Translations under genes and position numbers: made by a program | Notes under the pieces: generated by a model | Told to the model about the DNA's origin: nothing | Databases searched by the model: none | The model's input: only the letters and a program-made list of their open reading frames with translations | From: a virus | DNA length: 64,000 nucleotides | Reading direction: 5' to 3' (one strand) | IMG/VR virus record: IMGVR_UViG_3300047557_002951 | Span: 1-64,000 of that record | Part shown: piece after piece, positions 1 to 64,000 of the stretch | Numbering within the stretch: position 1 is the stretch's first letter | How the letters are laid out: every line of letters starts with the position of its first letter

Positions 1-121
1 TTTCTTGGGCAAACTTCACAAAGGCATCAAAGTTTCCAGAATACTCCCAACCATCATTTTCATCCCAATCTTCTTCAAAGTGTTCTTTTACAAGTTTGAG
101 GATTTCTTCATCTAAAATCAT
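1..121 (-). CDS. Hypothetical protein, cut by the left window edge
   Basis: An open frame starts with ATG at 119-121 and runs off the left edge, so only the first 40 codons are visible. The peptide begins MILDEEILKLVKEHFEEDWD and is strongly acidic. Its ATG shares one base with the TAA stop of the gene upstream (TAATG), the translational coupling seen throughout this block. I do not recognise a family. Its reality rests on the overlap and on good coding character. Confidence 0.6.
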   Translation of the reverse strand, partial: MILDEEILKLVKEHFEEDWDENDGWEYSGNFDAFVKFAQE

Positions 122-351
122 TAGAGTGCCTCCAATTCAGTAGCAATACTCAAAATTGCCTCACGAATTTCATCATTACGACCTTCCATTCCTGCGTCGT
201 ATTCTTTGTCCCCATAAAAACACCTATAATCATCAGGGGCAACATTATCAGCAAGAACACGAAGGGCAGAGGCAAATCCATCACGAATTCTTCCTCCGTT
301 AGAAAATACTTCATCAGCAGCATCTATGATTGCTTGTGCTCTGGTAGTCAT
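121..351 (-). CDS. Hypothetical protein, 76 aa
   Basis: A small, acidic, probably helical protein beginning MTTRAQAIIDAADEVFSNGG. It carries no motif I recognise and no signal peptide or membrane segment. It overlaps the next gene upstream by four bases (ATGA) and the one downstream by one base, so it belongs to the same small polycistronic early-type unit. Function unknown. Confidence 0.65.
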   Translation of the reverse strand: MTTRAQAIIDAADEVFSNGGRIRDGFASALRVLADNVAPDDYRCFYGDKEYDAGMEGRNDEIREAILSIATELEAL

Positions 352-587
352 TTGTAATCTTCTATGTAAGTTTGATAATCAAAATCTTCCTTATCAAATT
401 GTTTAATCTCCCCATCCAAACAAGCAATAAGTTTTACGATGTGGCAGTATTGTTTATAATGTTCCGAATTATTGAATTCGTCTTCAGCATCTTCTATTGT
501 AAGGTAAATGTGCTGATTGGTCTTATGTAAATCAGCATAGACCTTACCATCCTGCCTCTTTTGCATAATCACATAGAATTCAGTCAT
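348..587 (-). CDS. Hypothetical protein, 79 aa
   Basis: A small acidic protein starting MTEFYVIMQKRQDGKVY. The frame can be extended upstream to a GTG at 594-596. I chose the ATG at 585-587 because it forms an ATGA overlap with the stop of the upstream gene, the pattern used by its neighbours. No known domain is evident. The fold is probably alpha/beta, with N-terminal strands and a long acidic middle. Confidence 0.65.
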   Translation of the reverse strand: MTEFYVIMQKRQDGKVYADLHKTNQHIYLTIEDAEDEFNNSEHYKQYCHIVKLIACLDGEIKQFDKEDFDYQTYIEDYK

Positions 588-844
588 TCTTCCCACCCAT
601 CAAAGTATTCTGTGAAAAAGTTAAAACTGAAACCAACCTTACCAAGTTGAAAATCTGCTCCAAATAAAGAAGTAGAAGTGAAAAATGAGAGCAGGATGTG
701 TAATCCACCATTACTATGAACTAAAGCACTGGGATTTTCATAATTCGCCCACAGGAATGAACGATTTTTGAGAATAACAAACTGCCAAGTATGAGAGGTT
801 TGACCATCATCCCAAACTTTTTTATCGTATTGAAAGAGTTTCAT
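584..844 (-). CDS. Hypothetical protein, 86 aa, first gene of an early-type operon
   Basis: The protein begins MKLFQYDKKVWDDGQTSHTW and is rich in Phe and Trp. No family is recognised. The open frame extends upstream to a TTG near 877, but those codons contain the -10 box TATAAT at 866-871. The first usable start is therefore the ATG at 842-844, about 15 bases below the expected transcript start. It leads the unit 844 to 1, whose members overlap by one to four bases. Confidence 0.65.
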   Translation of the reverse strand: MKLFQYDKKVWDDGQTSHTWQFVILKNRSFLWANYENPSALVHSNGGLHILLSFFTSTSLFGADFQLGKVGFSFNFFTEYFDGWEE

Positions 845-865
845 CTGTTTGTTGTGTATAGAGTC

Positions 866-893
866 ATTATAGCACAAAGCACACTACCCACAA
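866..893 (-). promoter_or_regulatory. Sigma70-like promoter with extended -10, -35 in a hairpin loop
   Basis: On the minus strand there is TTGTGG (888-893), a 16-base spacer and TATAAT (866-871) preceded by TGC, an extended -10. The ATG of the 86-aa gene follows at 844. The -35 lies in the loop of the hairpin at 879-905, so terminator and promoter are interleaved. Two closely similar elements occur near 8031-8070 and 11391-11432. Confidence 0.65.
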
Positions 894-906
894 GGAGAAG
901 TGTGCC
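879..906 (-). terminator. Hairpin terminator after the 118-aa gene
   Basis: A seven-base-pair stem, GCACACT with AGTGTGC (879-885 and 899-905), encloses a 13-base loop and is followed on the minus strand by TTTGTGC. It sits about 30 bases below the stop of the gene ending at 938. The U-run is short, so termination may be partial. Confidence 0.45.
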
Positions 907-937
907 AGTTTATGAATTGGATATTACAATAAAGTTC

Positions 938-1294
938 TTACCAAGGAAGTTCTTTGTTAATAATTTCTGGTTCAGGTGAAGGTGTTGGATATGCTCTAGA
1001 ATTAACCCTATCTATAATTCTTTTTTCCATATCTTCAATTCTTTGACTTTCAAGTATGTTCTGAATCCACCCAAAAACAATACCCTCAGTTAATTCATTA
1101 AAAGGAATAAAAGAATCTGAATTTGGATCGACCTCTTCTATTTCCAATGGGAAAGTTCTATCTACCCTCTCAAAATATTCTTCTGGTGCACTATCCGCAT
1201 AAGTATACCACTCAACCACAACATTAGAGACAGTATCAGTGCCGTTATTAATAACATTCAATGATTTTATTTTCTTTTCTTGTACAATCGCCAT
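938..1294 (-). CDS. Small phage protein ending in LPW, 118 aa
   Basis: The protein begins MAIVQEKKIKSLNVINNG, has a predicted beta-rich N-terminal half (NVVVEWYTYADS), a run FVPF-like 'SFIPFNELTEGIVFGWIQN', then a helix and a Pro-rich tail ending NKELPW. Small phage proteins with this plan (an '(F/I)xxxELTEexVxxWV' segment and a terminal PPLPW-like tail) are common in tailed phages and are usually of unknown, virion-linked role. That family link is my recollection of the pattern. It has its own late promoter at 1317-1324 and is followed by a hairpin terminator at 879-906, so it may be monocistronic. Confidence 0.65.
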   Translation of the reverse strand: MAIVQEKKIKSLNVINNGTDTVSNVVVEWYTYADSAPEEYFERVDRTFPLEIEEVDPNSDSFIPFNELTEGIVFGWIQNILESQRIEDMEKRIIDRVNSRAYPTPSPEPEIINKELPW

Positions 1295-1316
1295 ATTACT
1301 AGATTAAATTTACTAT

Positions 1317-1324
1317 TATTTATA
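1317..1324 (-). promoter_or_regulatory. Late promoter TATAAATA
   Basis: An exact T4-type late -10 (TATAAATA) lies about 23 bases above the ATG at 1294. It overlaps the stop codon region of the sulfotransferase gene. No -35 is expected for a gp55/gp33-dependent late promoter. Confidence 0.65.
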
Positions 1325-2279
1325 ATCCTATCATAGTTATTTCTTTTTCATTTTCAAAAAAATTGGAAGTATTTTCAGTTTCTTCAATTTTATAGTCGTC
1401 ACTTTCATCGTCATCATAAAGCATTCTCCAGAATTCAGTATTTTCACATTTTTTAAGAATATTATCAGATAAAATATCTTCTGGATTATTAGATGTTTTT
1501 TCAATAGTATCTCTTACTTCATGAATATCAACAAGTCCATATGCACGAGCATCATTCTCTTTATTATTATTCCCCAAACCATCAAATGAATGAGTATAAT
1601 ATTCTTCTCCAAGAAAATCATAAATTTTTTCTATTGTTTCCTGAGGATTAGAAACAAGGTCATTGTATTCCACAAAATGAATTGACTTTTCATTGCCTCT
1701 CATCAATGCTTCCCTAATTGATTCTACAGATTGACCCAAAATACCTTGTGAACTAGCAAGAAATTCACAACGATTATCATCAGTCAATGGAATATTCATT
1801 TTAATAAGCATTTCATCAATAAAATTAACTCTACCATTTACTTCAAATGGATTACGACGAATTAATGAAATAAATGAAGTTAAAATCTCAGAAGTATCTC
1901 TGACTGGACAAATGATTTTTGGTTCAATACCAAAGTATCCTTTAATATATTCAATTCTTGAGGTCCAGGAACGATTTTTATCAAATATAATTGATTCTTG
2001 GCGATCACTATAGTAAGTGGAAAGAACTGATCCAATAATCTCTCTTGCCTGTTCTGGTTTAGGATATGCATGATATAATTCATCATTTGACAATGACTGT
2101 TCAATTGCAACCATTGTAGGGACCACAGGAGAACTTGGTCCAGAATAAAATTTTGGATTTTGATTTAAAATTGTAGAAATTAAAGTGCTTCCTGATCGAG
2201 GAAGACCTGCCATAAAATAATATGTTTTATTCATTCTTCCCATCTCCTCACGGAGAATTTCTTTAATCATATCTTTCAT
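1320..2279 (-). CDS. PAPS-dependent sulfotransferase
   Basis: The core begins at residue 20 with YYFMAGLPRSGSTLIST, the 5'-phosphosulfate-binding P-loop of sulfotransferases (PRSGST, residues 27-32). 'SRTSRIEYI'-like and 'VRDTSEILTS' segments follow at the place of the 3'-phosphate-binding Arg/Ser. Such enzymes move sulfate from PAPS to sugars or tyrosine. The ATG at 2277 has a weak AGGAAA site. The ATG at residue 16 (2234) has a better GAGGAG site and matches the start of the paralogue at 40742-41524, so the true start is uncertain. The gene ends the operon of glycosyltransferase-like genes 5839 to 1320. The last 60 residues are acidic and unlike the paralogue. Confidence 0.8.
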   Translation of the reverse strand: MKDMIKEILREEMGRMNKTYYFMAGLPRSGSTLISTILNQNPKFYSGPSSPVVPTMVAIEQSLSNDELYHAYPKPEQAREIIGSVLSTYYSDRQESIIFDKNRSWTSRIEYIKGYFGIEPKIICPVRDTSEILTSFISLIRRNPFEVNGRVNFIDEMLIKMNIPLTDDNRCEFLASSQGILGQSVESIREALMRGNEKSIHFVEYNDLVSNPQETIEKIYDFLGEEYYTHSFDGLGNNNKENDARAYGLVDIHEVRDTIEKTSNNPEDILSDNILKKCENTEFWRMLYDDDESDDYKIEETENTSNFFENEKEITMIGL

Positions 2280-2291
2280 TTGTTTAATTTC

Positions 2292-3191
2292 CTATTGCTT
2301 ATCAATTGAGTTTACTATTTTATCAAAATCAAAAAGTTCTTCCTGTTCACCAAATGGATATTCAATTTCTGTCCCATTAAAATCAAAATCAAATAGATAA
2401 CTTCCGGGAAGTTTAAAATCATAAGGTATTTCCGTGCAAATATTATCATGAATATCATATCCAAATACTTTTGGACTTGTTCCATTCCACAATACTGTTG
2501 ACGGTAATTTTAATGCAGCAGCAGCATGTTGCATACAAGAATCAATTAAAACTCTTTTTTTACTATGCAGTAGTATACTAAAGAGTTCTATTAATGTCAA
2601 TGATTGTTCTGGTGTTGCAAAAATTGGTGTTGCATCTTTTAGTTTAAGAGAGTTTATTTTTGTGATCTGATAAATCTTATAATCATTTTTATAATGATCA
2701 ACAATTCTTTGTGCTAGATCTTCAGGCATATCCCTTGTCCAAGAATATGGTTTTGCATTGGTAGACATTAGACCACCATTCGTATGAATAACCATATAAG
2801 GTTTTTTATCTTTAGACCATACTTCTCTTGAAATATTTTTCTGAAGTTTATTAAATTTTATAATAGGTTTTTCATTTGCGTAATTAAGATTATATAACTT
2901 ACACCAATTTTGAATAAGTGGAAGTTTTTTGTGAATATGATCCGTTGTAAAATAAGGTTCATGATAAAAAATTAGGGAATCTTCATCTTGAATATAATTC
3001 TGATAGAAATAACTTGTATTTCCTAATTGATAAACTCTATCCACAAAAGGGAGATTTAAAAATATCTCAGAATACACACAAACTACTATTAACTTACGAT
3101 CTGGATAGTTATTTTTAATACATTTTGCAACTGCTGTTGCTGCAATATGTTTCCCAATTCCACCTTGAACATGAAAAATACTGTACTTCAT
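2292..3191 (-). CDS. GT9/heptosyltransferase-like glycosyltransferase
   Basis: A 299-aa protein with a two-Rossmann GT-B look. The N-terminus is MKYSIFHVQGGIGKHIAATA, a glycine loop like that of ADP-heptose:LPS heptosyltransferases. The C-terminal half has VLIDSCMQHAAAALKLPSTV followed by LWNGTSPKVFGY, matching the donor-site 'xDSxxxHxAAAL' segment of GT9 enzymes. It likely adds a sugar to a surface glycan or virion protein; donor and acceptor are unknown. Start and stop are coupled to the upstream gene by ATGA. The sulfotransferase lies 12 bases downstream. Confidence 0.7.
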   Translation of the reverse strand: MKYSIFHVQGGIGKHIAATAVAKCIKNNYPDRKLIVVCVYSEIFLNLPFVDRVYQLGNTSYFYQNYIQDEDSLIFYHEPYFTTDHIHKKLPLIQNWCKLYNLNYANEKPIIKFNKLQKNISREVWSKDKKPYMVIHTNGGLMSTNAKPYSWTRDMPEDLAQRIVDHYKNDYKIYQITKINSLKLKDATPIFATPEQSLTLIELFSILLHSKKRVLIDSCMQHAAAALKLPSTVLWNGTSPKVFGYDIHDNICTEIPYDFKLPGSYLFDFDFNGTEIEYPFGEQEELFDFDKIVNSIDKQ

Positions 3192-3952
3192 AGTCTATGT
3201 TTTTTATTAAAGGTTTCTCTTTTTTGTCTGTATAGTTTTACCATATTATGAGGAATGTCCCAATGTTTTCCATTGATAAAATGATCATATGCTATAAGAT
3301 TTTTGGAATCTAATTCAATTCTTTTTGAAATGTCACTGTTTGGATTATTAAACTTAGTAAGAGTTTCTGATATTGTTCCCTTGATTTTATTGGAGTTGAT
3401 AGCATAGATGTTCTTTGATTGCTGAGCAAAAAAATCATCTCCATACCATACTTGATATAATGAAGGTATAAGTTTATAAGATTCTTTTCTCATAAACATA
3501 CAAATTCCAAATGCCCATGCCTGAGAACCAATAGGTTTTTGAGGATCGTAATTTAGTTTTACAATCTCTTCTTTTGTATCAATAAAATCATCAATCTTAT
3601 AGTTATTCTGTCTTCCTTGAAGATTAACTCCAATTAAGTCTCCTTCTTGTAGATTGAAATCAAGAACCATATCAAATACTTCTGAATATACTTTAATATC
3701 ATCGTTCAAAATTCCAATAACATTAGAGTTTGAACGATAGTATCCTTCATTCCAAGCAGGATTTACAAAAATATTTCTTCCATATGAGACTAACTCAATC
3801 TTTGGATGATTTAATATCTCATATGATGGTCTTTTAGATTTGTTATTATCAATGATGATAACTTTTTTAATAGAGTTATGACTTACATAAGTTTGTAAAG
3901 ATTCTTCAAAATTACCAACAAACCACATTGTTGGAATAATAAGATCGATCAT
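3188..3952 (-). CDS. GT2-like (GT-A) glycosyltransferase
   Basis: A 254-aa protein starting MIDLIIPTMWFVGNFEESL, which is the beta1-helix1 signature of family 2 glycosyltransferases. VIIIDNNKSKRPS follows (the D(N) nucleotide site) and then VIGILNDDIKV, whose NDD is the likely metal-binding DxD equivalent. A conserved 'GSQAWAFGICMFMRKE' segment fits the acceptor-side loop of GT2 enzymes. It is coupled by ATGA to both neighbours, so it is made together with two other transferases. Substrate unknown. Confidence 0.7.
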   Translation of the reverse strand: MIDLIIPTMWFVGNFEESLQTYVSHNSIKKVIIIDNNKSKRPSYEILNHPKIELVSYGRNIFVNPAWNEGYYRSNSNVIGILNDDIKVYSEVFDMVLDFNLQEGDLIGVNLQGRQNNYKIDDFIDTKEEIVKLNYDPQKPIGSQAWAFGICMFMRKESYKLIPSLYQVWYGDDFFAQQSKNIYAINSNKIKGTISETLTKFNNPNSDISKRIELDSKNLIAYDHFINGKHWDIPHNMVKLYRQKRETFNKKHRL

Positions 3953-4599
3953 AAATTATTACTTTTTTCAAAGTTTCCTTTATACATTTTATTTCCAATA
4001 TGAGATACAGTATGCTTTGGATTCAACCAAATATCATAACCAAGTTCTTTTATCTTTTTAGTGAGTGTAATATCCTCTCCAATGAAAGAACCATTCTCAA
4101 AAGTATATTCGCAAATATTTTTTAGTTGCTTATTTCGAAAAAATAATTCTGTATTAGAATTCCACAAGTCTATGATTATTTTTCTGGATAGCTTGAGAAA
4201 TCCAGTTCCACATTTTTCTATTTTAATATAACCGTCAGTATCTTTTTCTTTGTCCTCACTCAACCAGACATTATATCCAATCTTTGTGTCTCCTTTATTA
4301 ACGACAGGAACTGTTATTACATCTTTTTCCGATTGGATAATTTCTATAAGTGCTTTTTCATCCCAGTATTCATCATCATCAATGAAAACCATTACATCAT
4401 AATTTTCATCATACGCAAGTTTAAAGAGTTCATTCCTTGCCATTGGCAAAATACTTTCATTAGCAAGAAAGACACATCGTATGTCTAGATTATTTTTAAT
4501 TCCTAGTTTGATAGATTCGCAAAGACTGTGAACAAAATATGCATCGACCTTTTGATCTAAACAAGGTGTTGCTATTAACACTTTTTTCATAAGTTTCAT
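3949..4599 (-). CDS. GT2-like glycosyltransferase
   Basis: The protein begins MKLMKKVLIATPCLDQKVDA. It contains 'PMARNELFKLA' and 'VMVFIDDDEYWDEKALI', the ARN...D(D)D pattern typical of GT-A glycosyltransferases that act on 'ARN' type families. The C-terminal 'GEDITLTKKIKELGYDIWLN' matches the ED...R/K...G segment that closes GT2 active sites. A second start at the ATG for residue 4 (4590) is possible; neither has a clear ribosome site. Role: sugar transfer within the small glycan operon. Confidence 0.7.
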   Translation of the reverse strand: MKLMKKVLIATPCLDQKVDAYFVHSLCESIKLGIKNNLDIRCVFLANESILPMARNELFKLAYDENYDVMVFIDDDEYWDEKALIEIIQSEKDVITVPVVNKGDTKIGYNVWLSEDKEKDTDGYIKIEKCGTGFLKLSRKIIIDLWNSNTELFFRNKQLKNICEYTFENGSFIGEDITLTKKIKELGYDIWLNPKHTVSHIGNKMYKGNFEKSNNL

Positions 4600-4602
4600 G
4601 CA

Positions 4603-5382
4603 TTAAGGTAAAATAAATTTAAAAATACCACACGGATCCATCTCCCACCACTTGCCACTTAAATCTGAACCAAAATTAAATGACTCAGGATGTGCATGGT
4701 GATTATTATGATATCCTAATCCCCAACTTACTAAAGATAAAAATAAATTATTTTGTGTGTTGTCTGGAGTATCAAAATTACGATAGTTTCCTATAAATCC
4801 ACTATGCCCAAAAACATTTATAGAATTATCTACAACACAAGAAATCGCACCAGGCAAACAAATTGATGCTAAAGCAAATTTCCAATTTATAAAAGATACT
4901 GCGATTGGAACTAACCATAATAAATTTAATTGATTTTTGTGAAACCAAACATGATTTGGTTTCTTGAGTAAATCAGTCGCATATTTCATATTAACAACAA
5001 CATTAGATTCTGTTATTTCACTAGTCCATCCATAAAAAGCAAACCATTTACCCTTTGTAACTGGACTATGCAAATCATTTTCTGTATCTGAATACTTGTG
5101 ATGTTGTCTATGAGAAGCAGTCCAAGTAATTGAAGATCCTTGCCCAGATAATGCAGCAAAAAATAAAATGATATTCTCTTTCCACACTGGCAGTACAAAT
5201 TGTTTATGTGAAAAAATGCGGTGATATCCTACTTGAGCACCAAGACCAGCAATTAATATCCATCCAATAAATGTATAGATCAAATAATATGTGGGAATTA
5301 TCCCCGAAGCAAATAATGCAATCGTTATTGTACCAACAATAACTAAAGGAATAAAACTAAAAAAAGAATATTTACTAATCAT
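4603..5382 (-). CDS. Membrane fatty acid (acyl-lipid or acyl-CoA) delta-9-type desaturase
   Basis: A 259-aa membrane protein with all three histidine boxes of the desaturase superfamily: H54-RIFS-H59 (HxxxxH), H91-RQ-HH (94-95), and H225-NN-HH (228-229) near the C-terminus. Hydrophobic segments at about 9-50 and 130-180 give the usual four-helix layout. The GYHRxxSH and YHNNHHxHPxS contexts are those of stearoyl-type delta-9 desaturases such as cyanobacterial DesC, which use ferredoxin to insert a cis double bond. The length is close to the family's usual 260-300 residues and no ligand is missing, so it is probably active. It sits between an acetyltransferase and glycosyltransferases and probably alters host membrane lipids. 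Confidence 0.88.
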   Translation of the reverse strand: MISKYSFFSFIPLVIVGTITIALFASGIIPTYYLIYTFIGWILIAGLGAQVGYHRIFSHKQFVLPVWKENIILFFAALSGQGSSITWTASHRQHHKYSDTENDLHSPVTKGKWFAFYGWTSEITESNVVVNMKYATDLLKKPNHVWFHKNQLNLLWLVPIAVSFINWKFALASICLPGAISCVVDNSINVFGHSGFIGNYRNFDTPDNTQNNLFLSLVSWGLGYHNNHHAHPESFNFGSDLSGKWWEMDPCGIFKFILP

Positions 5383-5392
5383 ATATCACTTC

Positions 5393-5839
5393 TTAAAATT
5401 TTGATATCCACATTTTTTCATTTATTGGACTGTTTAGAGGTTCCCATCCTAACATCAACATAATTTTATCACTAATTTTTTTATTTTCTAATACTGCTAT
5501 AATACCTTTGGGTTTTTCATATTCTTGAAGATTTTTCAAATATTCTTTTGTTATTGTCGTCATATTATTTCCATTACGATTGATAATACGATTTCTATAT
5601 TTTGGATCAACATACATCCTATAAAAATAGAAAAGTTCGTTTTTAGGTTTGAATATATCTTTATATACTGTAGTTACTCCAACAATTTCGTTGTTTGAAT
5701 TTTTAGCAACTACTACTACTTGATCAATTCTCTTCAATTGTTCACTTTTAGGAAGAACATTATCCCACAGTTGTAGTATTTGTTTTTTATATGTGTGGGG
5801 TATGTTCTTATATACTACCTCAAAACTTAAATGATTCAT
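5393..5839 (-). CDS. GNAT-type N-acetyltransferase
   Basis: A 148-aa protein with the GNAT order: VVVVAKNSNNEIVGVTTVY (strands beta2-beta3), FYFYRMYVDPKYRNR (beta4 and the V-x-P-x-Y-R-N/G entry to the acetyl-CoA loop, in place of Q/RxxGxG/A), and a C-terminal 'MLMLGWEPLN' like the beta6-beta7 'xxxGFxxx' piece. The acetyl-CoA loop is altered (RNRIINRNG), so activity is not certain. It starts the desaturase/glycosyltransferase unit and follows the fibre gene by 19 bases, so it may be co-transcribed from the late promoter at 7016. Acceptor unknown. Confidence 0.65.
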   Translation of the reverse strand: MNHLSFEVVYKNIPHTYKKQILQLWDNVLPKSEQLKRIDQVVVVAKNSNNEIVGVTTVYKDIFKPKNELFYFYRMYVDPKYRNRIINRNGNNMTTITKEYLKNLQEYEKPKGIIAVLENKKISDKIMLMLGWEPLNSPINEKMWISKF

Positions 5840-5858
5840 CTCACTTTAAAATCTATTA

Positions 5859-6941
5859 CTAATTGGATTCTAACACTAATAGTCTAGATTTTAAAGTTTC
5901 TACTTCATCCGATAATTCTTTCACCGCATTAACTAAAACGGGAATCATATAATCTGAAGTGATCTTTAGATTCTCTGGGTCATTAGCATTTACAATGACT
6001 GGAGAATCACCTTCTGCCTCAAGAACATTTTGAGCACTGAAACCATATCTACGTTTACCTTCTTCATCTGTTAGACAACCAGTTTCACGATCCTTAAGTG
6101 CATATTCAATTGGGGTAATATTTTGAAGGAACCCTCTACCATGAGGAACATTGCCGAAAATGCATTTATCACGGCAGTCAGAAACTGTAGTCCAACCAAT
6201 CTGAATAAGAGCATTGGTGTGACTGCTATTACCCATAATGATGTGATTGGATTGTGTACTAACATTACAGAGACCCGATGCTCCATAACCAGAGCAACAA
6301 CCAAAGAATAGATTATTAGATCCAGTGGTGTTACAATATCCCGCAAAATAACCAATGAAGTTATTATTACTTCCAGTGGTGTTGCTGGATCCTGAATATG
6401 AGCCAATGAAGTTATTATCAAGTCCAGTGGTGTTATCGTATCCTGCAGTCATACCAAAAAAGTTATTACGACTTCCAGTGGTGTTATAGTATCCTGCTCT
6501 ATATCCAATGAAGTTGTTATTACTTCCAGTGGTGTTGCTGGATCCTGAATGATCACCAAAGAAGTTATTATCAGTTCCAGTGGTGTTCCTGGATCCTGCA
6601 CTTCTACTAAAGAAGTTGTTAAAACATCCATTGGTGTTGCAATGTCCCGCATATGTACCAAAGAAGTTATTATATTTTCCAGTGGTATTACAGTATCCTG
6701 CGTTATTCCCAAGGAAGTTGTTACCAGATCCAGTGGTATTACAGTATCCTGCGTTATTCCCAATGAAGTTATTATTACTTCCCGTGGTGTTACAGAATCC
6801 TGCATTTAAACCAATAAATGTATTATCAGTTCCAGTGGTTGATGTATTTCCTACACCAGCAGCAAAAAAATTATTGTTTCCTGGCCCAAAAAAATGTCGG
6901 TTATTATCTATAACAGTATTTCCGTTAATTTGAATTGCCAT
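5859..6941 (-). CDS. Fibre protein with YadA-head-like repeats and S74 chaperone domain
   Basis: After a short N-terminal anchor (residues 1-20, AIQINGNTVIDNNRHFFGPG) there are about ten copies of a roughly 20-residue repeat, (N/F)NNFxGxxAGYxNTTGSxN, over residues 24-215. This is the pattern of trimeric-adhesin head repeats. The C-terminal third is an intramolecular chaperone (peptidase S74): VSDCRDK carries the Ser and the Lys five residues later that form the self-cleavage dyad, followed by 'YGFSAQNVLEAEG' and a final coiled coil (VKELSDEVETLKSRL). The mature trimer is probably released by cleavage before the Ser. The late promoter at 7016-7023 and a strong GGGGGAG ribosome site serve it. 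It is a likely receptor-binding or accessory fibre. Confidence 0.82.
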   Translation of the reverse strand: MAIQINGNTVIDNNRHFFGPGNNNFFAAGVGNTSTTGTDNTFIGLNAGFCNTTGSNNNFIGNNAGYCNTTGSGNNFLGNNAGYCNTTGKYNNFFGTYAGHCNTNGCFNNFFSRSAGSRNTTGTDNNFFGDHSGSSNTTGSNNNFIGYRAGYYNTTGSRNNFFGMTAGYDNTTGLDNNFIGSYSGSSNTTGSNNNFIGYFAGYCNTTGSNNLFFGCCSGYGASGLCNVSTQSNHIIMGNSSHTNALIQIGWTTVSDCRDKCIFGNVPHGRGFLQNITPIEYALKDRETGCLTDEEGKRRYGFSAQNVLEAEGDSPVIVNANDPENLKITSDYMIPVLVNAVKELSDEVETLKSRLLVLESN

Positions 6942-7015
6942 TTACTGCTCCCCCATAACGCAAAAGATGTCATGTTTTATCATCTTTGTGTGTATAATAG
7001 GTAATTTACTGCTAC

Positions 7016-7023
7016 TATTTATA
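7016..7023 (-). promoter_or_regulatory. Late promoter TATAAATA
   Basis: An exact TATAAATA lies 75 bases above the ATG of the repeat fibre gene. The resulting leader of about 65 bases contains the inverted repeat AAAGATG/CATCTTT (about 6964-6990). The promoter marks the boundary between the early-type small genes and the late fibre operon. Confidence 0.6.
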
Positions 7024-7034
7024 TAAATATGATC

Positions 7035-7319
7035 TCATAGCAACTCCAATTTACAACCACCATTCACATCATAAACCACTTTGACTTGATAATCTACACA
7101 CATATTTGCCCTCCAAAAAGCATTTTTGAACTCTTCTGTTTCTTTCTCTGGGTATTTGGCAACAAGTTTGAAGTTCTCATCATACTCATTACAATTCACA
7201 TCATTAAGATAATGAAGATTTAGGAAACGATTGAGTTGTTGTTTTTGTTCGTGGTCAAGTTGAATTCTTACAAATGTGATGAATTCGTTTGATACTGTGA
7301 GTTCTTCGTGGTCAGTCAT
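7035..7319 (-). CDS. Hypothetical protein, 94 aa
   Basis: A small soluble acidic protein, MTDHEELTVSNEFITFVRI..., with alternating charged helices and the C-terminal strand 'YQVKVVYDVNGGCKLELL'. No family is recognised. It is coupled to the upstream gene by an ATGA overlap and is the last gene of the 8009 to 7035 unit. Confidence 0.6.
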   Translation of the reverse strand: MTDHEELTVSNEFITFVRIQLDHEQKQQLNRFLNLHYLNDVNCNEYDENFKLVAKYPEKETEEFKNAFWRANMCVDYQVKVVYDVNGGCKLELL

Positions 7320-7555
7320 TTAAGTTTTTGTAGTTGGTAAATAAGATGTTCAATGTCTTCAACTTCTACACATTTAACAGAATTGCCCCAACCATTTACA
7401 TCATAATCAAAATTATAAGCAAAGTTATCCAGCAAATACTGAAGAGTAGCAATACATACACGAGCACGATCACCTATTTTGGGTCGTAAAGTATATTCTT
7501 CTGTGACCTTGATTAGTGTCTCTGCGTGGGTTTTTTGTGGTAATGATTTAGTCAA
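7316..7555 (-). CDS. Hypothetical protein, 79 aa
   Basis: A small protein, MTKSLPQKTHAETLIKVTEE..., with 'GDRARVCIATLQYLLDNFAY' as a probable helix and an acidic C-terminal helix. No recognised motif. ATGA overlaps on both sides place it inside the 8009 to 7035 unit. Confidence 0.6.
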   Translation of the reverse strand: MTKSLPQKTHAETLIKVTEEYTLRPKIGDRARVCIATLQYLLDNFAYNFDYDVNGWGNSVKCVEVEDIEHLIYQLQKLK

Positions 7556-7839
7556 GGTTTCACCGTTTGAATGAGAATTCGTTCTTTGGTAGTATCACGC
7601 TTTTTTGCAAGATACTCAATCGCTTCTTGATTTCGTTTGGGCAACTGATTCCATTCTACATGCTTTTCAATATAAGGTGATGGAAGAAATTTATCAATCT
7701 TATGGCATACTTTGTCCAAAGAGTTAGAAATAAACTCTGCCGTTGCTTGTGCAATCGCAAACGGACCAAGCACAATCAACCGAATTGCAACAAAATGTGG
7801 AATGTATTTAAGATAGGGATAGGTTTTGGTTTCAGTCAT
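7552..7839 (-). CDS. Hypothetical membrane-associated protein, 95 aa
   Basis: Residues 13-35 (PHFVAIRLIVLGPFAIAQAT) form one hydrophobic segment preceded by basic and aromatic residues, so the protein may sit at or in the host inner membrane. The rest is a basic amphipathic region ending 'KKRDTTKERILIQTVKP'. No family is recognised. It overlaps both neighbours by four bases. Confidence 0.6.
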   Translation of the reverse strand: MTETKTYPYLKYIPHFVAIRLIVLGPFAIAQATAEFISNSLDKVCHKIDKFLPSPYIEKHVEWNQLPKRNQEAIEYLAKKRDTTKERILIQTVKP

Positions 7840-8009
7840 TTGCTTAAAAGTTGATTGAGATCTTTTACGATGCGTTGTGCTTCTTCTGGTGAGTTACATT
7901 CTTCTACGATGTAACTGAAACCGTTGGAGAATGTTCGGCGGATTTTGTTGCCCTCAACAGAATAAGACCCATACCCAACTGGAACTTGATTGAGAATTGT
8001 TCTGAACAT
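7836..8009 (-). CDS. Hypothetical protein, 57 aa
   Basis: The protein starts MFRTILNQVPVGYGSYSVEG. The frame is open upstream to a TTG at 8040, but those codons contain a TATAAT box (8031-8036), so the ATG at 8007-8009, about 15 bases below the predicted transcript start, is the better choice. The sequence looks like a small beta hairpin followed by a helix (SPEEAQRIVKDLNQLLSK). It opens the 8009 to 7035 unit. Function unknown. Confidence 0.6.
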   Translation of the reverse strand: MFRTILNQVPVGYGSYSVEGNKIRRTFSNGFSYIVEECNSPEEAQRIVKDLNQLLSK

Positions 8010-8030
8010 CAATTTGTTTGAACTGAAGAC

Positions 8031-8057
8031 ATTATAGACCAAAAAGGCACCTGTGAA
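8031..8057 (-). promoter_or_regulatory. Sigma70-like promoter interleaved with a terminator
   Basis: TATAAT (8031-8036) follows the U-run of the hairpin at 8041-8070. The best -35 match is TTCACA (8052-8057), inside the hairpin loop, with a short 15-base spacer. It drives the 57-aa gene at 8009. Confidence 0.55.
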
Positions 8058-8070
8058 GATGCCCTGTGCC
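8041..8070 (-). terminator. Rho-independent terminator
   Basis: A GGCAC...GTGCC stem (8066-8070 with 8046-8050) is followed on the minus strand by TTTTTGG. It lies 7 bases below the stop of the 123-aa gene ending at 8077. Confidence 0.55.
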
Positions 8071-8076
8071 AGTTAT

Positions 8077-8448
8077 TCAGGTGTCATATTCTGCTATTGC
8101 TTCTTGCATAGCATTTGCGATCCTTTCATTTAAGTTATCGTCAGGATCATTCAGAATCTGACGAATAGGATCATTATACTTTCTGTCTATTTGTTTGACC
8201 CTATCCATAAAACTGCAATCACCATGATCACCAGAATAAAGATAGTCAATCTCTTTCATAATTTCTGAAGTCTTTTGTAGTTGTGGGACATAAGAATTAA
8301 GAAAGTCAATAACTTCAGGTGAGTGTCCTTGGTGGTATCCCCATTCATCACTCATGAAATTGTTTTTAATTTCTTGGTTTAATTCATCAGCAAATTGCGA
8401 GACTTTATAGTAAACATAACCACAATCATTGAAATGTCCGCCGCTCAT
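8077..8448 (-). CDS. Hypothetical protein, 123 aa
   Basis: MSGGHFNDCGYVYYKVSQFA... is a conserved-looking opening: small phage and bacterial proteins that start 'MSGGHFxxxxxY' are familiar, but their function is not known to me. The rest is acidic and helical, with 'GDHGDCSFMDRVKQIDRKY' in the middle. It is the last gene before the terminator at 8041-8070 and is coupled to the upstream gene by ATGA. Confidence 0.65.
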   Translation of the reverse strand: MSGGHFNDCGYVYYKVSQFADELNQEIKNNFMSDEWGYHQGHSPEVIDFLNSYVPQLQKTSEIMKEIDYLYSGDHGDCSFMDRVKQIDRKYNDPIRQILNDPDDNLNERIANAMQEAIAEYDT

Positions 8449-8660
8449 TTTTTGTTCTCCAATTTATCAATTACTTGTGAAGCATATTCAGCAAGATCAA
8501 ACATGGTATCATCGCTACAGTAATTTTCTACATGATCAATTAAAAAATCGTCCATCGCCAGAAAAATGTGAGCTGCTCTTTTCTTGTCATGATCTAAAAT
8601 TGCAGTATGAGGATCTGCAATGATTTTTGTGGTGATGTCAAAAAGTTCGTTGAGTGTCAT
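8445..8660 (-). CDS. Hypothetical protein, 71 aa
   Basis: A small acidic, helical protein, MTLNELFDITTKIIADPHTA.... No recognised domain. Four-base overlaps with both neighbours make it part of the 10823 to 8077 early-type unit. Confidence 0.6.
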   Translation of the reverse strand: MTLNELFDITTKIIADPHTAILDHDKKRAAHIFLAMDDFLIDHVENYCSDDTMFDLAEYASQVIDKLENKK

Positions 8661-8851
8661 GAGTTTGCTTCAATGATTGTTTTGATTTGTTTGAGATTGT
8701 TCAGATGTAGTTCTTTTTCGTCATACTCTTCAGTCAAATAGTCAACACAATTATCTTCAAAATTTGTTTCTTCTCTAATCTCCCATGAAATCGATTCAAG
8801 ATCTGCCTCTAGATCATTAATGAAATGATTTAAAGTTTCAATTAAAGTCAT
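8657..8851 (-). CDS. Hypothetical protein, 64 aa
   Basis: A very acidic helical protein (MTLIETLNHFINDLEADLES...), probably a short coiled coil with the run 'DEKELHLNNLKQIKTIIEA' at its end. No family is recognised. It is coupled by ATGA overlaps on both sides. Confidence 0.6.
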   Translation of the reverse strand: MTLIETLNHFINDLEADLESISWEIREETNFEDNCVDYLTEEYDEKELHLNNLKQIKTIIEANS

Positions 8852-9126
8852 TCAAATTCACCTGGTTTTGGTTCTGGAACTGGAGGGAGAGGAGGAAGAA
8901 CTTGTGGTTGTTGAATAATTACTGGCTCTTGCTTTGGTTGTTCTTTTACTTCGTTTAGTTGTTCTTCAAGTTGAGTTATTTTTTCTTCAAAGGCAGAAAC
9001 ATCTGGCTGTTGGATTTGTTCAACTGGTGGATTCTGGCTTTCTTGTGATAGCTTATATCCGGCAGCCGCCGCGCCAAAAATACTGGCAAGAGCAGCAACA
9101 ACAGAAACAGTCTTGGAAAAACTCAT
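8848..9126 (-). CDS. Membrane-anchored coiled-coil protein with proline-rich tail, 92 aa
   Basis: Start chosen at ATG 9124-9126, just below the stop of the 52-aa gene; the longer frame would need a TTG. Residues 3-25 (FSKTVSVVAALASIFGAAAA) form one membrane segment or uncleaved signal anchor. Residues 48-66 form a coiled coil (EEKITQLEEQLNEVKEQ), and the tail is rich in Pro and Gln (VLPPLPPVPEPKPGEFE). A short TM, coiled coil and Pro-rich end recalls spanin or envelope-associated proteins, but no lysis gene is next to it, so this stays a suggestion. Confidence 0.62.
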   Translation of the reverse strand: MSFSKTVSVVAALASIFGAAAAGYKLSQESQNPPVEQIQQPDVSAFEEKITQLEEQLNEVKEQPKQEPVIIQQPQVLPPLPPVPEPKPGEFE

Positions 9127-9128
9127 AG

Positions 9129-9287
9129 TCAATCTGCAAGTTTTACAGGCGGCTCGATGTCCGCAAGGTAATCATAAAGCATCCGAGCGAATCCGTAATG
9201 GGGTCTTGTGCCAGTTTCGATACTGGTCGAAGTGGCAACCGTCCACATAATATCCAGATCTCTTTTATCAGGCAAGGTCTTCATCAT
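9129..9287 (-). CDS. Small hypothetical protein, 52 aa
   Basis: A short frame with two adjacent ATG codons (9285-9287 and 9282-9284) preceded by GGAG four bases away. The peptide begins MMKTLPDKRDLDIMWTVATS, continues with 'TSIETGTRPHYGFARMLYDY' and ends PPVKLAD. It overlaps the end of the upstream gene by 20 bases, and its stop lies just above the next ATG, filling what would otherwise be a 140-base gap in a gap-free operon. Codon use looks coding. Function unknown. Confidence 0.6.
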   Translation of the reverse strand: MMKTLPDKRDLDIMWTVATSTSIETGTRPHYGFARMLYDYLADIEPPVKLAD

Positions 9288-9645
9288 TCAACTCCACATC
9301 TTTTACAAGTTCTTTCATTCTATCAAAAAAATCCTCATCAAGTGGGACTACTTTTTCTTTTCCGGTGTCAATATCATCAACCATTTGAAGTAAACTTTCT
9401 AAAAAATATTTGGGATAAATTTCGTCCTCTAAACTATCCCAGAAGTATAGAATACATTGCTCCAATGGATCATCAGATACAAGAAGAGCATATTCTTGAT
9501 AGTTGTCTCCCATCAAGTCGCCCCAATTCTTGAATGCATACCAACAATTATACCATCCTTGAATGATACAAGAGTGCCAGATATATTCAAACCAAGATAA
9601 TTTGGTTTTCTTTGTGTTTGTACCTAGAAGTGGTCTACTAAACAT
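9268..9645 (-). CDS. Hypothetical protein, 125 aa
   Basis: Two in-frame ATGs are close together (9649-9651 and 9643-9645). The ribosome site GGAGGA is six bases from the second and touches the first, so I start at 9645 (MFSRPLLGTNTKKTKLSWFE). The N-terminal half is aromatic and Cys/Trp rich (WHSCIIQGWYNCWYAFKNWG), and the C-terminal half is very acidic. No family is recognised. TGATG overlap with the upstream stop. Confidence 0.6.
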   Translation of the reverse strand: MFSRPLLGTNTKKTKLSWFEYIWHSCIIQGWYNCWYAFKNWGDLMGDNYQEYALLVSDDPLEQCILYFWDSLEDEIYPKYFLESLLQMVDDIDTGKEKVVPLDEDFFDRMKELVKDVELNDEDLA

Positions 9646-9935
9646 CAGCATTCCTCCATTCGTAAGTGATCCGATTCTTCCTCCTCATCAATATCTTTCA
9701 GATAATCCCAACTCCAGGTTCGTCCCAGAATTGTTACATCAATTCCAAACTTATAAATCCAGAAAATAATATCAAGAACATCACCAGTCCCAGATTTAAT
9801 TTGAAGATATGGCCAGGATTTAAAATCATTCCAACTTACAGAGATTTGAAGTAATGAAATCCGTTTAATATTAATAATTTGAACATACCAGTCATCACCA
9901 AAATCTTTGCGGTGATTAAATTGAATTAGATTCAT
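9645..9935 (-). CDS. Hypothetical protein, 96 aa
   Basis: Start chosen at the ATG 9933-9935 rather than the TTG at 9951. The protein (MNLIQFNHRKDFGDDWYVQI...) is beta-rich with many Trp residues and an acidic end (KDIDEEEESDHLRMEEC). The segment 'LLQISVSWNDFKSWPYLQI' looks like paired strands. No recognised domain. It overlaps its neighbours by 20 bases upstream and one base downstream. Confidence 0.6.
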   Translation of the reverse strand: MNLIQFNHRKDFGDDWYVQIINIKRISLLQISVSWNDFKSWPYLQIKSGTGDVLDIIFWIYKFGIDVTILGRTWSWDYLKDIDEEEESDHLRMEEC

Positions 9936-10125
9936 TTTTGATTTCTTCTGCAAGTTGAATCAGGTCATTTTTATCTAATACAGTAATATTATTTTGTGCA
10001 GTATAGCTCTTAACATAATCGGCAGTAAGAGAAAGAATTGCTGCAACCAATTTTTCTTCTGTATCAGCACCTTGATTATTTCTTTGATCCCAAACTAAAT
10101 TAATAAACTCTTTTGCTCTACTCAT
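9916..10125 (-). CDS. Hypothetical protein, 69 aa
   Basis: The ATG at 10123-10125 shares a base with the TAA of the upstream gene, so the longer frame (starting near 10164) is rejected. The protein begins MSRAKEFINLVWDQRNNQGA. It is helical and acidic, with 'TEEKLVAAILSLTADYVKSY' as the core. No family recognised. Confidence 0.6.
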   Translation of the reverse strand: MSRAKEFINLVWDQRNNQGADTEEKLVAAILSLTADYVKSYTAQNNITVLDKNDLIQLAEEIKNESNSI

Positions 10126-10823
10126 TATTTCTTCCCATGAATTGGACAATCGCCATTGATCCACTTACGATCATCCGGCATTTCTGCGTTGTCCATGACT
10201 GGACATTTGCAGCCATGTAATACAGACTCTGAACTACCAGGTGTTAGTCCATTCCATGCTTTCATAGAATTTTTATTGTATTGTGCATCAATTTCTACTC
10301 TTTTATTATAATATTCTGCCTCTCGTAAATTATATTCTTGACATTTTTCTTTTTCTTGATCTGATGATGCTTTATCACACATTGCATCAAGTTCTTCGTC
10401 TGTATAATGTGAGTTGTAATTTTTATTTACGCTATGATACAATGCCCAGTAGCGTTTTTCCCAAGAATCTTCATGCTTTTCCACCCATTCAACATCTTGT
10501 TTAAGTTTATCTTGAACAATTTTACCAAGATCTTCTGCCATAATTAAATCGTGCTCTTCAGCAACCTTACGCATATCTTCTTCTTTGCGCATATCACTGA
10601 ATGCGAGTCCTACTGCACCTTGCATAATATTCAGTTCATTAAAACCAACTGCACGAAGAAATGAGTTGAAAAGATTAAAGTACTGATAAACATTCATTTC
10701 AATGGAAGGAACTTCCATTATGATTGTTTGATCATCGATCATGTCTGGATATAACTCATGATACTGAGGATATCCAACAGTTTTTGTTTCGTAGATGAAT
10801 TTAACTGAGCCTTCGATAGTCAT
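10125..10823 (-). CDS. Hypothetical protein with C-terminal Cys/His knuckle, 232 aa
   Basis: Start chosen at ATG 10821-10823; the longer frame uses a GTG. The first 100 residues look alpha/beta (MTIEGSVKFIYETKTVGYPQ...) and the middle is a long charged helix. The last 40 residues carry HGCKCPVMDN and, 15 residues on, CPIHGKK. Paired HGCxCPxxDN and CPxHG motifs recur at the C-termini of small phage proteins and probably bind a metal; this is recalled, not searched. The gene has its own promoter at 10846-10873 and leads the operon down to 8077. Confidence 0.65.
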   Translation of the reverse strand: MTIEGSVKFIYETKTVGYPQYHELYPDMIDDQTIIMEVPSIEMNVYQYFNLFNSFLRAVGFNELNIMQGAVGLAFSDMRKEEDMRKVAEEHDLIMAEDLGKIVQDKLKQDVEWVEKHEDSWEKRYWALYHSVNKNYNSHYTDEELDAMCDKASSDQEKEKCQEYNLREAEYYNKRVEIDAQYNKNSMKAWNGLTPGSSESVLHGCKCPVMDNAEMPDDRKWINGDCPIHGKK

Positions 10824-10845
10824 GAGAATCACCGATTACAAGAAT

Positions 10846-10873
10846 ACTATAGCAAAAAAATTTGTGAGATCAA
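10846..10873 (-). promoter_or_regulatory. Sigma70-like promoter with extended -10
   Basis: TTGATC (10868-10873), a 16-base spacer containing a run of seven Ts, and TATAGT (10846-10851) preceded by TGC. The -35 overlaps the stop codon of the kinase gene. It drives the unit 10823 to 8077. Confidence 0.6.
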
Positions 10874-11367
10874 TGAACATTGTGCCAATTTGAAGATTGG
10901 ACTGACTCAATCCACTCAAAACCTTCTTGTTTTGTTGGAATCTCGAACTGATGATGCATTCGTTTAATGATACTCTCAGGAATGAACTTCCCTTCACGAT
11001 GCTTGTTTCGTTCTAATGCATCCTCCAGTGAAATTTGAAAATAAACTGCTCCTTTATGATAATAAGAGGGAAAACCAGAAAGTTTTTTCTTTCTGGTTTT
11101 TATGCTAAGGTTTGTCTGATCCCAGATAATGTCCCTACCTTTGTCCTTTGCTGTAATCAAATCAGTTTCAAGTTGACAAGTGGCATCAGAAATTACATCA
11201 TCAAACACTTCATTATAAGTTTTGCCAACACTTTTTGCATATTTTTCGATATAAGTATCCGTAGATAAAATTACAGCATCTTTCCAATAAGAAAGCTTCT
11301 TAAGTTTTTCGACATATGTGGATTTTCCAGAAGTAGGAATTCCACAGAGCATAATGACTTCAGACAT
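10870..11367 (-). CDS. Polynucleotide kinase-like P-loop kinase (PseT kinase domain type)
   Basis: A 165-aa single-domain kinase. GIPTSGKST (residues 9-17) is the Walker A loop; STDTYIE near 35 carries the catalytic-type Asp that follows strand 2 in T4 polynucleotide kinase; 'IIWDQTNLS' near 82 matches the D-x-T-N element; and 'RNKHREGKFIP' near 120 provides the lid arginines. T4 PseT has an extra C-terminal phosphatase domain, absent here (165 against about 300 residues). It would phosphorylate 5'-OH ends of RNA or DNA, perhaps in RNA repair. It has its own promoter (11391-11419). Confidence 0.75.
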   Translation of the reverse strand: MSEVIMLCGIPTSGKSTYVEKLKKLSYWKDAVILSTDTYIEKYAKSVGKTYNEVFDDVISDATCQLETDLITAKDKGRDIIWDQTNLSIKTRKKKLSGFPSYYHKGAVYFQISLEDALERNKHREGKFIPESIIKRMHHQFEIPTKQEGFEWIESVQSSNWHNVH

Positions 11368-11390
11368 GAATTTGGGTCTTATGTTTGGTT

Positions 11391-11419
11391 ATTATATCAG
11401 AAAGGCACACCACTCACAA
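11391..11419 (-). promoter_or_regulatory. Sigma70-like promoter, -35 in a hairpin loop
   Basis: TTGTGA (11414-11419), a 17-base spacer and TATAAT (11391-11396). The -35 sits in the loop of the terminator hairpin at 11404-11432. The ATG of the kinase is at 11367. The layout and much of the sequence match the element at 866-906. Confidence 0.68.
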
Positions 11420-11432
11420 GAAGCAGTGTGCC
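11401..11432 (-). terminator. Hairpin terminator after the SPFH-like gene
   Basis: GGCACAC (minus strand, 11426-11432) pairs with GTGTGCC (11404-11410), 15-base loop, followed by TTTCTG. It lies about 20 bases below the stop at 11454. Confidence 0.55.
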
Positions 11433-11453
11433 AATTATCAAAGTGTTATCAGT

Positions 11454-11870
11454 TTATTTTAGACGCTGACTTTCAGTAATAGGAATAGGAATACCTCGTT
11501 CAGTTGGAACATAGATTACAGTTTTTTCCTTACTATTATCAGAGTTTTCTAAATTCTGAATATAAAGATATTGCAAATACTCTGAATTTCCTTTCAGACT
11601 TTCTCCTAGAATTTTATTTGCAGCTGCAGCACCTTTTGCGCGTTCAACTTCCGCTTCAGCCTGAAGAGCAGCAGCATCCTTAAGTGCTTTTGCTTCAAGA
11701 ACTTTTACTTGGCGAACATACTCTTGTTCTTGTAAGAGCGCCTTGCCATTTAATGTTTTTGTCCACACATTATACTGTGGAAGACCAAATGCAAGTCCAC
11801 CAATTACTACAATTGCACTGACCACAAGAAATGCAGTCGTGACATTAATAAATCCGTCTTGTTGTTTCAT
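11454..11870 (-). CDS. Membrane-anchored remnant of an SPFH/prohibitin-type protein, 138 aa
   Basis: Residues 10-30 (TAFLVVSAIVVIGGLAFGLP) are one N-terminal membrane segment. The segment at 45-85 is an Ala/Glu coiled coil (KALKDAAALQAEAEVERAKG), then 'NKILGESLKGNSEYLQYLYIQNL' and 'KTVIYVPTERGIPIPI'. This order (coil, 'YLQYL..Q.L', then 'IYVPxxxxIPIP') is that of the C-terminal region of prohibitin and stomatin family proteins. The 150-residue SPFH (Band 7) domain that should lie between membrane segment and coil is missing. It could act as a decoy or partner of host prohibitin/FtsH complexes. This family call rests on the C-terminal pattern only. Confidence 0.65.
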   Translation of the reverse strand: MKQQDGFINVTTAFLVVSAIVVIGGLAFGLPQYNVWTKTLNGKALLQEQEYVRQVKVLEAKALKDAAALQAEAEVERAKGAAAANKILGESLKGNSEYLQYLYIQNLENSDNSKEKTVIYVPTERGIPIPITESQRLK

Positions 11871-11885
11871 AATTAAAAAATAAAA

Positions 11886-12155
11886 TTAAGTAAGAGCTTC
11901 AACTTGCATAAGAATTTCATCAACACCATCCTTAGACAGATAGCCAACTACATCTTCAGTAATTGGTGTGTCATAAACAATTTCCCATTCATCAGAATTG
12001 CCACGAAGAACAGCTACTTCATAAAGTCCGTCGCGTCCACCATAAGAATATTCACTTTTGATGACGCTTACGCCATAAGAATTATCGAAAAAATACACTG
12101 ATCGAATGCCATCAATGTTTGGATGTGGCTCAAAATTAAGATCAGTGAATTTCAT
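11886..12155 (-). CDS. Hypothetical protein, 89 aa
   Basis: A beta-rich acidic protein: MKFTDLNFEPHPNIDGIRSV..., then 'YGVSVIKSEYSYGGRDGLYE', then an acidic helix at the end (SKDGVDEILMQVEALT). No domain is recognised, though small proteins of this look are frequent in T4-like cyanophage genomes. Coupled to the 74-aa gene by ATGA; the SPFH-like gene follows 15 bases on. Confidence 0.6.
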   Translation of the reverse strand: MKFTDLNFEPHPNIDGIRSVYFFDNSYGVSVIKSEYSYGGRDGLYEVAVLRGNSDEWEIVYDTPITEDVVGYLSKDGVDEILMQVEALT

Positions 12156-12376
12156 GATTCAGAAAAAGGTTCAAAGCGATCAGCCCAAAGAATGTTGAAT
12201 CGTTCTTTGAGGTTATCAATCAAAGTGTAGCGTTGAATGATGGGATTGTCAAGAGGCAGATCCCAGATTCCACCTTCTGTAGCCAAATGAAATGACTCCA
12301 GTGCATGATTTAGAACATCGTTGATCATCTCATGTTCCACTTCAGTGAGTGTCACAGTAATGTCGTTTTCAATCAT
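12152..12376 (-). CDS. Hypothetical protein, 74 aa
   Basis: Start chosen at ATG 12374-12376 (MIENDITVTLTEVEHEMIND). The longer GTG start at 12398 would overlap the -10 box of the promoter at 12399-12427. The protein is acidic and helical, with 'WDLPLDNPIIQRYTLIDNLK' in the middle. No family recognised. It heads the 12376 to 11454 operon. Confidence 0.62.
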   Translation of the reverse strand: MIENDITVTLTEVEHEMINDVLNHALESFHLATEGGIWDLPLDNPIIQRYTLIDNLKERFNILWADRFEPFSES

Positions 12377-12398
12377 AATGAATTTGTTGTGCGAGAAC

Positions 12399-12427
12399 AC
12401 TCTACCACATCAATAAGGAAAAGTCAA
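12399..12427 (-). promoter_or_regulatory. Strong sigma70-like promoter
   Basis: TTGACT (12422-12427), a 17-base spacer and TAGAGT (12399-12404). An imperfect hairpin (AACCAA/TTGGTT, 12426-12456) lies directly above and overlaps the -35, so readthrough from the def operon may be reduced there. It drives 12376 to 11454. Confidence 0.7.
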
Positions 12428-12457
12428 CCAAGGAGTGGACAGTTTGAAAATTGGTTA

Positions 12458-12622
12458 TCAGTAGTTACCATTCTGATATTTTGTTTTAATTTCTTTAATT
12501 TCTTTTGCTTTATCAAGAAGTCGATCAAGATTTGCGATTAATAGATCCAGACTATCCTCAGTCTTTCCAATCAATGCCTCATCAATTCTCTCAAATGCTG
12601 CTTTAGTTTGTGTCGTCATCAT
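12458..12622 (-). CDS. Small helical protein, 54 aa
   Basis: A short gene below most size cut-offs. Its ATG at 12620-12622 forms an ATGA overlap with the def stop. The peptide begins MMTTQTKAAFERIDEALIGK, is almost entirely helical ('SLDLLIANLDRLLDKAKEIK') and ends YQNGNY. The heptad pattern suggests a coiled coil. It is the last gene of the uvsW-def unit and is followed by the hairpin at 12426-12456. Function unknown. Confidence 0.65.
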   Translation of the reverse strand: MMTTQTKAAFERIDEALIGKTEDSLDLLIANLDRLLDKAKEIKEIKTKYQNGNY

Positions 12623-13041
12623 ACTATGAGTTCCCCATACAAGTGTAAGATCTCATGTTGAATAATACGAGCAACAAGCCCATCATACTTTTCAAAATGT
12701 GGTTTGCCAGTGAGATCACGATACTTTACACTCAGACTTTCAGGGCGAGAAATCATCTTGAATACATCAGGACAAGACAAACAACCTTCTTCAATTCCCA
12801 CATGTTCTTCTGATACTTTAGTAATCTCTGGATTAATCATCACAATAGGTTCTCCCGAATCGTCAACAACAATGATCTGCTTTAAAACTCCAATCTGAAC
12901 TGCAGAAAGTCCGATACCATTAGAGCCATACATGGTCTCGATCATGGACTTTGCTAAAGTTCGAATACTATCATCAATTTTAGCAACTCTCTTTGATTTT
13001 TTGCGAAGAATACGATCTTCGGATGTGAGGATCTTTAACAT
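12619..13041 (-). CDS. def: Peptide deformylase
   Basis: Removes the N-formyl group from nascent peptides. All three catalytic motifs are present: GIGLSAVQ (residues 42-49, the GxGxAAxQ motif with Ser for Ala), EGCLS (85-89, Cys metal ligand) and QHEILH (128-133, HExxH). The 140-aa length and the end at HLYGELIV, seven residues after HExxH, show a missing C-terminal helix, as reported for phage deformylases. Cyanophages often carry def, and a role in maturing host D1 protein has been proposed. A late-type promoter (13063-13070) lies upstream, and the 54-aa gene is coupled downstream. Confidence 0.92.
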   Translation of the reverse strand: MLKILTSEDRILRKKSKRVAKIDDSIRTLAKSMIETMYGSNGIGLSAVQIGVLKQIIVVDDSGEPIVMINPEITKVSEEHVGIEEGCLSCPDVFKMISRPESLSVKYRDLTGKPHFEKYDGLVARIIQHEILHLYGELIV

Positions 13042-13062
13042 AACTTGTACCTCATAACTTAT

Positions 13063-13070
13063 TATTTATT
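13063..13070 (-). promoter_or_regulatory. Possible late promoter AATAAATA
   Basis: AATAAATA lies 22 bases above the def ATG and overlaps the stop codon of uvsW. It matches the NATAAATA form. Because uvsW and def are only 24 bases apart, def may also be read from the uvsW promoter. Confidence 0.45.
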
Positions 13071-14295
13071 TGTGAATCTCTGCAACAGCCAGTTCCCCAC
13101 GATCAAAAACAGTATCGACAATACTCTGGACATTACGAGAAGCAACATTAGTGTTCTTATCATAAACAGGACAGATCACAAGACCTTCAGGCTTCAGATA
13201 AGTAGAAAGATCGCCAGGAATCACAGTTCCGTTTCTCATGCCAGCAACATCATCAGGATGTAGTCGCAATGTACGACCAATATTCTGGAGCATTGAAACA
13301 GTATCCATTGAACGCATAAAGCACACCGCATCAAGACAAGAAACATTGATACCTTCACCAAGAATACTATGATTCATGACAATAAATTTCTTGGAATCCA
13401 TCTTACCCCATGTATTCAGTGTACGGAAAAACTTCTCTCGATTAACTGGCTTACCATCAATATAGGCACCATATTGAGAAGTGATGTGTAATAAAGAATA
13501 ACCACGCTCCTTGAGTTCTTCTTCGAAACTTGTCTCGGACAAAACAGCCATCATCGCCTTAGTTGACTTTACGGCAATCAGCATCTTATTAACATTTTCC
13601 TGATCGAGAATCTCAAGAATATGATTACAATCTCGTTCTGCAATATTATCATTGGCAGACTCAAGATACTTTGCAATCACCCGTGGTCTAAGAATATAGC
13701 CATTATTTACAAGTTCTGGTGCAGGAACATTAGAAATAATTTTACCATAAACATCCATATCATTCATTCCAGGCTTGGAAAGAACTGCACTTGTTTTTGG
13801 TGTTGCAGTAAAGAAATAGCAACGATCTGCTCGTTCTGATGCAGTCTTCACATGCTCATGGAAAGATTGCTTTACAGAATTGTGCGCTTCATCCATAATG
13901 TAAGTATTCACATGAATATTTGATTCTTGAATGCGACGCAATGAATTATAAGTACAGAAAATAAGTTTGTGGTGATTCTTATGAATCTCCATCCAGTCTT
14001 GAATATTCTTTGTCTTTGTGGTATGATAGTGCTGTACTTTACCAGAATGAACATGAAGTACACGAGCATTCTTAATGTGCTCAAGATACTCAGAACTTAG
14101 TTGGCAAGCAAGAAGAATTCTAGGAGCAACAACACAAACTGTCTGTGGAGTTGTTTTCTCAAATTCTCTCAATGTATCAGCTATACCAACCATAGTCTTA
14201 CCCCCACCTGTTGGGTAGGTAATAATTCCAAGATTATGATGCTTGAGATCTTGTACTGTTTGCTTTTGGTGAGGGCGAAGTTCCATGTGAATCAT
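13066..14295 (-). CDS. uvsW: UvsW-like superfamily 2 DNA helicase
   Basis: Unwinds branched DNA and R-loops in T4-type recombination-dependent replication. Visible motifs: LRPHQ (Q-like, 6-10), PTGGGKT (Walker A, 28-34), MDEAHN (motif II), FTATPKT (motif III), 'NHSILGEGINV' (motif V region) and QNIGRTLRLHP (motif VI). At 409 aa it is shorter than T4 UvsW (about 500) and starts almost at the Q motif, so the T4 N-terminal DNA-binding domain is absent. ATG at 14293 or 14284 are both possible; neither has a clear ribosome site. It has an upstream terminator and its own -10. Confidence 0.88.
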   Translation of the reverse strand: MIHMELRPHQKQTVQDLKHHNLGIITYPTGGGKTMVGIADTLREFEKTTPQTVCVVAPRILLACQLSSEYLEHIKNARVLHVHSGKVQHYHTTKTKNIQDWMEIHKNHHKLIFCTYNSLRRIQESNIHVNTYIMDEAHNSVKQSFHEHVKTASERADRCYFFTATPKTSAVLSKPGMNDMDVYGKIISNVPAPELVNNGYILRPRVIAKYLESANDNIAERDCNHILEILDQENVNKMLIAVKSTKAMMAVLSETSFEEELKERGYSLLHITSQYGAYIDGKPVNREKFFRTLNTWGKMDSKKFIVMNHSILGEGINVSCLDAVCFMRSMDTVSMLQNIGRTLRLHPDDVAGMRNGTVIPGDLSTYLKPEGLVICPVYDKNTNVASRNVQSIVDTVFDRGELAVAEIHK

Positions 14296-14308
14296 TGACT
14301 ATAGAACT

Positions 14309-14317
14309 ACCATAGCA
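14309..14317 (-). promoter_or_regulatory. Extended -10 promoter for uvsW
   Basis: TGC followed by TATGGT (14309-14314) lies directly below the U-run of the terminator at 14319-14344 and about 14 bases above the uvsW ATG. No -35 match is visible at 16-18 bases, so it would depend on the extended -10 or an activator. The position relative to the hairpin is the same as in the elements at 866, 8031 and 11391. Confidence 0.4.
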
Positions 14318-14318
14318 T

Positions 14319-14344
14319 AAAAAAAGAACCATGGTTAGGTTCTT
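14319..14344 (-). terminator. Strong rho-independent terminator
   Basis: Minus-strand AAGAACC, loop TAACCAT, GGTTCTT, then a run of Ts (14319-14325). The 7-bp stem and long U-run make it the clearest intrinsic terminator in the window. There is no protein gene between it and the promoter at 14493-14521. Confidence 0.85.
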
Positions 14345-14486
14345 ATGACAGTTAATGAATTGTCTATAGTACTTAAGTTCCTTAATAGTTTCCTTCGGAA
14401 ACTTCTCTTCGAGAACTATCTAGATTTATTTTTTCTTTAAAGTTATTAAGTAATTATTAGATAAAACTTGTTTTTCATCCGTGACA
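14319..14486 (-). ncRNA. Candidate phage small noncoding RNA, about 167 nt
   Basis: A near-consensus sigma70 promoter (14493-14521) and a strong terminator (14319-14344) bracket about 167 bases with no credible reading frame: the only ATG frame near the 5' end encodes 10 residues. The RNA would contain an AU-rich 5' half, then two back-to-back hairpins with GAA loops, TTCTC-GAA-GAGAA (14403-14415) and AGTTTCC-GAA-GGAAACT (14387-14403), then the terminator hairpin. It lies between the SprT-like gene and uvsW. The alternative is an untranslated attenuated leader for uvsW. Confidence 0.6.
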
Positions 14487-14492
14487 AGGCTG

Positions 14493-14521
14493 ATTGTACA
14501 CACTTTTAAAGGTCTTGTCAA
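14493..14521 (-). promoter_or_regulatory. Near-consensus sigma70 promoter
   Basis: TTGACA (14516-14521), exactly 17 bases, TACAAT (14493-14498). It is the best early promoter match in the window and overlaps the stop codon of the SprT-like gene. What it drives is the noncoding segment 14486-14319. Confidence 0.8.
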
Positions 14522-14952
14522 GCCCCATCAAGAAATGTTACGAAATGATCATAAAGTATTGGTTCTTGTTGTTCTGCCTCGATCTCATGTGGTTGGTTGA
14601 CATAATCGAGATCATCTATTATAATGGTGTTCCAGTATCTCTTAGCATTCTTGATCTTCAGCCAACCTTGACAAAATTGATAAGCATGATATAATTCATG
14701 CAATAGTGTTTTGATATAATCGTCTGTTTTTAGAGTCTTCTCCAACTCAATCAAAAAACTCCTCGGATTTTCTCCATCTTCCTCATATGGAGAAATATTA
14801 CAATATCCATATACCTCATCTTTCTTTAAATTTTTATGTTCCACAATAATTTCTATCTCATAATTTTCCAAGTAGTTTTTACTAAACCATTCCACAATTG
14901 TGTAACATAAATCCTCACGCTTTTTTGCATTGATGATTTCAAGTTCCAACAT
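14518..14952 (-). CDS. SprT-like zinc metallopeptidase, 144 aa
   Basis: TLLHELYHAYQF (about residues 80-91) holds the HExxH zinc site, and EIEAEQQE about 40 residues later supplies a probable third ligand, as in SprT/gluzincin-type minimal metallopeptidases. The N-terminal 70 residues form the strand-rich part (YEIEIIVEHKNLKKDEVYGY). SprT-like proteins cleave DNA-bound proteins or serve in phage takeover; which applies here is unknown. The gene ends at the -35 of the ncRNA promoter. Whether it is transcribed from the late operon to its right or separately is not clear. Confidence 0.72.
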   Translation of the reverse strand: MLELEIINAKKREDLCYTIVEWFSKNYLENYEIEIIVEHKNLKKDEVYGYCNISPYEEDGENPRSFLIELEKTLKTDDYIKTLLHELYHAYQFCQGWLKIKNAKRYWNTIIIDDLDYVNQPHEIEAEQQEPILYDHFVTFLDGA

Positions 14953-15242
14953 TAGAAATCAAAGTATAGGTAAGTCTAGTAACCCAGTTCATAAAGCACA
15001 AAAATGAAAAGATAAAAATGAATCTTTCTAAATTTGAGTACAATTGAAGTTTTACATCTTTTGATAGAATAAGCTCCCCAGCGTTGATCTGGTGAGCTTT
15101 GAGGACACTTTTTGAAGTGTCTGCGAAAAATAAATTTTTATAGTTTAGAATCGGACTACCAAATCTCTTTAGCAAGTTTTAATTCCTCCACTTCAATTTC
15201 TTCTTTGAGATTAGAAATATGTTCTTTCGAATCAATTTTATT
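14953..15242 (-). other. Intergenic region with two hairpins and a coding-like tail
   Basis: These 290 bases separate the late glycosyltransferase operon from the early-type genes. On the minus strand they hold, in order, 28 codons in the same frame as the upstream gene after its stop (15160-15242), a hairpin GACACTT/AAGTGTC (15104-15121) and a longer hairpin of 6+4 bp (15071-15099) followed by TTATTCTATC. The second hairpin may act as a weak terminator. A 78-residue TTG-start frame here looks noncoding. Confidence 0.45.
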
Positions 15243-16481
15243 TTAAATCTCTACAGGACCAGGAAATCTTTCACCTTCCTTTAAAGCAACCAGATGAGTA
15301 TTCACCACAGCAATCTTGGTTCCAGTCCACCAGTTAGTTTCTAGTCTCAAACTCATAAAACGAATATCTTTGTTGCGAATAAACTGCGCCTTTGATTGCT
15401 TGGTGTAATAAGGAAAACTATCCTCATTCCAGAAAGATACATGAGTTGGGTCACACCATGCACCATTACCTTCAGTAGAGGGAACTTCAATAAATGCCCA
15501 ACCACCATGTGCAAGAACTCTATGAATCTCTCGCATAGTCTTAATTGGGTCTCTTAGGTGCTCAATCACATGAGAAGCATTTAGTACACCCACACTATTA
15601 TCTTCTAAAGGAATCCCATCATTTAGATCACAAGTAATATCTCCACCTTCTTGGTCTATGGTTGTGTAACCTTCTCTTGGAAATAGACCACCACCAATAT
15701 CAATTTTCAACAATCCTTTCAAATCAGCATCTCTTTCTGCGAGAACTTGTGCATACTGATTATGAAGTTCCTTTGTTTTAATTTGAATTGCTTCATTTCT
15801 CTCCAGGAAACTATTATCTCCAGTAATTCTGTAGATATAAAGAACCTTTGGAATGTGATAGAACTTTGTAATCAGATAAGTTCTTATCATCAGTTCATGG
15901 TCATCACACATAGAAAGTTCTACATTATGACCACCAACTTCTTCATAAGTTGATTTTCTCCATGCTCTTACATGGTCAGGAGCATACCAGATATAAGAAA
16001 CAGCATGACTGGATGGTTCAAAGGAATTCATGGCAACCAGTTTCTTTCCATTCCAATCATAATTTTTATAAGTCCAACCATAGACAGAACTATAAGGAAT
16101 GAACTTATCTTCCATATGATAAGTTGCATTATCACTATAAACAAACCCACAATCTGGGTTTTCTTCAAATGCCTTTGCAAGTTCTTCTAGGCAATCAGGA
16201 GTAAGAATATCGTCATGATCCATTTCCACAAGAACATCACCAGTTCCAAGTGAAAATGCTTTGTTCTTTACATAACCAATATTTGTATTACCTTCATAGT
16301 CGGTAAATATTTTTACTCGTTCGTCATTTAAAATTTCTTCAGACAATTGTTCTTTCTTAAATTTTCCATTCAAGTAAACAACCCATTCCCAATTATCATA
16401 GGTTTGTGCTACAATACTCGAATATAGTTCGTCAAAATAAGTCTGATACTTATGTGAAGGTGTGATAATACTAAATTTCAT
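15243..16481 (-). CDS. Glycosyltransferase family 2 fused to a class I methyltransferase
   Basis: Residues 1-230 are a GT2 domain: MKFSIITPSHKYQTYFDELY, 'NTNIGYVKNKAFSLGTGDVL', 'EMDHDDIL' (DxD) and 'CDDHELMIRT' (catalytic ED/DD). Residues 255-400 are a SAM methyltransferase: LKIDIGGGLFPREGYTTID (motif I), 'NASHVIEHLRDP' and 'REIHRVLAHGGWAFIEVPS' (post-motif regions of Methyltransf_11). It could add and methylate a sugar. It is coupled by ATGA to the preceding methyltransferase gene. After the TAA the frame stays open for 28 more helical codons, so the protein may once have been longer. Confidence 0.8.
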   Translation of the reverse strand: MKFSIITPSHKYQTYFDELYSSIVAQTYDNWEWVVYLNGKFKKEQLSEEILNDERVKIFTDYEGNTNIGYVKNKAFSLGTGDVLVEMDHDDILTPDCLEELAKAFEENPDCGFVYSDNATYHMEDKFIPYSSVYGWTYKNYDWNGKKLVAMNSFEPSSHAVSYIWYAPDHVRAWRKSTYEEVGGHNVELSMCDDHELMIRTYLITKFYHIPKVLYIYRITGDNSFLERNEAIQIKTKELHNQYAQVLAERDADLKGLLKIDIGGGLFPREGYTTIDQEGGDITCDLNDGIPLEDNSVGVLNASHVIEHLRDPIKTMREIHRVLAHGGWAFIEVPSTEGNGAWCDPTHVSFWNEDSFPYYTKQSKAQFIRNKDIRFMSLRLETNWWTGTKIAVVNTHLVALKEGERFPGPVEI

Positions 16482-17170
16482 TTTTTTCTACAGGATGCAA
16501 TAAAATAACCATTGTGCCAATCACTTTGTTCATAAACAAGTTCTGGAGTTGAACCATCTATTGTAGTTCTAATTTCAAGAGAATATAGGATTTCTAAATT
16601 TAAATCAACAAATGCCCTTGTTGTTCCCGTTCTCACTTGATTCCAATTCCAATCATCACAGATAAAGATAAATTCATCTTCTAATGCTGGTTGCGCATAA
16701 ACAACTCCATCATACTGGTCTTGTTCTTCGTGTGGACCATCAAAGAAGTAGACATTATATTTACCAATATTATTATAGTCTACTGAACGAAAATCATTTT
16801 CTTGGAATTGATAAGATGCTTGTGGACTATCTTTTTTGATTTCCTCAGTATTTTTAAAGAACAAAGACTTTACATTCCCCATTGGATTAAACTGGTCCCA
16901 GTTGTCTACAAAGTAAGCGTTTACTTTGTTATTATACAGAGCAGAACAAGCAGTAGAACCAGTCCAGGTTCCAACCTCAAGATATCTTACATCATCCACT
17001 TGAGAAATCAACTGGTTAATAAAGTGCTTATACTTTTTACCAGACATAGATTCCATGGTCATCAACCAATTTGGAAGATAATTTAATTCATTTGCAGCGA
17101 CATAAGATTTGAATATTTCATTAGAATATTTTGATGGTCCAATATCAGTAATCGTAATTTTAGTTTTCAT
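16478..17170 (-). CDS. SAM-dependent methyltransferase (Methyltransf_24-like), 230 aa
   Basis: Start chosen at ATG 17168-17170; the longer frame uses a TTG. 'VRYLEVGTWTGSTACSALYN' is SAM motif I, 'AYFVDNWDQF' the acidic end of strand 2, 'YNVYFFDGPHEEQDQYDGVV' and 'FIFICDDWNWNQVRTGTTRA' the strand 4 and 5 regions. This layout is typical of small methyltransferases found beside glycan clusters. The preceding 988-aa protein stops just above its start. It is expected to act with its neighbours on a sugar or protein. Confidence 0.72.
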   Translation of the reverse strand: MKTKITITDIGPSKYSNEIFKSYVAANELNYLPNWLMTMESMSGKKYKHFINQLISQVDDVRYLEVGTWTGSTACSALYNNKVNAYFVDNWDQFNPMGNVKSLFFKNTEEIKKDSPQASYQFQENDFRSVDYNNIGKYNVYFFDGPHEEQDQYDGVVYAQPALEDEFIFICDDWNWNQVRTGTTRAFVDLNLEILYSLEIRTTIDGSTPELVYEQSDWHNGYFIASCRKK

Positions 17171-17172
17171 TA

Positions 17173-20139
17173 TCAATCAAAGAAGAACAAGTGGAATAAT
17201 CTTGAGTTAGTTATATGAGTTCCAAAGTACTCATTTGCAGAATGAATACACTTTGCATCAAAGAGTACAAGGCGATTGAAGACATTACCTGCAGTATCTA
17301 CAAGTTCAAATTTTGTTCTATCATAGAAACCAGTTTCTCCAAATACATCAACATCTCCAAAGTCATTTTCATTTCTTAGACCAGTTCTCTTATGAGCAAA
17401 GAGTGAGGTTCCACAAGAAACAGGAGCATCGGGAGTAAGATAAACCATTCCAGCAAGAGTTTGTCCATCGCAATGATAAACCAAATCATCCTGTGCAGTA
17501 CAGTACTGAAATCTACCACACATTCCGTGAGTTTCAGTCCAGTTTGTAATCTTCTTACCAATAATCTTTTCAAATGCTTCCTTGGTTCCAGGAACAATAA
17601 ACTGATTTTTAGAACGATTGCCCTTGTAGTAATCTAAGTTTTCTTCAAACTCTTGATTGAGTGCAAACTCACGAACTGCATAAGGGTCAGCATAGAAATC
17701 ATCAACTATCCAGAATCTTGGTTTTTCATTTGCATTCACGCCAAGTTCTTCAATAGAATTTGCTGGACTTGCAAATTGCTTTGGTTCTTGTGAAGTGAGT
17801 TCAAGTGCAAGATTATGAAGTTGCTCTGGTACAGGACCACTATCATAATATAGATTAGTATCAATAAGGAAATAATAATCTGGAAAAGGAAGTTTTCTTT
17901 CTGGTTGCATCAATCTTGTGGTCTGCTCAAGCATCTTAGTATACTGTCCAAGTTGATGATAGATGCGAGCAAGGCAAACAATATGCTCATTTCTTATGGG
18001 ACAGAAACTTTCTGCATCTTTATAATAGAAGATTGCTTTTTCTGTATCTCCAAGAAACTTATAGCATTCTCCAATAGAAAATGTTGCATAATAGCACATT
18101 TCATTAATGCCTCTTTGAAGATTGCCTCTCTGGTGAAGAACATCAATATACTGCTCAAAATAAAAGATTGCGCGTCTTGCAAATTCCTTTGAGTGATGTT
18201 CTGCAAGTGGATAAAAGTCTCCACCGAAACAATCCATATAACTCTTACCAGTATACCAGAAGTGGTACATATCCGTGAGCATCGTATCTTCACGAATCAA
18301 TTTTTCTTCTAGTTTTAGAGCATCACTTATGTACTTAGTTCTTACTGTATAACTTTCTCCATCTGGAGTTCCAATCATCCTTAAACCTCTTGGGAGGTCA
18401 GTCACTTGGAAGTTTTCTCCAGTCACTCCATCATTCAGATAGATACACTCATGCGCCACATCATGCTTAAATTTCCAAGGTAGTTTTGCATTCCAAATCC
18501 AAGCACGATAATACATGCATCCTGGACTTTGGGCAGTAACATGAAAACTTTGGATATTTGTATCATAAAAATAAGACCAATCAAAGTTTTCATCAACTTC
18601 TAGATATTCATCGCAATCCATTTTCATGATCCAATCACAACCATGATCATTGCGAAGTGTAGTTTGGAGAAGGTGATCACGGTTCCAACCAAATCCTACC
18701 CAACCTTCTTCCACTTCATAAATGAATCCTGGAATGTTCTTGTCTGCAAAAAATTCACGAACAATATCTGGAGTTCCATCAGTTGAACCATTATCTTGGA
18801 ACACATAAAAATCAATATGTCTCCAAACAGACTCAAGCATTCGGCGCATACCTTTTGCTTCGTTCTTAAACATAGAAATCATACAAATGTTTGTACGAAT
18901 TTCTTGTCCAGTCTTATGAGCACGGAGGAAGTTATAGTATCCTAGATATTGATCTAATTTTTTAACAGAACCTTGTTTTGCTGCTTCTTCTGCATAAATT
19001 CCGTCTGCTTCATAGATATGTTCAAAGCGAAGATTCTTTGCGACACTCCAACGAACCATATACTGTGAAGTGTCAATGGTTGCAATTTTTGGAGTATCTG
19101 TTGGTTCTGTTCTTGGTTCTTCATTTGCCCAAACCTGACCCCAAGTAATTACGGCATCCTGAGAATTTAAATGAGATTGAATTGTATTCCACCAGTTTGG
19201 GTGAATAACATTATCGTCGTCTAGAATATAAATCCAATCATTATCACTTGGATTGAGATTATTTTTAATGTATTCTAGACCAATATTGCGGTTTGGATTA
19301 CCCCAAAGTCCAGTTTCATTGGATTTGATAACCGTTGCATTTGGGATATTATGCTCATTTTTTACTGTCTTATCAAATACAACAACCCATTCACATTCTT
19401 GTGGGACAGTCTTTGAAATAAACTCTAGGTTAAAAGGTCTCCGAGAAGGAGTTACAATAAAGATTTTTGATTGGCCACTTCGTTGAACTTTTACTTCATT
19501 TCTTTTCAATACTAAAAGTTTATCATTATCCCAACCAGGAGAATATTTATTTTCATGTTCTGTAGTAACAAATGCAATTTCGCTGAAATATTTTTCAAAA
19601 TCTTTTAATTCTTGTTTATAATCTTCTTCATCTCTATTTCTAAAAATATCTTCAATTACAAGAATAGCACCTGGATTTAAGTAATCTATACTATTTTTTA
19701 TGAATCTTATTTGATCTTCGAAAATATGTGTCGAATCTTCAATAATGATATCATATTTTACATTTGATTTTTTGAGAACATTAGCAATAGAACTTTCGTC
19801 CTGAATATTCATGCTCTCATAAACAACATCTGTTAAATTTTGACTTCTTGCATTTTGAATGTATTCTTCATTATATTCGTATCCATAAATTTTTGCTAAT
19901 GGAAAATATCTTCTCCAGATATTAATGGAATCATTTTTTTCAATACCAATCTCAGCAATATTAATTACTTCATCTCTTAAATGAGAAAATAACTGATCAT
20001 AGACTGGTGTGTATGGGTGTCTATGTCCGCTTGTAGTATTCTGGGAATATGGACATTTATCACTATTAAATGCCATTCCAATTTTGCAAAGATTTGATAC
20101 TTTTCCAGTAGTATCAAGAGTAATAGATTCAAATGTCAT
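17173..20139 (-). CDS. Four-part enzyme: methyltransferase, two GT-A domains, TPR, oxygenase-like C-terminus, 988 aa
   Basis: Residues 1-200: methyltransferase fold (INIAEIGIEKNDSINIW, 'IIIEDSTHIFEDQIRFIKN'). Residues 220-400: GT-A domain starting KIFIVTPSRRPFNLEFI with 'WIYILDDDNVIHPNWWN'. Residues 415-640: GT2 domain with 'MISMFKNEAKGMRRMLESVW', 'QDNGSTDGTPDIV' and 'WIMKMDCDEYLEV'. Residues 660-770: TPR-like helices (GECYKFLGDTEKAIFYYKDA). Residues 810-988: DUF6445-like domain with H-C-D, 'LVLFDAKCIHSANEY' and a late Arg, the HxD...H...R layout of 2-oxoglutarate oxygenases. Coupled by ATGA to the oxygenase gene upstream. A single polypeptide could add, extend and modify a glycan. Confidence 0.75.
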   Translation of the reverse strand: MTFESITLDTTGKVSNLCKIGMAFNSDKCPYSQNTTSGHRHPYTPVYDQLFSHLRDEVINIAEIGIEKNDSINIWRRYFPLAKIYGYEYNEEYIQNARSQNLTDVVYESMNIQDESSIANVLKKSNVKYDIIIEDSTHIFEDQIRFIKNSIDYLNPGAILVIEDIFRNRDEEDYKQELKDFEKYFSEIAFVTTEHENKYSPGWDNDKLLVLKRNEVKVQRSGQSKIFIVTPSRRPFNLEFISKTVPQECEWVVVFDKTVKNEHNIPNATVIKSNETGLWGNPNRNIGLEYIKNNLNPSDNDWIYILDDDNVIHPNWWNTIQSHLNSQDAVITWGQVWANEEPRTEPTDTPKIATIDTSQYMVRWSVAKNLRFEHIYEADGIYAEEAAKQGSVKKLDQYLGYYNFLRAHKTGQEIRTNICMISMFKNEAKGMRRMLESVWRHIDFYVFQDNGSTDGTPDIVREFFADKNIPGFIYEVEEGWVGFGWNRDHLLQTTLRNDHGCDWIMKMDCDEYLEVDENFDWSYFYDTNIQSFHVTAQSPGCMYYRAWIWNAKLPWKFKHDVAHECIYLNDGVTGENFQVTDLPRGLRMIGTPDGESYTVRTKYISDALKLEEKLIREDTMLTDMYHFWYTGKSYMDCFGGDFYPLAEHHSKEFARRAIFYFEQYIDVLHQRGNLQRGINEMCYYATFSIGECYKFLGDTEKAIFYYKDAESFCPIRNEHIVCLARIYHQLGQYTKMLEQTTRLMQPERKLPFPDYYFLIDTNLYYDSGPVPEQLHNLALELTSQEPKQFASPANSIEELGVNANEKPRFWIVDDFYADPYAVREFALNQEFEENLDYYKGNRSKNQFIVPGTKEAFEKIIGKKITNWTETHGMCGRFQYCTAQDDLVYHCDGQTLAGMVYLTPDAPVSCGTSLFAHKRTGLRNENDFGDVDVFGETGFYDRTKFELVDTAGNVFNRLVLFDAKCIHSANEYFGTHITNSRLFHLFFFD

Positions 20140-20846
20140 AGTTTCACTCTCTCTTCAATCAGTCTTAAAATTTCAGGATTGTTTTCTTGTTCTTTTGTGG
20201 GAGCATAAAGTGCTCTGAGTCTTGTGTCAGTTTTTTCTGGGGGATCCGTAAGATAATAAACTGCCAAACTTCTTCTATATGTATTCTCTGGGCAAGTGAT
20301 TGGTTCTGGAAACCCATGCCATGAGTTTTGAGTTGTGTCAAATAATACTGCACGGTTAAAAATATTATCTACCGTGACTATTTTTTTATTAGGTTTTTTT
20401 GTTTGTGAGTTGTGAGACCATAATTCTAAATTACCTCCCCACTTACTGTCCCAGTCTTCTGTTAGATATAAAATAAGATTTAATTTTCTTTGAAGTTTAA
20501 GTTTTGGGTGAAGTGAATAATCTAAATGTATATTTAATTTCCCCCCTGTTCCCATCATATGTAGACCACCGCCATGGAGACCAATATCTGGATATAAATT
20601 TTTTATTCCAGTAATTTTTTTAAGATACTCAATATAGATTGGCGAATTTAAATAAGAAAATAATCTATAAGTTTCTATCCCAAAATAATACCAATTATTG
20701 CAAGTTCTTTTGACTTCTAATGGATTATTATACTCAAACCAAACTGGAGAGTGATAATCTGGAAATTCTTTGGAAATTATTTTTGCTTTTTCTATATCCA
20801 AAAAATTATCAAGGATATGATGATAAAAAGGAAAATTTGACTCCAT
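20136..20846 (-). CDS. 2-oxoglutarate/Fe(II) oxygenase, prolyl 4-hydroxylase-like, 236 aa
   Basis: A double-stranded beta-helix oxygenase. H107-L-D109 (KLNIHLDYS) and H177 (NSWHGFPEP) are the iron triad, and R191/R192 (NTYRRSLAVYYL) the 2-oxoglutarate Arg. 'NLILYLTEDWDSKWGGNLELW' is the family's beta-strand core. Such enzymes hydroxylate Pro, Asp, Asn or small molecules using O2. Its own late promoter (20879-20886) makes it first in an operon with three glycosyltransferase/methyltransferase genes, directly below two collagen-like fibre genes. Whether the fibres are its substrate is unproven: their Y position is Gln, not Pro. Confidence 0.8.
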   Translation of the reverse strand: MESNFPFYHHILDNFLDIEKAKIISKEFPDYHSPVWFEYNNPLEVKRTCNNWYYFGIETYRLFSYLNSPIYIEYLKKITGIKNLYPDIGLHGGGLHMMGTGGKLNIHLDYSLHPKLKLQRKLNLILYLTEDWDSKWGGNLELWSHNSQTKKPNKKIVTVDNIFNRAVLFDTTQNSWHGFPEPITCPENTYRRSLAVYYLTDPPEKTDTRLRALYAPTKEQENNPEILRLIEERVKL

Positions 20847-20878
20847 TCAGTCGTTCTCAAATCATAATACTGTATGTT

Positions 20879-20886
20879 TATTTATT
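20879..20886 (-). promoter_or_regulatory. Late promoter AATAAATA
   Basis: AATAAATA lies 33 bases above the ATG of the oxygenase. The 114-base gap between the collagen gene (stop 20961) and this start otherwise holds only AT-rich sequence. Confidence 0.55.
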
Positions 20887-20960
20887 TTGGTTTTTAAAAA
20901 CATATTTCTGTGAGAGATTCTCCAATAATACCATTTAAAGTTGACACTTATAATATTATT

Positions 20961-21833
20961 TTATAAATTTAGGTTATCTTTTAAATTTTTGATTTCTTCC
21001 TTGAGAATATGTATCTTTTTATCTTGTTCTTTAATTGCTTCAATTAAGACAGCAACAATGTTTCCATAAGAAACTGTTTTTAATCCTTTAGCATTTGTAG
21101 TTACAACTTCTGGTAATACTTTTTCAATTTCTTGTGCAATTACACCGATTGATGACTTATTATGTTTATCAATCCAATCATAACGAACTCCTTTAAGTTG
21201 ATTTATAAGATCTAATGCATTTTCAATTGATCTTATATTTTCTTTTTGTGTTTGGTCAGAGAGTGATGTAAATACAGTAGCATAAAGAGTTCCAGAACTT
21301 GGTTGAAATTCTAATTTGTTATCTGCTGCATATGTTGCCGTAGGAGTTCCACTTGCAACATCAGTGAATGTCGGAAAGAAAATATTAGATGATGATATTT
21401 CTGCAGTAATTGTTGAAGAGCCGCCACCCGAAGCACCTTGAACTCCTTGTGCACCTTGAACTCCTTGTGCACCTTGCGTTCCGGCACCTTGTGCCCCCTG
21501 AGCACCTTGAGCACCTTGAACACCTTGTGCACCTTGAACACCTTGTGCACCTTGAACACCTTGTGCACCTTGAACACCTTGTGCACCTTGAACACCTTGT
21601 GCACCTTGAACACCTTGTGCACCTTGGACTCCTTGTGCACCTTGAACACCTTGTGCACCTTGAACACCTTGTGCACCTTGGACTCCTTGAGCTCCTTGGA
21701 CTCCCTGGGCACCTTGAGCACCTTGGCGACCTTGGGCTCCTTGTGCACCTTGAGCACCAATAGCACCTTGGACACCTTGAGGTCCTGTAGATCCTACAAA
21801 ATTTCCGCCAATAATAGAACTTAAGGTTGCCAT
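20961..21833 (-). CDS. Short collagen-like fibre with S74 chaperone domain, 290 aa
   Basis: Residues 1-16 are a short anchor ([17 protein letters not shown]). Residues 17-137 are uninterrupted Gly-X-Gln triplets except for a GAG/GTQ slip. Residues 140-205 are a beta-strand linker, and the C-terminal 90 residues are the peptidase S74 intramolecular chaperone: [11 protein letters not shown] holds the Ser and Lys (five apart) of the self-cleavage dyad, then '[16 protein letters not shown]' and a terminal coiled coil. It starts just 3 bases after the stop of the 2785-aa fibre and shares its layout, so it may be an accessory fibre from the same transcript. Confidence 0.82.
21521..21628. repeat. 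18-bp tandem repeat (five identical units plus one variant)
   Basis: The 18-mer CACCTTGTGCACCTTGAA (+ strand) repeats head to tail five times without change from 21521 to 21610, then once with a single change. On the coding strand it encodes two Gly-X-Gln triplets. Perfect identity suggests recent slippage or conversion, and unit number may vary between isolates without breaking the frame. Confidence 0.85.
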
Positions 21834-21835
21834 AT

Positions 21836-24800
21836 TTAGTCTTTTATCTTTTTACTTAACTCTTTAATCGCTTCAATTAAAATTGCAGTAATACCGTTGT
21901 AGTTCACGGTTTTTTCTCCATTTACTTCTGAAACAAGTTCTGGGAATATTTTTTCCAAATCTTGAGCAATAATTCCCACGGATGGTTTATCATTACTCTT
22001 CCACTTAAACGAAACTCCTTTAAGTTGCTGTACTTTATTTATAGAATTATCAATAACTTTAATATCTTTTTTTAGTTTTAAATCTGATGTTGAATTAAAA
22101 TCTGTTGCCGTAAGAGTTCCTGTGCTAGGGACAAAACTAAATGCAGTTGCAGTAGTTCTTATTTTTGCTGTATTTGAACCTGTTCCCGCAACAAATACTG
22201 GATAATGTGTAGATGCTGTCGTATCATTTGTTGCATTTATGTTAATTGCGGCATTTCCTGCGGCGGATGAAGTAAATATTTCCCATGTTGTTCCATCATA
22301 TATGACATCTACTGATATATTTCCAATATCTAAGACTAAATCTTCCGCAAGACCCTCGATAGTTGAAAGATTTCTTCCTACTGTTAAGTTTGTTGTAGTC
22401 CAATTAGCACCATCTGCAATAGTGACACTGTGTCCTGTTGAAGGACTTGCTGGTAAGGTAATAGTAAATGTACCTCCAGATGTATCCGCAATTAATCTAT
22501 CACCATTAACTGCGGTATAGTTTGCAGTTTTTCTTGACCAAGCATTTATTCCTGTGGCACCTTGAACACCTTGTGCACCTTGAACACCTTGTGCACCTTG
22601 GACTCCTTGAGCTCCTTGGACTCCCTGGGCACCTTGTACTCCTTGAGCACCTTGAGCACCTAATGCACCTTGAACACCTTGTGCACCTTGGACTCCTTGT
22701 GCACCTTGGACTCCTTGTGCACCTTGAACACCTTGTGCACCTTGGACTCCTTGTGCACCTTGTGCACCCTGTGCTCCTCTATCGCCAGTTCTTGAGAATT
22801 GAACTGTTAATGTAGCACCATTTGCAGGTAATGAACCAGAAATATGAGAGACTGTAATTTTATAGTATCCTACTGCAGCAGCAATGGCAGTAACACTCCA
22901 GGTATTTACTACCGTACTTGCTGCTGTTGCTCCAGTAATTGTTAAGTAACCCTTTTGTATATTGGTTGAGTCATCCCAAGTATCATACCAAGTGGTTTGA
23001 ACATTTGAATTAGAATCATTATTATCAATAAAGATTGTATTTACTGAACCTATTGTTGCATTATTATATGCGATAACTCCATTACCTGGATCTGCATCAG
23101 TTGTAGTCGTACTGAATGTATATGGGGTTCCTCCTTTATTTCCATTAGCACCTTGAACGCCTTGAGCACCTTGAACGCCTTGAGCACCTTGAACACCTTG
23201 TGCCCCCTGAACACCTTGTGCTCCTTGTGCACCTTGGGCACCTTGGGCTCCTTGGGCTCCTTGAGCTCCTTGACGACCTTGTGCGCCTTGAGCCCCCACA
23301 GCACCCTGGACTCCTTGGGCACCTTGAACACCTTGAGCTCCTTGGACTCCTTGAGCTCCTTGGACTCCCTGGGCACCTTGTACTCCTTGAGCACCTTGAG
23401 CTCCTTGAACTCCTTGTGCTCCTTGTGCGCCTTGAGCACCTTGTGCGCCTTGAGCACCTTGTGCGCCTTGAGCCCCCACAGCACCCTGGACTCCTTGGGC
23501 ACCTTGAACACCTTGAGCTCCTTGGACTCCTTGTGCACCTTGAACACCTTGAGCTCCTTGGACTCCTTGTGCACCTTGAACACCTTGTAACGCTGCAGTA
23601 GAAATTGCCTCCCATTTGATTCCAGTTCCAGTAGAAATGAGAACTGATGTAGCAGCACCTACATTATTAAAAGTATCATAGAGTGCTCCTCTTAATCTTA
23701 AGTTTCCGCTAATGTCAACTTTTTGTGTTGGATTTGTTGTTCCAAATCCAGTATTTCCACCAAAAGGTGCTATCTCTACAGTTCCATCGGCATCTACATC
23801 AATGCTGGGAATACCAGAAACATCATTAACACTAAAAATAGAACCACTAGTAAGATTATTTGTAATACTGAATAACTGACCAGCAGAACCTTCCCAAGAA
23901 AGAGTTCCATTATTTAAAATATCATAGTGAACAATATCAATGACAGTTCCAATACCAACAGTTCCTACACCAGATACTGGACTTGTGTAGGTGAGACTTG
24001 TGGAACCAGTTGGATTATTAGATGCATCTTTATATACAATTTGATTTGCAGAACCTGCTACTGGTCCTGTAGCACCCTGGACTCCTTGAGCACCTTGAAC
24101 ACCTTGTGCACCTTGAACTCCTTGAGCTCCTTGAACACCTTGTGCGCCTTGGGCACCCTGTGCTCCTTGTGCACCTTGACGACCTTGTGCTCCTTGAGCA
24201 CCCACAGAACCTTGAACTCCTTGTGCGCCCTGGACTCCTTGTGCGCCCTGGACTCCTTGAGAACCAACAGCACCTTGAATTCCTTGAGCACCCTGTACTC
24301 CTTGTGCACCTTGAATGCCTTGTGCGCCTTGGACTCCCTGGGCACCTTGAACTCCTTGAGCACCCTGGACCCCTTGTGCACCTTGGACCCCTTGAGCTCC
24401 TTGAACACCTTGAGCACCTTGAACTCCTTGAGCACCTTGAACTCCTTGAGCACCTTGAACTCCTTGAGCACCTTGAACTCCTTGAGCACCAACTGCCCCC
24501 TGAACTCCTTGTGCACCTTGTACTCCTTGTGCACCTTGTACTCCTTGTGCTCCTTGAGCGCCAGTATCTCCTTTATCACCAGTTCTTGCGAAAGTGATTA
24601 TAATATCTTCTAAATTGGTAAATGATGTTGCGCTACCAGAAACATAAGAACAATTGACATCGAAATATCCAGTTTGTTCTGTTATAGATGAAATAGTAAA
24701 TAGAGCAAAATCTGCTGCATTAAGACGATTGGATATTCTAAAGTGACCTTTAATGGTGGAAGTAGAATCGTCAATTGTTCTTAAGAAGGTTTGAATATCT

Positions 24801-27800
24801 GTAGTTCCATCATTCTGATCATCAATATACATTAAAGTTGCTAATGAAATATTAGCATTATTAAATCTAAGTTTTCCTACTCCTGGGTCCCCTGCTGTGG
24901 TTGTAGTGTCAAAAGTATAATCAAATGTAGCACCACCAAAGTTTCCATCATTACCTTGAGCGCCTTGTACTCCTTGAGCACCCTGGACACCTTGTGCCCC
25001 CTGAACACCTTGAGCACCTTGAGCACCTTGAACACCTTGAGCACCTTGAGCGCCTTGTGCACCCTGAGCACCCACAGAACCTTGAACACCTTGAGCACCT
25101 TGGACTCCTTGTGCTCCTTGGACACCCTGTGCTCCTTGGACACCCTGTGCTCCTTGTGCACCTTGAGCACCCTGGACTCCTTGAGGTCCAGTGGCACCTT
25201 GTACTCCTTGTGCACCTTGAATTCCTTGAGCACCTTGAACTCCTTGAGGTCCTGTAGCACCCTGGACACCTTGAGCGCCTTGAATTCCTTGTGCACCCTG
25301 GACACCTTGAGCACCTTGAACTCCTTGAGCACCCTGGACTCCTTGTGCTCCTTGAACACCTTGAGCACCTTGAGCACCTTGGGCACCTTGGGCTCCTTGG
25401 GCTCCTTGAGCACCTTGGGCACCTATATTGCCAGTTCTTGTGAATTGAACGGATAATAAAGCACTATTAGTTGGCAAAATTCCAGATACATATGCTACTG
25501 GAATTTTATAATACCCTGCAGCAACAGTAACTACTCCAGTTACGCTAAAAACATTGACCGTTGTTCCAGAAGAAGTGCCAGAAGTTATATAAAGATATCC
25601 TCTTTGAGTAGCATTAGTGGAATCATCCCAAGTATCGTACCAAGTAGTTTGTGTATTCCCTAATTGATCAAGGTTATCAATAAAAATATTAGTTACAGAT
25701 GCTATTGTAGCATTATTATATTGAAGAACACCATTCCCAGGATCAGCATCAGTAACTGTGGTACTAAAGGTATAAGGAACTCCACCTCTGTTACCTAGTG
25801 CTCCTTGAACCCCTTGTGCACCCTGGACACCTTGAGCACCTTGAACTCCTTGAGCACCTTGAACTCCTTGAGCACCTTGAACTCCTTGTGCTCCTTGAAC
25901 ACCTTGGGCACCTTGAGCTCCTTGAACTCCTTGAGCACCTTGGGCACCTTGAGCTCCTTGAACTCCTTGAGCACCCTGGACCCCTTGTGCACCTTGAACA
26001 CCTTGAGCCCCCTGGACCCCTTGTGCACCCTGGACACCTTGAGCTCCCTGTGCACCTTGAGCTCCCTGTGCACCTTGAGCACCTTGAGCACCTTGAGCAC
26101 CAACAGCACCCTGGACTCCCTGGGAACCTTGAACACCTTGAGCACCTTGAACTCCTTGTGCACCTTGAACTCCTTGAGCACCCTGGACACCTTGTGCTCC
26201 TTGTACTCCTTGAGCACCTTGAGCGCCTACAGCACCTTGAACTCCTTGTGCTCCTTGTGCACCTTGGACTCCTTGAGCACCTTGGACTCCTTGAGCACCC
26301 TGAACACCTTGAGCTCCTTGGACTCCTTGAGCACCCTGTGCTCCTTGTGCTCCTTGAGCGCCTTGTGCTCCTTGTCTACCTTGTGCGCCTTGAGCACCAA
26401 CAGCACCCTGGACTCCCTGGGCACCTTGTGCACCTTGGACACCTTGAGCACCCTGAGGTCCTTGGAGAGCAGCCTGTTGAATATTAGCCCAAGAAACACC
26501 AACACCAGTGGAAATGAGAACTGAAGAGGCAGTGCCTACTTGTCCATAAAAATCTTTTAAAGAACTATCAAGTTCTAAAGTTCCTCCAAAAGTGGAAACT
26601 CCAGTTACATTAATAGTTGGAACAATGAGATTTGTATCGGTAACTTGCATACCACCAGCAGCAAGTCTTACTCCTAGTGGAATTTGAGTAGAACCAATAC
26701 CAACACCATAATTAAATATCCAAGCATCAGTATTCAATCCAGCAAAAGATCCAGACTTAAACCACATTAACTGCTTGTAAGTATCTGGTGTTATTTCTCC
26801 TGCAGTAGATAACTTAACTAATGGACTACCCTCAGTAGAAGCAATCGCAATACCTCCAGTATTTGCTGTGGTATCTGTGGAAACATCATTACCTAGAGCA
26901 TTGGTAACAATGCCAACTACTAGGTCCTTATCCTTGATTCTTAGTTCGTTAGATATAATATACGATGATGTACCACCGATTGTAATGTTTCCACCGACAT
27001 AAAGGTTAGAACCATCAAAAGTTAAATTAACAGATCCAGTGGGATTATTGGATCCATCTTTATAAACAATTTGATTTGCAGATCCTGCTACTGGTCCTGT
27101 AGCACCCTGAACTCCTTGAGCACCTTGAACACCTTGAGCTCCTTGGACTCCCTGTGCACCTTGTGCTCCTTGTGCTCCTTGTGCACCTTGACGACCTTGT
27201 GCTCCTTGAGCACCCACAGAACCTTGAACTCCTTGTGCGCCCTGGACTCCTTGTGCGCCCTGGACTCCTTGAGCACCTTGAACTCCTTGAGCACCTTGAA
27301 CTCCTTGAGCACCTTGAACACCTTGAGCTCCTTGAGCACCCTGGACCCCTTGTGCACCTTGGACTCCTTGTGCACCTTGGACTCCTTGTGCACCTTGAAC
27401 TCCTTGAGCACCCTGGACCCCTTGTGCACCTTGAACTCCTTGAGCACCCTGGACCCCTTGTGCACCTTGGACCCCTTGAGCTCCTTGAACACCTTGAGCA
27501 CCTTGAACTCCTTGAGCACCTTGAACTCCTTGAGCACCTTGAACTCCTTGAGCACCAACTGCCCCCTGAACTCCTTGTGCACCTTGAACTCCTTGTGCTC
27601 CTTGAACTCCTTGTGCTCCTTGAGCGCCAACTGCTCCCTGAACTCCTTGCGCACCCTGAGTACCTTGTGCTCCAACATTACCAGTTCTCGTAAATTGAAC
27701 GGATAATAAAGCACTATTAGTTGGTAAAATTCCAGATACATATGCTACTGGAATTTTATAGTAAGTGGTTGCATTAACTACTGCGCCTGTAACACTAAAA

Positions 27801-30193
27801 ACATTAACTGTTGTTCCAGAAGAAGTGCCAGAAGTTATATAAAGATATCCTCTTTGAGTAGTATTAGTAGAATCATCCCAAGTATCATACCAAGTAGTTT
27901 GATTATTACTTAATTGGTCTAAATTATCGATGAAGATATTAGTTACAGAAGCAATAGTAGCATTATTATATTGAAGAACACCATTGCCAGGGTCGGTATC
28001 AGTAACAGTTGTACTGAAAGTGTAAGGAACTCCACCTCTGTTACCTAGAGCACCTTGTGCACCTTGAGCACCCTGGACACCTTGTGCCCCCTGAACACCT
28101 TGAGCTCCTTGTGCACCTTGAGCACCTTGGACACCTTGAGCACCTTGAGCACCTTGTGCCCCCTGAACACCTTGTGCTCCTTGTGCACCTTGTGCACCTT
28201 GAGCACCTTGGACACCTTGTGCCCCCTGAACACCTTGTGCTCCTTGTGCACCTTGAGCACCTTGAACACCTTGAGCACCTTGAACACCTTGAGCACCTTG
28301 AATACCTTGTGCACCTTGAATACCTTGTGCACCTTGTGCACCTTGAACTCCTTGAGCACCTTGAACACCTTGTGCCCCCTGAACACCTTGTGCTCCTTGT
28401 GCACCTTGAGCACCTTGGACACCTTGAGCACCTTGAACGCCTTGAGATCCTACAGCGCCTTGAATACCTTGTGCACCTTGAATGCCTTGTGCTCCTTGAG
28501 CGCCAACTGCCCCCTGAACTCCTTGAGCACCTTGAGCACCTTGTCTACCTTGTGCTCCTTGAGCACCAACAGCACCCTGGACTCCCTGGGAACCTTGAAC
28601 TCCTTGAGCACCTTGAACCCCTTGAGCACCCTGGACACCCTGAGCACCTTGTACTCCTTGAGCACCTTGTACTCCTTGAGCTCCTTGTACTCCTTGAGCA
28701 CCTTGTACTCCTTGAGCTCCTTGTACTCCTTGAGCTCCTTGGGCACCTACATCTCCCTTATCACCAGTTCTTGCGAAAGTGATTATAATATCTTCTAAAT
28801 TGGTAAATGATGTTGCGCTACCAGAAACATAAGCACAATTTACATCAAAGTATCCAGTTTGTTCTGTAATAGATGAAATCGTAAAAAGAGCAAAATCTGA
28901 TGCATCAAACTTATTTGAAACTCTAAAGTGACCCTTAATTGTTGATGTTGAATCATCAATTGTCCTTAAGAAAGACTGAATATCAGTTGTTCCATCATTC
29001 TGATCATCAATATACATCACAGTTGCAATTGTGATGTTGGCATTATTAAATCTAAGTTTTCCTACTCCTGGGTCCCCTGCTGTGGTTGTAGCATCAAAGG
29101 TATAGTCAAAAGTAGCACCACCAAAGTTTCCATCATTACCTTGAGCGCCTTGTACTCCTTGTGCACCTTGGACTCCTTGAGCACCTTGAACACCTTGAGC
29201 ACCTTGAGCACCTTGAGCACCTTGAGCACCTTGAGCACCTTGAGCGCCTTGTGCACCTTGACGACCTTGTGCTCCCTGAGCACCCACAGAACCTTGAACA
29301 CCTTGAGCACCTTGAACACCTTGTGCACCTTGTACTCCTTGAGCACCCTGGACTCCTTGAGCACCTTGAACGCCTTGAGGTCCTACAGCACCCTGAATAC
29401 CTTGAGCACCCTGAATACCTTGTGCTCCTTGAGCGCCAACTGCTCCCTGAACTCCTTGTGCACCTTGTACTCCTTGTGCTCCTTGAACACCTTGTGCACC
29501 TTGTGCACCTTGAGCACCAACAGCACCTTGAGCACCAACAGCACCTTGGACACCTTGAGCACCTTGAACACCTTGAGAACCTTGAACTCCTTGTGCTCCC
29601 TGCGCACCTTGAGGGCCAACAGCACCTTGAATACCTTGAGTTCCTTGAACTCCTTGGGCACCCTGGACACCTTGTGCTCCTTGGGCACCTTGACGACCTT
29701 GAGCGCCTTGAGCACCTACAGCACCTTGGACTCCTTGGGCACCTTGAGCACCTTGAACACCTTGTGCACCTTGAGGACCAGATTGTTGAGTGAAAGTAAT
29801 ATTCGCAGTAGTTCCATCTGCAGTTGCAGTTACGCCAATACCAATAAAATTAATTGAAGTAAATGTCGTACCAACACTAACACCTTCTTCTTCAACTTCA
29901 ATTCCAGTTAAAGATGTAGCAATAATTTCTTGTATTGTTGAAAGACTGTCAATACTCGTCCAAGTTATTCCACTACCTACAGTAACTAAAATCTGCCCAG
30001 AAGAACCTGAACTATTATTTACATCATATACTGCACCCCTTAATCTCACATCACCAGCAACATCTAAATCTCTGGTTGCGTTGGTAGTTCCAATACCAAC
30101 ATTTCCAACGACCTGCAATACAGTATCGTTCTCTGTATAAGAACTGATACCAATTCTAAGATTTTTTTGACGATTGCTGATATATTTTGCCAT
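21836..30193 (-). CDS. Giant collagen-like fibre protein with S74 chaperone, 2785 aa
   Basis: N-terminus (about 135 aa) has [20 protein letters not shown], a trimeric beta motif shared with other fibres here. Eight Gly-X-Gln blocks (about 1,400 residues in all) follow, separated by seven folded modules. By nucleotide position the modules are A at 28756-29136 and 24570-24950, B at 27680-28052, 25422-25801 and 22780-23145, and two different ones at 26470-27088 and 23590-24065. A and B look related (DPGxGxLxxNNAxI ... FTRTG). The C-terminus (from 22552) ends in an S74 chaperone with [10 protein letters not shown] (Ser/Lys dyad) and [14 protein letters not shown]. The triple helix would need trimer folding by that domain, then release. 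It is a probable long tail or whisker-like fibre. Confidence 0.88.
22553..29781. repeat. Blocks of 9/18-bp collagen-coding repeats
   Basis: Eight blocks (29137-29781, 28053-28755, 27089-27679, 25802-26469, 24955-25421, 24066-24569, 23146-23589, 22553-22779) consist of 9-base Gly-X-Gln codon units, mostly GGTGCWCAAGGTGTTCAA-like. Between blocks, the modules A and B are repeated at both DNA and protein level. This architecture invites recombination and makes assembly of short reads difficult, so exact copy numbers need confirmation. Confidence 0.85.
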
Positions 30194-30207
30194 TGTTCTT
30201 TGTAGTA

Positions 30208-30537
30208 TTAGTTAAGTGTTTCTAGAATACTTGCGATAAATTTTAAATTTGTTCCGTTGCTTCCTGATAATACCAACTTATCACCACTTTCTAATACCAA
30301 TTTTCCAGCAAGAAGATTTGCAGTGTCGTTAGATGAAATTGGAAATTGTTTTAACATTTCGGTATCAGTAACACTTCTGCGGTGAATTAGTGTTACATCA
30401 GCAGAATTTGCTCCAATATTTGCTACTTGAGCCAAAAGAACAACTCCTGTATATCCAACTGGTGCTGTATAAATCACAGTAGGAGATGTATTAACAACTG
30501 CTGTAACTGTTTGAAATACATTAAGTGCGAGTGCCAT
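30208..30537 (-). CDS. Small virion structural protein, 109 aa
   Basis: A beta-rich protein, MALALNVFQTVTAVVNTSPT..., with 'VIYTAPVGYTGVVLLAQVAN' and a C-terminal 'LKFIASILETLN'. It is a clear paralogue of the 116-aa protein at 52556-52906 (shared 'IYT(A/C)PVG....VILAxVxN' and 'ILET' end), and each sits between a beta-helix protein gene and a collagen-like fibre gene. It is a likely adaptor or capping protein of the fibre. Transcribed with the flanking genes from the late promoter at 32454. Confidence 0.7.
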   Translation of the reverse strand: MALALNVFQTVTAVVNTSPTVIYTAPVGYTGVVLLAQVANIGANSADVTLIHRRSVTDTEMLKQFPISSNDTANLLAGKLVLESGDKLVLSGSNGTNLKFIASILETLN

Positions 30538-30540
30538 TCT

Positions 30541-32403
30541 TTAATCTCCTCCTAGTGCTAGAATGAATGGTGTCATCGTAGAGAACAAACTCTTAGAATA
30601 GAATGTTCCACTAATTGTTCCTGTTTGTTGGTTGATCACAACACCGTCACCAATTCGAAAGTTTCCTGCCTGATCTGTTGATGTAAACACCACCAGCCCA
30701 CCATTACGAGCATCAGTTTCATTTTCTTGAATTGGAACTCCCCCATTTTGTGGAAGAGCACCTGCAATATTTGTACCAGAACCAATATATTCAAGTGAAT
30801 GTCCTGATGCTAAAACGCGACTTTGCTTAAAAAATGGAACTGTTGTACCAACTCCAACAGCATAAGGAACATTATCTGTAATAGTTATGGTACAAATTCC
30901 AGCAGAAATTGGAGTTGAACTGTCAATTACATAATAAGTTGGAATTAAGTTTGCTATTCCGGTTGCAGTATTGGTACCAACATCAGGTGAAGCAAAGGTT
31001 ACTGTTGGTGTAGATGTATAACCTCTACCATTAGATACCATTTCAACTTTGGTTACAACACCATCTTTGACTTCACCTACAGCAGTTGCAGGAATTCCCC
31101 AAGGTTCGCTTGGGTCCTCAAAAGTAATATCAACATTCTGCGTATATCCAGTTCCACCAGAACTTACTGTTACTTTACCAACTGTATAATATAAAGAATC
31201 AAAGTAAATTACCTGACCATCAAAAGGACGAACGACATTAATCTTTGCAGTTCCGCCCGAATTATATGTGTGCGGTAGTGTAGAAGTACCAACATAAACC
31301 TCAAAAGAAGTTGATGATGGAACACTTTGAACTTCAAAAATATATCCTTTATTTCCTGATGGGTAAGTTACAATTCCGGGACCCGATGGACAAGTAAATC
31401 CAAGTCCAACAATTGAAACTCCCATCCCAACATTAAAGTTGTGATTGGTACTTGTAGTAATAGTTGTAAGACCTGTGGTGTTATCATAAAGTGCGTTTGT
31501 TACATTCAATGTTGGAACATTTAAGTCTAATACAAACTCAAATGCATTTGCTGCCGCCGATGCTGTAATAATTCCAGTGTATTTGTGTGGTCCAATACCA
31601 TCAGCAACTAATCCATAGTTACCAAATGATGAGTTGGAGTTTGTAAGATCGCAAGCAGCACCACTACCACAGTAGATGGCAGTATCATTACAAATCGTAA
31701 AGATAGAAACTAACTGCGCATAACCTTCATTTATGATAGAAACACCAATACCACCTTGATTGTATTGAGTATAACTATCGACAACCATTGATTTTAATGG
31801 ACCAATTGCCTTCAGACCATCAATTCTCATTCCAATACTATTTGGAATAAAGTTTGTGCAGTTTTGAATATAAGGAGATTGGTCAAAATATCCTATTTCG
31901 TCTGGGTTAAATGCAAATATTGCTTTTCCGTTGTTCAGAGTGCCAGTATAAGACATCTCTGCGACATAATTTCCATTAGAAACATAGAACAAGTCTTGGT
32001 CTGCGTTCTGTGGAGATACTGATACTTCTCTTAAACTATCTCCAACAATTGATACTTGACTTGGAATTGTGAGAGGGTTATTTTCTAGATAAGATCCAGC
32101 ACTAACTTTAATAATTGTTCCTGTTGTTGCTGATGTGAGTGCTGCTCCGATTGTTCTTTTTGCGTCTCCAAGTTTTTTTCCTGTGTTGGAGTCGCTTCCG
32201 TCTTGTGTAACATAAAGAATATTAGTAACTGTTGCTCCAGCACCAAGTCTTACAACATCGGTACCAATTCCTGCTCTTTCTCTGCGGGCAAATAATTCGG
32301 CATCATAAGTATTTAAAGCTAGTTCCCCCAAAGGTAGTTGTTCTGCCGTTGGTCTTTTACCGGGAACCGAAGATCTTTTTATCCTGATATTTGGATCAGC
32401 CAT
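30541..32403 (-). CDS. Beta-helix virion structural protein, 620 aa
   Basis: Opening MADPNIRIKRSSVPGKRPTA is followed by 'ILYVTQDGSDSNTGKKLGDA' and 'TIIKVSAGSYLENNPLTIPS', the opening strands of pectate-lyase-like right-handed beta-helices (DUF1565-like). The last 75 residues contain 'SGHSLEYIGSGTNIAGALPQ' and 'TSTDQAGNFRIGDGVVINQQ', a segment shared with the 1124-aa protein at 52908-56282 and, more weakly, with the protein entering at the right edge. No enzymatic triad is evident. Its late promoter lies at 32454-32461. A likely tail-fibre or baseplate-associated adhesin. Confidence 0.75.
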   Translation of the reverse strand: MADPNIRIKRSSVPGKRPTAEQLPLGELALNTYDAELFARRERAGIGTDVVRLGAGATVTNILYVTQDGSDSNTGKKLGDAKRTIGAALTSATTGTIIKVSAGSYLENNPLTIPSQVSIVGDSLREVSVSPQNADQDLFYVSNGNYVAEMSYTGTLNNGKAIFAFNPDEIGYFDQSPYIQNCTNFIPNSIGMRIDGLKAIGPLKSMVVDSYTQYNQGGIGVSIINEGYAQLVSIFTICNDTAIYCGSGAACDLTNSNSSFGNYGLVADGIGPHKYTGIITASAAANAFEFVLDLNVPTLNVTNALYDNTTGLTTITTSTNHNFNVGMGVSIVGLGFTCPSGPGIVTYPSGNKGYIFEVQSVPSSTSFEVYVGTSTLPHTYNSGGTAKINVVRPFDGQVIYFDSLYYTVGKVTVSSGGTGYTQNVDITFEDPSEPWGIPATAVGEVKDGVVTKVEMVSNGRGYTSTPTVTFASPDVGTNTATGIANLIPTYYVIDSSTPISAGICTITITDNVPYAVGVGTTVPFFKQSRVLASGHSLEYIGSGTNIAGALPQNGGVPIQENETDARNGGLVVFTSTDQAGNFRIGDGVVINQQTGTISGTFYSKSLFSTMTPFILALGGD

Positions 32404-32453
32404 TCAACCTCATGGTGGTATTTACCGCACAACTCTTATGTAAGAGTTTTTAT

Positions 32454-32461
32454 TATTTATG
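32454..32461 (-). promoter_or_regulatory. Late promoter CATAAATA
   Basis: CATAAATA overlaps the stop codon of the 62-aa gene and lies about 50 bases above the beta-helix gene. The leader between them contains the hairpin AACTCTTACATAAGAGTT (about 32430-32448) and the ribosome site GAGG. Confidence 0.6.
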
Positions 32462-32645
32462 AAAAATCATCTTCTGTTTTTACTATTCTTTTTGATTTTC
32501 TTAACTTCTCTATTTCAACAGTAAGTGCATTGACTTGCTTTTGCAATGCACTTACTTGAGTTTCTAATACAATATTAGAGTTAAATAGTTCAAATGCTTT
32601 TTGTTGGTATTTTGAAAGGATTTCTTTTAAATCTTCTTCGGACAT
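32457..32645 (-). CDS. Small coiled-coil protein, 62 aa
   Basis: MSEEDLKEILSKYQQKAFEL... is helical throughout with a clear heptad pattern ('LETQVSALQKQVNALTVEIE'), so it is probably a parallel coiled coil, perhaps a trimerising or tail-associated factor. Its ATG (32643-32645) touches the end of a strong terminator hairpin (32646-32676), and the only ribosome-site-like AGAGGAAG lies inside that stem. Translation may therefore depend on readthrough and unfolding. No family recognised. Confidence 0.6.
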   Translation of the reverse strand: MSEEDLKEILSKYQQKAFELFNSNIVLETQVSALQKQVNALTVEIEKLRKSKRIVKTEDDFS

Positions 32646-32676
32646 AAAAATAGAGGAAGATAAACTTCCTCTATTT
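32646..32676 (-). terminator. Strong rho-independent terminator
   Basis: Minus-strand TAGAGGAAG, loop TTTAT, CTTCCTCTA, then TTTTT. The 9-bp stem (12 with flanking A-T pairs) and U-run are unambiguous. It lies 17 bases below the stop of the 882-aa gene and directly abuts the ATG of the 62-aa gene. Confidence 0.85.
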
Positions 32677-32693
32677 AGAATATAGTTTGATTA

Positions 32694-35342
32694 TTAAAAA
32701 GTTCCAGCGTCAACAGTGATATTCTCAAGGAATCTTTCAGTTCCAGTGCAAGAAATAACCTGGGAAGTTCCAGCACAGTCAGTTACCCAAAGTTGTCCAA
32801 TTTCAATGGGAGCAAAGTTTGCCACAGTGAATGATGGTAGATTTGTTTGAGAGTCTGATCCATCAGATCCAGGATCAACATCAGTTGTAAATTGGAATCT
32901 CTTAGTTGCCCCACTTGCCTCCCAGACAAGACCTGCTTTCTTAGCACCACTATCTCCATAGTTAAATAGAACTGCAAGATCCCAAGTTGTAGTAGTTGGT
33001 TGAGTTCCTGAGGTAATTCTACCAAGTTCAATTGTACGATCTTCAATTGCTAAAGTAGTTGTATCAATTTGAGTCGTACTTCCCTGAACATAGAGATTAC
33101 CTTGAACCGTTAAGTCATCTGCAAATGTGGCATCATTACCAGTAAGAGTAAGTACAGTTGAGCCAGTATTTTGCGATTGGATAATATTCGTTTTAATTGT
33201 TGGAGCACTTAGCGAAGTTCCAACAATTACGGCATCAGGAAGTCCAACTGTAATTGTCTGACCAGAAGCTGATGTATTGACTTCATTTGCAGTACCAGCA
33301 ATTGTGAATGTCTGAGATGTGTTGACTGAACCAGTCCCGGTATCTCCAGCAATACTTAGTGTTAAGTCAACATTTCCAATCTGCGATCCAACATAATTAA
33401 TAATAGCAGATGAAGTTGGTACAGAAGATGTTGAAGTTCCTGTAGATACTGAACTAGAGAATTGAGTAATTCCTACGCCAGTTCCAACCTTAAATGTATT
33501 TGTATTTGGATTGTAAACTAATTCGGAATCAACACCCAATGCTTTTGAGTTTCCAGAACCATCGGAAAAAACAAGATTATAATTCTGATTAGATGCTACA
33601 CCAGCAACATCAACATTCTGTGCTCTGGTTGCAGTTGTTGCAGTACCTGTTAATGTACCTTGAACTTCTACATTACCCGTAAAGAGTGCGTTTTGAGTCG
33701 TAAAGGTATTTGTACCTGGATTATAGTAAATACCATCATCAGTATAAACAGTTTCTGCAGAAGCAGTTCCATTATGTGAATTAACAAAAGTAATATAATG
33801 AGTTGATGCTGCATCTGCTGCAGTTACAGTATCAACAGTAGTTGCTCTAGTTGCAGTAGAAATAGTACCAGTAAGTGAACCAGTAATATTAGTTGCATTT
33901 AAATTAGTAAAGTTTGCACTCGTAGCATTAATAGTATCATCAGTCATTGTGATACTAGAACCAACGGCAAGACGAACACCGTCAGCCATTGTTGTGGTTC
34001 CAATCGCAACACCATAGTTAAAAGCAAATGCATCTGTTGCAAATCCAAGAGTTCCACTTCGGAACCACATCATTTGCTTATAGGTATCTGGAAGTGTATT
34101 GATACCAGATGCTTGGAATGATACTAATGGAGTTCCTTCTTCAGATGCAATCGCAACACCTGCGTGATTTGCGGTTGTATCACTTGGAGTTACTGAAGTG
34201 GTATATCCAAGAACAATATCTTTGTTCTCAATAAAAACATCTTCACCACGAAGAGTAATTGTTGTCCCACCAATGAAGACATTTCCCGATACATCAATAT
34301 CACCTAAAACATCAAGTCTGCCTGGAATTTCAACAACTCCAATCGCAGAATTGAGAGTTAATTTTCCAGTTGAAGTAGTAACGGTGTTTGCATCGCCAAT
34401 ACCTATATTGATATTATTTGCATCAACTCCACTTTCAAAGGTTCCAATTCCAGAGAAGTGTGCATTTCTCCAATTTAAAGTTGAAATACCAACATCATAA
34501 GTGGCATCAATTGTTGGAATTACATTGGAGTTAATCGAACCATCAATATTAATAACATCTCCACCATTACCAAGATTAATCTGTCCACCATAAAAGGTTG
34601 CAGTTCCAATGAAGTATGATTGTCCACCAACAGAAAGTCCAGCACCAATGGTTACATTCTTTTCGACACCTAAACCGCCGTCAATTTGAACAGCACCTGT
34701 ATTTACATTACCTAAAGTATTGTCTGTTGTATTTGAAAATGTAGTGATACCTGAGAAATCCGCACCACCACCACCACTAAATGATACGGTTCCAGTTACA
34801 TTTAAATCTCCACCTACATTTAAATCTGAACCAAAATATGAAGTGCCAGAAACTCCTAATCCACCTGCGATTGTTACTGCGCCAGTTGTGGAACTTGTAG
34901 AAACTGTGGTTGTAGTAAATGCAACATTATTGGTAAAGGTTCCAATTCCAATAACAATTTCTTCAACACCTAAAGTGTTAACTTGGTCTACCCAAGATAG
35001 TTGTCCATCTCCATTTGTTGATAATACTTTTCCACTATAACCAATCGCGGTTGCTGGGAGTGTATAGGTAAATGTTGCACCAAGACTTACTGGTGCTCTT
35101 AAATTAATTGATTGTGATCCGTTATCTGAAACAAGTTTTAATTTAAGTGATTTGACGCCATTTTCTTCTCTTTCCCAATAACGATGGGAACCGAAGAATT
35201 TGTTGCTTACTACTGAGGTATCAATACCAATAAAAAAGTCAAAGTTGTTTAATGAAATCGCTGGTTCACCTGGACGGAGAGCAGGAACTGTTCCTGCTAT
35301 CCCTGCATTACCTCTCTTAAACTGAAGTACTGGTGCAGGCAT
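32694..35342 (-). CDS. Virion structural protein with repeated GIGT-type beta modules, 882 aa
   Basis: MPAPVLQFKRGNAGIAGTVP opens a protein rich in short beta motifs of the 'VTIAGGLGVSGTSYFGSDLN' and 'TFYGGQINLGNGG' kinds. Residues 350-470 (GEDVFIENKDIVLGYTTS ... DTYKQMMWFRSGT ... VAIGTTTMADGVRLAVG) closely resemble a module of the 2785-aa fibre (26470-27088). The C-terminus ends ENITVDAGTF, like the DAGTF end of the 101-aa protein at 35380. No enzymatic motif. It is followed by a strong terminator. Probably a tail-fibre or baseplate-proximal protein. Confidence 0.72.
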   Translation of the reverse strand: MPAPVLQFKRGNAGIAGTVPALRPGEPAISLNNFDFFIGIDTSVVSNKFFGSHRYWEREENGVKSLKLKLVSDNGSQSINLRAPVSLGATFTYTLPATAIGYSGKVLSTNGDGQLSWVDQVNTLGVEEIVIGIGTFTNNVAFTTTTVSTSSTTGAVTIAGGLGVSGTSYFGSDLNVGGDLNVTGTVSFSGGGGADFSGITTFSNTTDNTLGNVNTGAVQIDGGLGVEKNVTIGAGLSVGGQSYFIGTATFYGGQINLGNGGDVINIDGSINSNVIPTIDATYDVGISTLNWRNAHFSGIGTFESGVDANNINIGIGDANTVTTSTGKLTLNSAIGVVEIPGRLDVLGDIDVSGNVFIGGTTITLRGEDVFIENKDIVLGYTTSVTPSDTTANHAGVAIASEEGTPLVSFQASGINTLPDTYKQMMWFRSGTLGFATDAFAFNYGVAIGTTTMADGVRLAVGSSITMTDDTINATSANFTNLNATNITGSLTGTISTATRATTVDTVTAADAASTHYITFVNSHNGTASAETVYTDDGIYYNPGTNTFTTQNALFTGNVEVQGTLTGTATTATRAQNVDVAGVASNQNYNLVFSDGSGNSKALGVDSELVYNPNTNTFKVGTGVGITQFSSSVSTGTSTSSVPTSSAIINYVGSQIGNVDLTLSIAGDTGTGSVNTSQTFTIAGTANEVNTSASGQTITVGLPDAVIVGTSLSAPTIKTNIIQSQNTGSTVLTLTGNDATFADDLTVQGNLYVQGSTTQIDTTTLAIEDRTIELGRITSGTQPTTTTWDLAVLFNYGDSGAKKAGLVWEASGATKRFQFTTDVDPGSDGSDSQTNLPSFTVANFAPIEIGQLWVTDCAGTSQVISCTGTERFLENITVDAGTF

Positions 35343-35367
35343 TTCTATTACTTTATTTACTTTTAGT

Positions 35368-35374
35368 TATTTAG
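35368..35374 (-). promoter_or_regulatory. Weak late-promoter-like CTAAATA
   Basis: CTAAATA lies 26 bases above the ATG of the 882-aa gene, in the 37-base gap after the DAGTF protein. It differs from the common form NATAAATA at the second base and is less certain. CTAAATA also stands in front of the fibre gene at 51655 and the sulfotransferase at 41524. Confidence 0.35.
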
Positions 35375-35379
35375 TTTAA

Positions 35380-35685
35380 TTAAAATGTGCCCGCATCAAG
35401 ATCAATACGATCATCAAGATCAATATCCAATTGATTTTGGAAGTCTGCAGGGAGACCTGGTTGAATAGGTTCATTTGTTGCTGCAGAAAGAACATCATCA
35501 GGATTAACCAACTTATACTTGTTCAAGTTAACATCATACATCAAAACATACTTATCTTTTTTGTTAGTTGTATCAACAGAAACATCGATAAGATCTTCTA
35601 GTCTTGCTGGCACTTGAAGTCCTCCTTGCAAACTAATAATTTTATAATGTTGCTTTTGTTGAAGTCGAATGTTAAAGTCTGTCAT
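35380..35685 (-). CDS. Small virion structural protein ending in DAGTF, 101 aa
   Basis: MTDFNIRLQQKQHYKIISLQ..., then 'VPARLEDLIDVSVDTTNKKD' and the end 'DIDLDDRIDLDAGTF'. The DAGTF tail matches the end of the 882-aa protein immediately downstream, which suggests that the tail is a docking or packing signal. It is coupled to the upstream 120-aa gene by ATGA. Small proteins of this kind are common in T4-like cyanophage virions, but the exact role is not known to me. Confidence 0.65.
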   Translation of the reverse strand: MTDFNIRLQQKQHYKIISLQGGLQVPARLEDLIDVSVDTTNKKDKYVLMYDVNLNKYKLVNPDDVLSAATNEPIQPGLPADFQNQLDIDLDDRIDLDAGTF

Positions 35686-36044
35686 CTTGATGCTGTATCA
35701 GAAACTATGATGGAACCTTCAACTGCTTTTTTAGTAAGATAAGTAATCCCTATTCCATTTGGACTTTGGGTAGGTCCAGTAATAAGAATATCAAAATAAT
35801 TTCTACCAGAATCTAAAAGTTCTGTAGTTGTTTTGGCCATAGAGATTACAATCTCACCAGTAGCCCCTAAGATATCAACTTTAAATTCTTTATAATTTGG
35901 GGAAGAAGGATACTTTCTTATTCTTGACTTAGCACTATAGTACGCACTAAAAGAATAATTACTGGAATCAGACTGTAGAACTTTAAATTTGGCATCAAAA
36001 TCAGTTCCTTTTTCAAGAGTTAAATTGACTACAGCAACTGCCAT
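35682..36044 (-). CDS. Small virion structural protein, 120 aa
   Basis: A beta-rich protein: MAVAVVNLTLEKGTDFDAKF..., 'SAYYSAKSRIRKYPSSPNYK', and 'GEIVISMAKTTTELLDSGRN'. Its opening resembles small phage proteins beginning 'xVxNLxLxxGTDFxxxFxxxx'. It has its own late promoter at 36065-36072 and heads the unit 36044 to 32694. Likely a tail or baseplate accessory protein. Confidence 0.62.
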   Translation of the reverse strand: MAVAVVNLTLEKGTDFDAKFKVLQSDSSNYSFSAYYSAKSRIRKYPSSPNYKEFKVDILGATGEIVISMAKTTTELLDSGRNYFDILITGPTQSPNGIGITYLTKKAVEGSIIVSDTASR

Positions 36045-36064
36045 TGATTTTAAGTGGTTTTAAT

Positions 36065-36072
36065 TATTTATA
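36065..36072 (-). promoter_or_regulatory. Late promoter TATAAATA
   Basis: An exact TATAAATA lies 21 bases above the ATG of the 120-aa structural gene, in the short gap after the DUF6165-like gene. It separates the modification island from the second virion gene block. Confidence 0.65.
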
Positions 36073-36075
36073 TTT

Positions 36076-36432
36076 CTAATACAACTTAATTTCCTTATAA
36101 TCAGAATCACATCTCTCATTGATCTCTCTTTTTATTTCTGCTCTGTAGTCATTTAATTTATAAACACTTCTAGCAAGTTCAATAAACTCATTATCAAATC
36201 TTTGCTCATTTTCAAATTTTCTAATTTTATCTTCTATTTTCCAAAGTTGCTCATTTACTTTCTTAAGATTAATCTCGCAGTCTAAAGTATATTGAGTTAG
36301 AGTGCTTTTGATTAAATTGAGTTCTTCCAATTCTTTCAAAACATATTCACTATCAGTAAACATAGATTTGATTTCAAGAATTGTAATCTTATCAATTAAT
36401 TCTCCAACTGATATTGGTATAGTTATTTTCAT
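36076..36432 (-). CDS. DUF6165-like small helical protein, 118 aa
   Basis: The opening MKITIPISVGELIDKITILE and the closing 'LARSVYKLNDYRAEIKREIN' plus 'ERCDSDYKEIKLY' match my recollection of DUF6165, a family found beside TPR and glycosyltransferase genes in bacteria and marine phages. The middle is a coiled coil (EELNLIKSTLTQYTLDCEIN). Function unknown; the consistent company of glycosyltransferases suggests a helper role. It is coupled by ATGA to the glycosyltransferase-methyltransferase gene upstream. Confidence 0.62.
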   Translation of the reverse strand: MKITIPISVGELIDKITILEIKSMFTDSEYVLKELEELNLIKSTLTQYTLDCEINLKKVNEQLWKIEDKIRKFENEQRFDNEFIELARSVYKLNDYRAEIKREINERCDSDYKEIKLY

Positions 36433-37961
36433 AGATTAAATTGCGTTTTAATAGTTTTAATTAACTGTGAGTTTTTAGAAACCACTCCAAGACCATAGCA
36501 GTGAGTAAAAGTTACTTTGGGAAGATTAATTTCTTCAAAAAATCTCTTTACTCCATATTCATTGCCGTTATGAGTTTCTACGCAAGTATCATGGAGTAAA
36601 ATTACTCCATCATTATTTAAAAACTTACTCCAGGTTTCAAAATCTTTCTTCACATCTTCATAGTGGTGACTACCATCAATATGAAGAATATCAATCTTCT
36701 TATCCCAAGTTTGAGCAACCTCATTAAAATCACCTTTAATGAAAGTTAGATTATCCTGAAGATGAAGTTTCTCTCGTTTCATCATAACAAAATCATATTT
36801 TAATCCCAAATCTTCTGTTCCTATAAAATCATCTCCGACAAAGTTATCAATTCCATAAACATGTCCTACCCTAGGAAGAGCAAATGAGAATGATGAATAT
36901 CCATGATCAACACCAAGGTCAACTACAACTTCAGGTTTCATATAAGATACTAACCATTCCGCAAACTGACGATGCCCAGACCAAGCAGTTGCTGGAGTAT
37001 CATCAAGATTGGTCAGGAATAATTTATCAATCGCAGCAGTTCTTTCTTTTGAACTTATAGTTTCCGGAGAAAATCCAGAGGCAAATACGATAATATTTGG
37101 GTTCTGCGTAAGTTTGCCGATATTAAGTAGATGAGTAAATGCTTTACCCATAGCATTACCCCCAATATTCATGGACTCACTTAGAGCATGGAAAGCATAG
37201 TTCGATGCTCTTTGAATATCTTTAGTATTAATAAGAACAATACTGCACATAATGAACACATCAACTCTGGTAGGGTCAAAGTATGCCTTAGAAAGATTTA
37301 GATATTCTTGACCAAGTTCAAGTGCCTTATTGAAGTTTTTGACTTCAAAATAGTGCTTGAAAATAAACCAAAGATAATAAGTATTTGACTTATCCTTTTC
37401 AAACTCCCTTTCACAAATAGAAAGATATAAAAATTGTTTGTCTATAGTATTATGAATATTCTTAATAATCTTAATTGTAGTATCGACTGCAGATTCATTC
37501 AAATGTTCTTCAGTTGGAATAAAGACTAGACTTTCATGAACAGCATTTGTCCAAGTATAGTTTTTTGTTCTATGAAAACGAGTGTGAGCAGTTTGACCTA
37601 AAGTTGGTTCTTCATCTCCAACCTTATCATATCGTTCGTGTCTAAATGCTGTGAACTCCCCAGCAATCACATCAAGACCTTCTGGAAAGAACTCATCTAA
37701 GTCTTCATTAAAATCTAAAGAAAATGCCCAATCAGTTTTTATGTAAGATAGTGCCTGATTTCTTGCGACTGAAAAATCAAACTCTTCTCTTGTTTGTGGA
37801 TGTTCGTAAACTTCAATACCAGCATCACGAAGTAGTTGAATAGTATTATCTGTGCTTCCAGTATCTACTACAATAGTATGTGAAAACTTCTTTGAGTTGT
37901 TAATGAACTTCTCAATATTCTTCTCTTCGTTCTTTGCGATTGCATATAGTGTAATGTTCAT
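36429..37961 (-). CDS. Glycosyltransferase family 2, TPR and methyltransferase fusion, 510 aa
   Basis: Residues 1-160 are a short GT2 domain of the WaaE/KdtX kind: MNITLYAIAKNEEKNIEKFI, 'TIVVDTGSTDNTIQLLRDAG', and 'RNQALSYIKTDWAFSLDFNE'. Residues 170-290 are helical repeats (YLWFIFKHYFEVKNFNKALE). Residues 325-500 are a Methyltransf_24-type domain: 'PEVVVDLGVDHGYSSFSFAL' (motif I), 'KIDILHIDGSHHYEDVKKDF' and 'DGVILLHDTCVE'. In the GT2 part the metal-site DxD is replaced by D-F-N, so transfer activity is uncertain; the methyltransferase looks complete. Confidence 0.78.
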   Translation of the reverse strand: MNITLYAIAKNEEKNIEKFINNSKKFSHTIVVDTGSTDNTIQLLRDAGIEVYEHPQTREEFDFSVARNQALSYIKTDWAFSLDFNEDLDEFFPEGLDVIAGEFTAFRHERYDKVGDEEPTLGQTAHTRFHRTKNYTWTNAVHESLVFIPTEEHLNESAVDTTIKIIKNIHNTIDKQFLYLSICEREFEKDKSNTYYLWFIFKHYFEVKNFNKALELGQEYLNLSKAYFDPTRVDVFIMCSIVLINTKDIQRASNYAFHALSESMNIGGNAMGKAFTHLLNIGKLTQNPNIIVFASGFSPETISSKERTAAIDKLFLTNLDDTPATAWSGHRQFAEWLVSYMKPEVVVDLGVDHGYSSFSFALPRVGHVYGIDNFVGDDFIGTEDLGLKYDFVMMKREKLHLQDNLTFIKGDFNEVAQTWDKKIDILHIDGSHHYEDVKKDFETWSKFLNNDGVILLHDTCVETHNGNEYGVKRFFEEINLPKVTFTHCYGLGVVSKNSQLIKTIKTQFNL

Positions 37962-37965
37962 GATG

Positions 37966-38637
37966 TTACTTGTTTGGTGCTATAAAGGTTTTATTGGGAC
38001 CCCAATTATTAGTCTTGTTAATATAAGTTTGATAGAAGTCATAAGAACCTCTGATAAAATTCAAAGAAGAAACTGATAATGCTATAATAACCAATTTTTG
38101 AATCACTTCAATTTGTTTTTGAATTTGATTGTCCAGTTTGATTCTATCTAAGATACTTCTTTGATGAAGTTTTGGAAGTTCAACTTCAGTTTCAGGTTTT
38201 CTTGTATAAGTCCAAGTGCTTGTTTCAAAGTCATATTCAGCAAGATTGGCGTGGTCATAATTTCTCATAATTGGAGAGCAAATATAAGGAATGTCCTTAT
38301 CAATATGTCCAATACTCAAATCAATCAAAATAGGAATTTCAGTCTCAGTTACACAAACTACATGAGTGGATAACATTTTATCCTTGGTATAATTATTTTG
38401 ATTAAAACCAGGATATCCCATCAAAAATAGTCCTGGAGGGTCTTTCAAAGTCACCATAAGACTACACTCAACGATTTGAGATTTAATACCCTGTTTGTGT
38501 AAGAGCTTGTGAATAATATCACTCATACTCACACAATAACCTGAACCTGCTTCAAGCATTCCAGAATTTTTCAAGTTGTCTATGAGACCCTTAATAGTCT
38601 TAAAGTATTCAGTTTCAGTTGCTGGATGATTTTTCAT
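37966..38637 (-). CDS. Transglutaminase/papain-fold-like protein with a membrane segment, 223 aa
   Basis: Start chosen at ATG 38635-38637, which has GGAG eight bases above; the longer frame uses a TTG. GSGYCVSMSDIIHKLLHKQG places Cys35 at the head of a helix, followed by 'IKSQIVECSLMV'. 'STHVVCVTETEIPILIDLSI' supplies His92 and Asp106. This Cys-His-Asp order and spacing fit the transglutaminase-like fold. A hydrophobic helix (about 180-198, VIQKLVIIALSVSSLNFIRG) follows. Neighbours are glycosyltransferases and an FkbM methyltransferase. Peptidase, amidase or crosslinking activity are all open, and the family call is mine from motifs. Confidence 0.5.
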   Translation of the reverse strand: MKNHPATETEYFKTIKGLIDNLKNSGMLEAGSGYCVSMSDIIHKLLHKQGIKSQIVECSLMVTLKDPPGLFLMGYPGFNQNNYTKDKMLSTHVVCVTETEIPILIDLSIGHIDKDIPYICSPIMRNYDHANLAEYDFETSTWTYTRKPETEVELPKLHQRSILDRIKLDNQIQKQIEVIQKLVIIALSVSSLNFIRGSYDFYQTYINKTNNWGPNKTFIAPNK

Positions 38638-38666
38638 AAGTATGTGCTCCAATCAATGCGAGAGAA

Positions 38667-39263
38667 TTACAAATCTTGCTGGTAGAAATCTATAGTTTTT
38701 TCCCAAGCAACATCATATTTTTTATCTAGAGATTGAACTTGGGTATAACCAAGTTGTTTAAATAAGTTTTTAATTTCTTCTTCGTGAGAACCTAAATGAA
38801 GTTTCTCATATTCTATTTTTTTGATATTGTATTTAGACCAATCCGTAGTTAGTAGTATTTCAGCATCAATCCCTTCAATATCAAGAAGTAACCAATCTAA
38901 TGATATAATATTATGTTTATCAAATAATTGTTCAATAGTTATACAAGGAATATCAAAACTTCGTAATCCTTCTGGTGAATAATACACTAATATGTGTTCT
39001 TTAACTAGTGATGCAACATGATACATTGGACCATCATTTTCATGATAATATAGTTTTACCATATCATTAGAATATGATGGAACTTTTATCGCAATATTTT
39101 CTATGGTTGCATTCTTATAACAAGAGTAGCAGTTTATTAGATTTCCAATATGAAGAGGATTTGCTTCTACAAATAAACCAAAATCTAGTTCTTTATAGTT
39201 GTCTTTAAGATATTTTGATAGATGGTCGTCACCTTTGTTAGCCCCTATCTGCACCACTTTCAT
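38667..39263 (-). CDS. FkbM-family methyltransferase, 198 aa
   Basis: Start chosen at ATG 39261-39263 because it makes an ATGA overlap with the preceding gene; the longer frame adds MERIF. MKVVQIGANKGDDHLSKYL is SAM motif I in the FkbM style (IGANxGxxT), 'GLFVEANPLHIGNLI' is the acidic strand 2, and 'SLDWLLLDIEGIDAEILLTT' matches the conserved 'LKIDxEGxExxxL' of FkbM enzymes. These methylate hydroxyls of sugars or polyketides. It sits amid glycosyltransferases, so sugar O-methylation is the likely role. Confidence 0.78.
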   Translation of the reverse strand: MKVVQIGANKGDDHLSKYLKDNYKELDFGLFVEANPLHIGNLINCYSCYKNATIENIAIKVPSYSNDMVKLYYHENDGPMYHVASLVKEHILVYYSPEGLRSFDIPCITIEQLFDKHNIISLDWLLLDIEGIDAEILLTTDWSKYNIKKIEYEKLHLGSHEEEIKNLFKQLGYTQVQSLDKKYDVAWEKTIDFYQQDL

Positions 39264-39955
39264 AAAAATTCTTTCCAATCAATACAAGGTGATAATAAAT
39301 CTGCATGAGAATGTGTAGAATAACCAGGAATAGAAGATATGAGAACTCTTCCTTTTTGAGATAATTCTAAAAACTTTTGGTGGTCTGCTGAGGGTTCCAC
39401 ACCTGTAGAATATTTAGTGTGAGTATAAAAATCCTCTATGAGAGTTGAATACTTAACTGCAAAAGTATTTGTGGTAGAAGGTGTCGCCATCCAGTGAGAA
39501 GAATGTGTATGTAAGACCTTGGTTCTAAACTCACTATAAAACTCCATGTACTTATCTGCATGGTCATAAAGAGTTACATAATCGACACCAAGTTCAAAAC
39601 CTTCCATCAAAATCTTATCCCAGTTTGGTTTGTGAACATAATCATCTTCCAAAAAATAAATGATGTCTTCTGCTGAATGATTTTGAGTTTGAATATACTT
39701 TAGAGTTTCAATAAAACTCTTTGCTTCTCCACCACAATTAATAGTATGAACATTATTTTCTTGTACTAGAAAAGTATCTTCTATCTTTCCATAATGTTCA
39801 TCATAGATGATTGTATAATTTGTTGTTTCTGGATTAAGTGTATTCTTAAAGTTATGAAATACCTTTTCTTTATCCCACCAAGAAGGTCTTTGTTTTCCTG
39901 GAGACTCTTGAATTTTTGAGTAATAGCAGTGTCTTAAATATACATTAATTTTCAT
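39260..39955 (-). CDS. Glycosyltransferase-like protein with EDDY motif, 231 aa
   Basis: MKINVYLRHCYYSKIQESPG begins the protein. 'AEDIIYFLEDDYVHKPNW' is a GT-A-style acidic metal site preceded by the hydrophobic strand, and 'GYSTHSHADLLSPCIDWKEF' closes it. Proteins of this kind are close to family 2-like or 'GT-A in capsule cluster' proteins. Overlaps the previous gene by 11 bases and the FkbM gene by four. Its donor and acceptor are unknown. Confidence 0.62.
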   Translation of the reverse strand: MKINVYLRHCYYSKIQESPGKQRPSWWDKEKVFHNFKNTLNPETTNYTIIYDEHYGKIEDTFLVQENNVHTINCGGEAKSFIETLKYIQTQNHSAEDIIYFLEDDYVHKPNWDKILMEGFELGVDYVTLYDHADKYMEFYSEFRTKVLHTHSSHWMATPSTTNTFAVKYSTLIEDFYTHTKYSTGVEPSADHQKFLELSQKGRVLISSIPGYSTHSHADLLSPCIDWKEFL

Positions 39956-40745
39956 TTAATTTCTCCAAGTCGTATTCATTCCACCAGGACTTCCAATCAA
40001 TGAAGAAGTCCTTGTCCCATTCTGTTTGCATATGAAGTGCTAATGAAGGAATGGGAGTGAAGCAATAATATCCTCTTTCATAATAAATCTTACAAATACT
40101 CTCCATTTCCATCGTTGAAGATATTTCACTGGTTCCCATCTTATAAAATAAATCCCAGTTTTGTTTAATGATACTACTATGAGTCATTAAAGTTACTGCT
40201 GGGTGAATGTTGGTTCTCCAGTAACGGTCTTTTCCAACAACAAGATTGCAAAGAACAGCAGTATTTTCTGGTAAATGATACTCTGCTGGTTTATTGAATG
40301 GAAAAATACTTGCTGGTTTTCCTAGATTACAACTAAACTGATTAATAGCATCTATCATTAACTCAACAGAGTTTTGTTGATGAAGAAAGTCATCCTGAAT
40401 AAAATAGACCCAATCCTTTCCACAATCTCTGCCGTGCTCATAGCAACGAAGAATTGAAGGCATTATTCCATAAGTCCCAATATGAGTTAGATTAACTTTG
40501 AACTTTGCTGTAGCAATAAGTGCCTGAAGAATATCTAAGAACTCTTGGTCTGAGTGGTCATCAAAGATTTGGAGTTCTATTTCATAATCAGGATACTGTT
40601 CCTGTGCATAGTTAAGACTATCAATCACAGAAAAAATACATCTTGATGATACTTCTATCTTTGGAGCATTACAATACCTTGTGTGACTATCATCTCGATT
40701 TCCTTTTGAGTGAGACTGAAGAACAACTAATAAATGAGTTTTCAT
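39945..40745 (-). CDS. Glycosyltransferase-like protein, 266 aa
   Basis: MKTHLLVVLQSHSKGNRDDS..., with 'LQIFDDHSDQEFLDILQALI' matching the 'DDxSxD' strand of GT-A glycosyltransferases, 'GIMPSILRCYEHGRDCGKDW' (the N-x-x-x-A/C-R-N-like helix) and 'VYFIQDDFLHQQNSVELMID' (DxD equivalent). A late 'CFTPIPSLALHMQTEWDKDF' could form the acceptor side. Coupled to the sulfotransferase gene by ATGA. Confidence 0.65.
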   Translation of the reverse strand: MKTHLLVVLQSHSKGNRDDSHTRYCNAPKIEVSSRCIFSVIDSLNYAQEQYPDYEIELQIFDDHSDQEFLDILQALIATAKFKVNLTHIGTYGIMPSILRCYEHGRDCGKDWVYFIQDDFLHQQNSVELMIDAINQFSCNLGKPASIFPFNKPAEYHLPENTAVLCNLVVGKDRYWRTNIHPAVTLMTHSSIIKQNWDLFYKMGTSEISSTMEMESICKIYYERGYYCFTPIPSLALHMQTEWDKDFFIDWKSWWNEYDLEKLNEN

Positions 40746-41524
40746 AAGTCAAACTTTGAATAAAGTTTTACATTCTCTTCTCCTATTACATCAATAGGAT
40801 TTTGTGAGATTTTGGATAGATTTGGACGAATATCGTGAAGACCTTTTAATCCCCAAGCTTCATCTTTTTGTTCTCCACAAGCATTATCAATATTATTAAA
40901 GGTATTTGTATGAGAAGGAACTTCTAAAAACTCATAGATTTTATTCAACTCTGCTTCTGGATTTTCTACAAGACTATTATATTCTACCAGATGAACCCAG
41001 TCTGAATATTTTGTGAGACCATAAACCATACTCTCATAAGATGGAGCAACATAATATCTCCAAATATATTCAGCACGATTATTATTTGTGATTGGAAGAT
41101 TGTCTTGTCTTAAATGATTATCAATAAAATTATTTTCGTGCTTTGTTCTTTCTATGAGTGAAATATAAGATGTAAGAACTTCTGGAATAGAACGATATGT
41201 AGCAACAATCTTTGGTTTATTAGAAAGAAACATTTGAACAGTATCAAGGTTCTTACCCCAAAATCTGTGCTTGTCTAGGATTGTTGACTTTGGAATATGA
41301 TTATAAAAGTTAGCAAGAACTGCCTTATAAACATTATAAGATATTGCTTTGCGGTCAAAGGTAAACTGCTGGTCTACTTTGTTGAATGATTGCTCAATAT
41401 CAGTCACCACATCACCTAATGGAGATGTTGGAGATACATAAATGTCTGGATGTTGATTGAGAAGTGAACCCAATAATGTAGAACCACTTCTTGGAAGTCC
41501 TCCAAGAAAATATAATGTCTTCAT
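40742..41524 (-). CDS. PAPS-dependent sulfotransferase, 260 aa
   Basis: MKTLYFLGGLPRSGSTLLGS is the 5'-phosphosulfate loop (PRSGST) at residues 11-16. 'KIVATYRSIPEVLTSYISLI' provides the R...S pair that binds the 3'-phosphate. 'WVHLVEYNSLVENPEAELNK' is the conserved 'xxxYExLxxxPxxxxxxI' segment. It lacks the acidic C-terminal extension of its paralogue at 1320-2279. It opens a unit that continues into two glycosyltransferase-like genes, so the sulfated product is probably a sugar. Confidence 0.82.
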   Translation of the reverse strand: MKTLYFLGGLPRSGSTLLGSLLNQHPDIYVSPTSPLGDVVTDIEQSFNKVDQQFTFDRKAISYNVYKAVLANFYNHIPKSTILDKHRFWGKNLDTVQMFLSNKPKIVATYRSIPEVLTSYISLIERTKHENNFIDNHLRQDNLPITNNNRAEYIWRYYVAPSYESMVYGLTKYSDWVHLVEYNSLVENPEAELNKIYEFLEVPSHTNTFNNIDNACGEQKDEAWGLKGLHDIRPNLSKISQNPIDVIGEENVKLYSKFDL

Positions 41525-41544
41525 AATGTTTTGATTGTTATGAG

Positions 41545-41551
41545 TATTTAG
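41545..41551 (-). promoter_or_regulatory. Possible late promoter CTAAATA
   Basis: CTAAATA overlaps the stop codon of the RCC1-repeat gene and lies 21 bases above the ATG of the sulfotransferase. It is not the common NATAAATA form, so confidence is limited. Confidence 0.35.
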
Positions 41552-42732
41552 ATTACTGGGTCAATGTAGGTGAGTGCTGCTGTATAAAAAGTTCTACCAC
41601 TTACTTGCTTCCAGTTGGTTCCACCAGCAAATGTAGTGACTGGAGTTGATACATTGGTTATTTGTGCATTTCCAAGTTGTCCATTATTATTACGACCCCA
41701 AGTCCATAAAGTTCCATTGGTCTTGATTGCAGATGTATGTTCACTTCCACTATTACTATTCACTTGTTTCCAATCGGTTCCTCCAGCAAATGTTGTAACT
41801 GGAGTGGATACATCAGTTGTTGATGCATTTCCAAGTCTTCCAAAATATCCATAACCCCAAGTCCATAGAGTTCCATCGGTTTTAATTGCTACTGTATGAC
41901 CATATCCACTATGCACCTGTTTCCAGTTCGTTCCGCCGGAAAAGGTGGTGATTGGAGTGGATATACTAAATGTTGTTACTACTGCATTTCCAATTCGTCC
42001 ATTAGCACTATTACCCCAAGTCCATAGAGTTCCATCAGTTTTGATTGCTGATGTATGTGAATTTTGAGAACTTACTTGTTTCCAGTTATTTCCTCCAGCA
42101 AATGTAGTAACTGGAGTAGATCTATTGTTTACTTGCGCGTTTCCAAGTTGTCCAAGATTCCCTCGACCCCAAGTCCATAGAGTTCCATCAGTTTTGATTG
42201 CTGATGTATAAGCATATCCACAACTTACTTGTTTCCAGTTGGTTCCTCCAGCAAATGTAGTGACCGGAGTTGATACATTGGTTATTGTTGCATTTCCAAG
42301 TTGTCCAAAATTCCCTCTACCCCAAGTCCATAGAGTTCCATCAGTTTTGATTGCTGATGTATATTGACCTCCACTACTCACTTGCTTCCAGTTGGTTCCT
42401 CCAGCAAATGTAGTGACCGGAGTGGATATACTACCTGTTGTTACTGCATTTCCAAGTCGTCCATAACCTCCATTACCCCAAATCCATAAGGTTCCATCAG
42501 TTTTGATTGCTGCTGTATGATTATCTCCACTACTCACTTGTTTCCAGTTGGTTCCTCCAGTAGAGGTAGTGACTGGAGTGGACCTATTGGTTGTTTGTGC
42601 GTTTCCAAGTCTTCCATAAGTTCCACCACCCCAAGTCCATAAGTTCCCATCACTGAACATATCAGCAGGTACAAAGATATCATCAAAACTATAATCAAGT
42701 CCGTTTTCTCTAAAGTTATAGAATGTAGGCAT
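41548..42732 (-). CDS. RCC1-repeat (seven-bladed propeller) protein, 394 aa
   Basis: After a 30-residue N-terminus (MPTFYNFRENGLDYSFDDIF) come seven repeats of about 51 residues: LW(T/I)WGxGxxGxLGNAxxTxxS, [16 protein letters not shown] and xxxHTxAIKTDGT. Seven RCC1-type blades make one complete propeller. Repeats are nearly identical except at three places: after LWTWG, after GNA and around the GxxHT turn. Two paralogues lie at 46337 and 48265. In phages such propellers would suit receptor binding; no phage RCC1 function is certain. The sequence has no signal peptide. Confidence 0.85.
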   Translation of the reverse strand: MPTFYNFRENGLDYSFDDIFVPADMFSDGNLWTWGGGTYGRLGNAQTTNRSTPVTTSTGGTNWKQVSSGDNHTAAIKTDGTLWIWGNGGYGRLGNAVTTGSISTPVTTFAGGTNWKQVSSGGQYTSAIKTDGTLWTWGRGNFGQLGNATITNVSTPVTTFAGGTNWKQVSCGYAYTSAIKTDGTLWTWGRGNLGQLGNAQVNNRSTPVTTFAGGNNWKQVSSQNSHTSAIKTDGTLWTWGNSANGRIGNAVVTTFSISTPITTFSGGTNWKQVHSGYGHTVAIKTDGTLWTWGYGYFGRLGNASTTDVSTPVTTFAGGTDWKQVNSNSGSEHTSAIKTNGTLWTWGRNNNGQLGNAQITNVSTPVTTFAGGTNWKQVSGRTFYTAALTYIDPVI

Positions 42733-42753
42733 TTGGAGTTCTTGGAAAAGACT

Positions 42754-43107
42754 TTATTCTACGAAAATCACAGGAGTGTTCATACTTTCACTCCACTTTT
42801 GAAGATATTGTTTAACTTCACTTTTTACTTCTTTATTATTTATTGCTAGTGCTTTTAGATATTGACCATTCTCATTAGTTTCCACAGAGACTAATACATT
42901 ACACTTATCAGGTCTCATTTCTTCTGGAAGTAAATGTTGAGACCAAGCACACTGATAATCTCTACAAACTTCTGGTCGTGCTTTATGAACTCCGCAACCA
43001 TTACACTCTAAAAACTTACAAGATTTTCCTGCTCCAAACTTCCATCCAAAAGCATCACCAATCAACCAAGAACAGCAAGCAGTGCATTCTCCACACTCAC
43101 GAAACAT
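42754..43107 (-). CDS. CxxCxxCC (YkgJ-type) metal-binding protein, 117 aa
   Basis: Start chosen at ATG 43105-43107, which has AGGGAGGA close above; the longer frame adds 12 residues. MFRECGECTACCSWLIGDAF holds the CxxCxxCC motif, followed by 'CKFLECNGCGVHKARPEVCR' and 'DYQCAWSQHLLPEEMRPDKC', the second and third Cys clusters of YkgJ-family zinc/iron proteins. The eight or more Cys residues would bind iron or zinc. It overlaps the preceding gene by 11 bases within the modification island and may carry iron for the oxygenases there. Confidence 0.7.
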   Translation of the reverse strand: MFRECGECTACCSWLIGDAFGWKFGAGKSCKFLECNGCGVHKARPEVCRDYQCAWSQHLLPEEMRPDKCNVLVSVETNENGQYLKALAINNKEVKSEVKQYLQKWSESMNTPVIFVE

Positions 43108-43753
43108 AATCTTCCTCCCTATAATAATGGGTATAAGAATCAAAAATACCCGGTTGATGAATAGATTTTGGATTGGAGTTTGGATTACTTCCTATCCATA
43201 GTTCTCTATCTATACGATAATCACTATAAAGAAATTTATGGTCTAATGTTTGTATGTGTTTTGAAGTTGCCCACCAAAAGTTTCCAGTAAAATTATATGT
43301 ACCTTCTACTGGTTTTGTTGTTGTTCCGTCACTCCATAAAGTTTCTCCAACTGGATTTAAATTTGCACCAACACAATCATAATCATTCAAGTATTCTACA
43401 CACTCTTTCCACTTATCAATCACAAAGTGTTCCATCATTAATCTCCAAGCATTAGCAGTCAAAGTTCCTTTACTTGCTCCCTTCATATGAAAATATAAAA
43501 TCTTATAATCGGGATTTTCATATGCAAAATCTTTAAGAGCAATTAGAGTTTCTGTTTCTTCTTTCCAATTTTTATTGTATAAAACTTTTGCCTTTGACGG
43601 AACATAAAACATTTCTTCATTTCCATTTACACCAATATGAAAATGATTTACTTCATTTAAAAGACCCGATACAAATAATCTATTAATTTGTTGTTGGTAA
43701 ATGAAAGCAGAAATATTATTTTGAAATGTATGATAAAAGACTGCGATTTTCAT
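43097..43753 (-). CDS. Putative glycosyltransferase-related protein, 218 aa
   Basis: MKIAVFYHTFQNNISAFIYQ..., 'NPDYKILYFHMKGASKGTLT', 'VGANLNPVGETLWSDGTTTK' and 'TYNFTGNFWWATSKHIQTLD' resemble small marine glycan-cluster proteins where a 'YxHxKG' and 'FxGNFWWA' pair recurs. The family name is not known to me. It overlaps the previous gene by four bases. Because its neighbours are glycosyltransferase-like, a role in glycan modification is inferred, not seen. Confidence 0.55.
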   Translation of the reverse strand: MKIAVFYHTFQNNISAFIYQQQINRLFVSGLLNEVNHFHIGVNGNEEMFYVPSKAKVLYNKNWKEETETLIALKDFAYENPDYKILYFHMKGASKGTLTANAWRLMMEHFVIDKWKECVEYLNDYDCVGANLNPVGETLWSDGTTTKPVEGTYNFTGNFWWATSKHIQTLDHKFLYSDYRIDRELWIGSNPNSNPKSIHQPGIFDSYTHYYREEDYVS

Positions 43754-44529
43754 ATATTATATTGGACTCCTTCCATTCCTTTAATTACATTCAACCCAAG
43801 ATTTGGAATGCTAATGATATTCTTTTTATTTAAGAAACGATAAAGAGAATGTTCGACATCAGTTCCAGCAGTAAATTGAATCATTTTTTCCATATAAACA
43901 AATGCTCTTTCAAGTGCTTCAACTGCTTCATTAAATAACATTCTATCAAAAGACCACAAACCAGTAATCATCATACCCTTTGCTCCATAAAGATAGGCAT
44001 AGACATTCTCAAGTTCCTTATCATTAAAGTTTTCTGCTTCTTGTGGAAGATACTCATAACTTTTAATCACATACTTGTTCTCAAGAAACTTACTTTGATA
44101 ATCTTGAATATTAAAATCGTCATTAAGTAAATATCTTCCAGTAAGTTTGAATACTCTTTGACTATCACTAAAAAGATTATGTTTTTTGATTACATAAAGA
44201 CTATTCAATAATCCTCTGGTTTCCAATAAGGATTTTCCATAAGTAATCAGTTCAGGTCTTTTTTCAAGATTTTCATAGATTTGCTGAAGAACTAGTTCAT
44301 TATAAAACTCCAAAAACAAATCTGCTTTTTCTTTGAATATCTCTTTTTGCTTTTCATCAATAGGTTTTGATGAGCACTCAAATAAAACTACATATGAGTC
44401 TGGAACTTTTTTACGAATACATTCAATTGTTTCTAAAGTCTGTTCAAATCTTTGTTGCTCATCATATGCACTAAACTTATCTTCTTGAAAGTGTTTGAGT
44501 GCTGAACCTACTAAAAATAAAAACTTCAT
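43750..44529 (-). CDS. Putative glycosyltransferase with KLTGRY motif, 259 aa
   Basis: MKFLFLVGSALKHFQEDKFS begins the protein. 'SQRVFKLTGRYLLNDDFNIQ' carries K-L-T-G-R-Y, a motif I associate with glycosyltransferases of capsule clusters, and 'YGAKGMMITGLWSFDRMLFN' follows. Residues 20-120 are helical (QTLETIECIRKKVPDSYVV). No DxD is evident. Coupled by four-base overlaps with the oxygenase gene upstream and the next gene downstream. Confidence 0.55.
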   Translation of the reverse strand: MKFLFLVGSALKHFQEDKFSAYDEQQRFEQTLETIECIRKKVPDSYVVLFECSSKPIDEKQKEIFKEKADLFLEFYNELVLQQIYENLEKRPELITYGKSLLETRGLLNSLYVIKKHNLFSDSQRVFKLTGRYLLNDDFNIQDYQSKFLENKYVIKSYEYLPQEAENFNDKELENVYAYLYGAKGMMITGLWSFDRMLFNEAVEALERAFVYMEKMIQFTAGTDVEHSLYRFLNKKNIISIPNLGLNVIKGMEGVQYNI

Positions 44530-44984
44530 AAGTAATCTGTGTTAAAACTAATAATAATCCGTTCTTCAGTTTCTTCTTCAGTATAATGAACTAAATCACT
44601 TGAAAAGATAGTCAAAAGACCTGGATATGGTTGTACTTGTGTGTCTGGAAATATCAAAGGAGTGCTACCAGAAATATAAAATGCTCCACTTATAATACTT
44701 TCTTCGTGCTTATGTGCCTTGAGTTTATTTCCTGCTTGTGAGATATTGAACCAACTGTTGATAAACTTGAGTGGTGGAATCTCATACTTATTACAATATA
44801 ATCTAACATATTGCTTAAGAATATTTCGCAATCCAGTCAATTCTGGATACATTAGAACAGGCATTCCGTGATTGTAAGTAGAAACACCTTTAGTTACAAG
44901 ACCATGAGAACTGGTTTCTATTTCAAGAAGTTTGGTCTTAATGATATTTAGATTGAGAAAAGAAAGGTTATACTCCTCTATCAT
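44526..44984 (-). CDS. 2-oxoglutarate/Fe(II) oxygenase (2OG-FeII_Oxy_5-like), 152 aa
   Basis: 'FINSWFNISQAGNKLKAHKH' is the WxN..GxxnxxHxH signature with the first iron-binding histidines. 'EESIISGAFYISGSTPLIFP' continues the beta-helix, and 'LLTIFSSDLVHYTEEETEER' gives the distal His followed by the Arg that binds 2-oxoglutarate, ending IIISFNTDYL. This layout belongs to the small cyanophage and bacterial 2OG oxygenases of TIGR02466 type. Substrate unknown. It overlaps the upstream glycosyltransferase by 17 bases. Confidence 0.75.
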   Translation of the reverse strand: MIEEYNLSFLNLNIIKTKLLEIETSSHGLVTKGVSTYNHGMPVLMYPELTGLRNILKQYVRLYCNKYEIPPLKFINSWFNISQAGNKLKAHKHEESIISGAFYISGSTPLIFPDTQVQPYPGLLTIFSSDLVHYTEEETEERIIISFNTDYL

Positions 44985-46308
44985 TGAGAAACTCTCCCAG
45001 TTGTTTCAAAGGTTCGTCCCAGTTTCTTGGTTTCTTTTGCTTGAAGAGATGAACATTGTCTCCATACCACCAAGACTTTCCTGTAGAACTTGTCCATACA
45101 TAATATTCCATAATCGGTACAAACACGCAGACTTCTTTGCCTTGTGCTGCTGCGATATGAGCAATAGAAGTGCAAGAAGTAATCACCAAGTCCATTTGAG
45201 ATACAAGTGAAAATGTATCTGTAAAATCACGATTTGGAATATCAAAAGTCTTTACATTATATCCTTCTGGTGGTTGTTGGTCTGGTAGTTGTAGAGAATA
45301 TAAAGATGCTTTTGTCTTTGAGAGAATATCAAAGAGTGGTTCTGGTTGAATAGAACGGAAATGTGCTTGCTCAAATCCAGAACCAGAATTCCAGAATGCT
45401 CCAATCTTATACTTTTTGTCTTCCTTTAGGTATGAATATTGTTCTTCTTTTTCTGGTAGTGGGTTTAGATAAGGAGTTTGACCTAAATCTTCTACTTTGA
45501 GATTGAGATAATAAGGTAGAGCAAGAGCATAAACCCAACAAGCATCCTCTGGAAACTCTGGTTCATCGTAAATACAAACAGAATGAAACCCATTATAGTT
45601 GAAGAGTTTCACCAGTTCTTTTCTTGTAGAAGTCCAAATTGGGTTCATACCAAGTTCTTTGAGGTGCTTCATAAAACGAATATGAATAACCTCATCACCA
45701 GCACCACACTGACTATCAATTAAAATCGTTCTTTCTGGTTCTGGTGTTCCATCCCACTTTGGAAATGGTGGAAGTTGTCGGTTCTTATATGCCTCTACTT
45801 CTCCTGCCTTAAGAAAGTGTTGAAGTCCTGTATGAATATCATCTTTCCTAAAGTAATGACCTGATAAGTTGTGATATGCCTTTCTTTCTATTTCTTCTGG
45901 TAATGGTTTTTTGATGAGGTCAAATAAAAGTTTTTCTGATTTTTCTTTTTGGTTAAGAGCAGAATATGAAAATGTTTCCTCTAAAAGAAGTTCAGTATCT
46001 TGAGGATTTTGCGATTTGATTTTTGAGATTTGAGTGATTGCTTTTTCTGGATAGTTGTTTTGATTATATGCGTTGATTAGATTTTTTGTGGTTGTATATT
46101 TTTCTTCTTTTGATTTAGCAAGTTTGAGTGCCTTCTCACCATAAGTAATCGCATTTGAGAAATCTTTAATCTCAAAGAAAATCTTTGCTACATCATCATA
46201 TTGCTGAAAAGTTTCTGCTCTCTTTCCAAATGCTTGAAGAACTTGTGTCGTCAGTTCTTTTTCATCAAAGGAATATAGAGTCTTTGTGACCAACTCAAGA
46301 GGGTTCAT
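44968..46308 (-). CDS. TPR-glycosyltransferase (GT9/GT41-like), 446 aa
   Basis: Residues 1-170 are TPR-like helical repeats (DVAKIFFEIKDFSNAITYGE, then 'KAITQISKIKSQNPQDTELL'). Residues 190-440 form a GT-B-like domain: 'TILIDSQCGAGDEVIHIRFM' (the GxGD loop), 'KIGAFWNSGSGFEQAHFRSI' and 'LVITSCTSIAHIAAAQGKEV', the D/S-H-x-A-A-A-x-G donor-site element of TPR-linked O-GlcNAc-like and heptosyl-like transferases. The TPR part can bind protein substrates, so a virion protein could be its acceptor. A late promoter (46331-46338) precedes it. Confidence 0.75.
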   Translation of the reverse strand: MNPLELVTKTLYSFDEKELTTQVLQAFGKRAETFQQYDDVAKIFFEIKDFSNAITYGEKALKLAKSKEEKYTTTKNLINAYNQNNYPEKAITQISKIKSQNPQDTELLLEETFSYSALNQKEKSEKLLFDLIKKPLPEEIERKAYHNLSGHYFRKDDIHTGLQHFLKAGEVEAYKNRQLPPFPKWDGTPEPERTILIDSQCGAGDEVIHIRFMKHLKELGMNPIWTSTRKELVKLFNYNGFHSVCIYDEPEFPEDACWVYALALPYYLNLKVEDLGQTPYLNPLPEKEEQYSYLKEDKKYKIGAFWNSGSGFEQAHFRSIQPEPLFDILSKTKASLYSLQLPDQQPPEGYNVKTFDIPNRDFTDTFSLVSQMDLVITSCTSIAHIAAAQGKEVCVFVPIMEYYVWTSSTGKSWWYGDNVHLFKQKKPRNWDEPLKQLGEFLNDRGV

Positions 46309-46330
46309 AAAGAATATTATGTGTTTTCAG

Positions 46331-46338
46331 TATTTATT
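46331..46338 (-). promoter_or_regulatory. Late promoter AATAAATA
   Basis: AATAAATA overlaps the end of the RCC1 gene above and lies 23 bases above the ATG of the TPR-glycosyltransferase. It would drive the island 46308 to about 42754. Confidence 0.55.
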
Positions 46339-47581
46339 AGAAACTTGCGAAGTCTACTGATTTGATTGCTACTGTGTGATTACCTCCAATAGCACTTACT
46401 TGTTTCCAGTTGGTTCCGCCGGCAAAGGTGGTGACTGGAGTGGATTTACTGTTTGTTTCTGCATTTCCAAGTTGTCCACTAGATCCACCACCCCAAGTCC
46501 AAAGAGTTCCATCAGTTTTGATTGCAGATGTATTACGATATCCAGCACCCACTTGTTTCCAGTTGGTTCCTCCAGCGAATGTGGTGACTGGAGTGCTTAT
46601 ATTACCTGTTATTACTGCATTTCCAAGTTGTCCATTAGCACCAAAACCCCAAGTCCATAAAGTTCCATCGGTCTTGATTGCAGATGTATATTCACCTCCA
46701 CTACTCACTTGTTTCCAGTTAGTTCCACCAGCAAATGTTGTTACTGGAGTGGATATACTACCTGTTGTTACTGCGTTTCCAAGTCGTCCATTAGCACTAT
46801 TACCCCAAGACCAAAGAGTTCCATCGGTTTTGATTGCTGACATATGTTGACTTCCACAACTCACTTGTTTCCAGTTGGTTCCTCCAGCAAATGTAGTAAC
46901 TGGAGTTGATACATTGGTTGTTACTGCGTTTCCAAGTCTTCCAAAAGATCCAACACCCCAGGTCCATAAAGTTCCATCGGTCTTGATTGCTGCTGTATGA
47001 TTACCTCCACTACTCACTTGTTTCCAGTTATTTCCTCCAGCAAATGTGGTGACTGGAGTTGATATATTACCTGTTGTTACTGCGTTTCCAAGTTTTCCAC
47101 CAGATCCACTACCCCAAGTCCATAGGGTTCCGTCAGTTTTGATTGCTGCTATAAAATCACCTCCAATAGACGGTGGTGGACCAGCACTGACTTGTTTCCA
47201 GTTAGTTCCTCCAGCGAATGTTGTAACTGGAGTGGACCTATTGGTTGTTTGTGCGTTTCCAAGTCTCCCATAAGTTCCAAAACCCCAAGTCCATAAAGTT
47301 CCATCAGTTTTGATTGCTGCATTAAAACCATTTCCACCACTCACTTGTTTCCAATTGGTTCCTCCAGCAAAAGTAGTGATTGGAGTGGACCTATTACCTG
47401 TTGTTGTTCCATTTCCAAGAATTGAAACATTTCCAAGACCCCAAATCCACAACTCAGGAGGAATACCAATCTGCTGACCAATCTCAGGATAAACACTAAT
47501 TAAATAATCTTTAGTGACCAGTTTATTCCCTAAATCAACACCATTACTATCTTTAAAGTTAGTAGTTGGTTCTATGCTCAT
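46337..47581 (-). CDS. RCC1-repeat (seven-bladed propeller) protein, 414 aa
   Basis: A 48-residue N-terminus (MSIEPTTNFKDSNGVDLGNK ... YPEIGQQIGI) precedes seven RCC1-like repeats of about 51 residues. The second carries an insertion (SAGPPPSIGGDF). Last residues are AIKSVDFASF. The N-terminal 'GVDLxxxLVTKDYL' resembles the same region of the paralogue at 48265 ('[13 protein letters not shown]'), suggesting a common docking part. It ends where the glycosyltransferase promoter begins. Confidence 0.85.
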   Translation of the reverse strand: MSIEPTTNFKDSNGVDLGNKLVTKDYLISVYPEIGQQIGIPPELWIWGLGNVSILGNGTTTGNRSTPITTFAGGTNWKQVSGGNGFNAAIKTDGTLWTWGFGTYGRLGNAQTTNRSTPVTTFAGGTNWKQVSAGPPPSIGGDFIAAIKTDGTLWTWGSGSGGKLGNAVTTGNISTPVTTFAGGNNWKQVSSGGNHTAAIKTDGTLWTWGVGSFGRLGNAVTTNVSTPVTTFAGGTNWKQVSCGSQHMSAIKTDGTLWSWGNSANGRLGNAVTTGSISTPVTTFAGGTNWKQVSSGGEYTSAIKTDGTLWTWGFGANGQLGNAVITGNISTPVTTFAGGTNWKQVGAGYRNTSAIKTDGTLWTWGGGSSGQLGNAETNSKSTPVTTFAGGTNWKQVSAIGGNHTVAIKSVDFASF

Positions 47582-47582
47582 T

Positions 47583-48242
47583 TTATCCCTCTACTGGTTC
47601 TGGTTGTTCTTTAATCACAACAGCATAAACAGCATCAATTTCCACACAAGCATCAATTTCTTGAAGTTTTGCTAACTCCCAGTCAAATGCTGCCTGAACA
47701 ACGGCATCAATCTCACTTATAATCGTTTGAAGTTCTTCTGTAGTAATCTCCAACCAAGTATTCTGGAACTTAAAGTTATGAGGTCCTGGAGATGCTGCTA
47801 ACTTGCTTGCTAAAAGAAGTCTCTCTTCTCTTGAAGTTGATACTTCTACTTCCGTATTATTGACTATGAGAGTGATGATAGTATTTTCTTTTTCTCTTCT
47901 TGCTGGAGCAACCTCTTGCTTTCTAATATTTTTAACTTCTTCTAAGGTCTTATCTGTGATTGGATAAGTGAATACAACCTTTACTGGAACCTCATTTTCT
48001 TTTACAATTTCCCAAGTGAAGTTTCCAACATTATGATACTTTGGGTCGTGTTCTGGTATTACTCTTTCAGTTGGAACAAGATGAGTAAGACCATCACTAA
48101 AATGAATAGGAAGTGAAGAAAAACTTTGTGATGATATTCTTTCTTCTACTTCAAGTTCTTCTAACTCTTCATTGATATAACGAACATTCAATCCAAAAGG
48201 ACCAAGTTCTAATGAGTTATTATGAATAAGTGCGATTTCCAT
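47583..48242 (-). CDS. DUF4376-like tail-fibre-associated protein, 219 aa
   Basis: Start chosen at ATG 48240-48242 (MEIALIHNNSLELGPFGLNV). The 40 codons above it overlap the RCC1 gene in another frame and are rejected. The last 100 residues, with 'VEVSTSREERLLLASKLAAS', 'FQNTWLEITTEELQTIISEI' and 'DAVVQAAFDWELAKLQEIDA', match my recollection of DUF4376, common in tail-fibre and assembly proteins of tailed phages. The first 100 are beta-rich. Its late promoter is at 48256-48263; it lies between two RCC1 proteins and may attach or assemble them. Confidence 0.6.
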   Translation of the reverse strand: MEIALIHNNSLELGPFGLNVRYINEELEELEVEERISSQSFSSLPIHFSDGLTHLVPTERVIPEHDPKYHNVGNFTWEIVKENEVPVKVVFTYPITDKTLEEVKNIRKQEVAPARREKENTIITLIVNNTEVEVSTSREERLLLASKLAASPGPHNFKFQNTWLEITTEELQTIISEIDAVVQAAFDWELAKLQEIDACVEIDAVYAVVIKEQPEPVEG

Positions 48243-48255
48243 TGGTCTTTTTAGG

Positions 48256-48263
48256 TATTTATG
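48256..48263 (-). promoter_or_regulatory. Late promoter CATAAATA
   Basis: CATAAATA lies 14 bases above the chosen ATG of the DUF4376-like gene and just below the stop of the RCC1 gene at 48265. Its place supports the shorter start of that gene. Confidence 0.55.
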
Positions 48264-48264
48264 T

Positions 48265-49149
48265 TTATGAGAATGGGTATTCTGCTGAGATTCCTGCTTG
48301 GACTGCTGCTGTATGAGAAGATATACTAGCACTAACTTGTTTCCAGTTGGTTCCACCAGCAAATGTGGTGATTGGAGTGGATCTATTACCTACTATTACT
48401 GCATTTCCAAGTCTTCCATAAGACCCAAGACCCCAAGTCCATAAGGTTCCATCAGTTTTGATTGCTGCTGTATGAAAATATCCACTACTTACTTGTTTCC
48501 AGTTGGTTCCTCCAGCAAATGTAGTGACTGGAGTTGATACATTGGTTGTTACTGCGTTTCCAAGTTGTCCAGTATTTCCACGACCCCAAGTCCATAGAGT
48601 TCCATCGGTTTTAATTGCTACTGTATATTGGTATCCACTACTCACTTGTTTCCAGTTGGTTCCTCCAGCAAATGTGGTGACTGGAGTGGATCTACTGGTT
48701 ATTGCTGCATTTCCAAGTTGTCCATTAGTTCCACCACCCCAAGTCCATAAGGTTCCATCAGTCTTGATTGCTGCTGTATGATTACCTCCAACACTTACTT
48801 GTTTCCAGTTGTTCCCTCCAGCAAATGTGGTGACTGGAGTGGATATAGTACCTGTTGTTACTCCATTTCCAAGTTGTCCACTAGTTCCAATTCCCCAAGT
48901 CCATAAAGTTCCATCAGTTTTGATTGCTGCTGTGCAATTACTAGCACCACTAACTTGTTTCCAGTTGGTTCCTCCAGCAAATGTGGTGACTGGAGTGGAT
49001 ATATTGGTTATTGCTGCATTTCCAAGTTGTCCACTAGGTCCAGAACCCCAAGTCCATAAAGTATCTCCAACATATTGGTCAATCAACCAATAATCAGTTA
49101 CAAAATAGTTTTCTAAGTCACCTTCTGGCGAGAAAAACTGATTAGGCAT
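48265..49149 (-). CDS. RCC1-repeat protein with five repeats, 294 aa
   Basis: An N-terminus of about 30 residues ([20 protein letters not shown]) precedes five RCC1-type repeats, the last ending [17 protein letters not shown]. Its paralogues have seven, so either two blades were lost or the propeller needs a partner. Its ATG overlaps the end of the collagen-like fibre gene by eight bases, so it is read with that fibre. Repeats share long identical stretches with the other two genes, so copy number may have changed by recombination. Confidence 0.82.
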
Positions 49150-51655
49150 CTAACTTATTTTCCAGATTTTCAATTCTAATTTGCTGTTCTTTAATTGCTT
49201 CAATCAAAAGGCCAACCATATTAGAGTAATTTACTGACTTAATGCCATTACTATTTGTTTCGACAAGTTCTGGGAGTATATTTTCTACTTCTTGCGCAAT
49301 CAAACCAAGTGAAGGTTTGTTATTATTTACCCAATTGAATGTAACTCCTTGGAGTTTTTTTATAGTTTGAATTGGGGATTCAATTGGTTTTATGTTAGTT
49401 TTATGTGTTGCGTCTGATAATGAATTAAAGATATTAGCGAATAGAGTTCCAGTTAGTGGGTTAAATTGTAAGTTAGTTGATGAAACATTTACACTAGTTA
49501 CGGTTCCGCTAATCGCATCATCAAATATGGGATATCTGATTGCATCACTTGTCGTATCATCAGTGATAGTAAATCCACCATTATTTGCACCTTGGACACC
49601 TTGTGCTCCCTGGACACCTTGTGTACCTGTTGCTCCTTGTGCACCTTGTGTACCTGTTGCTCCTTGTGCACCTGTTGCTCCCTGGACACCTTGTGTACCT
49701 GTTGCTCCTTGTGCTCCTTGTGCACCTTGTGTACCTGTTGCTCCTTGTGCTCCTTGTGCACCTTGTGTACCTGTTGCTCCTTGTGCTCCTTGTGCACCTT
49801 GTGTACCTGTTGCTCCTTGTGCACCTGTTGCTCCCTGGACACCTTGTGTACCTGTTGCTCCTTGTGCTCCTTGTGCACCTTGTGTACCTGTTGCTCCTTG
49901 TGCTCCTTGTGCACCTTGTGTACCTGTTGCTCCTTGTGCTCCTTGTGCACCTTGTGTACCTGTTGCTCCTTGTGCACCTGTTGCTCCCTGGACACCTTGT
50001 GTACCTGTTGCTCCTTGTGCTCCCTGGACACCTTGTGTACCTGTTGCTCCTTGTGCACCTGTTGCTCCCTGGACACCTTGTGTACCTGTTGCTCCTTGTG
50101 CTCCCTGGACACCTTGAGCACCTTGAACTCCTTGTGCGCCTTGAACTCCTTGAGCACCTTGGACACCTTGAAGAGCTTGAGGTCCTTCTGGACCTTGAGC
50201 ACCTTGGACACCTTGAGCACCTTGGGCACCCTGACGGCCCTGAGCGCCTGTTGCGCCTTGAACTCCTTGTGCTCCTTGTGCTCCTTGAACACCTTGTGCT
50301 CCTTGTGGACCTTCAATTCCCTGTGGACCTGTAGCACCTTGAACACCTTGTGCTCCTTGTGGCCCTTGGACTCCTTGAAGAGCTTGAGGTCCTGTAGCAC
50401 CTTGAACTCCTTGAGCTCCTTGAGCTCCTTGAGCTCCTTGACGACCTTGTGCGCCTTGAGCCCCCACAGCACCCTGGACTCCCTGGGCACCTTGAACTCC
50501 TTGAGCACCTGTTGCTCCTTGAATACCTTGAGCACCCTGTACTCCCTGAGCTCCTTGAACACCTTGAGCACCTTGAGCACCTTGTGCGCCTTGAGTCCCC
50601 ACAGCACCCTGGACTCCCTGGGCACCTTGTGCACCTTGTGCACCTTGGGCACCTTGAACTCCTTGTGCTCCCTGCTCTCCTTGAGGACCAACAATAGTTC
50701 CAACATCATTCCAATTAGATCCAGTATATATCCACAAATTTCCAGTATCTGCCGCAATTACACCGTCTCCAATTGATGGAGGATACCAAGAAAAAAGAGT
50801 ATCATCTGAAGTTAATGTAGTATTTGGACTTGAAGTAGTAACCGATGGGACAGAACCAACTATTGTTACTGAAGTTCCATTTTGTCCTTGTGCTCCTTGA
50901 GCACCTTGAGCACCTTGAACTCCTTGGGCACCTTGAACTCCTTGGGCACCTTGAACTCCTTGGGCACCTTGGGCACCTTGGGCACCTTGGGCACCTTGGG
51001 CACCTACAGAACCTTGAACTCCTTGGGCACCTTGAACTCCTTGAGAACCCTGGACACCTTGAGAACCCTGGACACCTTGAGGTCCAGTACCACCCTGGAC
51101 ACCTTGAGGTCCAGTAGCACCCTGGATACCTTGGGATCCTTGAATACCTTCAACTCCTTGTGAACCTATGGCACCTTGAACACCTTGTAGACCTGTGGCA
51201 CCTTGAATTCCTTGAAATCCTTGGATACCTTGAAATCCTTGAGCACCAACAGCACCCTGGACTCCTTGTGCTCCTTGTGGACCTTGAATTCCTTGTGGGC
51301 CTGTGGAACCTTGAACTCCTTGAGCACCTTGAAATCCCTGAAGACCTTGACTGCCTAGCGGTTCACCCCAATATGCTGAATTTATACCATTTGATATTAA
51401 AACTTGTCCAGCAGACCCAGAACCGCTTTCTGTATATAAAGCCCCACTGAATCTGATATCACCAAGAACATCTAACTCTGATGTAGTTAAGATTCCGCTA
51501 ATCGATACATTCCCAAGAATATCTAATTTTTCTTTTGGCTGGGTAGATCCAATCCCAACATTAAACCCTGCGTCAGAATTTATAATTATATTTTGTGTAG
51601 AGTCATCAACTTGAATAAAATTTGCAAATTGAGATAGTTCTCTATTTATAGACAT
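49142..51655 (-). CDS. Collagen-like fibre with S74 chaperone, 837 aa
   Basis: N-terminus: [20 protein letters not shown] and '[20 protein letters not shown]'. Collagen block 1 covers about residues 100-260. A folded module follows ('[20 protein letters not shown]', '[20 protein letters not shown]'), then collagen block 2 of about 365 residues whose last part is Thr-rich (GATGTQGAQ). The C-terminus has a beta linker and an S74 chaperone: [11 protein letters not shown] (Ser/Lys dyad), '[16 protein letters not shown]' and a coiled coil. It is translated into the RCC1 gene below. Likely a shorter cousin of the 2785-aa fibre. Confidence 0.85.
49588..50110. repeat. 36-bp units in a 153-bp higher-order repeat, Thr-rich collagen DNA
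   Basis: Units of 36 bases encoding [12 protein letters not shown]-like residues are stacked three times, then capped by a 45-base piece. This 153-base set occurs at least twice in tandem between about 49680 and 50000. No other collagen block in the window is Thr-rich. The two levels of repeat point to recent expansion. Confidence 0.75.
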
Positions 51656-51677
51656 CTTTACATTGCTTTTATATTTT

Positions 51678-51684
51678 TATTTAG
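51678..51684 (-). promoter_or_regulatory. Possible late promoter CTAAATA
   Basis: CTAAATA lies 23 bases above the ATG of the 837-aa fibre, next to the stop of the 288-aa gene. It is the weaker CTAAATA form. Confidence 0.35.
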
Positions 51685-52551
51685 TTATACTGCAGTAGTG
51701 CTTAGATTTCCGGAGTCATCAACGATTAATCTGTATGCAGTTCCATTTGGAGAAGTTAAAATAACTCCATGTGATGTATTTAATCCTACAGATACATCAC
51801 CACCAATAATAGTCAATTTTGATGTTGCATTTGTTGTTCCTATTCCAACATTAGATGTTGTGTGAATTCCCGAATTATTTGAACTCCAATATGAATAATA
51901 ATTTATTGTGGATCCCTCACTAGATCCGGATCCAGTGCTAACTGTAGCATATGATAAAATATCAATAACTTCTCCACCAAAACAAGAATTATTTAATATA
52001 ATGCTTGTTCCATTTGATGCAACATAATCCGACTCAGTTAGTCTGATGCCATTTATATAAACATCCACAAATCCAACATTATAAGATGTAGTAAATTCAG
52101 TTTGTCCAACTGTTGCTACTGTTGATATACCAGTTCTTAATGTTGGAAGTTGAAGACTTATGTCAATGGAACTTGATCCAGCTCCAACCCAAGAAGATGG
52201 ATTTGTCAGAACAAACTCATTGCTGACAAAATTAATATCAGTGACTTGGTTTACACCACCAACAATTACTCCCGCATCACGAACTGTAATAGATCCAGGT
52301 ATAAAAACTCCATTAGAAATGATATCGGTTTGTTTTGCCCAATATCTATTTCCAGACCCAGTATTATCGGAGACTAAAAAATAAAGATCTGAAATATTTC
52401 CAATATATGGGTTTATCCCAACAGAAGAAACCCCAATAATAGGATCTCCTAAATCTGGTTCTGCTTGCTCCAGTCCTAAAAATTGATAACGATCGCTATT
52501 AATTCCTGATTGTGGAGTTTTTTTAACTCTACCTGAGACTATTTTTGCCAT
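51685..52551 (-). CDS. Virion structural protein with GIGT-type beta module, 288 aa
   Basis: MAKIVSGRVKKTPQSGINSD opens the protein. 'DVYINGIRLTESDYVASNGT' and 'GGEVIDILSYATVSTG' resemble the beta-prism and 'NGxxLxxxxDYxxxxxxxI' segments found in short tail-fibre proteins, and '[20 protein letters not shown]' is the trimeric beta motif shared across this window. It lies between the small 116-aa adaptor and the 837-aa fibre and may connect the two. No enzymatic feature. Confidence 0.7.
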   Translation of the reverse strand: MAKIVSGRVKKTPQSGINSDRYQFLGLEQAEPDLGDPIIGVSSVGINPYIGNISDLYFLVSDNTGSGNRYWAKQTDIISNGVFIPGSITVRDAGVIVGGVNQVTDINFVSNEFVLTNPSSWVGAGSSSIDISLQLPTLRTGISTVATVGQTEFTTSYNVGFVDVYINGIRLTESDYVASNGTSIILNNSCFGGEVIDILSYATVSTGSGSSEGSTINYYSYWSSNNSGIHTTSNVGIGTTNATSKLTIIGGDVSVGLNTSHGVILTSPNGTAYRLIVDDSGNLSTTAV

Positions 52552-52555
52552 TTAC

Positions 52556-52906
52556 TTATTGTTTTGCAGTTTCGAGGATACTTAATACAATATTTAATTT
52601 ACTATCTTCTGTTGCTTGAACTTTGATTACATCATTAGTCTCAAGTGCCAATCTCCCATCTGGAACTAAATTTACACTATCATTAGGTGGGACATAAGCA
52701 CCATTTGCAAATTTATAATCTTCCGGATTTTCACTTAAACGAGAATGCCAAGCAGTAACTTGTACAGTGCTGTCAGATGTTAAATTTGTAACATGAGCTA
52801 GAATGACAATAGCTGCTACACCAACAGGACAAGTATAAATTCCAACTTGACTTGATGTTATGTCTTTGCGAATTGTTTTAAATCTGTTAAGTGCTACTGC
52901 TGCCAT
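52556..52906 (-). CDS. Small virion structural protein, 116 aa
   Basis: MAAVALNRFKTIRKDITSSQ..., 'IYTCPVGVAAIVILAHVTNL' and 'DSKLNIVLSILETAKQ'. Paralogue of the 109-aa protein at 30208-30537. Both are sandwiched between a beta-helix protein and a fibre, which supports a duplicated adaptor role. Probably a capping or connector protein of the fibre. No recognised family. Confidence 0.7.
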   Translation of the reverse strand: MAAVALNRFKTIRKDITSSQVGIYTCPVGVAAIVILAHVTNLTSDSTVQVTAWHSRLSENPEDYKFANGAYVPPNDSVNLVPDGRLALETNDVIKVQATEDSKLNIVLSILETAKQ

Positions 52907-52907
52907 T

Positions 52908-55900
52908 TTAATTACCTAATGCGATGATGAGTGGTGTTATTGTGTTTGTTATGCTTTGATCAAATGATCTTCCAGTCAATGTTCCAGTTAATTGATTTAC
53001 TACTAGACCATCACCAATTCTAAAATTACCTGCTTGATCTGTGCTGGTGTAAACGACCTCTCCTCCATTTAATTTCACAACTTCATTTTCTGGTATTACA
53101 ACTCCACCAAGAGCAGGTTTTGCAGTATTAATATTATTTCCAGATCCAACCCACTCAAAAGAATGAGAAGATGTAATCTGAAGACTCAATCGATTTAAAT
53201 AAACAGTGGTTCCAGCACTTACTGTATTATTTAGATTTGTATTGAGAGTAACTGTTGAAATTCCTGCAAAAGGTAAAGTTGCAGATTCAATTGTGTAATA
53301 TATTGGATATAAATTCAATGATGCCGTTGCAGTTACTCCAGTACCTATAGGTCCTGCAATTGCAATTTGTGGGTTATCGATAAATCTATATTGATTGCCA
53401 GTACTAATAATATCAATAGAAGTTACAGACCCATTTTCAATATTTGCAATTGCTTCAGCGCGAATACCATTTGGGCCAGTTGGTTCATCGATTACTACTA
53501 ATGGAGATTGAGTATAACCAGATCCACCATTAGTTACCTCTATACTTTGTACAGTATAATAAATTTCTCCAAAATGAACAGTTTGCCCATCATAAGGTCT
53601 TAGATTTCCGATGCCAGAAACCTCAACAATTGCTTGCTCCAATTCTGCATCAGTGTTTGCAATTCCAGTATAACGATAAATTGACTTAGTATTATAATCA
53701 CCAACACCATCACTAACTAAACCTTTTGTACCGAAGGAAGAGTTGGAGTTTGTAATATCACATTGACCACCAGAACCAGTAAAGATTGCAATATCGTCAC
53801 AGATCGTAAAGATAGAAACTAACTGAGAGTAAGCACCATTAGTGATTGAAACACCAATACCACCTTGATTGTATTGAGTGTAAGAGTCAACACTCATTGT
53901 ACCAGTTACACCAATATCATCTTTATCTCCTGGTTCTGCATCAAATCCATCAACCTTCATTCCAATTGATTTTGGAATGAAGTTGGTGCAGTTTCTAATG
54001 TATGGACCTTGTGTAATAGGTCCAACACCAGGAGAATATGGTGGGAATACAACACCACCAGAAACATAAGTATGTGGAATTGTAGAAACTCCAGTATTGA
54101 CTACAAAAGTAGTTCCTGTTCCAATAACCTGAAGAACTTTAAAATCATATCCAAGATTTCCTGTTGGATAAAGTGTTGTTGTACCTGCTCCACTTGTACA
54201 AGAGAATTTTAGATCGTGGAGTTTTACAAACTGACCAACCTTTACAGTAGCACCAGGAGCAGTGATAGTTGTAATGCCTGTTACATTATCATAAGAAGCA
54301 GTTGTAACTCCAATTGCACGGTTAACAACAAAACCACCACCAATATAATTATGTGCAATTGTTGAAATTCCAGTATTGATTACAAACGAACCGTCGCTAT
54401 TAACGGATGTTACATCAAACTCATAACCATAAGCACCTGATGGATATTTTTGAGTTCCAATAGAACCACCAGAAGTACAATTGAATAAAAGATCTCTTAC
54501 TTCAACAATATCTCCAGCTTTGACTGAGAGTGTTGGGGCAAGAATTGTTGTTGTCCCTGAAGTGTGATCATAAACAGCACTTGTAACACCAATTATAGAA
54601 TCAGTTCCAAGACCTGCATTTGCGGGGAATGAAGTATTAATTCCAGCACCAAGAACTGTAAGACCATTATCAAGGATGGATGTTACAACACCTACGCAAG
54701 AATAGATTGCAGAAACAACATTTGCACAAGATCCAATATCTTCATTAGATCCAGTGGCATCATCTGCCTGCATTGCTAGATCTTTAACCTGACTATAGGT
54801 TGACTGATAGTTTCCAGTCCAAGAAACATTATTGATGCAAGATCTTGCGATTCCTGCAGCATAGTTCAGTGCATCAATCGTTGCTGTTTTAACACTATAT
54901 CCATTTGGATCAGTGCCAGTAATGTGTAATAATGCGCCAGAATCACTATAGTAAGACTTACCTGCACCAACACACTTGAGATTTCCACCTCTTGTAATGT
55001 CGTGGATGATTGCCTTCAGTACATCTTTAATATCATCGCTACAATTTACAGGTGCTGTTGGAGTTCCTGATCCATCAACAACAACAAATGCAGGACTCTT
55101 ATAGTCGGTACTAGTTAAGTATCCAACTGTCTCTGCTGCGATAAAGTCAAGATTATAACGAATCATTCTTGCCGCATCAAAGAAGCGATCTGTTGCAACA
55201 CCAGCAAGTGGTTGTAGTGAAACAATCGCAGCACCATCACTCATATCAGGACCAATGAAACTCAAGTCCGTGATATGACAACTATTGTTTACATAGAATA
55301 AGTCTCTATTTGTATATTTTGGAGTAACTACACAGTTACGAAGTTCTGTACCTTCAACCGCAACTCTCTTGGAAAGATAGATTGGATTTTCCTCAATATA
55401 AACACCAGGGAATACCTTAATTGTATCACCAGGAAAAGCAATGGCGGCAGCTGCTTTAATTGTTCTTTTAGAATCATTTTCAGTTAAACCACTATTTGTA
55501 TCATTGCCATTTTGTGTTACAAAAATTGTCTTACCAATCGGGAAATAAGAATCAATGTTGACAACACCTTTACCTGGATTTTCTGTTGTGGTTAATCGAA
55601 CTCCAATCCCTGCGGTAATTTGGGTTACAATTCCAGATAATACTTCCCCATTCCCCAAATATGTAAGAGCATTAACGGTATTAGTAGTGACAGTTTCTGC
55701 TACTGACACATTTGTAGCGGTAACAAATCCTAAAGTGCTGATTCCAGAAACATTCAATTGAGTTACTGATGCAATTCCACCAACAACATTGATTGCTGTG
55801 GTTGAAGTGCCAACAGTGATTTCAGTGCTATTATTCCACGCTGGGGATGATCCTGGACCTCCTGATAATAAAACTTGACCCAATTCTCCGGAAAACTTGT

Positions 55901-56282
55901 ATCTTTGAAAACTAAAAGTTACTGTTGTAAGTCCAGAGTTGGTATGATTTGGAACAATTCCAAGAGAACTTGCACCAATACTAACAATTCTTGTATTATT
56001 TTGTATGAATGTTCCTGTTACATAATCACCAACTAAAAGTCCAGAAGTATTAATTCCAGAAATAAAGTCTAGAGATGTTGCTGAAGCGATACCAGTAGTA
56101 GATCCAATACTGGTATTGGAAGTTGGGACATAAATTCCACCACTTATTGATAAGTCACCATTAACGGATAAAATATAGTCCGGAGTAGTTGTGCCGATAC
56201 CAACTTTCTGACCTTCGGTGAAGATCAAATTGTCTGCTACTTCCAGACCATTCTTTACGACAAACGACTTGTTGACACTCAT
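52908..56282 (-). CDS. Large beta-helix virion protein, 1124 aa
   Basis: Residues 1-60 carry the GIGTTTP motif (VGIGTTTPDYILSVNGDLSI). 'TIFVTQNGNDTNSGLTENDS' and 'TIKVFPGVYIEENPIYLSKR' open a pectate-lyase-like right-handed beta-helix, with long inserts (VVSAIYSCVGVVTSILDNGL). Two copies of a strand pair, 'YGYEFDVTSVNSDGSFVINT' and 'GYDFKVLQVIGTGTTFVVNT', lie at 640-740. The C-terminus ends with 'SSHSFEWVGSGNNINTAKPA' and 'TSTDQAGNFRIGDGLVVNQL', shared with the 620-aa protein. Its promoter is at 56321-56328. Likely a tail-fibre or baseplate adhesin. Confidence 0.75.
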   Translation of the reverse strand: MSVNKSFVVKNGLEVADNLIFTEGQKVGIGTTTPDYILSVNGDLSISGGIYVPTSNTSIGSTTGIASATSLDFISGINTSGLLVGDYVTGTFIQNNTRIVSIGASSLGIVPNHTNSGLTTVTFSFQRYKFSGELGQVLLSGGPGSSPAWNNSTEITVGTSTTAINVVGGIASVTQLNVSGISTLGFVTATNVSVAETVTTNTVNALTYLGNGEVLSGIVTQITAGIGVRLTTTENPGKGVVNIDSYFPIGKTIFVTQNGNDTNSGLTENDSKRTIKAAAAIAFPGDTIKVFPGVYIEENPIYLSKRVAVEGTELRNCVVTPKYTNRDLFYVNNSCHITDLSFIGPDMSDGAAIVSLQPLAGVATDRFFDAARMIRYNLDFIAAETVGYLTSTDYKSPAFVVVDGSGTPTAPVNCSDDIKDVLKAIIHDITRGGNLKCVGAGKSYYSDSGALLHITGTDPNGYSVKTATIDALNYAAGIARSCINNVSWTGNYQSTYSQVKDLAMQADDATGSNEDIGSCANVVSAIYSCVGVVTSILDNGLTVLGAGINTSFPANAGLGTDSIIGVTSAVYDHTSGTTTILAPTLSVKAGDIVEVRDLLFNCTSGGSIGTQKYPSGAYGYEFDVTSVNSDGSFVINTGISTIAHNYIGGGFVVNRAIGVTTASYDNVTGITTITAPGATVKVGQFVKLHDLKFSCTSGAGTTTLYPTGNLGYDFKVLQVIGTGTTFVVNTGVSTIPHTYVSGGVVFPPYSPGVGPITQGPYIRNCTNFIPKSIGMKVDGFDAEPGDKDDIGVTGTMSVDSYTQYNQGGIGVSITNGAYSQLVSIFTICDDIAIFTGSGGQCDITNSNSSFGTKGLVSDGVGDYNTKSIYRYTGIANTDAELEQAIVEVSGIGNLRPYDGQTVHFGEIYYTVQSIEVTNGGSGYTQSPLVVIDEPTGPNGIRAEAIANIENGSVTSIDIISTGNQYRFIDNPQIAIAGPIGTGVTATASLNLYPIYYTIESATLPFAGISTVTLNTNLNNTVSAGTTVYLNRLSLQITSSHSFEWVGSGNNINTAKPALGGVVIPENEVVKLNGGEVVYTSTDQAGNFRIGDGLVVNQLTGTLTGRSFDQSITNTITPLIIALGN

Positions 56283-56320
56283 TTGTTCTCCCTAGAGGTT
56301 CACTATCCCCTCTTTTTATT

Positions 56321-56328
56321 TATTTATA
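56321..56328 (-). promoter_or_regulatory. Late promoter TATAAATA
   Basis: An exact TATAAATA lies 39 bases above the ATG of the 1124-aa gene, next to a second, shifted AATAAATA. The leader holds a small AGAGG/CCTCT hairpin and the ribosome site AGGGAGAA. Confidence 0.65.
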
Positions 56329-56330
56329 AT

Positions 56331-57299
56331 TTAATATACTGTGGTTGTGTGTACAATTGAATTTGTTCCAGGATACACATAAATTGATCCGGCACCATTT
56401 CCAGAAAAAGATGCACTTCTAACTGTTATACTAGAACAGTCGAAGGCATATGCTCCATATGCTCCGGTATCACGAATATGTGCTCCATCACCCAATCTTA
56501 TGCAACCATTGTTAAATGCAAGTAAACCATGCTCATTGATGTTTGTTATAATATCTCTATCGGAATCAATGTTTGCGCTATAGCTAGAAAAACTACCTCC
56601 AGTGGATGCTTGTATTCCTCTACCACAATCTGAAACAATAATACTGTAAGCACTAATTAAACTACTATCTGCGAGTATTCCAGTACTATTTCCAGATGGA
56701 CCATTAAATCCATGAAATGCACAGTTTTCAAGTCTAGCAGATCCTGCCAAACCTCTACTGTCTACAGTAGGACTTGCCACCTGATTTCCCGGAGAACCAT
56801 TCCAAGTTCCAAAAAATACAATATTAGAAAATCCACCTACACCACCAGTTGCTCCGCCTAAAGCAGATTTCATGTAAAATCCATTATATGAAAAATGAAA
56901 TCTTGTGGGGTAGTGATTTGCTAGTGTTGTGTAATTTTGTGCTTTTGTTTGTGATGCCAGTGTAGTAGAAGTTGGTCTAGTTCCTACTCTACTTGCACCT
57001 ACTATTTTAATTTGTCCACCTTGTGGAGGATTTAAAATAAGATATTGATTAATATCACTAGATCCTCTAAAGTAATAGTCTCCAGCAGGAACATTTAGTT
57101 CTATAATCACATTTGGATCATATACTCTATTAACTACATCACTATATACTCTTTTAAACAAATCCCCATTTGCTTCATAATCAGTAGTTGATATTGTACC
57201 ATAACTTGATAAATTAAATGTTACGGTGCTCGCAAAAGTATCATCCGCAATTCTTTCTCTGCTAATATTATTCCTAAAAGAAGAAGTATATTGTGGCAT
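56331..57299 (-). CDS. Beta-helix-like virion protein, 322 aa
   Basis: MPQYTSSFRNNISRERIADD opens it. 'VIIELNVPAGDYYFRGSSDI' and 'YLILNPPQGGQIKIVGASRV' start the strands, then repeated turns such as 'SARLENCAFHGFNGPSGNST', 'SAYSIIVSDCGRGIQASTGG' and 'GLLAFNNGCIRLGDGAHIRD' recall the parallel beta-helix of phage adhesins and depolymerases. No obvious catalytic triad. It ends with a promoter to its left and begins just after the 160-aa gene. Likely a tail-spike-type protein. Confidence 0.7.
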   Translation of the reverse strand: MPQYTSSFRNNISRERIADDTFASTVTFNLSSYGTISTTDYEANGDLFKRVYSDVVNRVYDPNVIIELNVPAGDYYFRGSSDINQYLILNPPQGGQIKIVGASRVGTRPTSTTLASQTKAQNYTTLANHYPTRFHFSYNGFYMKSALGGATGGVGGFSNIVFFGTWNGSPGNQVASPTVDSRGLAGSARLENCAFHGFNGPSGNSTGILADSSLISAYSIIVSDCGRGIQASTGGSFSSYSANIDSDRDIITNINEHGLLAFNNGCIRLGDGAHIRDTGAYGAYAFDCSSITVRSASFSGNGAGSIYVYPGTNSIVHTTTVY

Positions 57300-57314
57300 T
57301 TTAGGTCTCCTGGA

Positions 57315-57797
57315 TTAGTTTACGATGCGCCAATCATAAGTAGAACCACACCACATCAAAGTAATTGCTTGGCTATCAACATCCATAATAAGTGTATCTC
57401 CAGCAGCTCCACCTTGAATTCTATCTACATTATTTGGATCTATTATTATATTATTTTTAAACGCATTTCCAGTATTAGTCTCGCCAGTTCCTATATCAAC
57501 AATACGAACCCAATCTCCAAGTTGCACTGAAGAACCAATAGGAAGAACTACTGTTCTTACATTGGAAGTATTTAATAATAAAACTTTATTCATATCATTT
57601 GCAGTCAAAGTAACATCTGTTGATATTACGGTATCATTATATACAGAAAATCTAGTCCTTCCAGTAATTACACCTTCACATTCAATAGAAGGAACATTAA
57701 TAATAGGACTATTATTTAAATTGAGATTATCACCAGAAGGTAGTTCTTTGAACCTATTGTCTGTAGAATCAAATATTAATGGATATCTATCAGCCAT
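57315..57797 (-). CDS. Small virion or adhesin-connector protein, 160 aa
   Basis: MADRYPLIFDSTDNRFKELP..., 'TDVTLTANDMNKVLLLNTSN' and 'LGDWVRIVDIGTGETNTGNA' followed by 'TLIMDVDSQAITLMWCGSTY'. The last part looks like the 'trimeric beta-prism' segment of phage fibre proteins in which a position-aligned strand covers a repeated Asn/Ser linker. It is read from its own late promoter (57814-57821) together with the 322-aa protein. Confidence 0.65.
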   Translation of the reverse strand: MADRYPLIFDSTDNRFKELPSGDNLNLNNSPIINVPSIECEGVITGRTRFSVYNDTVISTDVTLTANDMNKVLLLNTSNVRTVVLPIGSSVQLGDWVRIVDIGTGETNTGNAFKNNIIIDPNNVDRIQGGAAGDTLIMDVDSQAITLMWCGSTYDWRIVN

Positions 57798-57813
57798 TTT
57801 TAGAGTTTTCTTT

Positions 57814-57821
57814 TATTTATG
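57814..57821 (-). promoter_or_regulatory. Late promoter CATAAATA
   Basis: CATAAATA lies 17 bases above the ATG of the 160-aa gene, at the stop codon of the 852-aa gene. Confidence 0.55.
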
Positions 57822-57822
57822 T

Positions 57823-60381
57823 TTAGAAGTCCGGAACACCTGGAGGTAGTATCCACCAGTTTGCGCTAAAATTATTAATACTTGTTGGCGAGAAGAATGA
57901 ATTTGAAGATTGCCCATAGTACCCAAATCCATATGCACTTGTTGGGGACCAAGAAAGAACAGAATAATCTACACCAAGTCCTATGCCATCAGAAATATTA
58001 TTTTCATCCCAAGCCAAAGCTAAGAGTTGATATGAATAATTTATATTTTGCCACGCAGTTAAACTATTTTTAAGAGTAATATTATTTGCATTCAGCATTT
58101 TGTAAATATTATAATCCGTTGCATTAACAATCCTACTTGTGCTGTTATCAAGAGTTGCGGTTAGTCTATAATTTTGAATTCCACTTGCTGCGAGACTTAA
58201 GAAATTCTGCCATCTTGCATCATCAATGCAATTGTTAGTTCCGGGAAGAACTTTTCCAGGTACCTTAGATAGAGTTCTTGGATCCCTATTATCAGTATTT
58301 GATAATATGAGGATTCTCCCAGCACTATCAACATAAAAATCTCCACTTATTAGTGGATTATATGGTTCCATGATAGGAGTTACATTTAAAGTATTAAAAC
58401 TTGTTGTGTATTTTACTAGTCCTTTATAAAGTCTCAAGTCTTGAATATAAAAATCATCTGGGGTAAGTCTTTGGAAATTTGGTATTGCAAAATTATAACC
58501 ACTGGAGGTCAAATCCATAGCTCTAGTGCCACTCGCCCAATTGATTCCATTGACCCAAATTCTAAAAGTACTTCCAGTTCTTGTCAGTGCGATATGATTC
58601 CAAGTATTATTTGATAAAACTTGTGATGAAGTTTCGCATATTGTCTGAACAACTCCATTTGCATCAGGATATCCAAGTAAAAGACCACGCCTAAATTGTG
58701 AGATATTAGGCCAATTATCACCTTTTACAAATAGTTGGAAAAAGTAATCGTTTGCATTTCTACTATCAATATATGAAGGATAGAATACTGACATTCCAAC
58801 CTCGCCCCCAAAATTAAGTCCACTAAACCACATCCACATTTCTACAGTAAAATCATCAAATCCAAGAACTTGAGTTTGATTGGTATTAATTCTGAGTTGA
58901 GTTACTTCAAAAGTTCTAGTAGTTGTTCCTTTTGCTAATTTATAAGATCCAATATTGCCATAAGATCTACTTCTTTCTATTGATATTGCTGGACTAGTTC
59001 TCCCCGGAATAGTTCCAATAACCGTTGATGCACGAAGTCCTCCATTTAAAGAATTTTTAATTCTCACCTCAGGACTCATATCCTGTACTTGATTTATAGT
59101 GTTGAATGGAATTGAGTATATTAGTTGACCTGCATTTGGATCATTGTTTGCTGATATAGTTCTAGTTTTAACCTTCCAATTTGCTAAAGTATCTTCTAAT
59201 TTTACCGTTATAGTTTTTTCTTCAAGCCAATTTGAAGTGGTATTCAATTTTAGTTGAAGAGTATCTCCATTTCTTATTGTAGTAGATGTTACAAACGCAC
59301 CTCCATTAACTGACAATAATCCATCAATAGAAGTTATAGAAATATTAAAATCAATATTGTTAGAAAGACCTCCAATTGTTAAAACTTCGCTTAAAATTTC
59401 TGCATTCAATTCAGAACTTGGTAGATCTGTAAATGATAAATTGGATGGAACATTGTCTACAGTTCTAACATTCCAAGAAGTAGTACTTTGGATATCAGGT
59501 GACACATCAAGAGATATTCTTATTACTACAGTTTTTTGCGTGAAACTTAAATTAGATGAAGTCACTTTTAATCTTAAAATATCTCCATTTTTTACTATTG
59601 TAGAATTTACAAATTCTCCATAATTTACGCTAAGTAATCCTTCATTTGAAGTTATTTCTGCGGTGTAACTAAACGCATCAGTAAGTCCCTGTACTGTATA
59701 TGTGTCACTTATTACTTCAGTAGAAAATCTTACATCAGTCACATCAGTGAAGAGCAAATTCTCCGCTTTTCCACCTTTTTTAGTTTTTACTATCCAAGTA
59801 AAATCTTTTTTGCCTATTGTAATTGTTGTAGAATATGTTTTATCATAATATTCAAGTCCAACTTCAGATCCCTGAAAAGTTCTATTGTCAAATTGAGAAG
59901 ATCCCTGCGGATTAAAAGTTATATCACCATCACGCGATCCAACTGTAATATTACTACTTAATGAAATGTTATATGAAGTGGGAGATCTATCAACTACAGT
60001 TAAATTAGTTTCTAAAATATTAGGAGGAACACCGAATATACGAAGACCTACAGTATTTCCATTTCTTACATAAGAAGGTAATGTGCTGTAATCGAGTTCT
60101 GGAAATGTTGTATCAAATGTAGTGGCAGTTTGATCTAATGTAATTTTGTCATTATCGAATGTCTTAAAAAAACTCACATTACCAACAAAGTATTCGCCAT
60201 CACCTGTGATTGAAATTGGAACTTTGTAGTTTATATCTTCAACAAATTTTAATAGAGTTGTGTAAGTTTGACCTGGTTCCGCATCAATCAAATCTCCAAA
60301 ATTTATATCAAATGGATAATTATCATAAGTACCTCTAAAAGAGTACTCAGATGCGTTACCAATTGCTCCTAGTAATGGCAT
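57823..60381 (-). CDS. Virion protein with LamG/concanavalin-like domain, 852 aa
   Basis: Residues 1-380 contain beta-sandwich-like repeats, the last two nearly parallel ('TVQGLTDAFSYTAEITSNEG' and 'LTIGGLSNNIDFNISITSID', each followed by 'GxLSVNxGxFVxST'). Residues 470-660 are a LamG-like domain: 'FDDFTVEMWMWFSGLNFG', 'NTWNHIALTRTGSTFRIWVN' and 'DDFYIQDLRLYKGLVKYTTS'. Such domains bind sugars, often with Ca2+. The C-terminus, ending 'NWWILPPGVPDF', is unique. It is co-directional with and close to the structural gene to its right. Likely a carbohydrate-recognising tail protein. Confidence 0.75.
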   Translation of the reverse strand: MPLLGAIGNASEYSFRGTYDNYPFDINFGDLIDAEPGQTYTTLLKFVEDINYKVPISITGDGEYFVGNVSFFKTFDNDKITLDQTATTFDTTFPELDYSTLPSYVRNGNTVGLRIFGVPPNILETNLTVVDRSPTSYNISLSSNITVGSRDGDITFNPQGSSQFDNRTFQGSEVGLEYYDKTYSTTITIGKKDFTWIVKTKKGGKAENLLFTDVTDVRFSTEVISDTYTVQGLTDAFSYTAEITSNEGLLSVNYGEFVNSTIVKNGDILRLKVTSSNLSFTQKTVVIRISLDVSPDIQSTTSWNVRTVDNVPSNLSFTDLPSSELNAEILSEVLTIGGLSNNIDFNISITSIDGLLSVNGGAFVTSTTIRNGDTLQLKLNTTSNWLEEKTITVKLEDTLANWKVKTRTISANNDPNAGQLIYSIPFNTINQVQDMSPEVRIKNSLNGGLRASTVIGTIPGRTSPAISIERSRSYGNIGSYKLAKGTTTRTFEVTQLRINTNQTQVLGFDDFTVEMWMWFSGLNFGGEVGMSVFYPSYIDSRNANDYFFQLFVKGDNWPNISQFRRGLLLGYPDANGVVQTICETSSQVLSNNTWNHIALTRTGSTFRIWVNGINWASGTRAMDLTSSGYNFAIPNFQRLTPDDFYIQDLRLYKGLVKYTTSFNTLNVTPIMEPYNPLISGDFYVDSAGRILILSNTDNRDPRTLSKVPGKVLPGTNNCIDDARWQNFLSLAASGIQNYRLTATLDNSTSRIVNATDYNIYKMLNANNITLKNSLTAWQNINYSYQLLALAWDENNISDGIGLGVDYSVLSWSPTSAYGFGYYGQSSNSFFSPTSINNFSANWWILPPGVPDF

Positions 60382-60387
60382 TTTACT

Positions 60388-63300
60388 TTATTGCTGTGTA
60401 TACTGAGACAATGATCTTAGAACTGTAAATCTATCATTAATAGTTCCTGCATTTGATTTTTTCACAATGACATAAGTATACATATCAATTCCACTTGAGT
60501 TTCCTTCAGTAATTGCAAGATCTCCATATTCAAATATATTTACTGGCGAACTGTCAATTTGAACAGTTGTATTGTAGAATGCAGTTCCACCTTGTGTTGT
60601 CATAACTGCAACAGTTAGTGTTTCGCCCACATTCATGAATGAATCAAGAGATTCTACATTACTGGATCTAAAATTAATAGTCCAATTTCCTGTTGCAGAA
60701 GAAGTGTAATAATAAACATTATTATCACTCAAGTCTATATTTACTGTAGAGACAGTACCCAAAACAGTGGTAGAATCTACTGTAATTCTTTCAATAATTT
60801 CACCAACATTAAGAATTCCTTTAATATTAGTAGATCCAGTAACTTCTAGTTTGAAGTCTGCACTTGCCTGAGTTGTTCCAATACCAACATTGACTGAAGT
60901 ATGAATACCTGTTGGTGAAGTTTTCCACACAGGATCCAAACCGCTCAGTCCAGATCCATCGCCAAAGTATGTTCCATAATGAGTGCCAGTCCAAACCCCA
61001 ACATAGTGTCCATCATTATTCTGAATCGGTCCAAACTTTCTCCATTGATTATTTGAAGTGTAAACCCAACCAAGATAACCACCATCGTCTGGACTTGAAT
61101 AATATTCAACATCCCCATTATTACCGAAATCAGTTGGTGTAGAAATTCCTACAGTATACTTTCTAGAAATTACTGCATCACCTTGAAGATATAAAGAGTT
61201 TGCTTCAACGCCACGAGATGAATTAGAAGTGATCTTATCATTAAAGATTACTGGACCATTGAATTCGGAAACATTATTGCCGCCCTTACCACCTTCAACT
61301 TTAATTGATCTAGTTACACTTACATTTTCGGTATTGACAATATTGATTGCAGCTGCAGTTCCAGTTTCAACAAAAATCTCTTCACCCCGAATAGATGGAA
61401 CTGGAGCATCAAATACATCCTCTTGGCCTGTTGCAGAACTTACTCTCTTATTGCCAATATAGAAATCTCCATCATTATTCATTCCAGTGTAGACATTTAT
61501 ACCACCATCAGATTTAAATGATTGTGATAGTAGTTCTTCTTGCTCGGTGATTTGTCTGTCTTGACGATCAGGGAATGCATTAGAATAGTTACCTGGACCG
61601 AATCCAACATATTCAAAAGTATGTCCAGATGCACGAAGAATAGAGTGTCTACGGAATTCAACAGGATATGCATGTACTTTTCTTACTACGGATCCAGATG
61701 TATGAGCAGAACTACGAGTTCCTAGCAATCCTCTGAAGACAGAAACTGGATTGCCATTAACAGTTTCACGAATTCTCATAATTTCATCATCAATTTGAAT
61801 ATAATCACCGATCTTAAGACCAGTCGAATCAATTGATGAAATTGAGATCGTAGTACCAGTAGTCGTAATGCCAGCAGTTATTGTAGAACTAACTCCACCA
61901 TACTGCTCTACCAATCTTTGTTCCTCTCTTCCTGTATTCTCTCCCTCCTTAGAAGTATATCCATAAGGATGAACAATAATAGTTCCTGTTGTTGCGGGAG
62001 AGGAATTTGAAATCCCAATATTTAGATTGATTGAAGTAATTGAATTAACTTTCGATACCAAGAAATTTCCATTATATAAGGAACTATTTGCTCCTGATAC
62101 TTTTACTTTATCTTGGGCGGAAAAACCGTGAGCAGAACCAAAAGTTACTGTTGCAATTCCAGAGATATTATTGTAAGTGAATGATGTTGCAGTAACAGAT
62201 TTACCAGTTAAATATGCATTAGAATTTGATGTTATGGTTGCGCCAACTCCACTTGTCGATGGAGATGTAATTGAACCTGCGGAAGCAACTTGGATAGATC
62301 TAGTGCTAGAAATACCAGTTATTCTATACAAATCATTATATTGTTTGTAATTGTCACCCGAAATGCCAGTTAGTTCAATAACTTCATTAGTATGATTATA
62401 AATTGAGGTAACAGTCACTGTAGCAACAGTATGTCCAGATGTTGTCGCAACTCCCACAACTGATAATACATTGCCAACTTGGTATGCGCTACCACCATCC
62501 ATTACCTCAATATTGGTAATTTGACCTGATGAGTTAATCTTAATAACTGCAGATGCACCTCGACCAGAACCACCGATTAACTGCGCATTATATAAAGTTT
62601 CTATTGCACCAGTTGTTCCATATGCAGATCCTGCATTGGTAATAGAAAGGTCAGTAATTGGATTCAATCCGTGATCTATATTAGTGTGGAAAGTATGTGC
62701 AGTTCCAGCAGAATTACTAACAATATTAGTTAAACCAAATCCAACTTTGTTTTCAAATAAGAAGTTTTCAAGAGTCTCTTTAGTGATACTCTTTTGGGGG
62801 TCATTTATAACAACTTGACCTATTGGATCAGGAAGCGCATATGATTGAGATGCCTCTGGATCAGAAATTACATTATCTCTATCAAGTTGTGGATAAAGAT
62901 ATTGAACTGGTTGCGATAGTCTTAAGTGATCAAACGGTGCTATTGTTGGATTATTTGAGGAATTAATTACTGAAACATGATAAATTCCATCTTGTTGATT
63001 TTGAAGATACTCCTGAACTTGTTCTGTTCTGTATACAACATAAGTTCCAGGAAGTTTCTTTCGATTGAAATAAGGAAGTGAAGTATTTCTAACAGAAGTA
63101 TTATCCAAGAAAGTTCCTGGATTATTTGTTAAAGAATATGAAAACTCTCTTCTACTTGGAATTGAAGTTACTACATAAGTTCCATTGTAACCAGAGGTAG
63201 AAAGTCCAGAGACATTGTTTGAGCTTAGGATATTTACAATTTCAACTTGTGAACCAACAGAAAGATTATGTGGAAGCTCAGTTTGAATTGTAGCAACAGA

Positions 63301-64000
63301 ACCTACCCAAGAAGCATTAGAAATAAATCTCGTCTTCTTAAGTTCTGTTGAGTTTGAAAGTGTTTTTGTTGTATTATCTGGGCTATATTGATAATTGATT
63401 TCAGTATCATCTAATGGTAGAGATGTAGAATCTTGAATGATAAATCCATCAAGAGGTGGTCTTGCCTTAATTGTAGTATCTCTTGGAATAACATATCTAA
63501 ACTTGTATAAAGTATCTTCATAATTTCTATTATCTGGAGTTCGAGTAATATAAGTTCTAGAACTTACTCTAATTCCAGATGCCAGAATAGCATTATAAAT
63601 CCCATTACCTTGATTAACCTTCAAATACCACTGACCATTAGCAGAGTCATATTGAATTGGATGGCCAATATCACCAGGAGACTTGTCCGAAACTCTACTT
63701 ACAACTTTAAGATTTGAAGTTTTTGCTGTGAGAATGTTAATCGCATAAGAAGAAAGACTACCATTCTCCGCATCATTTAATGAAGATGCAAGGCGAACTT
63801 GAGTGCTTCCAATTCCTGTTGCAGTAGCATTAGTAATTACATAATAAACTGAATTGTGATCGAGACCATCAGGAATTTCTCCAGTATCACTAATAATTCT
63901 TACAGTCTCACCATTAATAAAATTGTGAGGTGCAGTAAGAGTAATTGTATTTGCCGATATATTATTAGTTACTCCATTTGCAAGTTTTGCGACATCATAT
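60388..64000 (-). CDS. Large virion structural protein, cut by the right window edge
   Basis: The TTG at 63622 is not the start: the frame is open without a stop to 64000, so at least 1,204 codons are visible and the start lies outside. The visible part is a chain of beta motifs ('NLSVGSQVEIVNILSSNNVS', 'HGFSAQDKVKVSGANSSLYN' and 'SGHTFEYVGFGPGNYSNAFP'). The last of these continues in a segment also found in the 620- and 1124-aa proteins. 'GIGTTQASADFKLEVTGSTN' lies near its C-terminus, which ends RSLSQYTQQ. T4-like cyanophages carry very large proteins here; a tail or baseplate-linked fibre-base role is inferred. Confidence 0.72.
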   Translation of the reverse strand, partial: YDVAKLANGVTNNISANTITLTAPHNFINGETVRIISDTGEIPDGLDHNSVYYVITNATATGIGSTQVRLASSLNDAENGSLSSYAINILTAKTSNLKVVSRVSDKSPGDIGHPIQYDSANGQWYLKVNQGNGIYNAILASGIRVSSRTYITRTPDNRNYEDTLYKFRYVIPRDTTIKARPPLDGFIIQDSTSLPLDDTEINYQYSPDNTTKTLSNSTELKKTRFISNASWVGSVATIQTELPHNLSVGSQVEIVNILSSNNVSGLSTSGYNGTYVVTSIPSRREFSYSLTNNPGTFLDNTSVRNTSLPYFNRKKLPGTYVVYRTEQVQEYLQNQQDGIYHVSVINSSNNPTIAPFDHLRLSQPVQYLYPQLDRDNVISDPEASQSYALPDPIGQVVINDPQKSITKETLENFLFENKVGFGLTNIVSNSAGTAHTFHTNIDHGLNPITDLSITNAGSAYGTTGAIETLYNAQLIGGSGRGASAVIKINSSGQITNIEVMDGGSAYQVGNVLSVVGVATTSGHTVATVTVTSIYNHTNEVIELTGISGDNYKQYNDLYRITGISSTRSIQVASAGSITSPSTSGVGATITSNSNAYLTGKSVTATSFTYNNISGIATVTFGSAHGFSAQDKVKVSGANSSLYNGNFLVSKVNSITSINLNIGISNSSPATTGTIIVHPYGYTSKEGENTGREEQRLVEQYGGVSSTITAGITTTGTTISISSIDSTGLKIGDYIQIDDEIMRIRETVNGNPVSVFRGLLGTRSSAHTSGSVVRKVHAYPVEFRRHSILRASGHTFEYVGFGPGNYSNAFPDRQDRQITEQEELLSQSFKSDGGINVYTGMNNDGDFYIGNKRVSSATGQEDVFDAPVPSIRGEEIFVETGTAAAINIVNTENVSVTRSIKVEGGKGGNNVSEFNGPVIFNDKITSNSSRGVEANSLYLQGDAVISRKYTVGISTPTDFGNNGDVEYYSSPDDGGYLGWVYTSNNQWRKFGPIQNNDGHYVGVWTGTHYGTYFGDGSGLSGLDPVWKTSPTGIHTSVNVGIGTTQASADFKLEVTGSTNIKGILNVGEIIERITVDSTTVLGTVSTVNIDLSDNNVYYYTSSATGNWTINFRSSNVESLDSFMNVGETLTVAVMTTQGGTAFYNTTVQIDSSPVNIFEYGDLAITEGNSSGIDMYTYVIVKKSNAGTINDRFTVLRSLSQYTQQ

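Follow-up and report, generated by a model that had tools for sequence, protein, structure and literature searches.

What the 222-bp gap between the genes for a SprT-like protein and a UvsW-like helicase encodes is the question raised by this locus. The window, the 64-kb stretch of DNA analysed here, is part of a 159,556-base virus record and belongs to a T4-like cyanophage (Kyanoviridae); its SprT-like and helicase genes match those of Synechococcus and Prochlorococcus phages, and every substantial gene of the window is carried by the minus strand. The initial annotation placed in this gap a candidate small RNA, trans-acting or structured, bounded by a promoter and a terminator and followed by uvsW. 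The SprT-like assignment has an E value of 6e-4 for PF10263, which falls under the curated cut-off. The downstream gene does encode a UvsW-like helicase, but it is probably a second UvsW-like helicase rather than the UvsW ortholog, since phage S-SKS1 has an annotated UvsW beside gp55 in addition to this helicase. The features of the locus are listed in Table 1.

Table 1. Features at the SprT-like/helicase gap (site A), in window positions, and promoters of the second site (site B)
Feature	Position	Strand	Remarks
UvsW-like (ResIII/DEAD) helicase, 409 aa	13066..14295	-	presumed served by P2
P2 -10 element, TGC-TATGGT	14309..14314	-	exactly 30 nt past the palindrome; TATAAT in most relatives
Intrinsic terminator	14317..14344	-	stem 14344-14324, 7 bp, 7-nt loop, then T run
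Predicted noncoding RNA or leader, ~165-170 nt	14318..14486	-	both ends inferred
Palindrome GACAATTCATTAACTGTCAT, P2 upstream element	14345..14364	-	from recurrence across records
Hairpin 3, TTAAG-GAA-CTTAA	14373..14385	-	GTTAA-GGTTA-TTAAC in L337/L338; absent in L339
Hairpin 2, AGTTTCC-GAA-GGAAACT	14387..14403	-	compensated in relatives: AGTTCCC/GGGAACT
Hairpin 1, TTCTC-GAA-GAGAA	14403..14415	-	compensated in relatives: TTTCC/GGAAA and TTTTC/GAAAA
Conserved initial transcribed region CTTGTCACGGATGAA (family TTTGTnnnnGTTGAAG)	14474..14488	-	from comparison of loci; possible mini-ORF from ATG
P1 predicted start	~14486	-	placed from P1
P1, sigma70-type promoter	14493..14521	-	TTGACA 14521-14516, 17 bp, TACAAT 14498-14493; 11/12 matches
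SprT-like protein, 144 aa	14518..14952	-	upstream neighbour; stop overlaps P1
Site-B promoters of S-8S55, S-RIM44, ACG-2014f, ACG-2014a, S-T4, S-CAM7, S-RIM2 and S-SRM01	phrog_471-gp55 gap		divergent from gp55

The minus-strand sigma70 promoter, P1, is present as first described. Its match to the consensus alone proves little, because about four such promoters are expected by chance in the window; five sites with at least 11 of 12 matches were observed in the 64 kb against 3.65 expected. The case therefore had to rest on comparison. P1 is kept in place and sequence in the relatives L337, L338, L339 and L006 and also in more than 50 more distant helicase loci, where it can be generalised as TTGACA-17-TAnAnT, followed by TTTGTnnnnGTTGAAGA. 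A start codon with lysine (ATG/TTG AAR) is conserved 7–8 nt past the predicted start, and a stop follows 5–13 codons on in most copies. A protein-coding mini-ORF was considered weak and was not adopted (it has no Shine-Dalgarno site, its sequence varies, and in L008 it is disrupted). Covariation of a 5′-end stem, ACC...GGT, in the same start region was discounted, as the predicted start falls inside the stem. The search for ORFs of at least 30 codons found none longer than 31 codons in the gap, and leader lengths across relatives differ by non-multiples of three. On these two grounds no conserved reading frame was found in the P1–terminator segment, in agreement with the earlier statement that no usable frame lies there.

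The two adjacent GAA hairpins described at the outset, with stems of 5 and 7 bp, are present at 14415-14387, but a third (14385-14373) had been missed. The hairpins are of a tandem C(GAA)G type. Stems of at least 5 bp closed by a GAA or TTC loop occur six times in the window (about 3.5 are expected over its whole length), and three of these lie within 43 bp, at hairpins 1–3. Taken as a whole, the 167 nt fold with only modest stability (z −1.9). An alignment-guided scan, via L006, identified L337 and L338 (helicase 85% identical) and L339 (72%), all of which have the SprT-like gene, P1, the leader, twin GAA hairpins, the palindrome, the terminator, P2 and the helicase. The stem of hairpin 1 occurs in the versions given in Table 1 and that of hairpin 2 as TTTCC/GGAAA or TTCCC/GGGAA, with the loops invariant. 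In the six distinct hairpin sequences, all from a single clade, the 11 pairs are 100% formed, and the variable pairs are changed on both sides in three of three cases, with none broken or one-sided; none of 500 shuffles scored as high in double-changed cells. Compensatory change in both hairpins was what the initial annotation had named as support for a structured RNA. We think it likely that 14318-14486 encodes a genuine structured noncoding RNA. An ordinary helicase promoter plus attenuator, favoured at first, was reduced to a rival once the twin hairpins had been seen in L337–L339.

Relatives whose helicase is less than 72% identical, L006 and those further away, have P1 and the terminator but not the twin hairpins, and in most site-A relatives the P1–terminator RNA is shorter and has no twin hairpins. 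Outside the hairpins and the start region, the leader body varies in length and sequence. An exact 28-mer twin-hairpin scan and a window-specific peptide scan gave no matches because the pattern was too strict.

As regards membership among phage sRNAs, the segment has its own predicted promoter and intrinsic terminator. The terminator's stem and T run are where they had been reported, and the terminator folds more stably than shuffles (−7.5 kcal/mol against −2.0 ± 1.7); however, it lies wholly within the 30-bp spacer between a palindrome and the -10 element of a second promoter, P2, which had gone unseen. The window palindrome is an exact match to the 18-base pattern GACAnTT-N4-AACyGkC. It recurs in 12 of the 13 records searched, up to 28 times per genome, with 0–1 occurrences of the reversed-pattern control. 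Fifty palindrome sites were fetched, 40 of them with a -10 of 5/6 or better, and in 35 of these 40 the -10 is 29–31 nt from the palindrome. No consensus -35 was found at the 50 sites, and a start codon usually lies 20–40 nt beyond the -10. In 80 helicase loci from viral contigs the order is an optional P1, a variable leader, the palindrome GACACTT-N4-AACyGGC, a GC hairpin with a T run, and TGCTATAATA. The palindrome with its extended -10 is thus a phage promoter class, and the helicase is probably driven by P2, not P1. Because the terminator is also the P2 spacer, the segment could be a terminated leader in addition to being an sRNA gene. Further palindrome promoters of this phage are found at 8085-8066 (minus strand) of the window, with palindrome, hairpin with T run and TATAAT, and at G000 156762-156743 (minus strand), with palindrome, 30 nt and TACAAT. 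Between the P2 element and the helicase's place, L231 and L273 have an ORF starting MPYK, which by appearance alone is possibly an HNH homing endonuclease.

This layout raises the alternative of a transcription boundary with a dual helicase promoter, in which the terminator ends upstream readthrough, P2 drives the helicase, P1 is an extra host-like promoter and the leader is without a role. Such an arrangement would fit the 74 of 80 loci with P1 and palindrome that precede the helicase, the many of the 80 helicase loci that have no P1 yet keep palindrome, terminator and P2, and the occurrence of the P1 start region directly before coding genes in L123, L153 and L142. It would also fit the stepped spacing of P1 and palindrome, which is 46–47, 55–57 or 66 in 57 unique loci. 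The broad clade has no lengths intermediate between the classes, and a wider scan added one further length, 97. Classes 46 and 56 interchange at least nine times on a helicase tree built by a quick method, which suggests that P1 and the palindrome are coupled by whole helical turns at the DNA level; promoter-region exchange between phages could mimic this. Helical phasing was not kept as a rule since, clear as it is in the main clade, it fails in the window's own group, with spacings of 142 in the window, 70 in L006 and 59 in L008. Nor does a boundary account for the compensatory hairpins, for the copies at a second site described below, or for L350, which keeps the SprT-like gene, P1 and the hairpins although a helicase was not detected within 2.5 kb downstream. 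We therefore consider this explanation rather unlikely. The P1–palindrome leader of L336 (4930-5200) contains a 41-nt tandem duplication, near four helical turns.

The cassette of P1, leader and twin hairpins occurs at two sites: site A, before the helicase, and site B, antisense between the phrog_471 gene and gp55. The twin-hairpin scan identified the B copies in L340, L348, L353, L355, L351 and L354, all antisense to the recombination/late-sigma operon, and they agree with the site-A copies in P1, the start region and the hairpins. The window copy and the L340 B copy are identical at 108 of 115 aligned positions, gaps aside. A covariance model recovered 13 of 13 A and B copies (E ~1e-14). 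The copies form two sequence types, and as each type holds A as well as B members, this points to concerted evolution; the likeness could also have arisen by gene conversion and have no functional meaning. In L356 the start is that of site A and the end that of site B, which may reflect either an assembly chimera at the repeat or a real rearrangement. No single contig with both sites was seen, and gp47 and the phrog_471 gene were not found in the window's record, which is evidently incomplete, so site B of this phage cannot be read. The structured RNA of the initial annotation is partly upheld, by the compensated hairpins, the repeated cassette and the lack of a conserved frame; it may also be a terminated leader.

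An antisense sigma70-type promoter was found at site B in all eight annotated cyanophages examined (Table 1), with 10–12 of 12 matches and a 17-bp spacer, and S-SKS1 also has one. The start region of S-CAM7 is the same as that of the window (TACAATCAGCCTTGTC). When the whole segment was searched against phage DNA, all matches were weak, and the best of them, in S-T4 and S-CAM7, are the site-B promoters. The twin hairpins were found in the window's clade only; P1 at site B is older.

In L351 (5085-5119) and L354 (3782-3816), a second twin GAA hairpin lies on the opposite (plus) strand, right after the phrog_471 gene, and faces the P1 RNA copy (covariance-model E values 9e-8 and 1.6e-7). Twin hairpins facing each other from the two strands, each close to where its own transcript presumably ends, would be expected if the hairpins were 3′-end stabilisers or RNase sites in convergent gene gaps and the RNA a by-product. 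The twin hairpins, however, have no T run after them, and at site A a separate proper terminator follows, which makes this explanation very improbable. We also regard as improbable, to a slightly lesser degree, a leader acting in cis by antitermination or attenuation, in which the hairpins or the mini-ORF would let polymerase from P1 pass the terminator into the helicase gene. Its model is the put RNA of phage HK022, an antitermination RNA in which a pair of tandem hairpins occupies the leader that separates promoter and terminator. Site A has the same order of elements, and the conserved ATG/TTG AAR would provide the mini-ORF. The hairpins here differ from those of put: they are short, with C(GAA)G triloops, lie at least about 75 nt past the start, and also occur in antisense copies at site B, where no terminator–gene pair follows in the sense orientation; the mini-ORF has the weaknesses noted above.

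A phage noncoding-RNA gene, or a terminated leader, of a repeated cyanophage family is on balance the probable explanation overall. Host RNA polymerase would start at P1 and produce an RNA of about 165 nt with two (here three) tandem C(GAA)G hairpins, stopping at the terminator, and the helicase would be made separately from P2, whose spacer contains that terminator. As A and B copies are nearly identical, the A-site RNA would be complementary to the strand opposite the B copies. The RNA, in cis at site B and in near-identical form from site A, would pair or interfere with the phrog_471–gp55 region of the recombination/late-sigma operon. At site A, transcription from P1 would run across the P2 palindrome, and helicase expression may thereby be tuned as well. 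Control of the late-gene switch is suggested by the likeness of the A and B copies and by their antisense placement at gp55. The most likely function, put forward here tentatively, is accordingly that of a regulatory RNA in the early-to-late switch; it is favoured because the conserved site adjoins the late sigma gene and because the copies stay alike, as pairing in trans would require. A wider proposal would be an RNA switch common to the T4-like cyanophages, in which an antisense RNA from the conserved host-type promoter divergent from gp55, with a near-identical trans copy in some lineages, pairs by its GAA loops with UUC loops of the uvsW–phrog_471–gp55 messenger and times late transcription. 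This we consider distinctly unlikely.

No Rfam 15 covariance model, checked as the initial annotation had proposed, matched up to an E value of 1. A host origin of the hairpins was rejected, as the pattern used had no match in the GTDB genome collection. CfrI is an antisense RNA of cyanophage S-PM2, opposite psbA. The site-B copies would likewise be noncoding RNAs of T4-like cyanophages antisense to phage genes; unlike CfrI, the RNA proposed here lies at the helicase and at phrog_471/gp55. CfrI has been named among the cyanophage noncoding RNAs (PMC9964418). No description of the present family was found in the literature searched, which did not cover the Syn9 transcriptome study. Phage sRNAs are a known kind; the RNA family, the two-site arrangement and the terminator within a promoter spacer appear to be undescribed.

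An early-gene regulatory element of cyanophage Syn9 was reportedly described by Doron et al. in 2016. The P2 palindrome may correspond to this element or represent the same class of promoter; its exact pattern is sparse in Syn9. Like the T4 middle promoters with their MotA box, P2 has a phage-specific upstream box that replaces the -35 element. Unlike that box, it is a 20-bp palindrome 29–31 bp upstream of the -10, and no MotA box was found about 12 bp upstream of the P2 -10, where a terminator arm and the T run lie. T4-like cyanophages have been reported to be without T4-like middle promoters and motA and/or asiA (PMC5780444), and their gene timing is poorly understood. The promoter kept in position next to the late sigma gene in each of the phages examined there, together with the repeated structured RNA next to the helicase, offers a specific candidate regulator that can be tested. 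The P2 arrangement, in which a terminator sits in the spacer between palindrome and extended -10, can also serve as an easy guide when promoters are annotated in cyanophage genomes.

Immediately before the SprT-like gene, GACACTTCAAAAAGTGTC forms a perfect palindrome at 15121-15104 on the minus strand; with the hairpin that comes after it (AAGCTC..GAGCTT), it is similar to the palindrome–terminator module. Within the SprT-like gene itself, the plus strand has two antisense sigma70 promoters, each a perfect 12/12 match, that lie 71 bp apart (14597-14625 and 14668-14695), where 0.15 are expected per 64 kb. Judged by eye from the alignment, L337 but not L339 preserves the pair of hexamers in each promoter, and the two promoters may be incidental because they overlap conserved codons.
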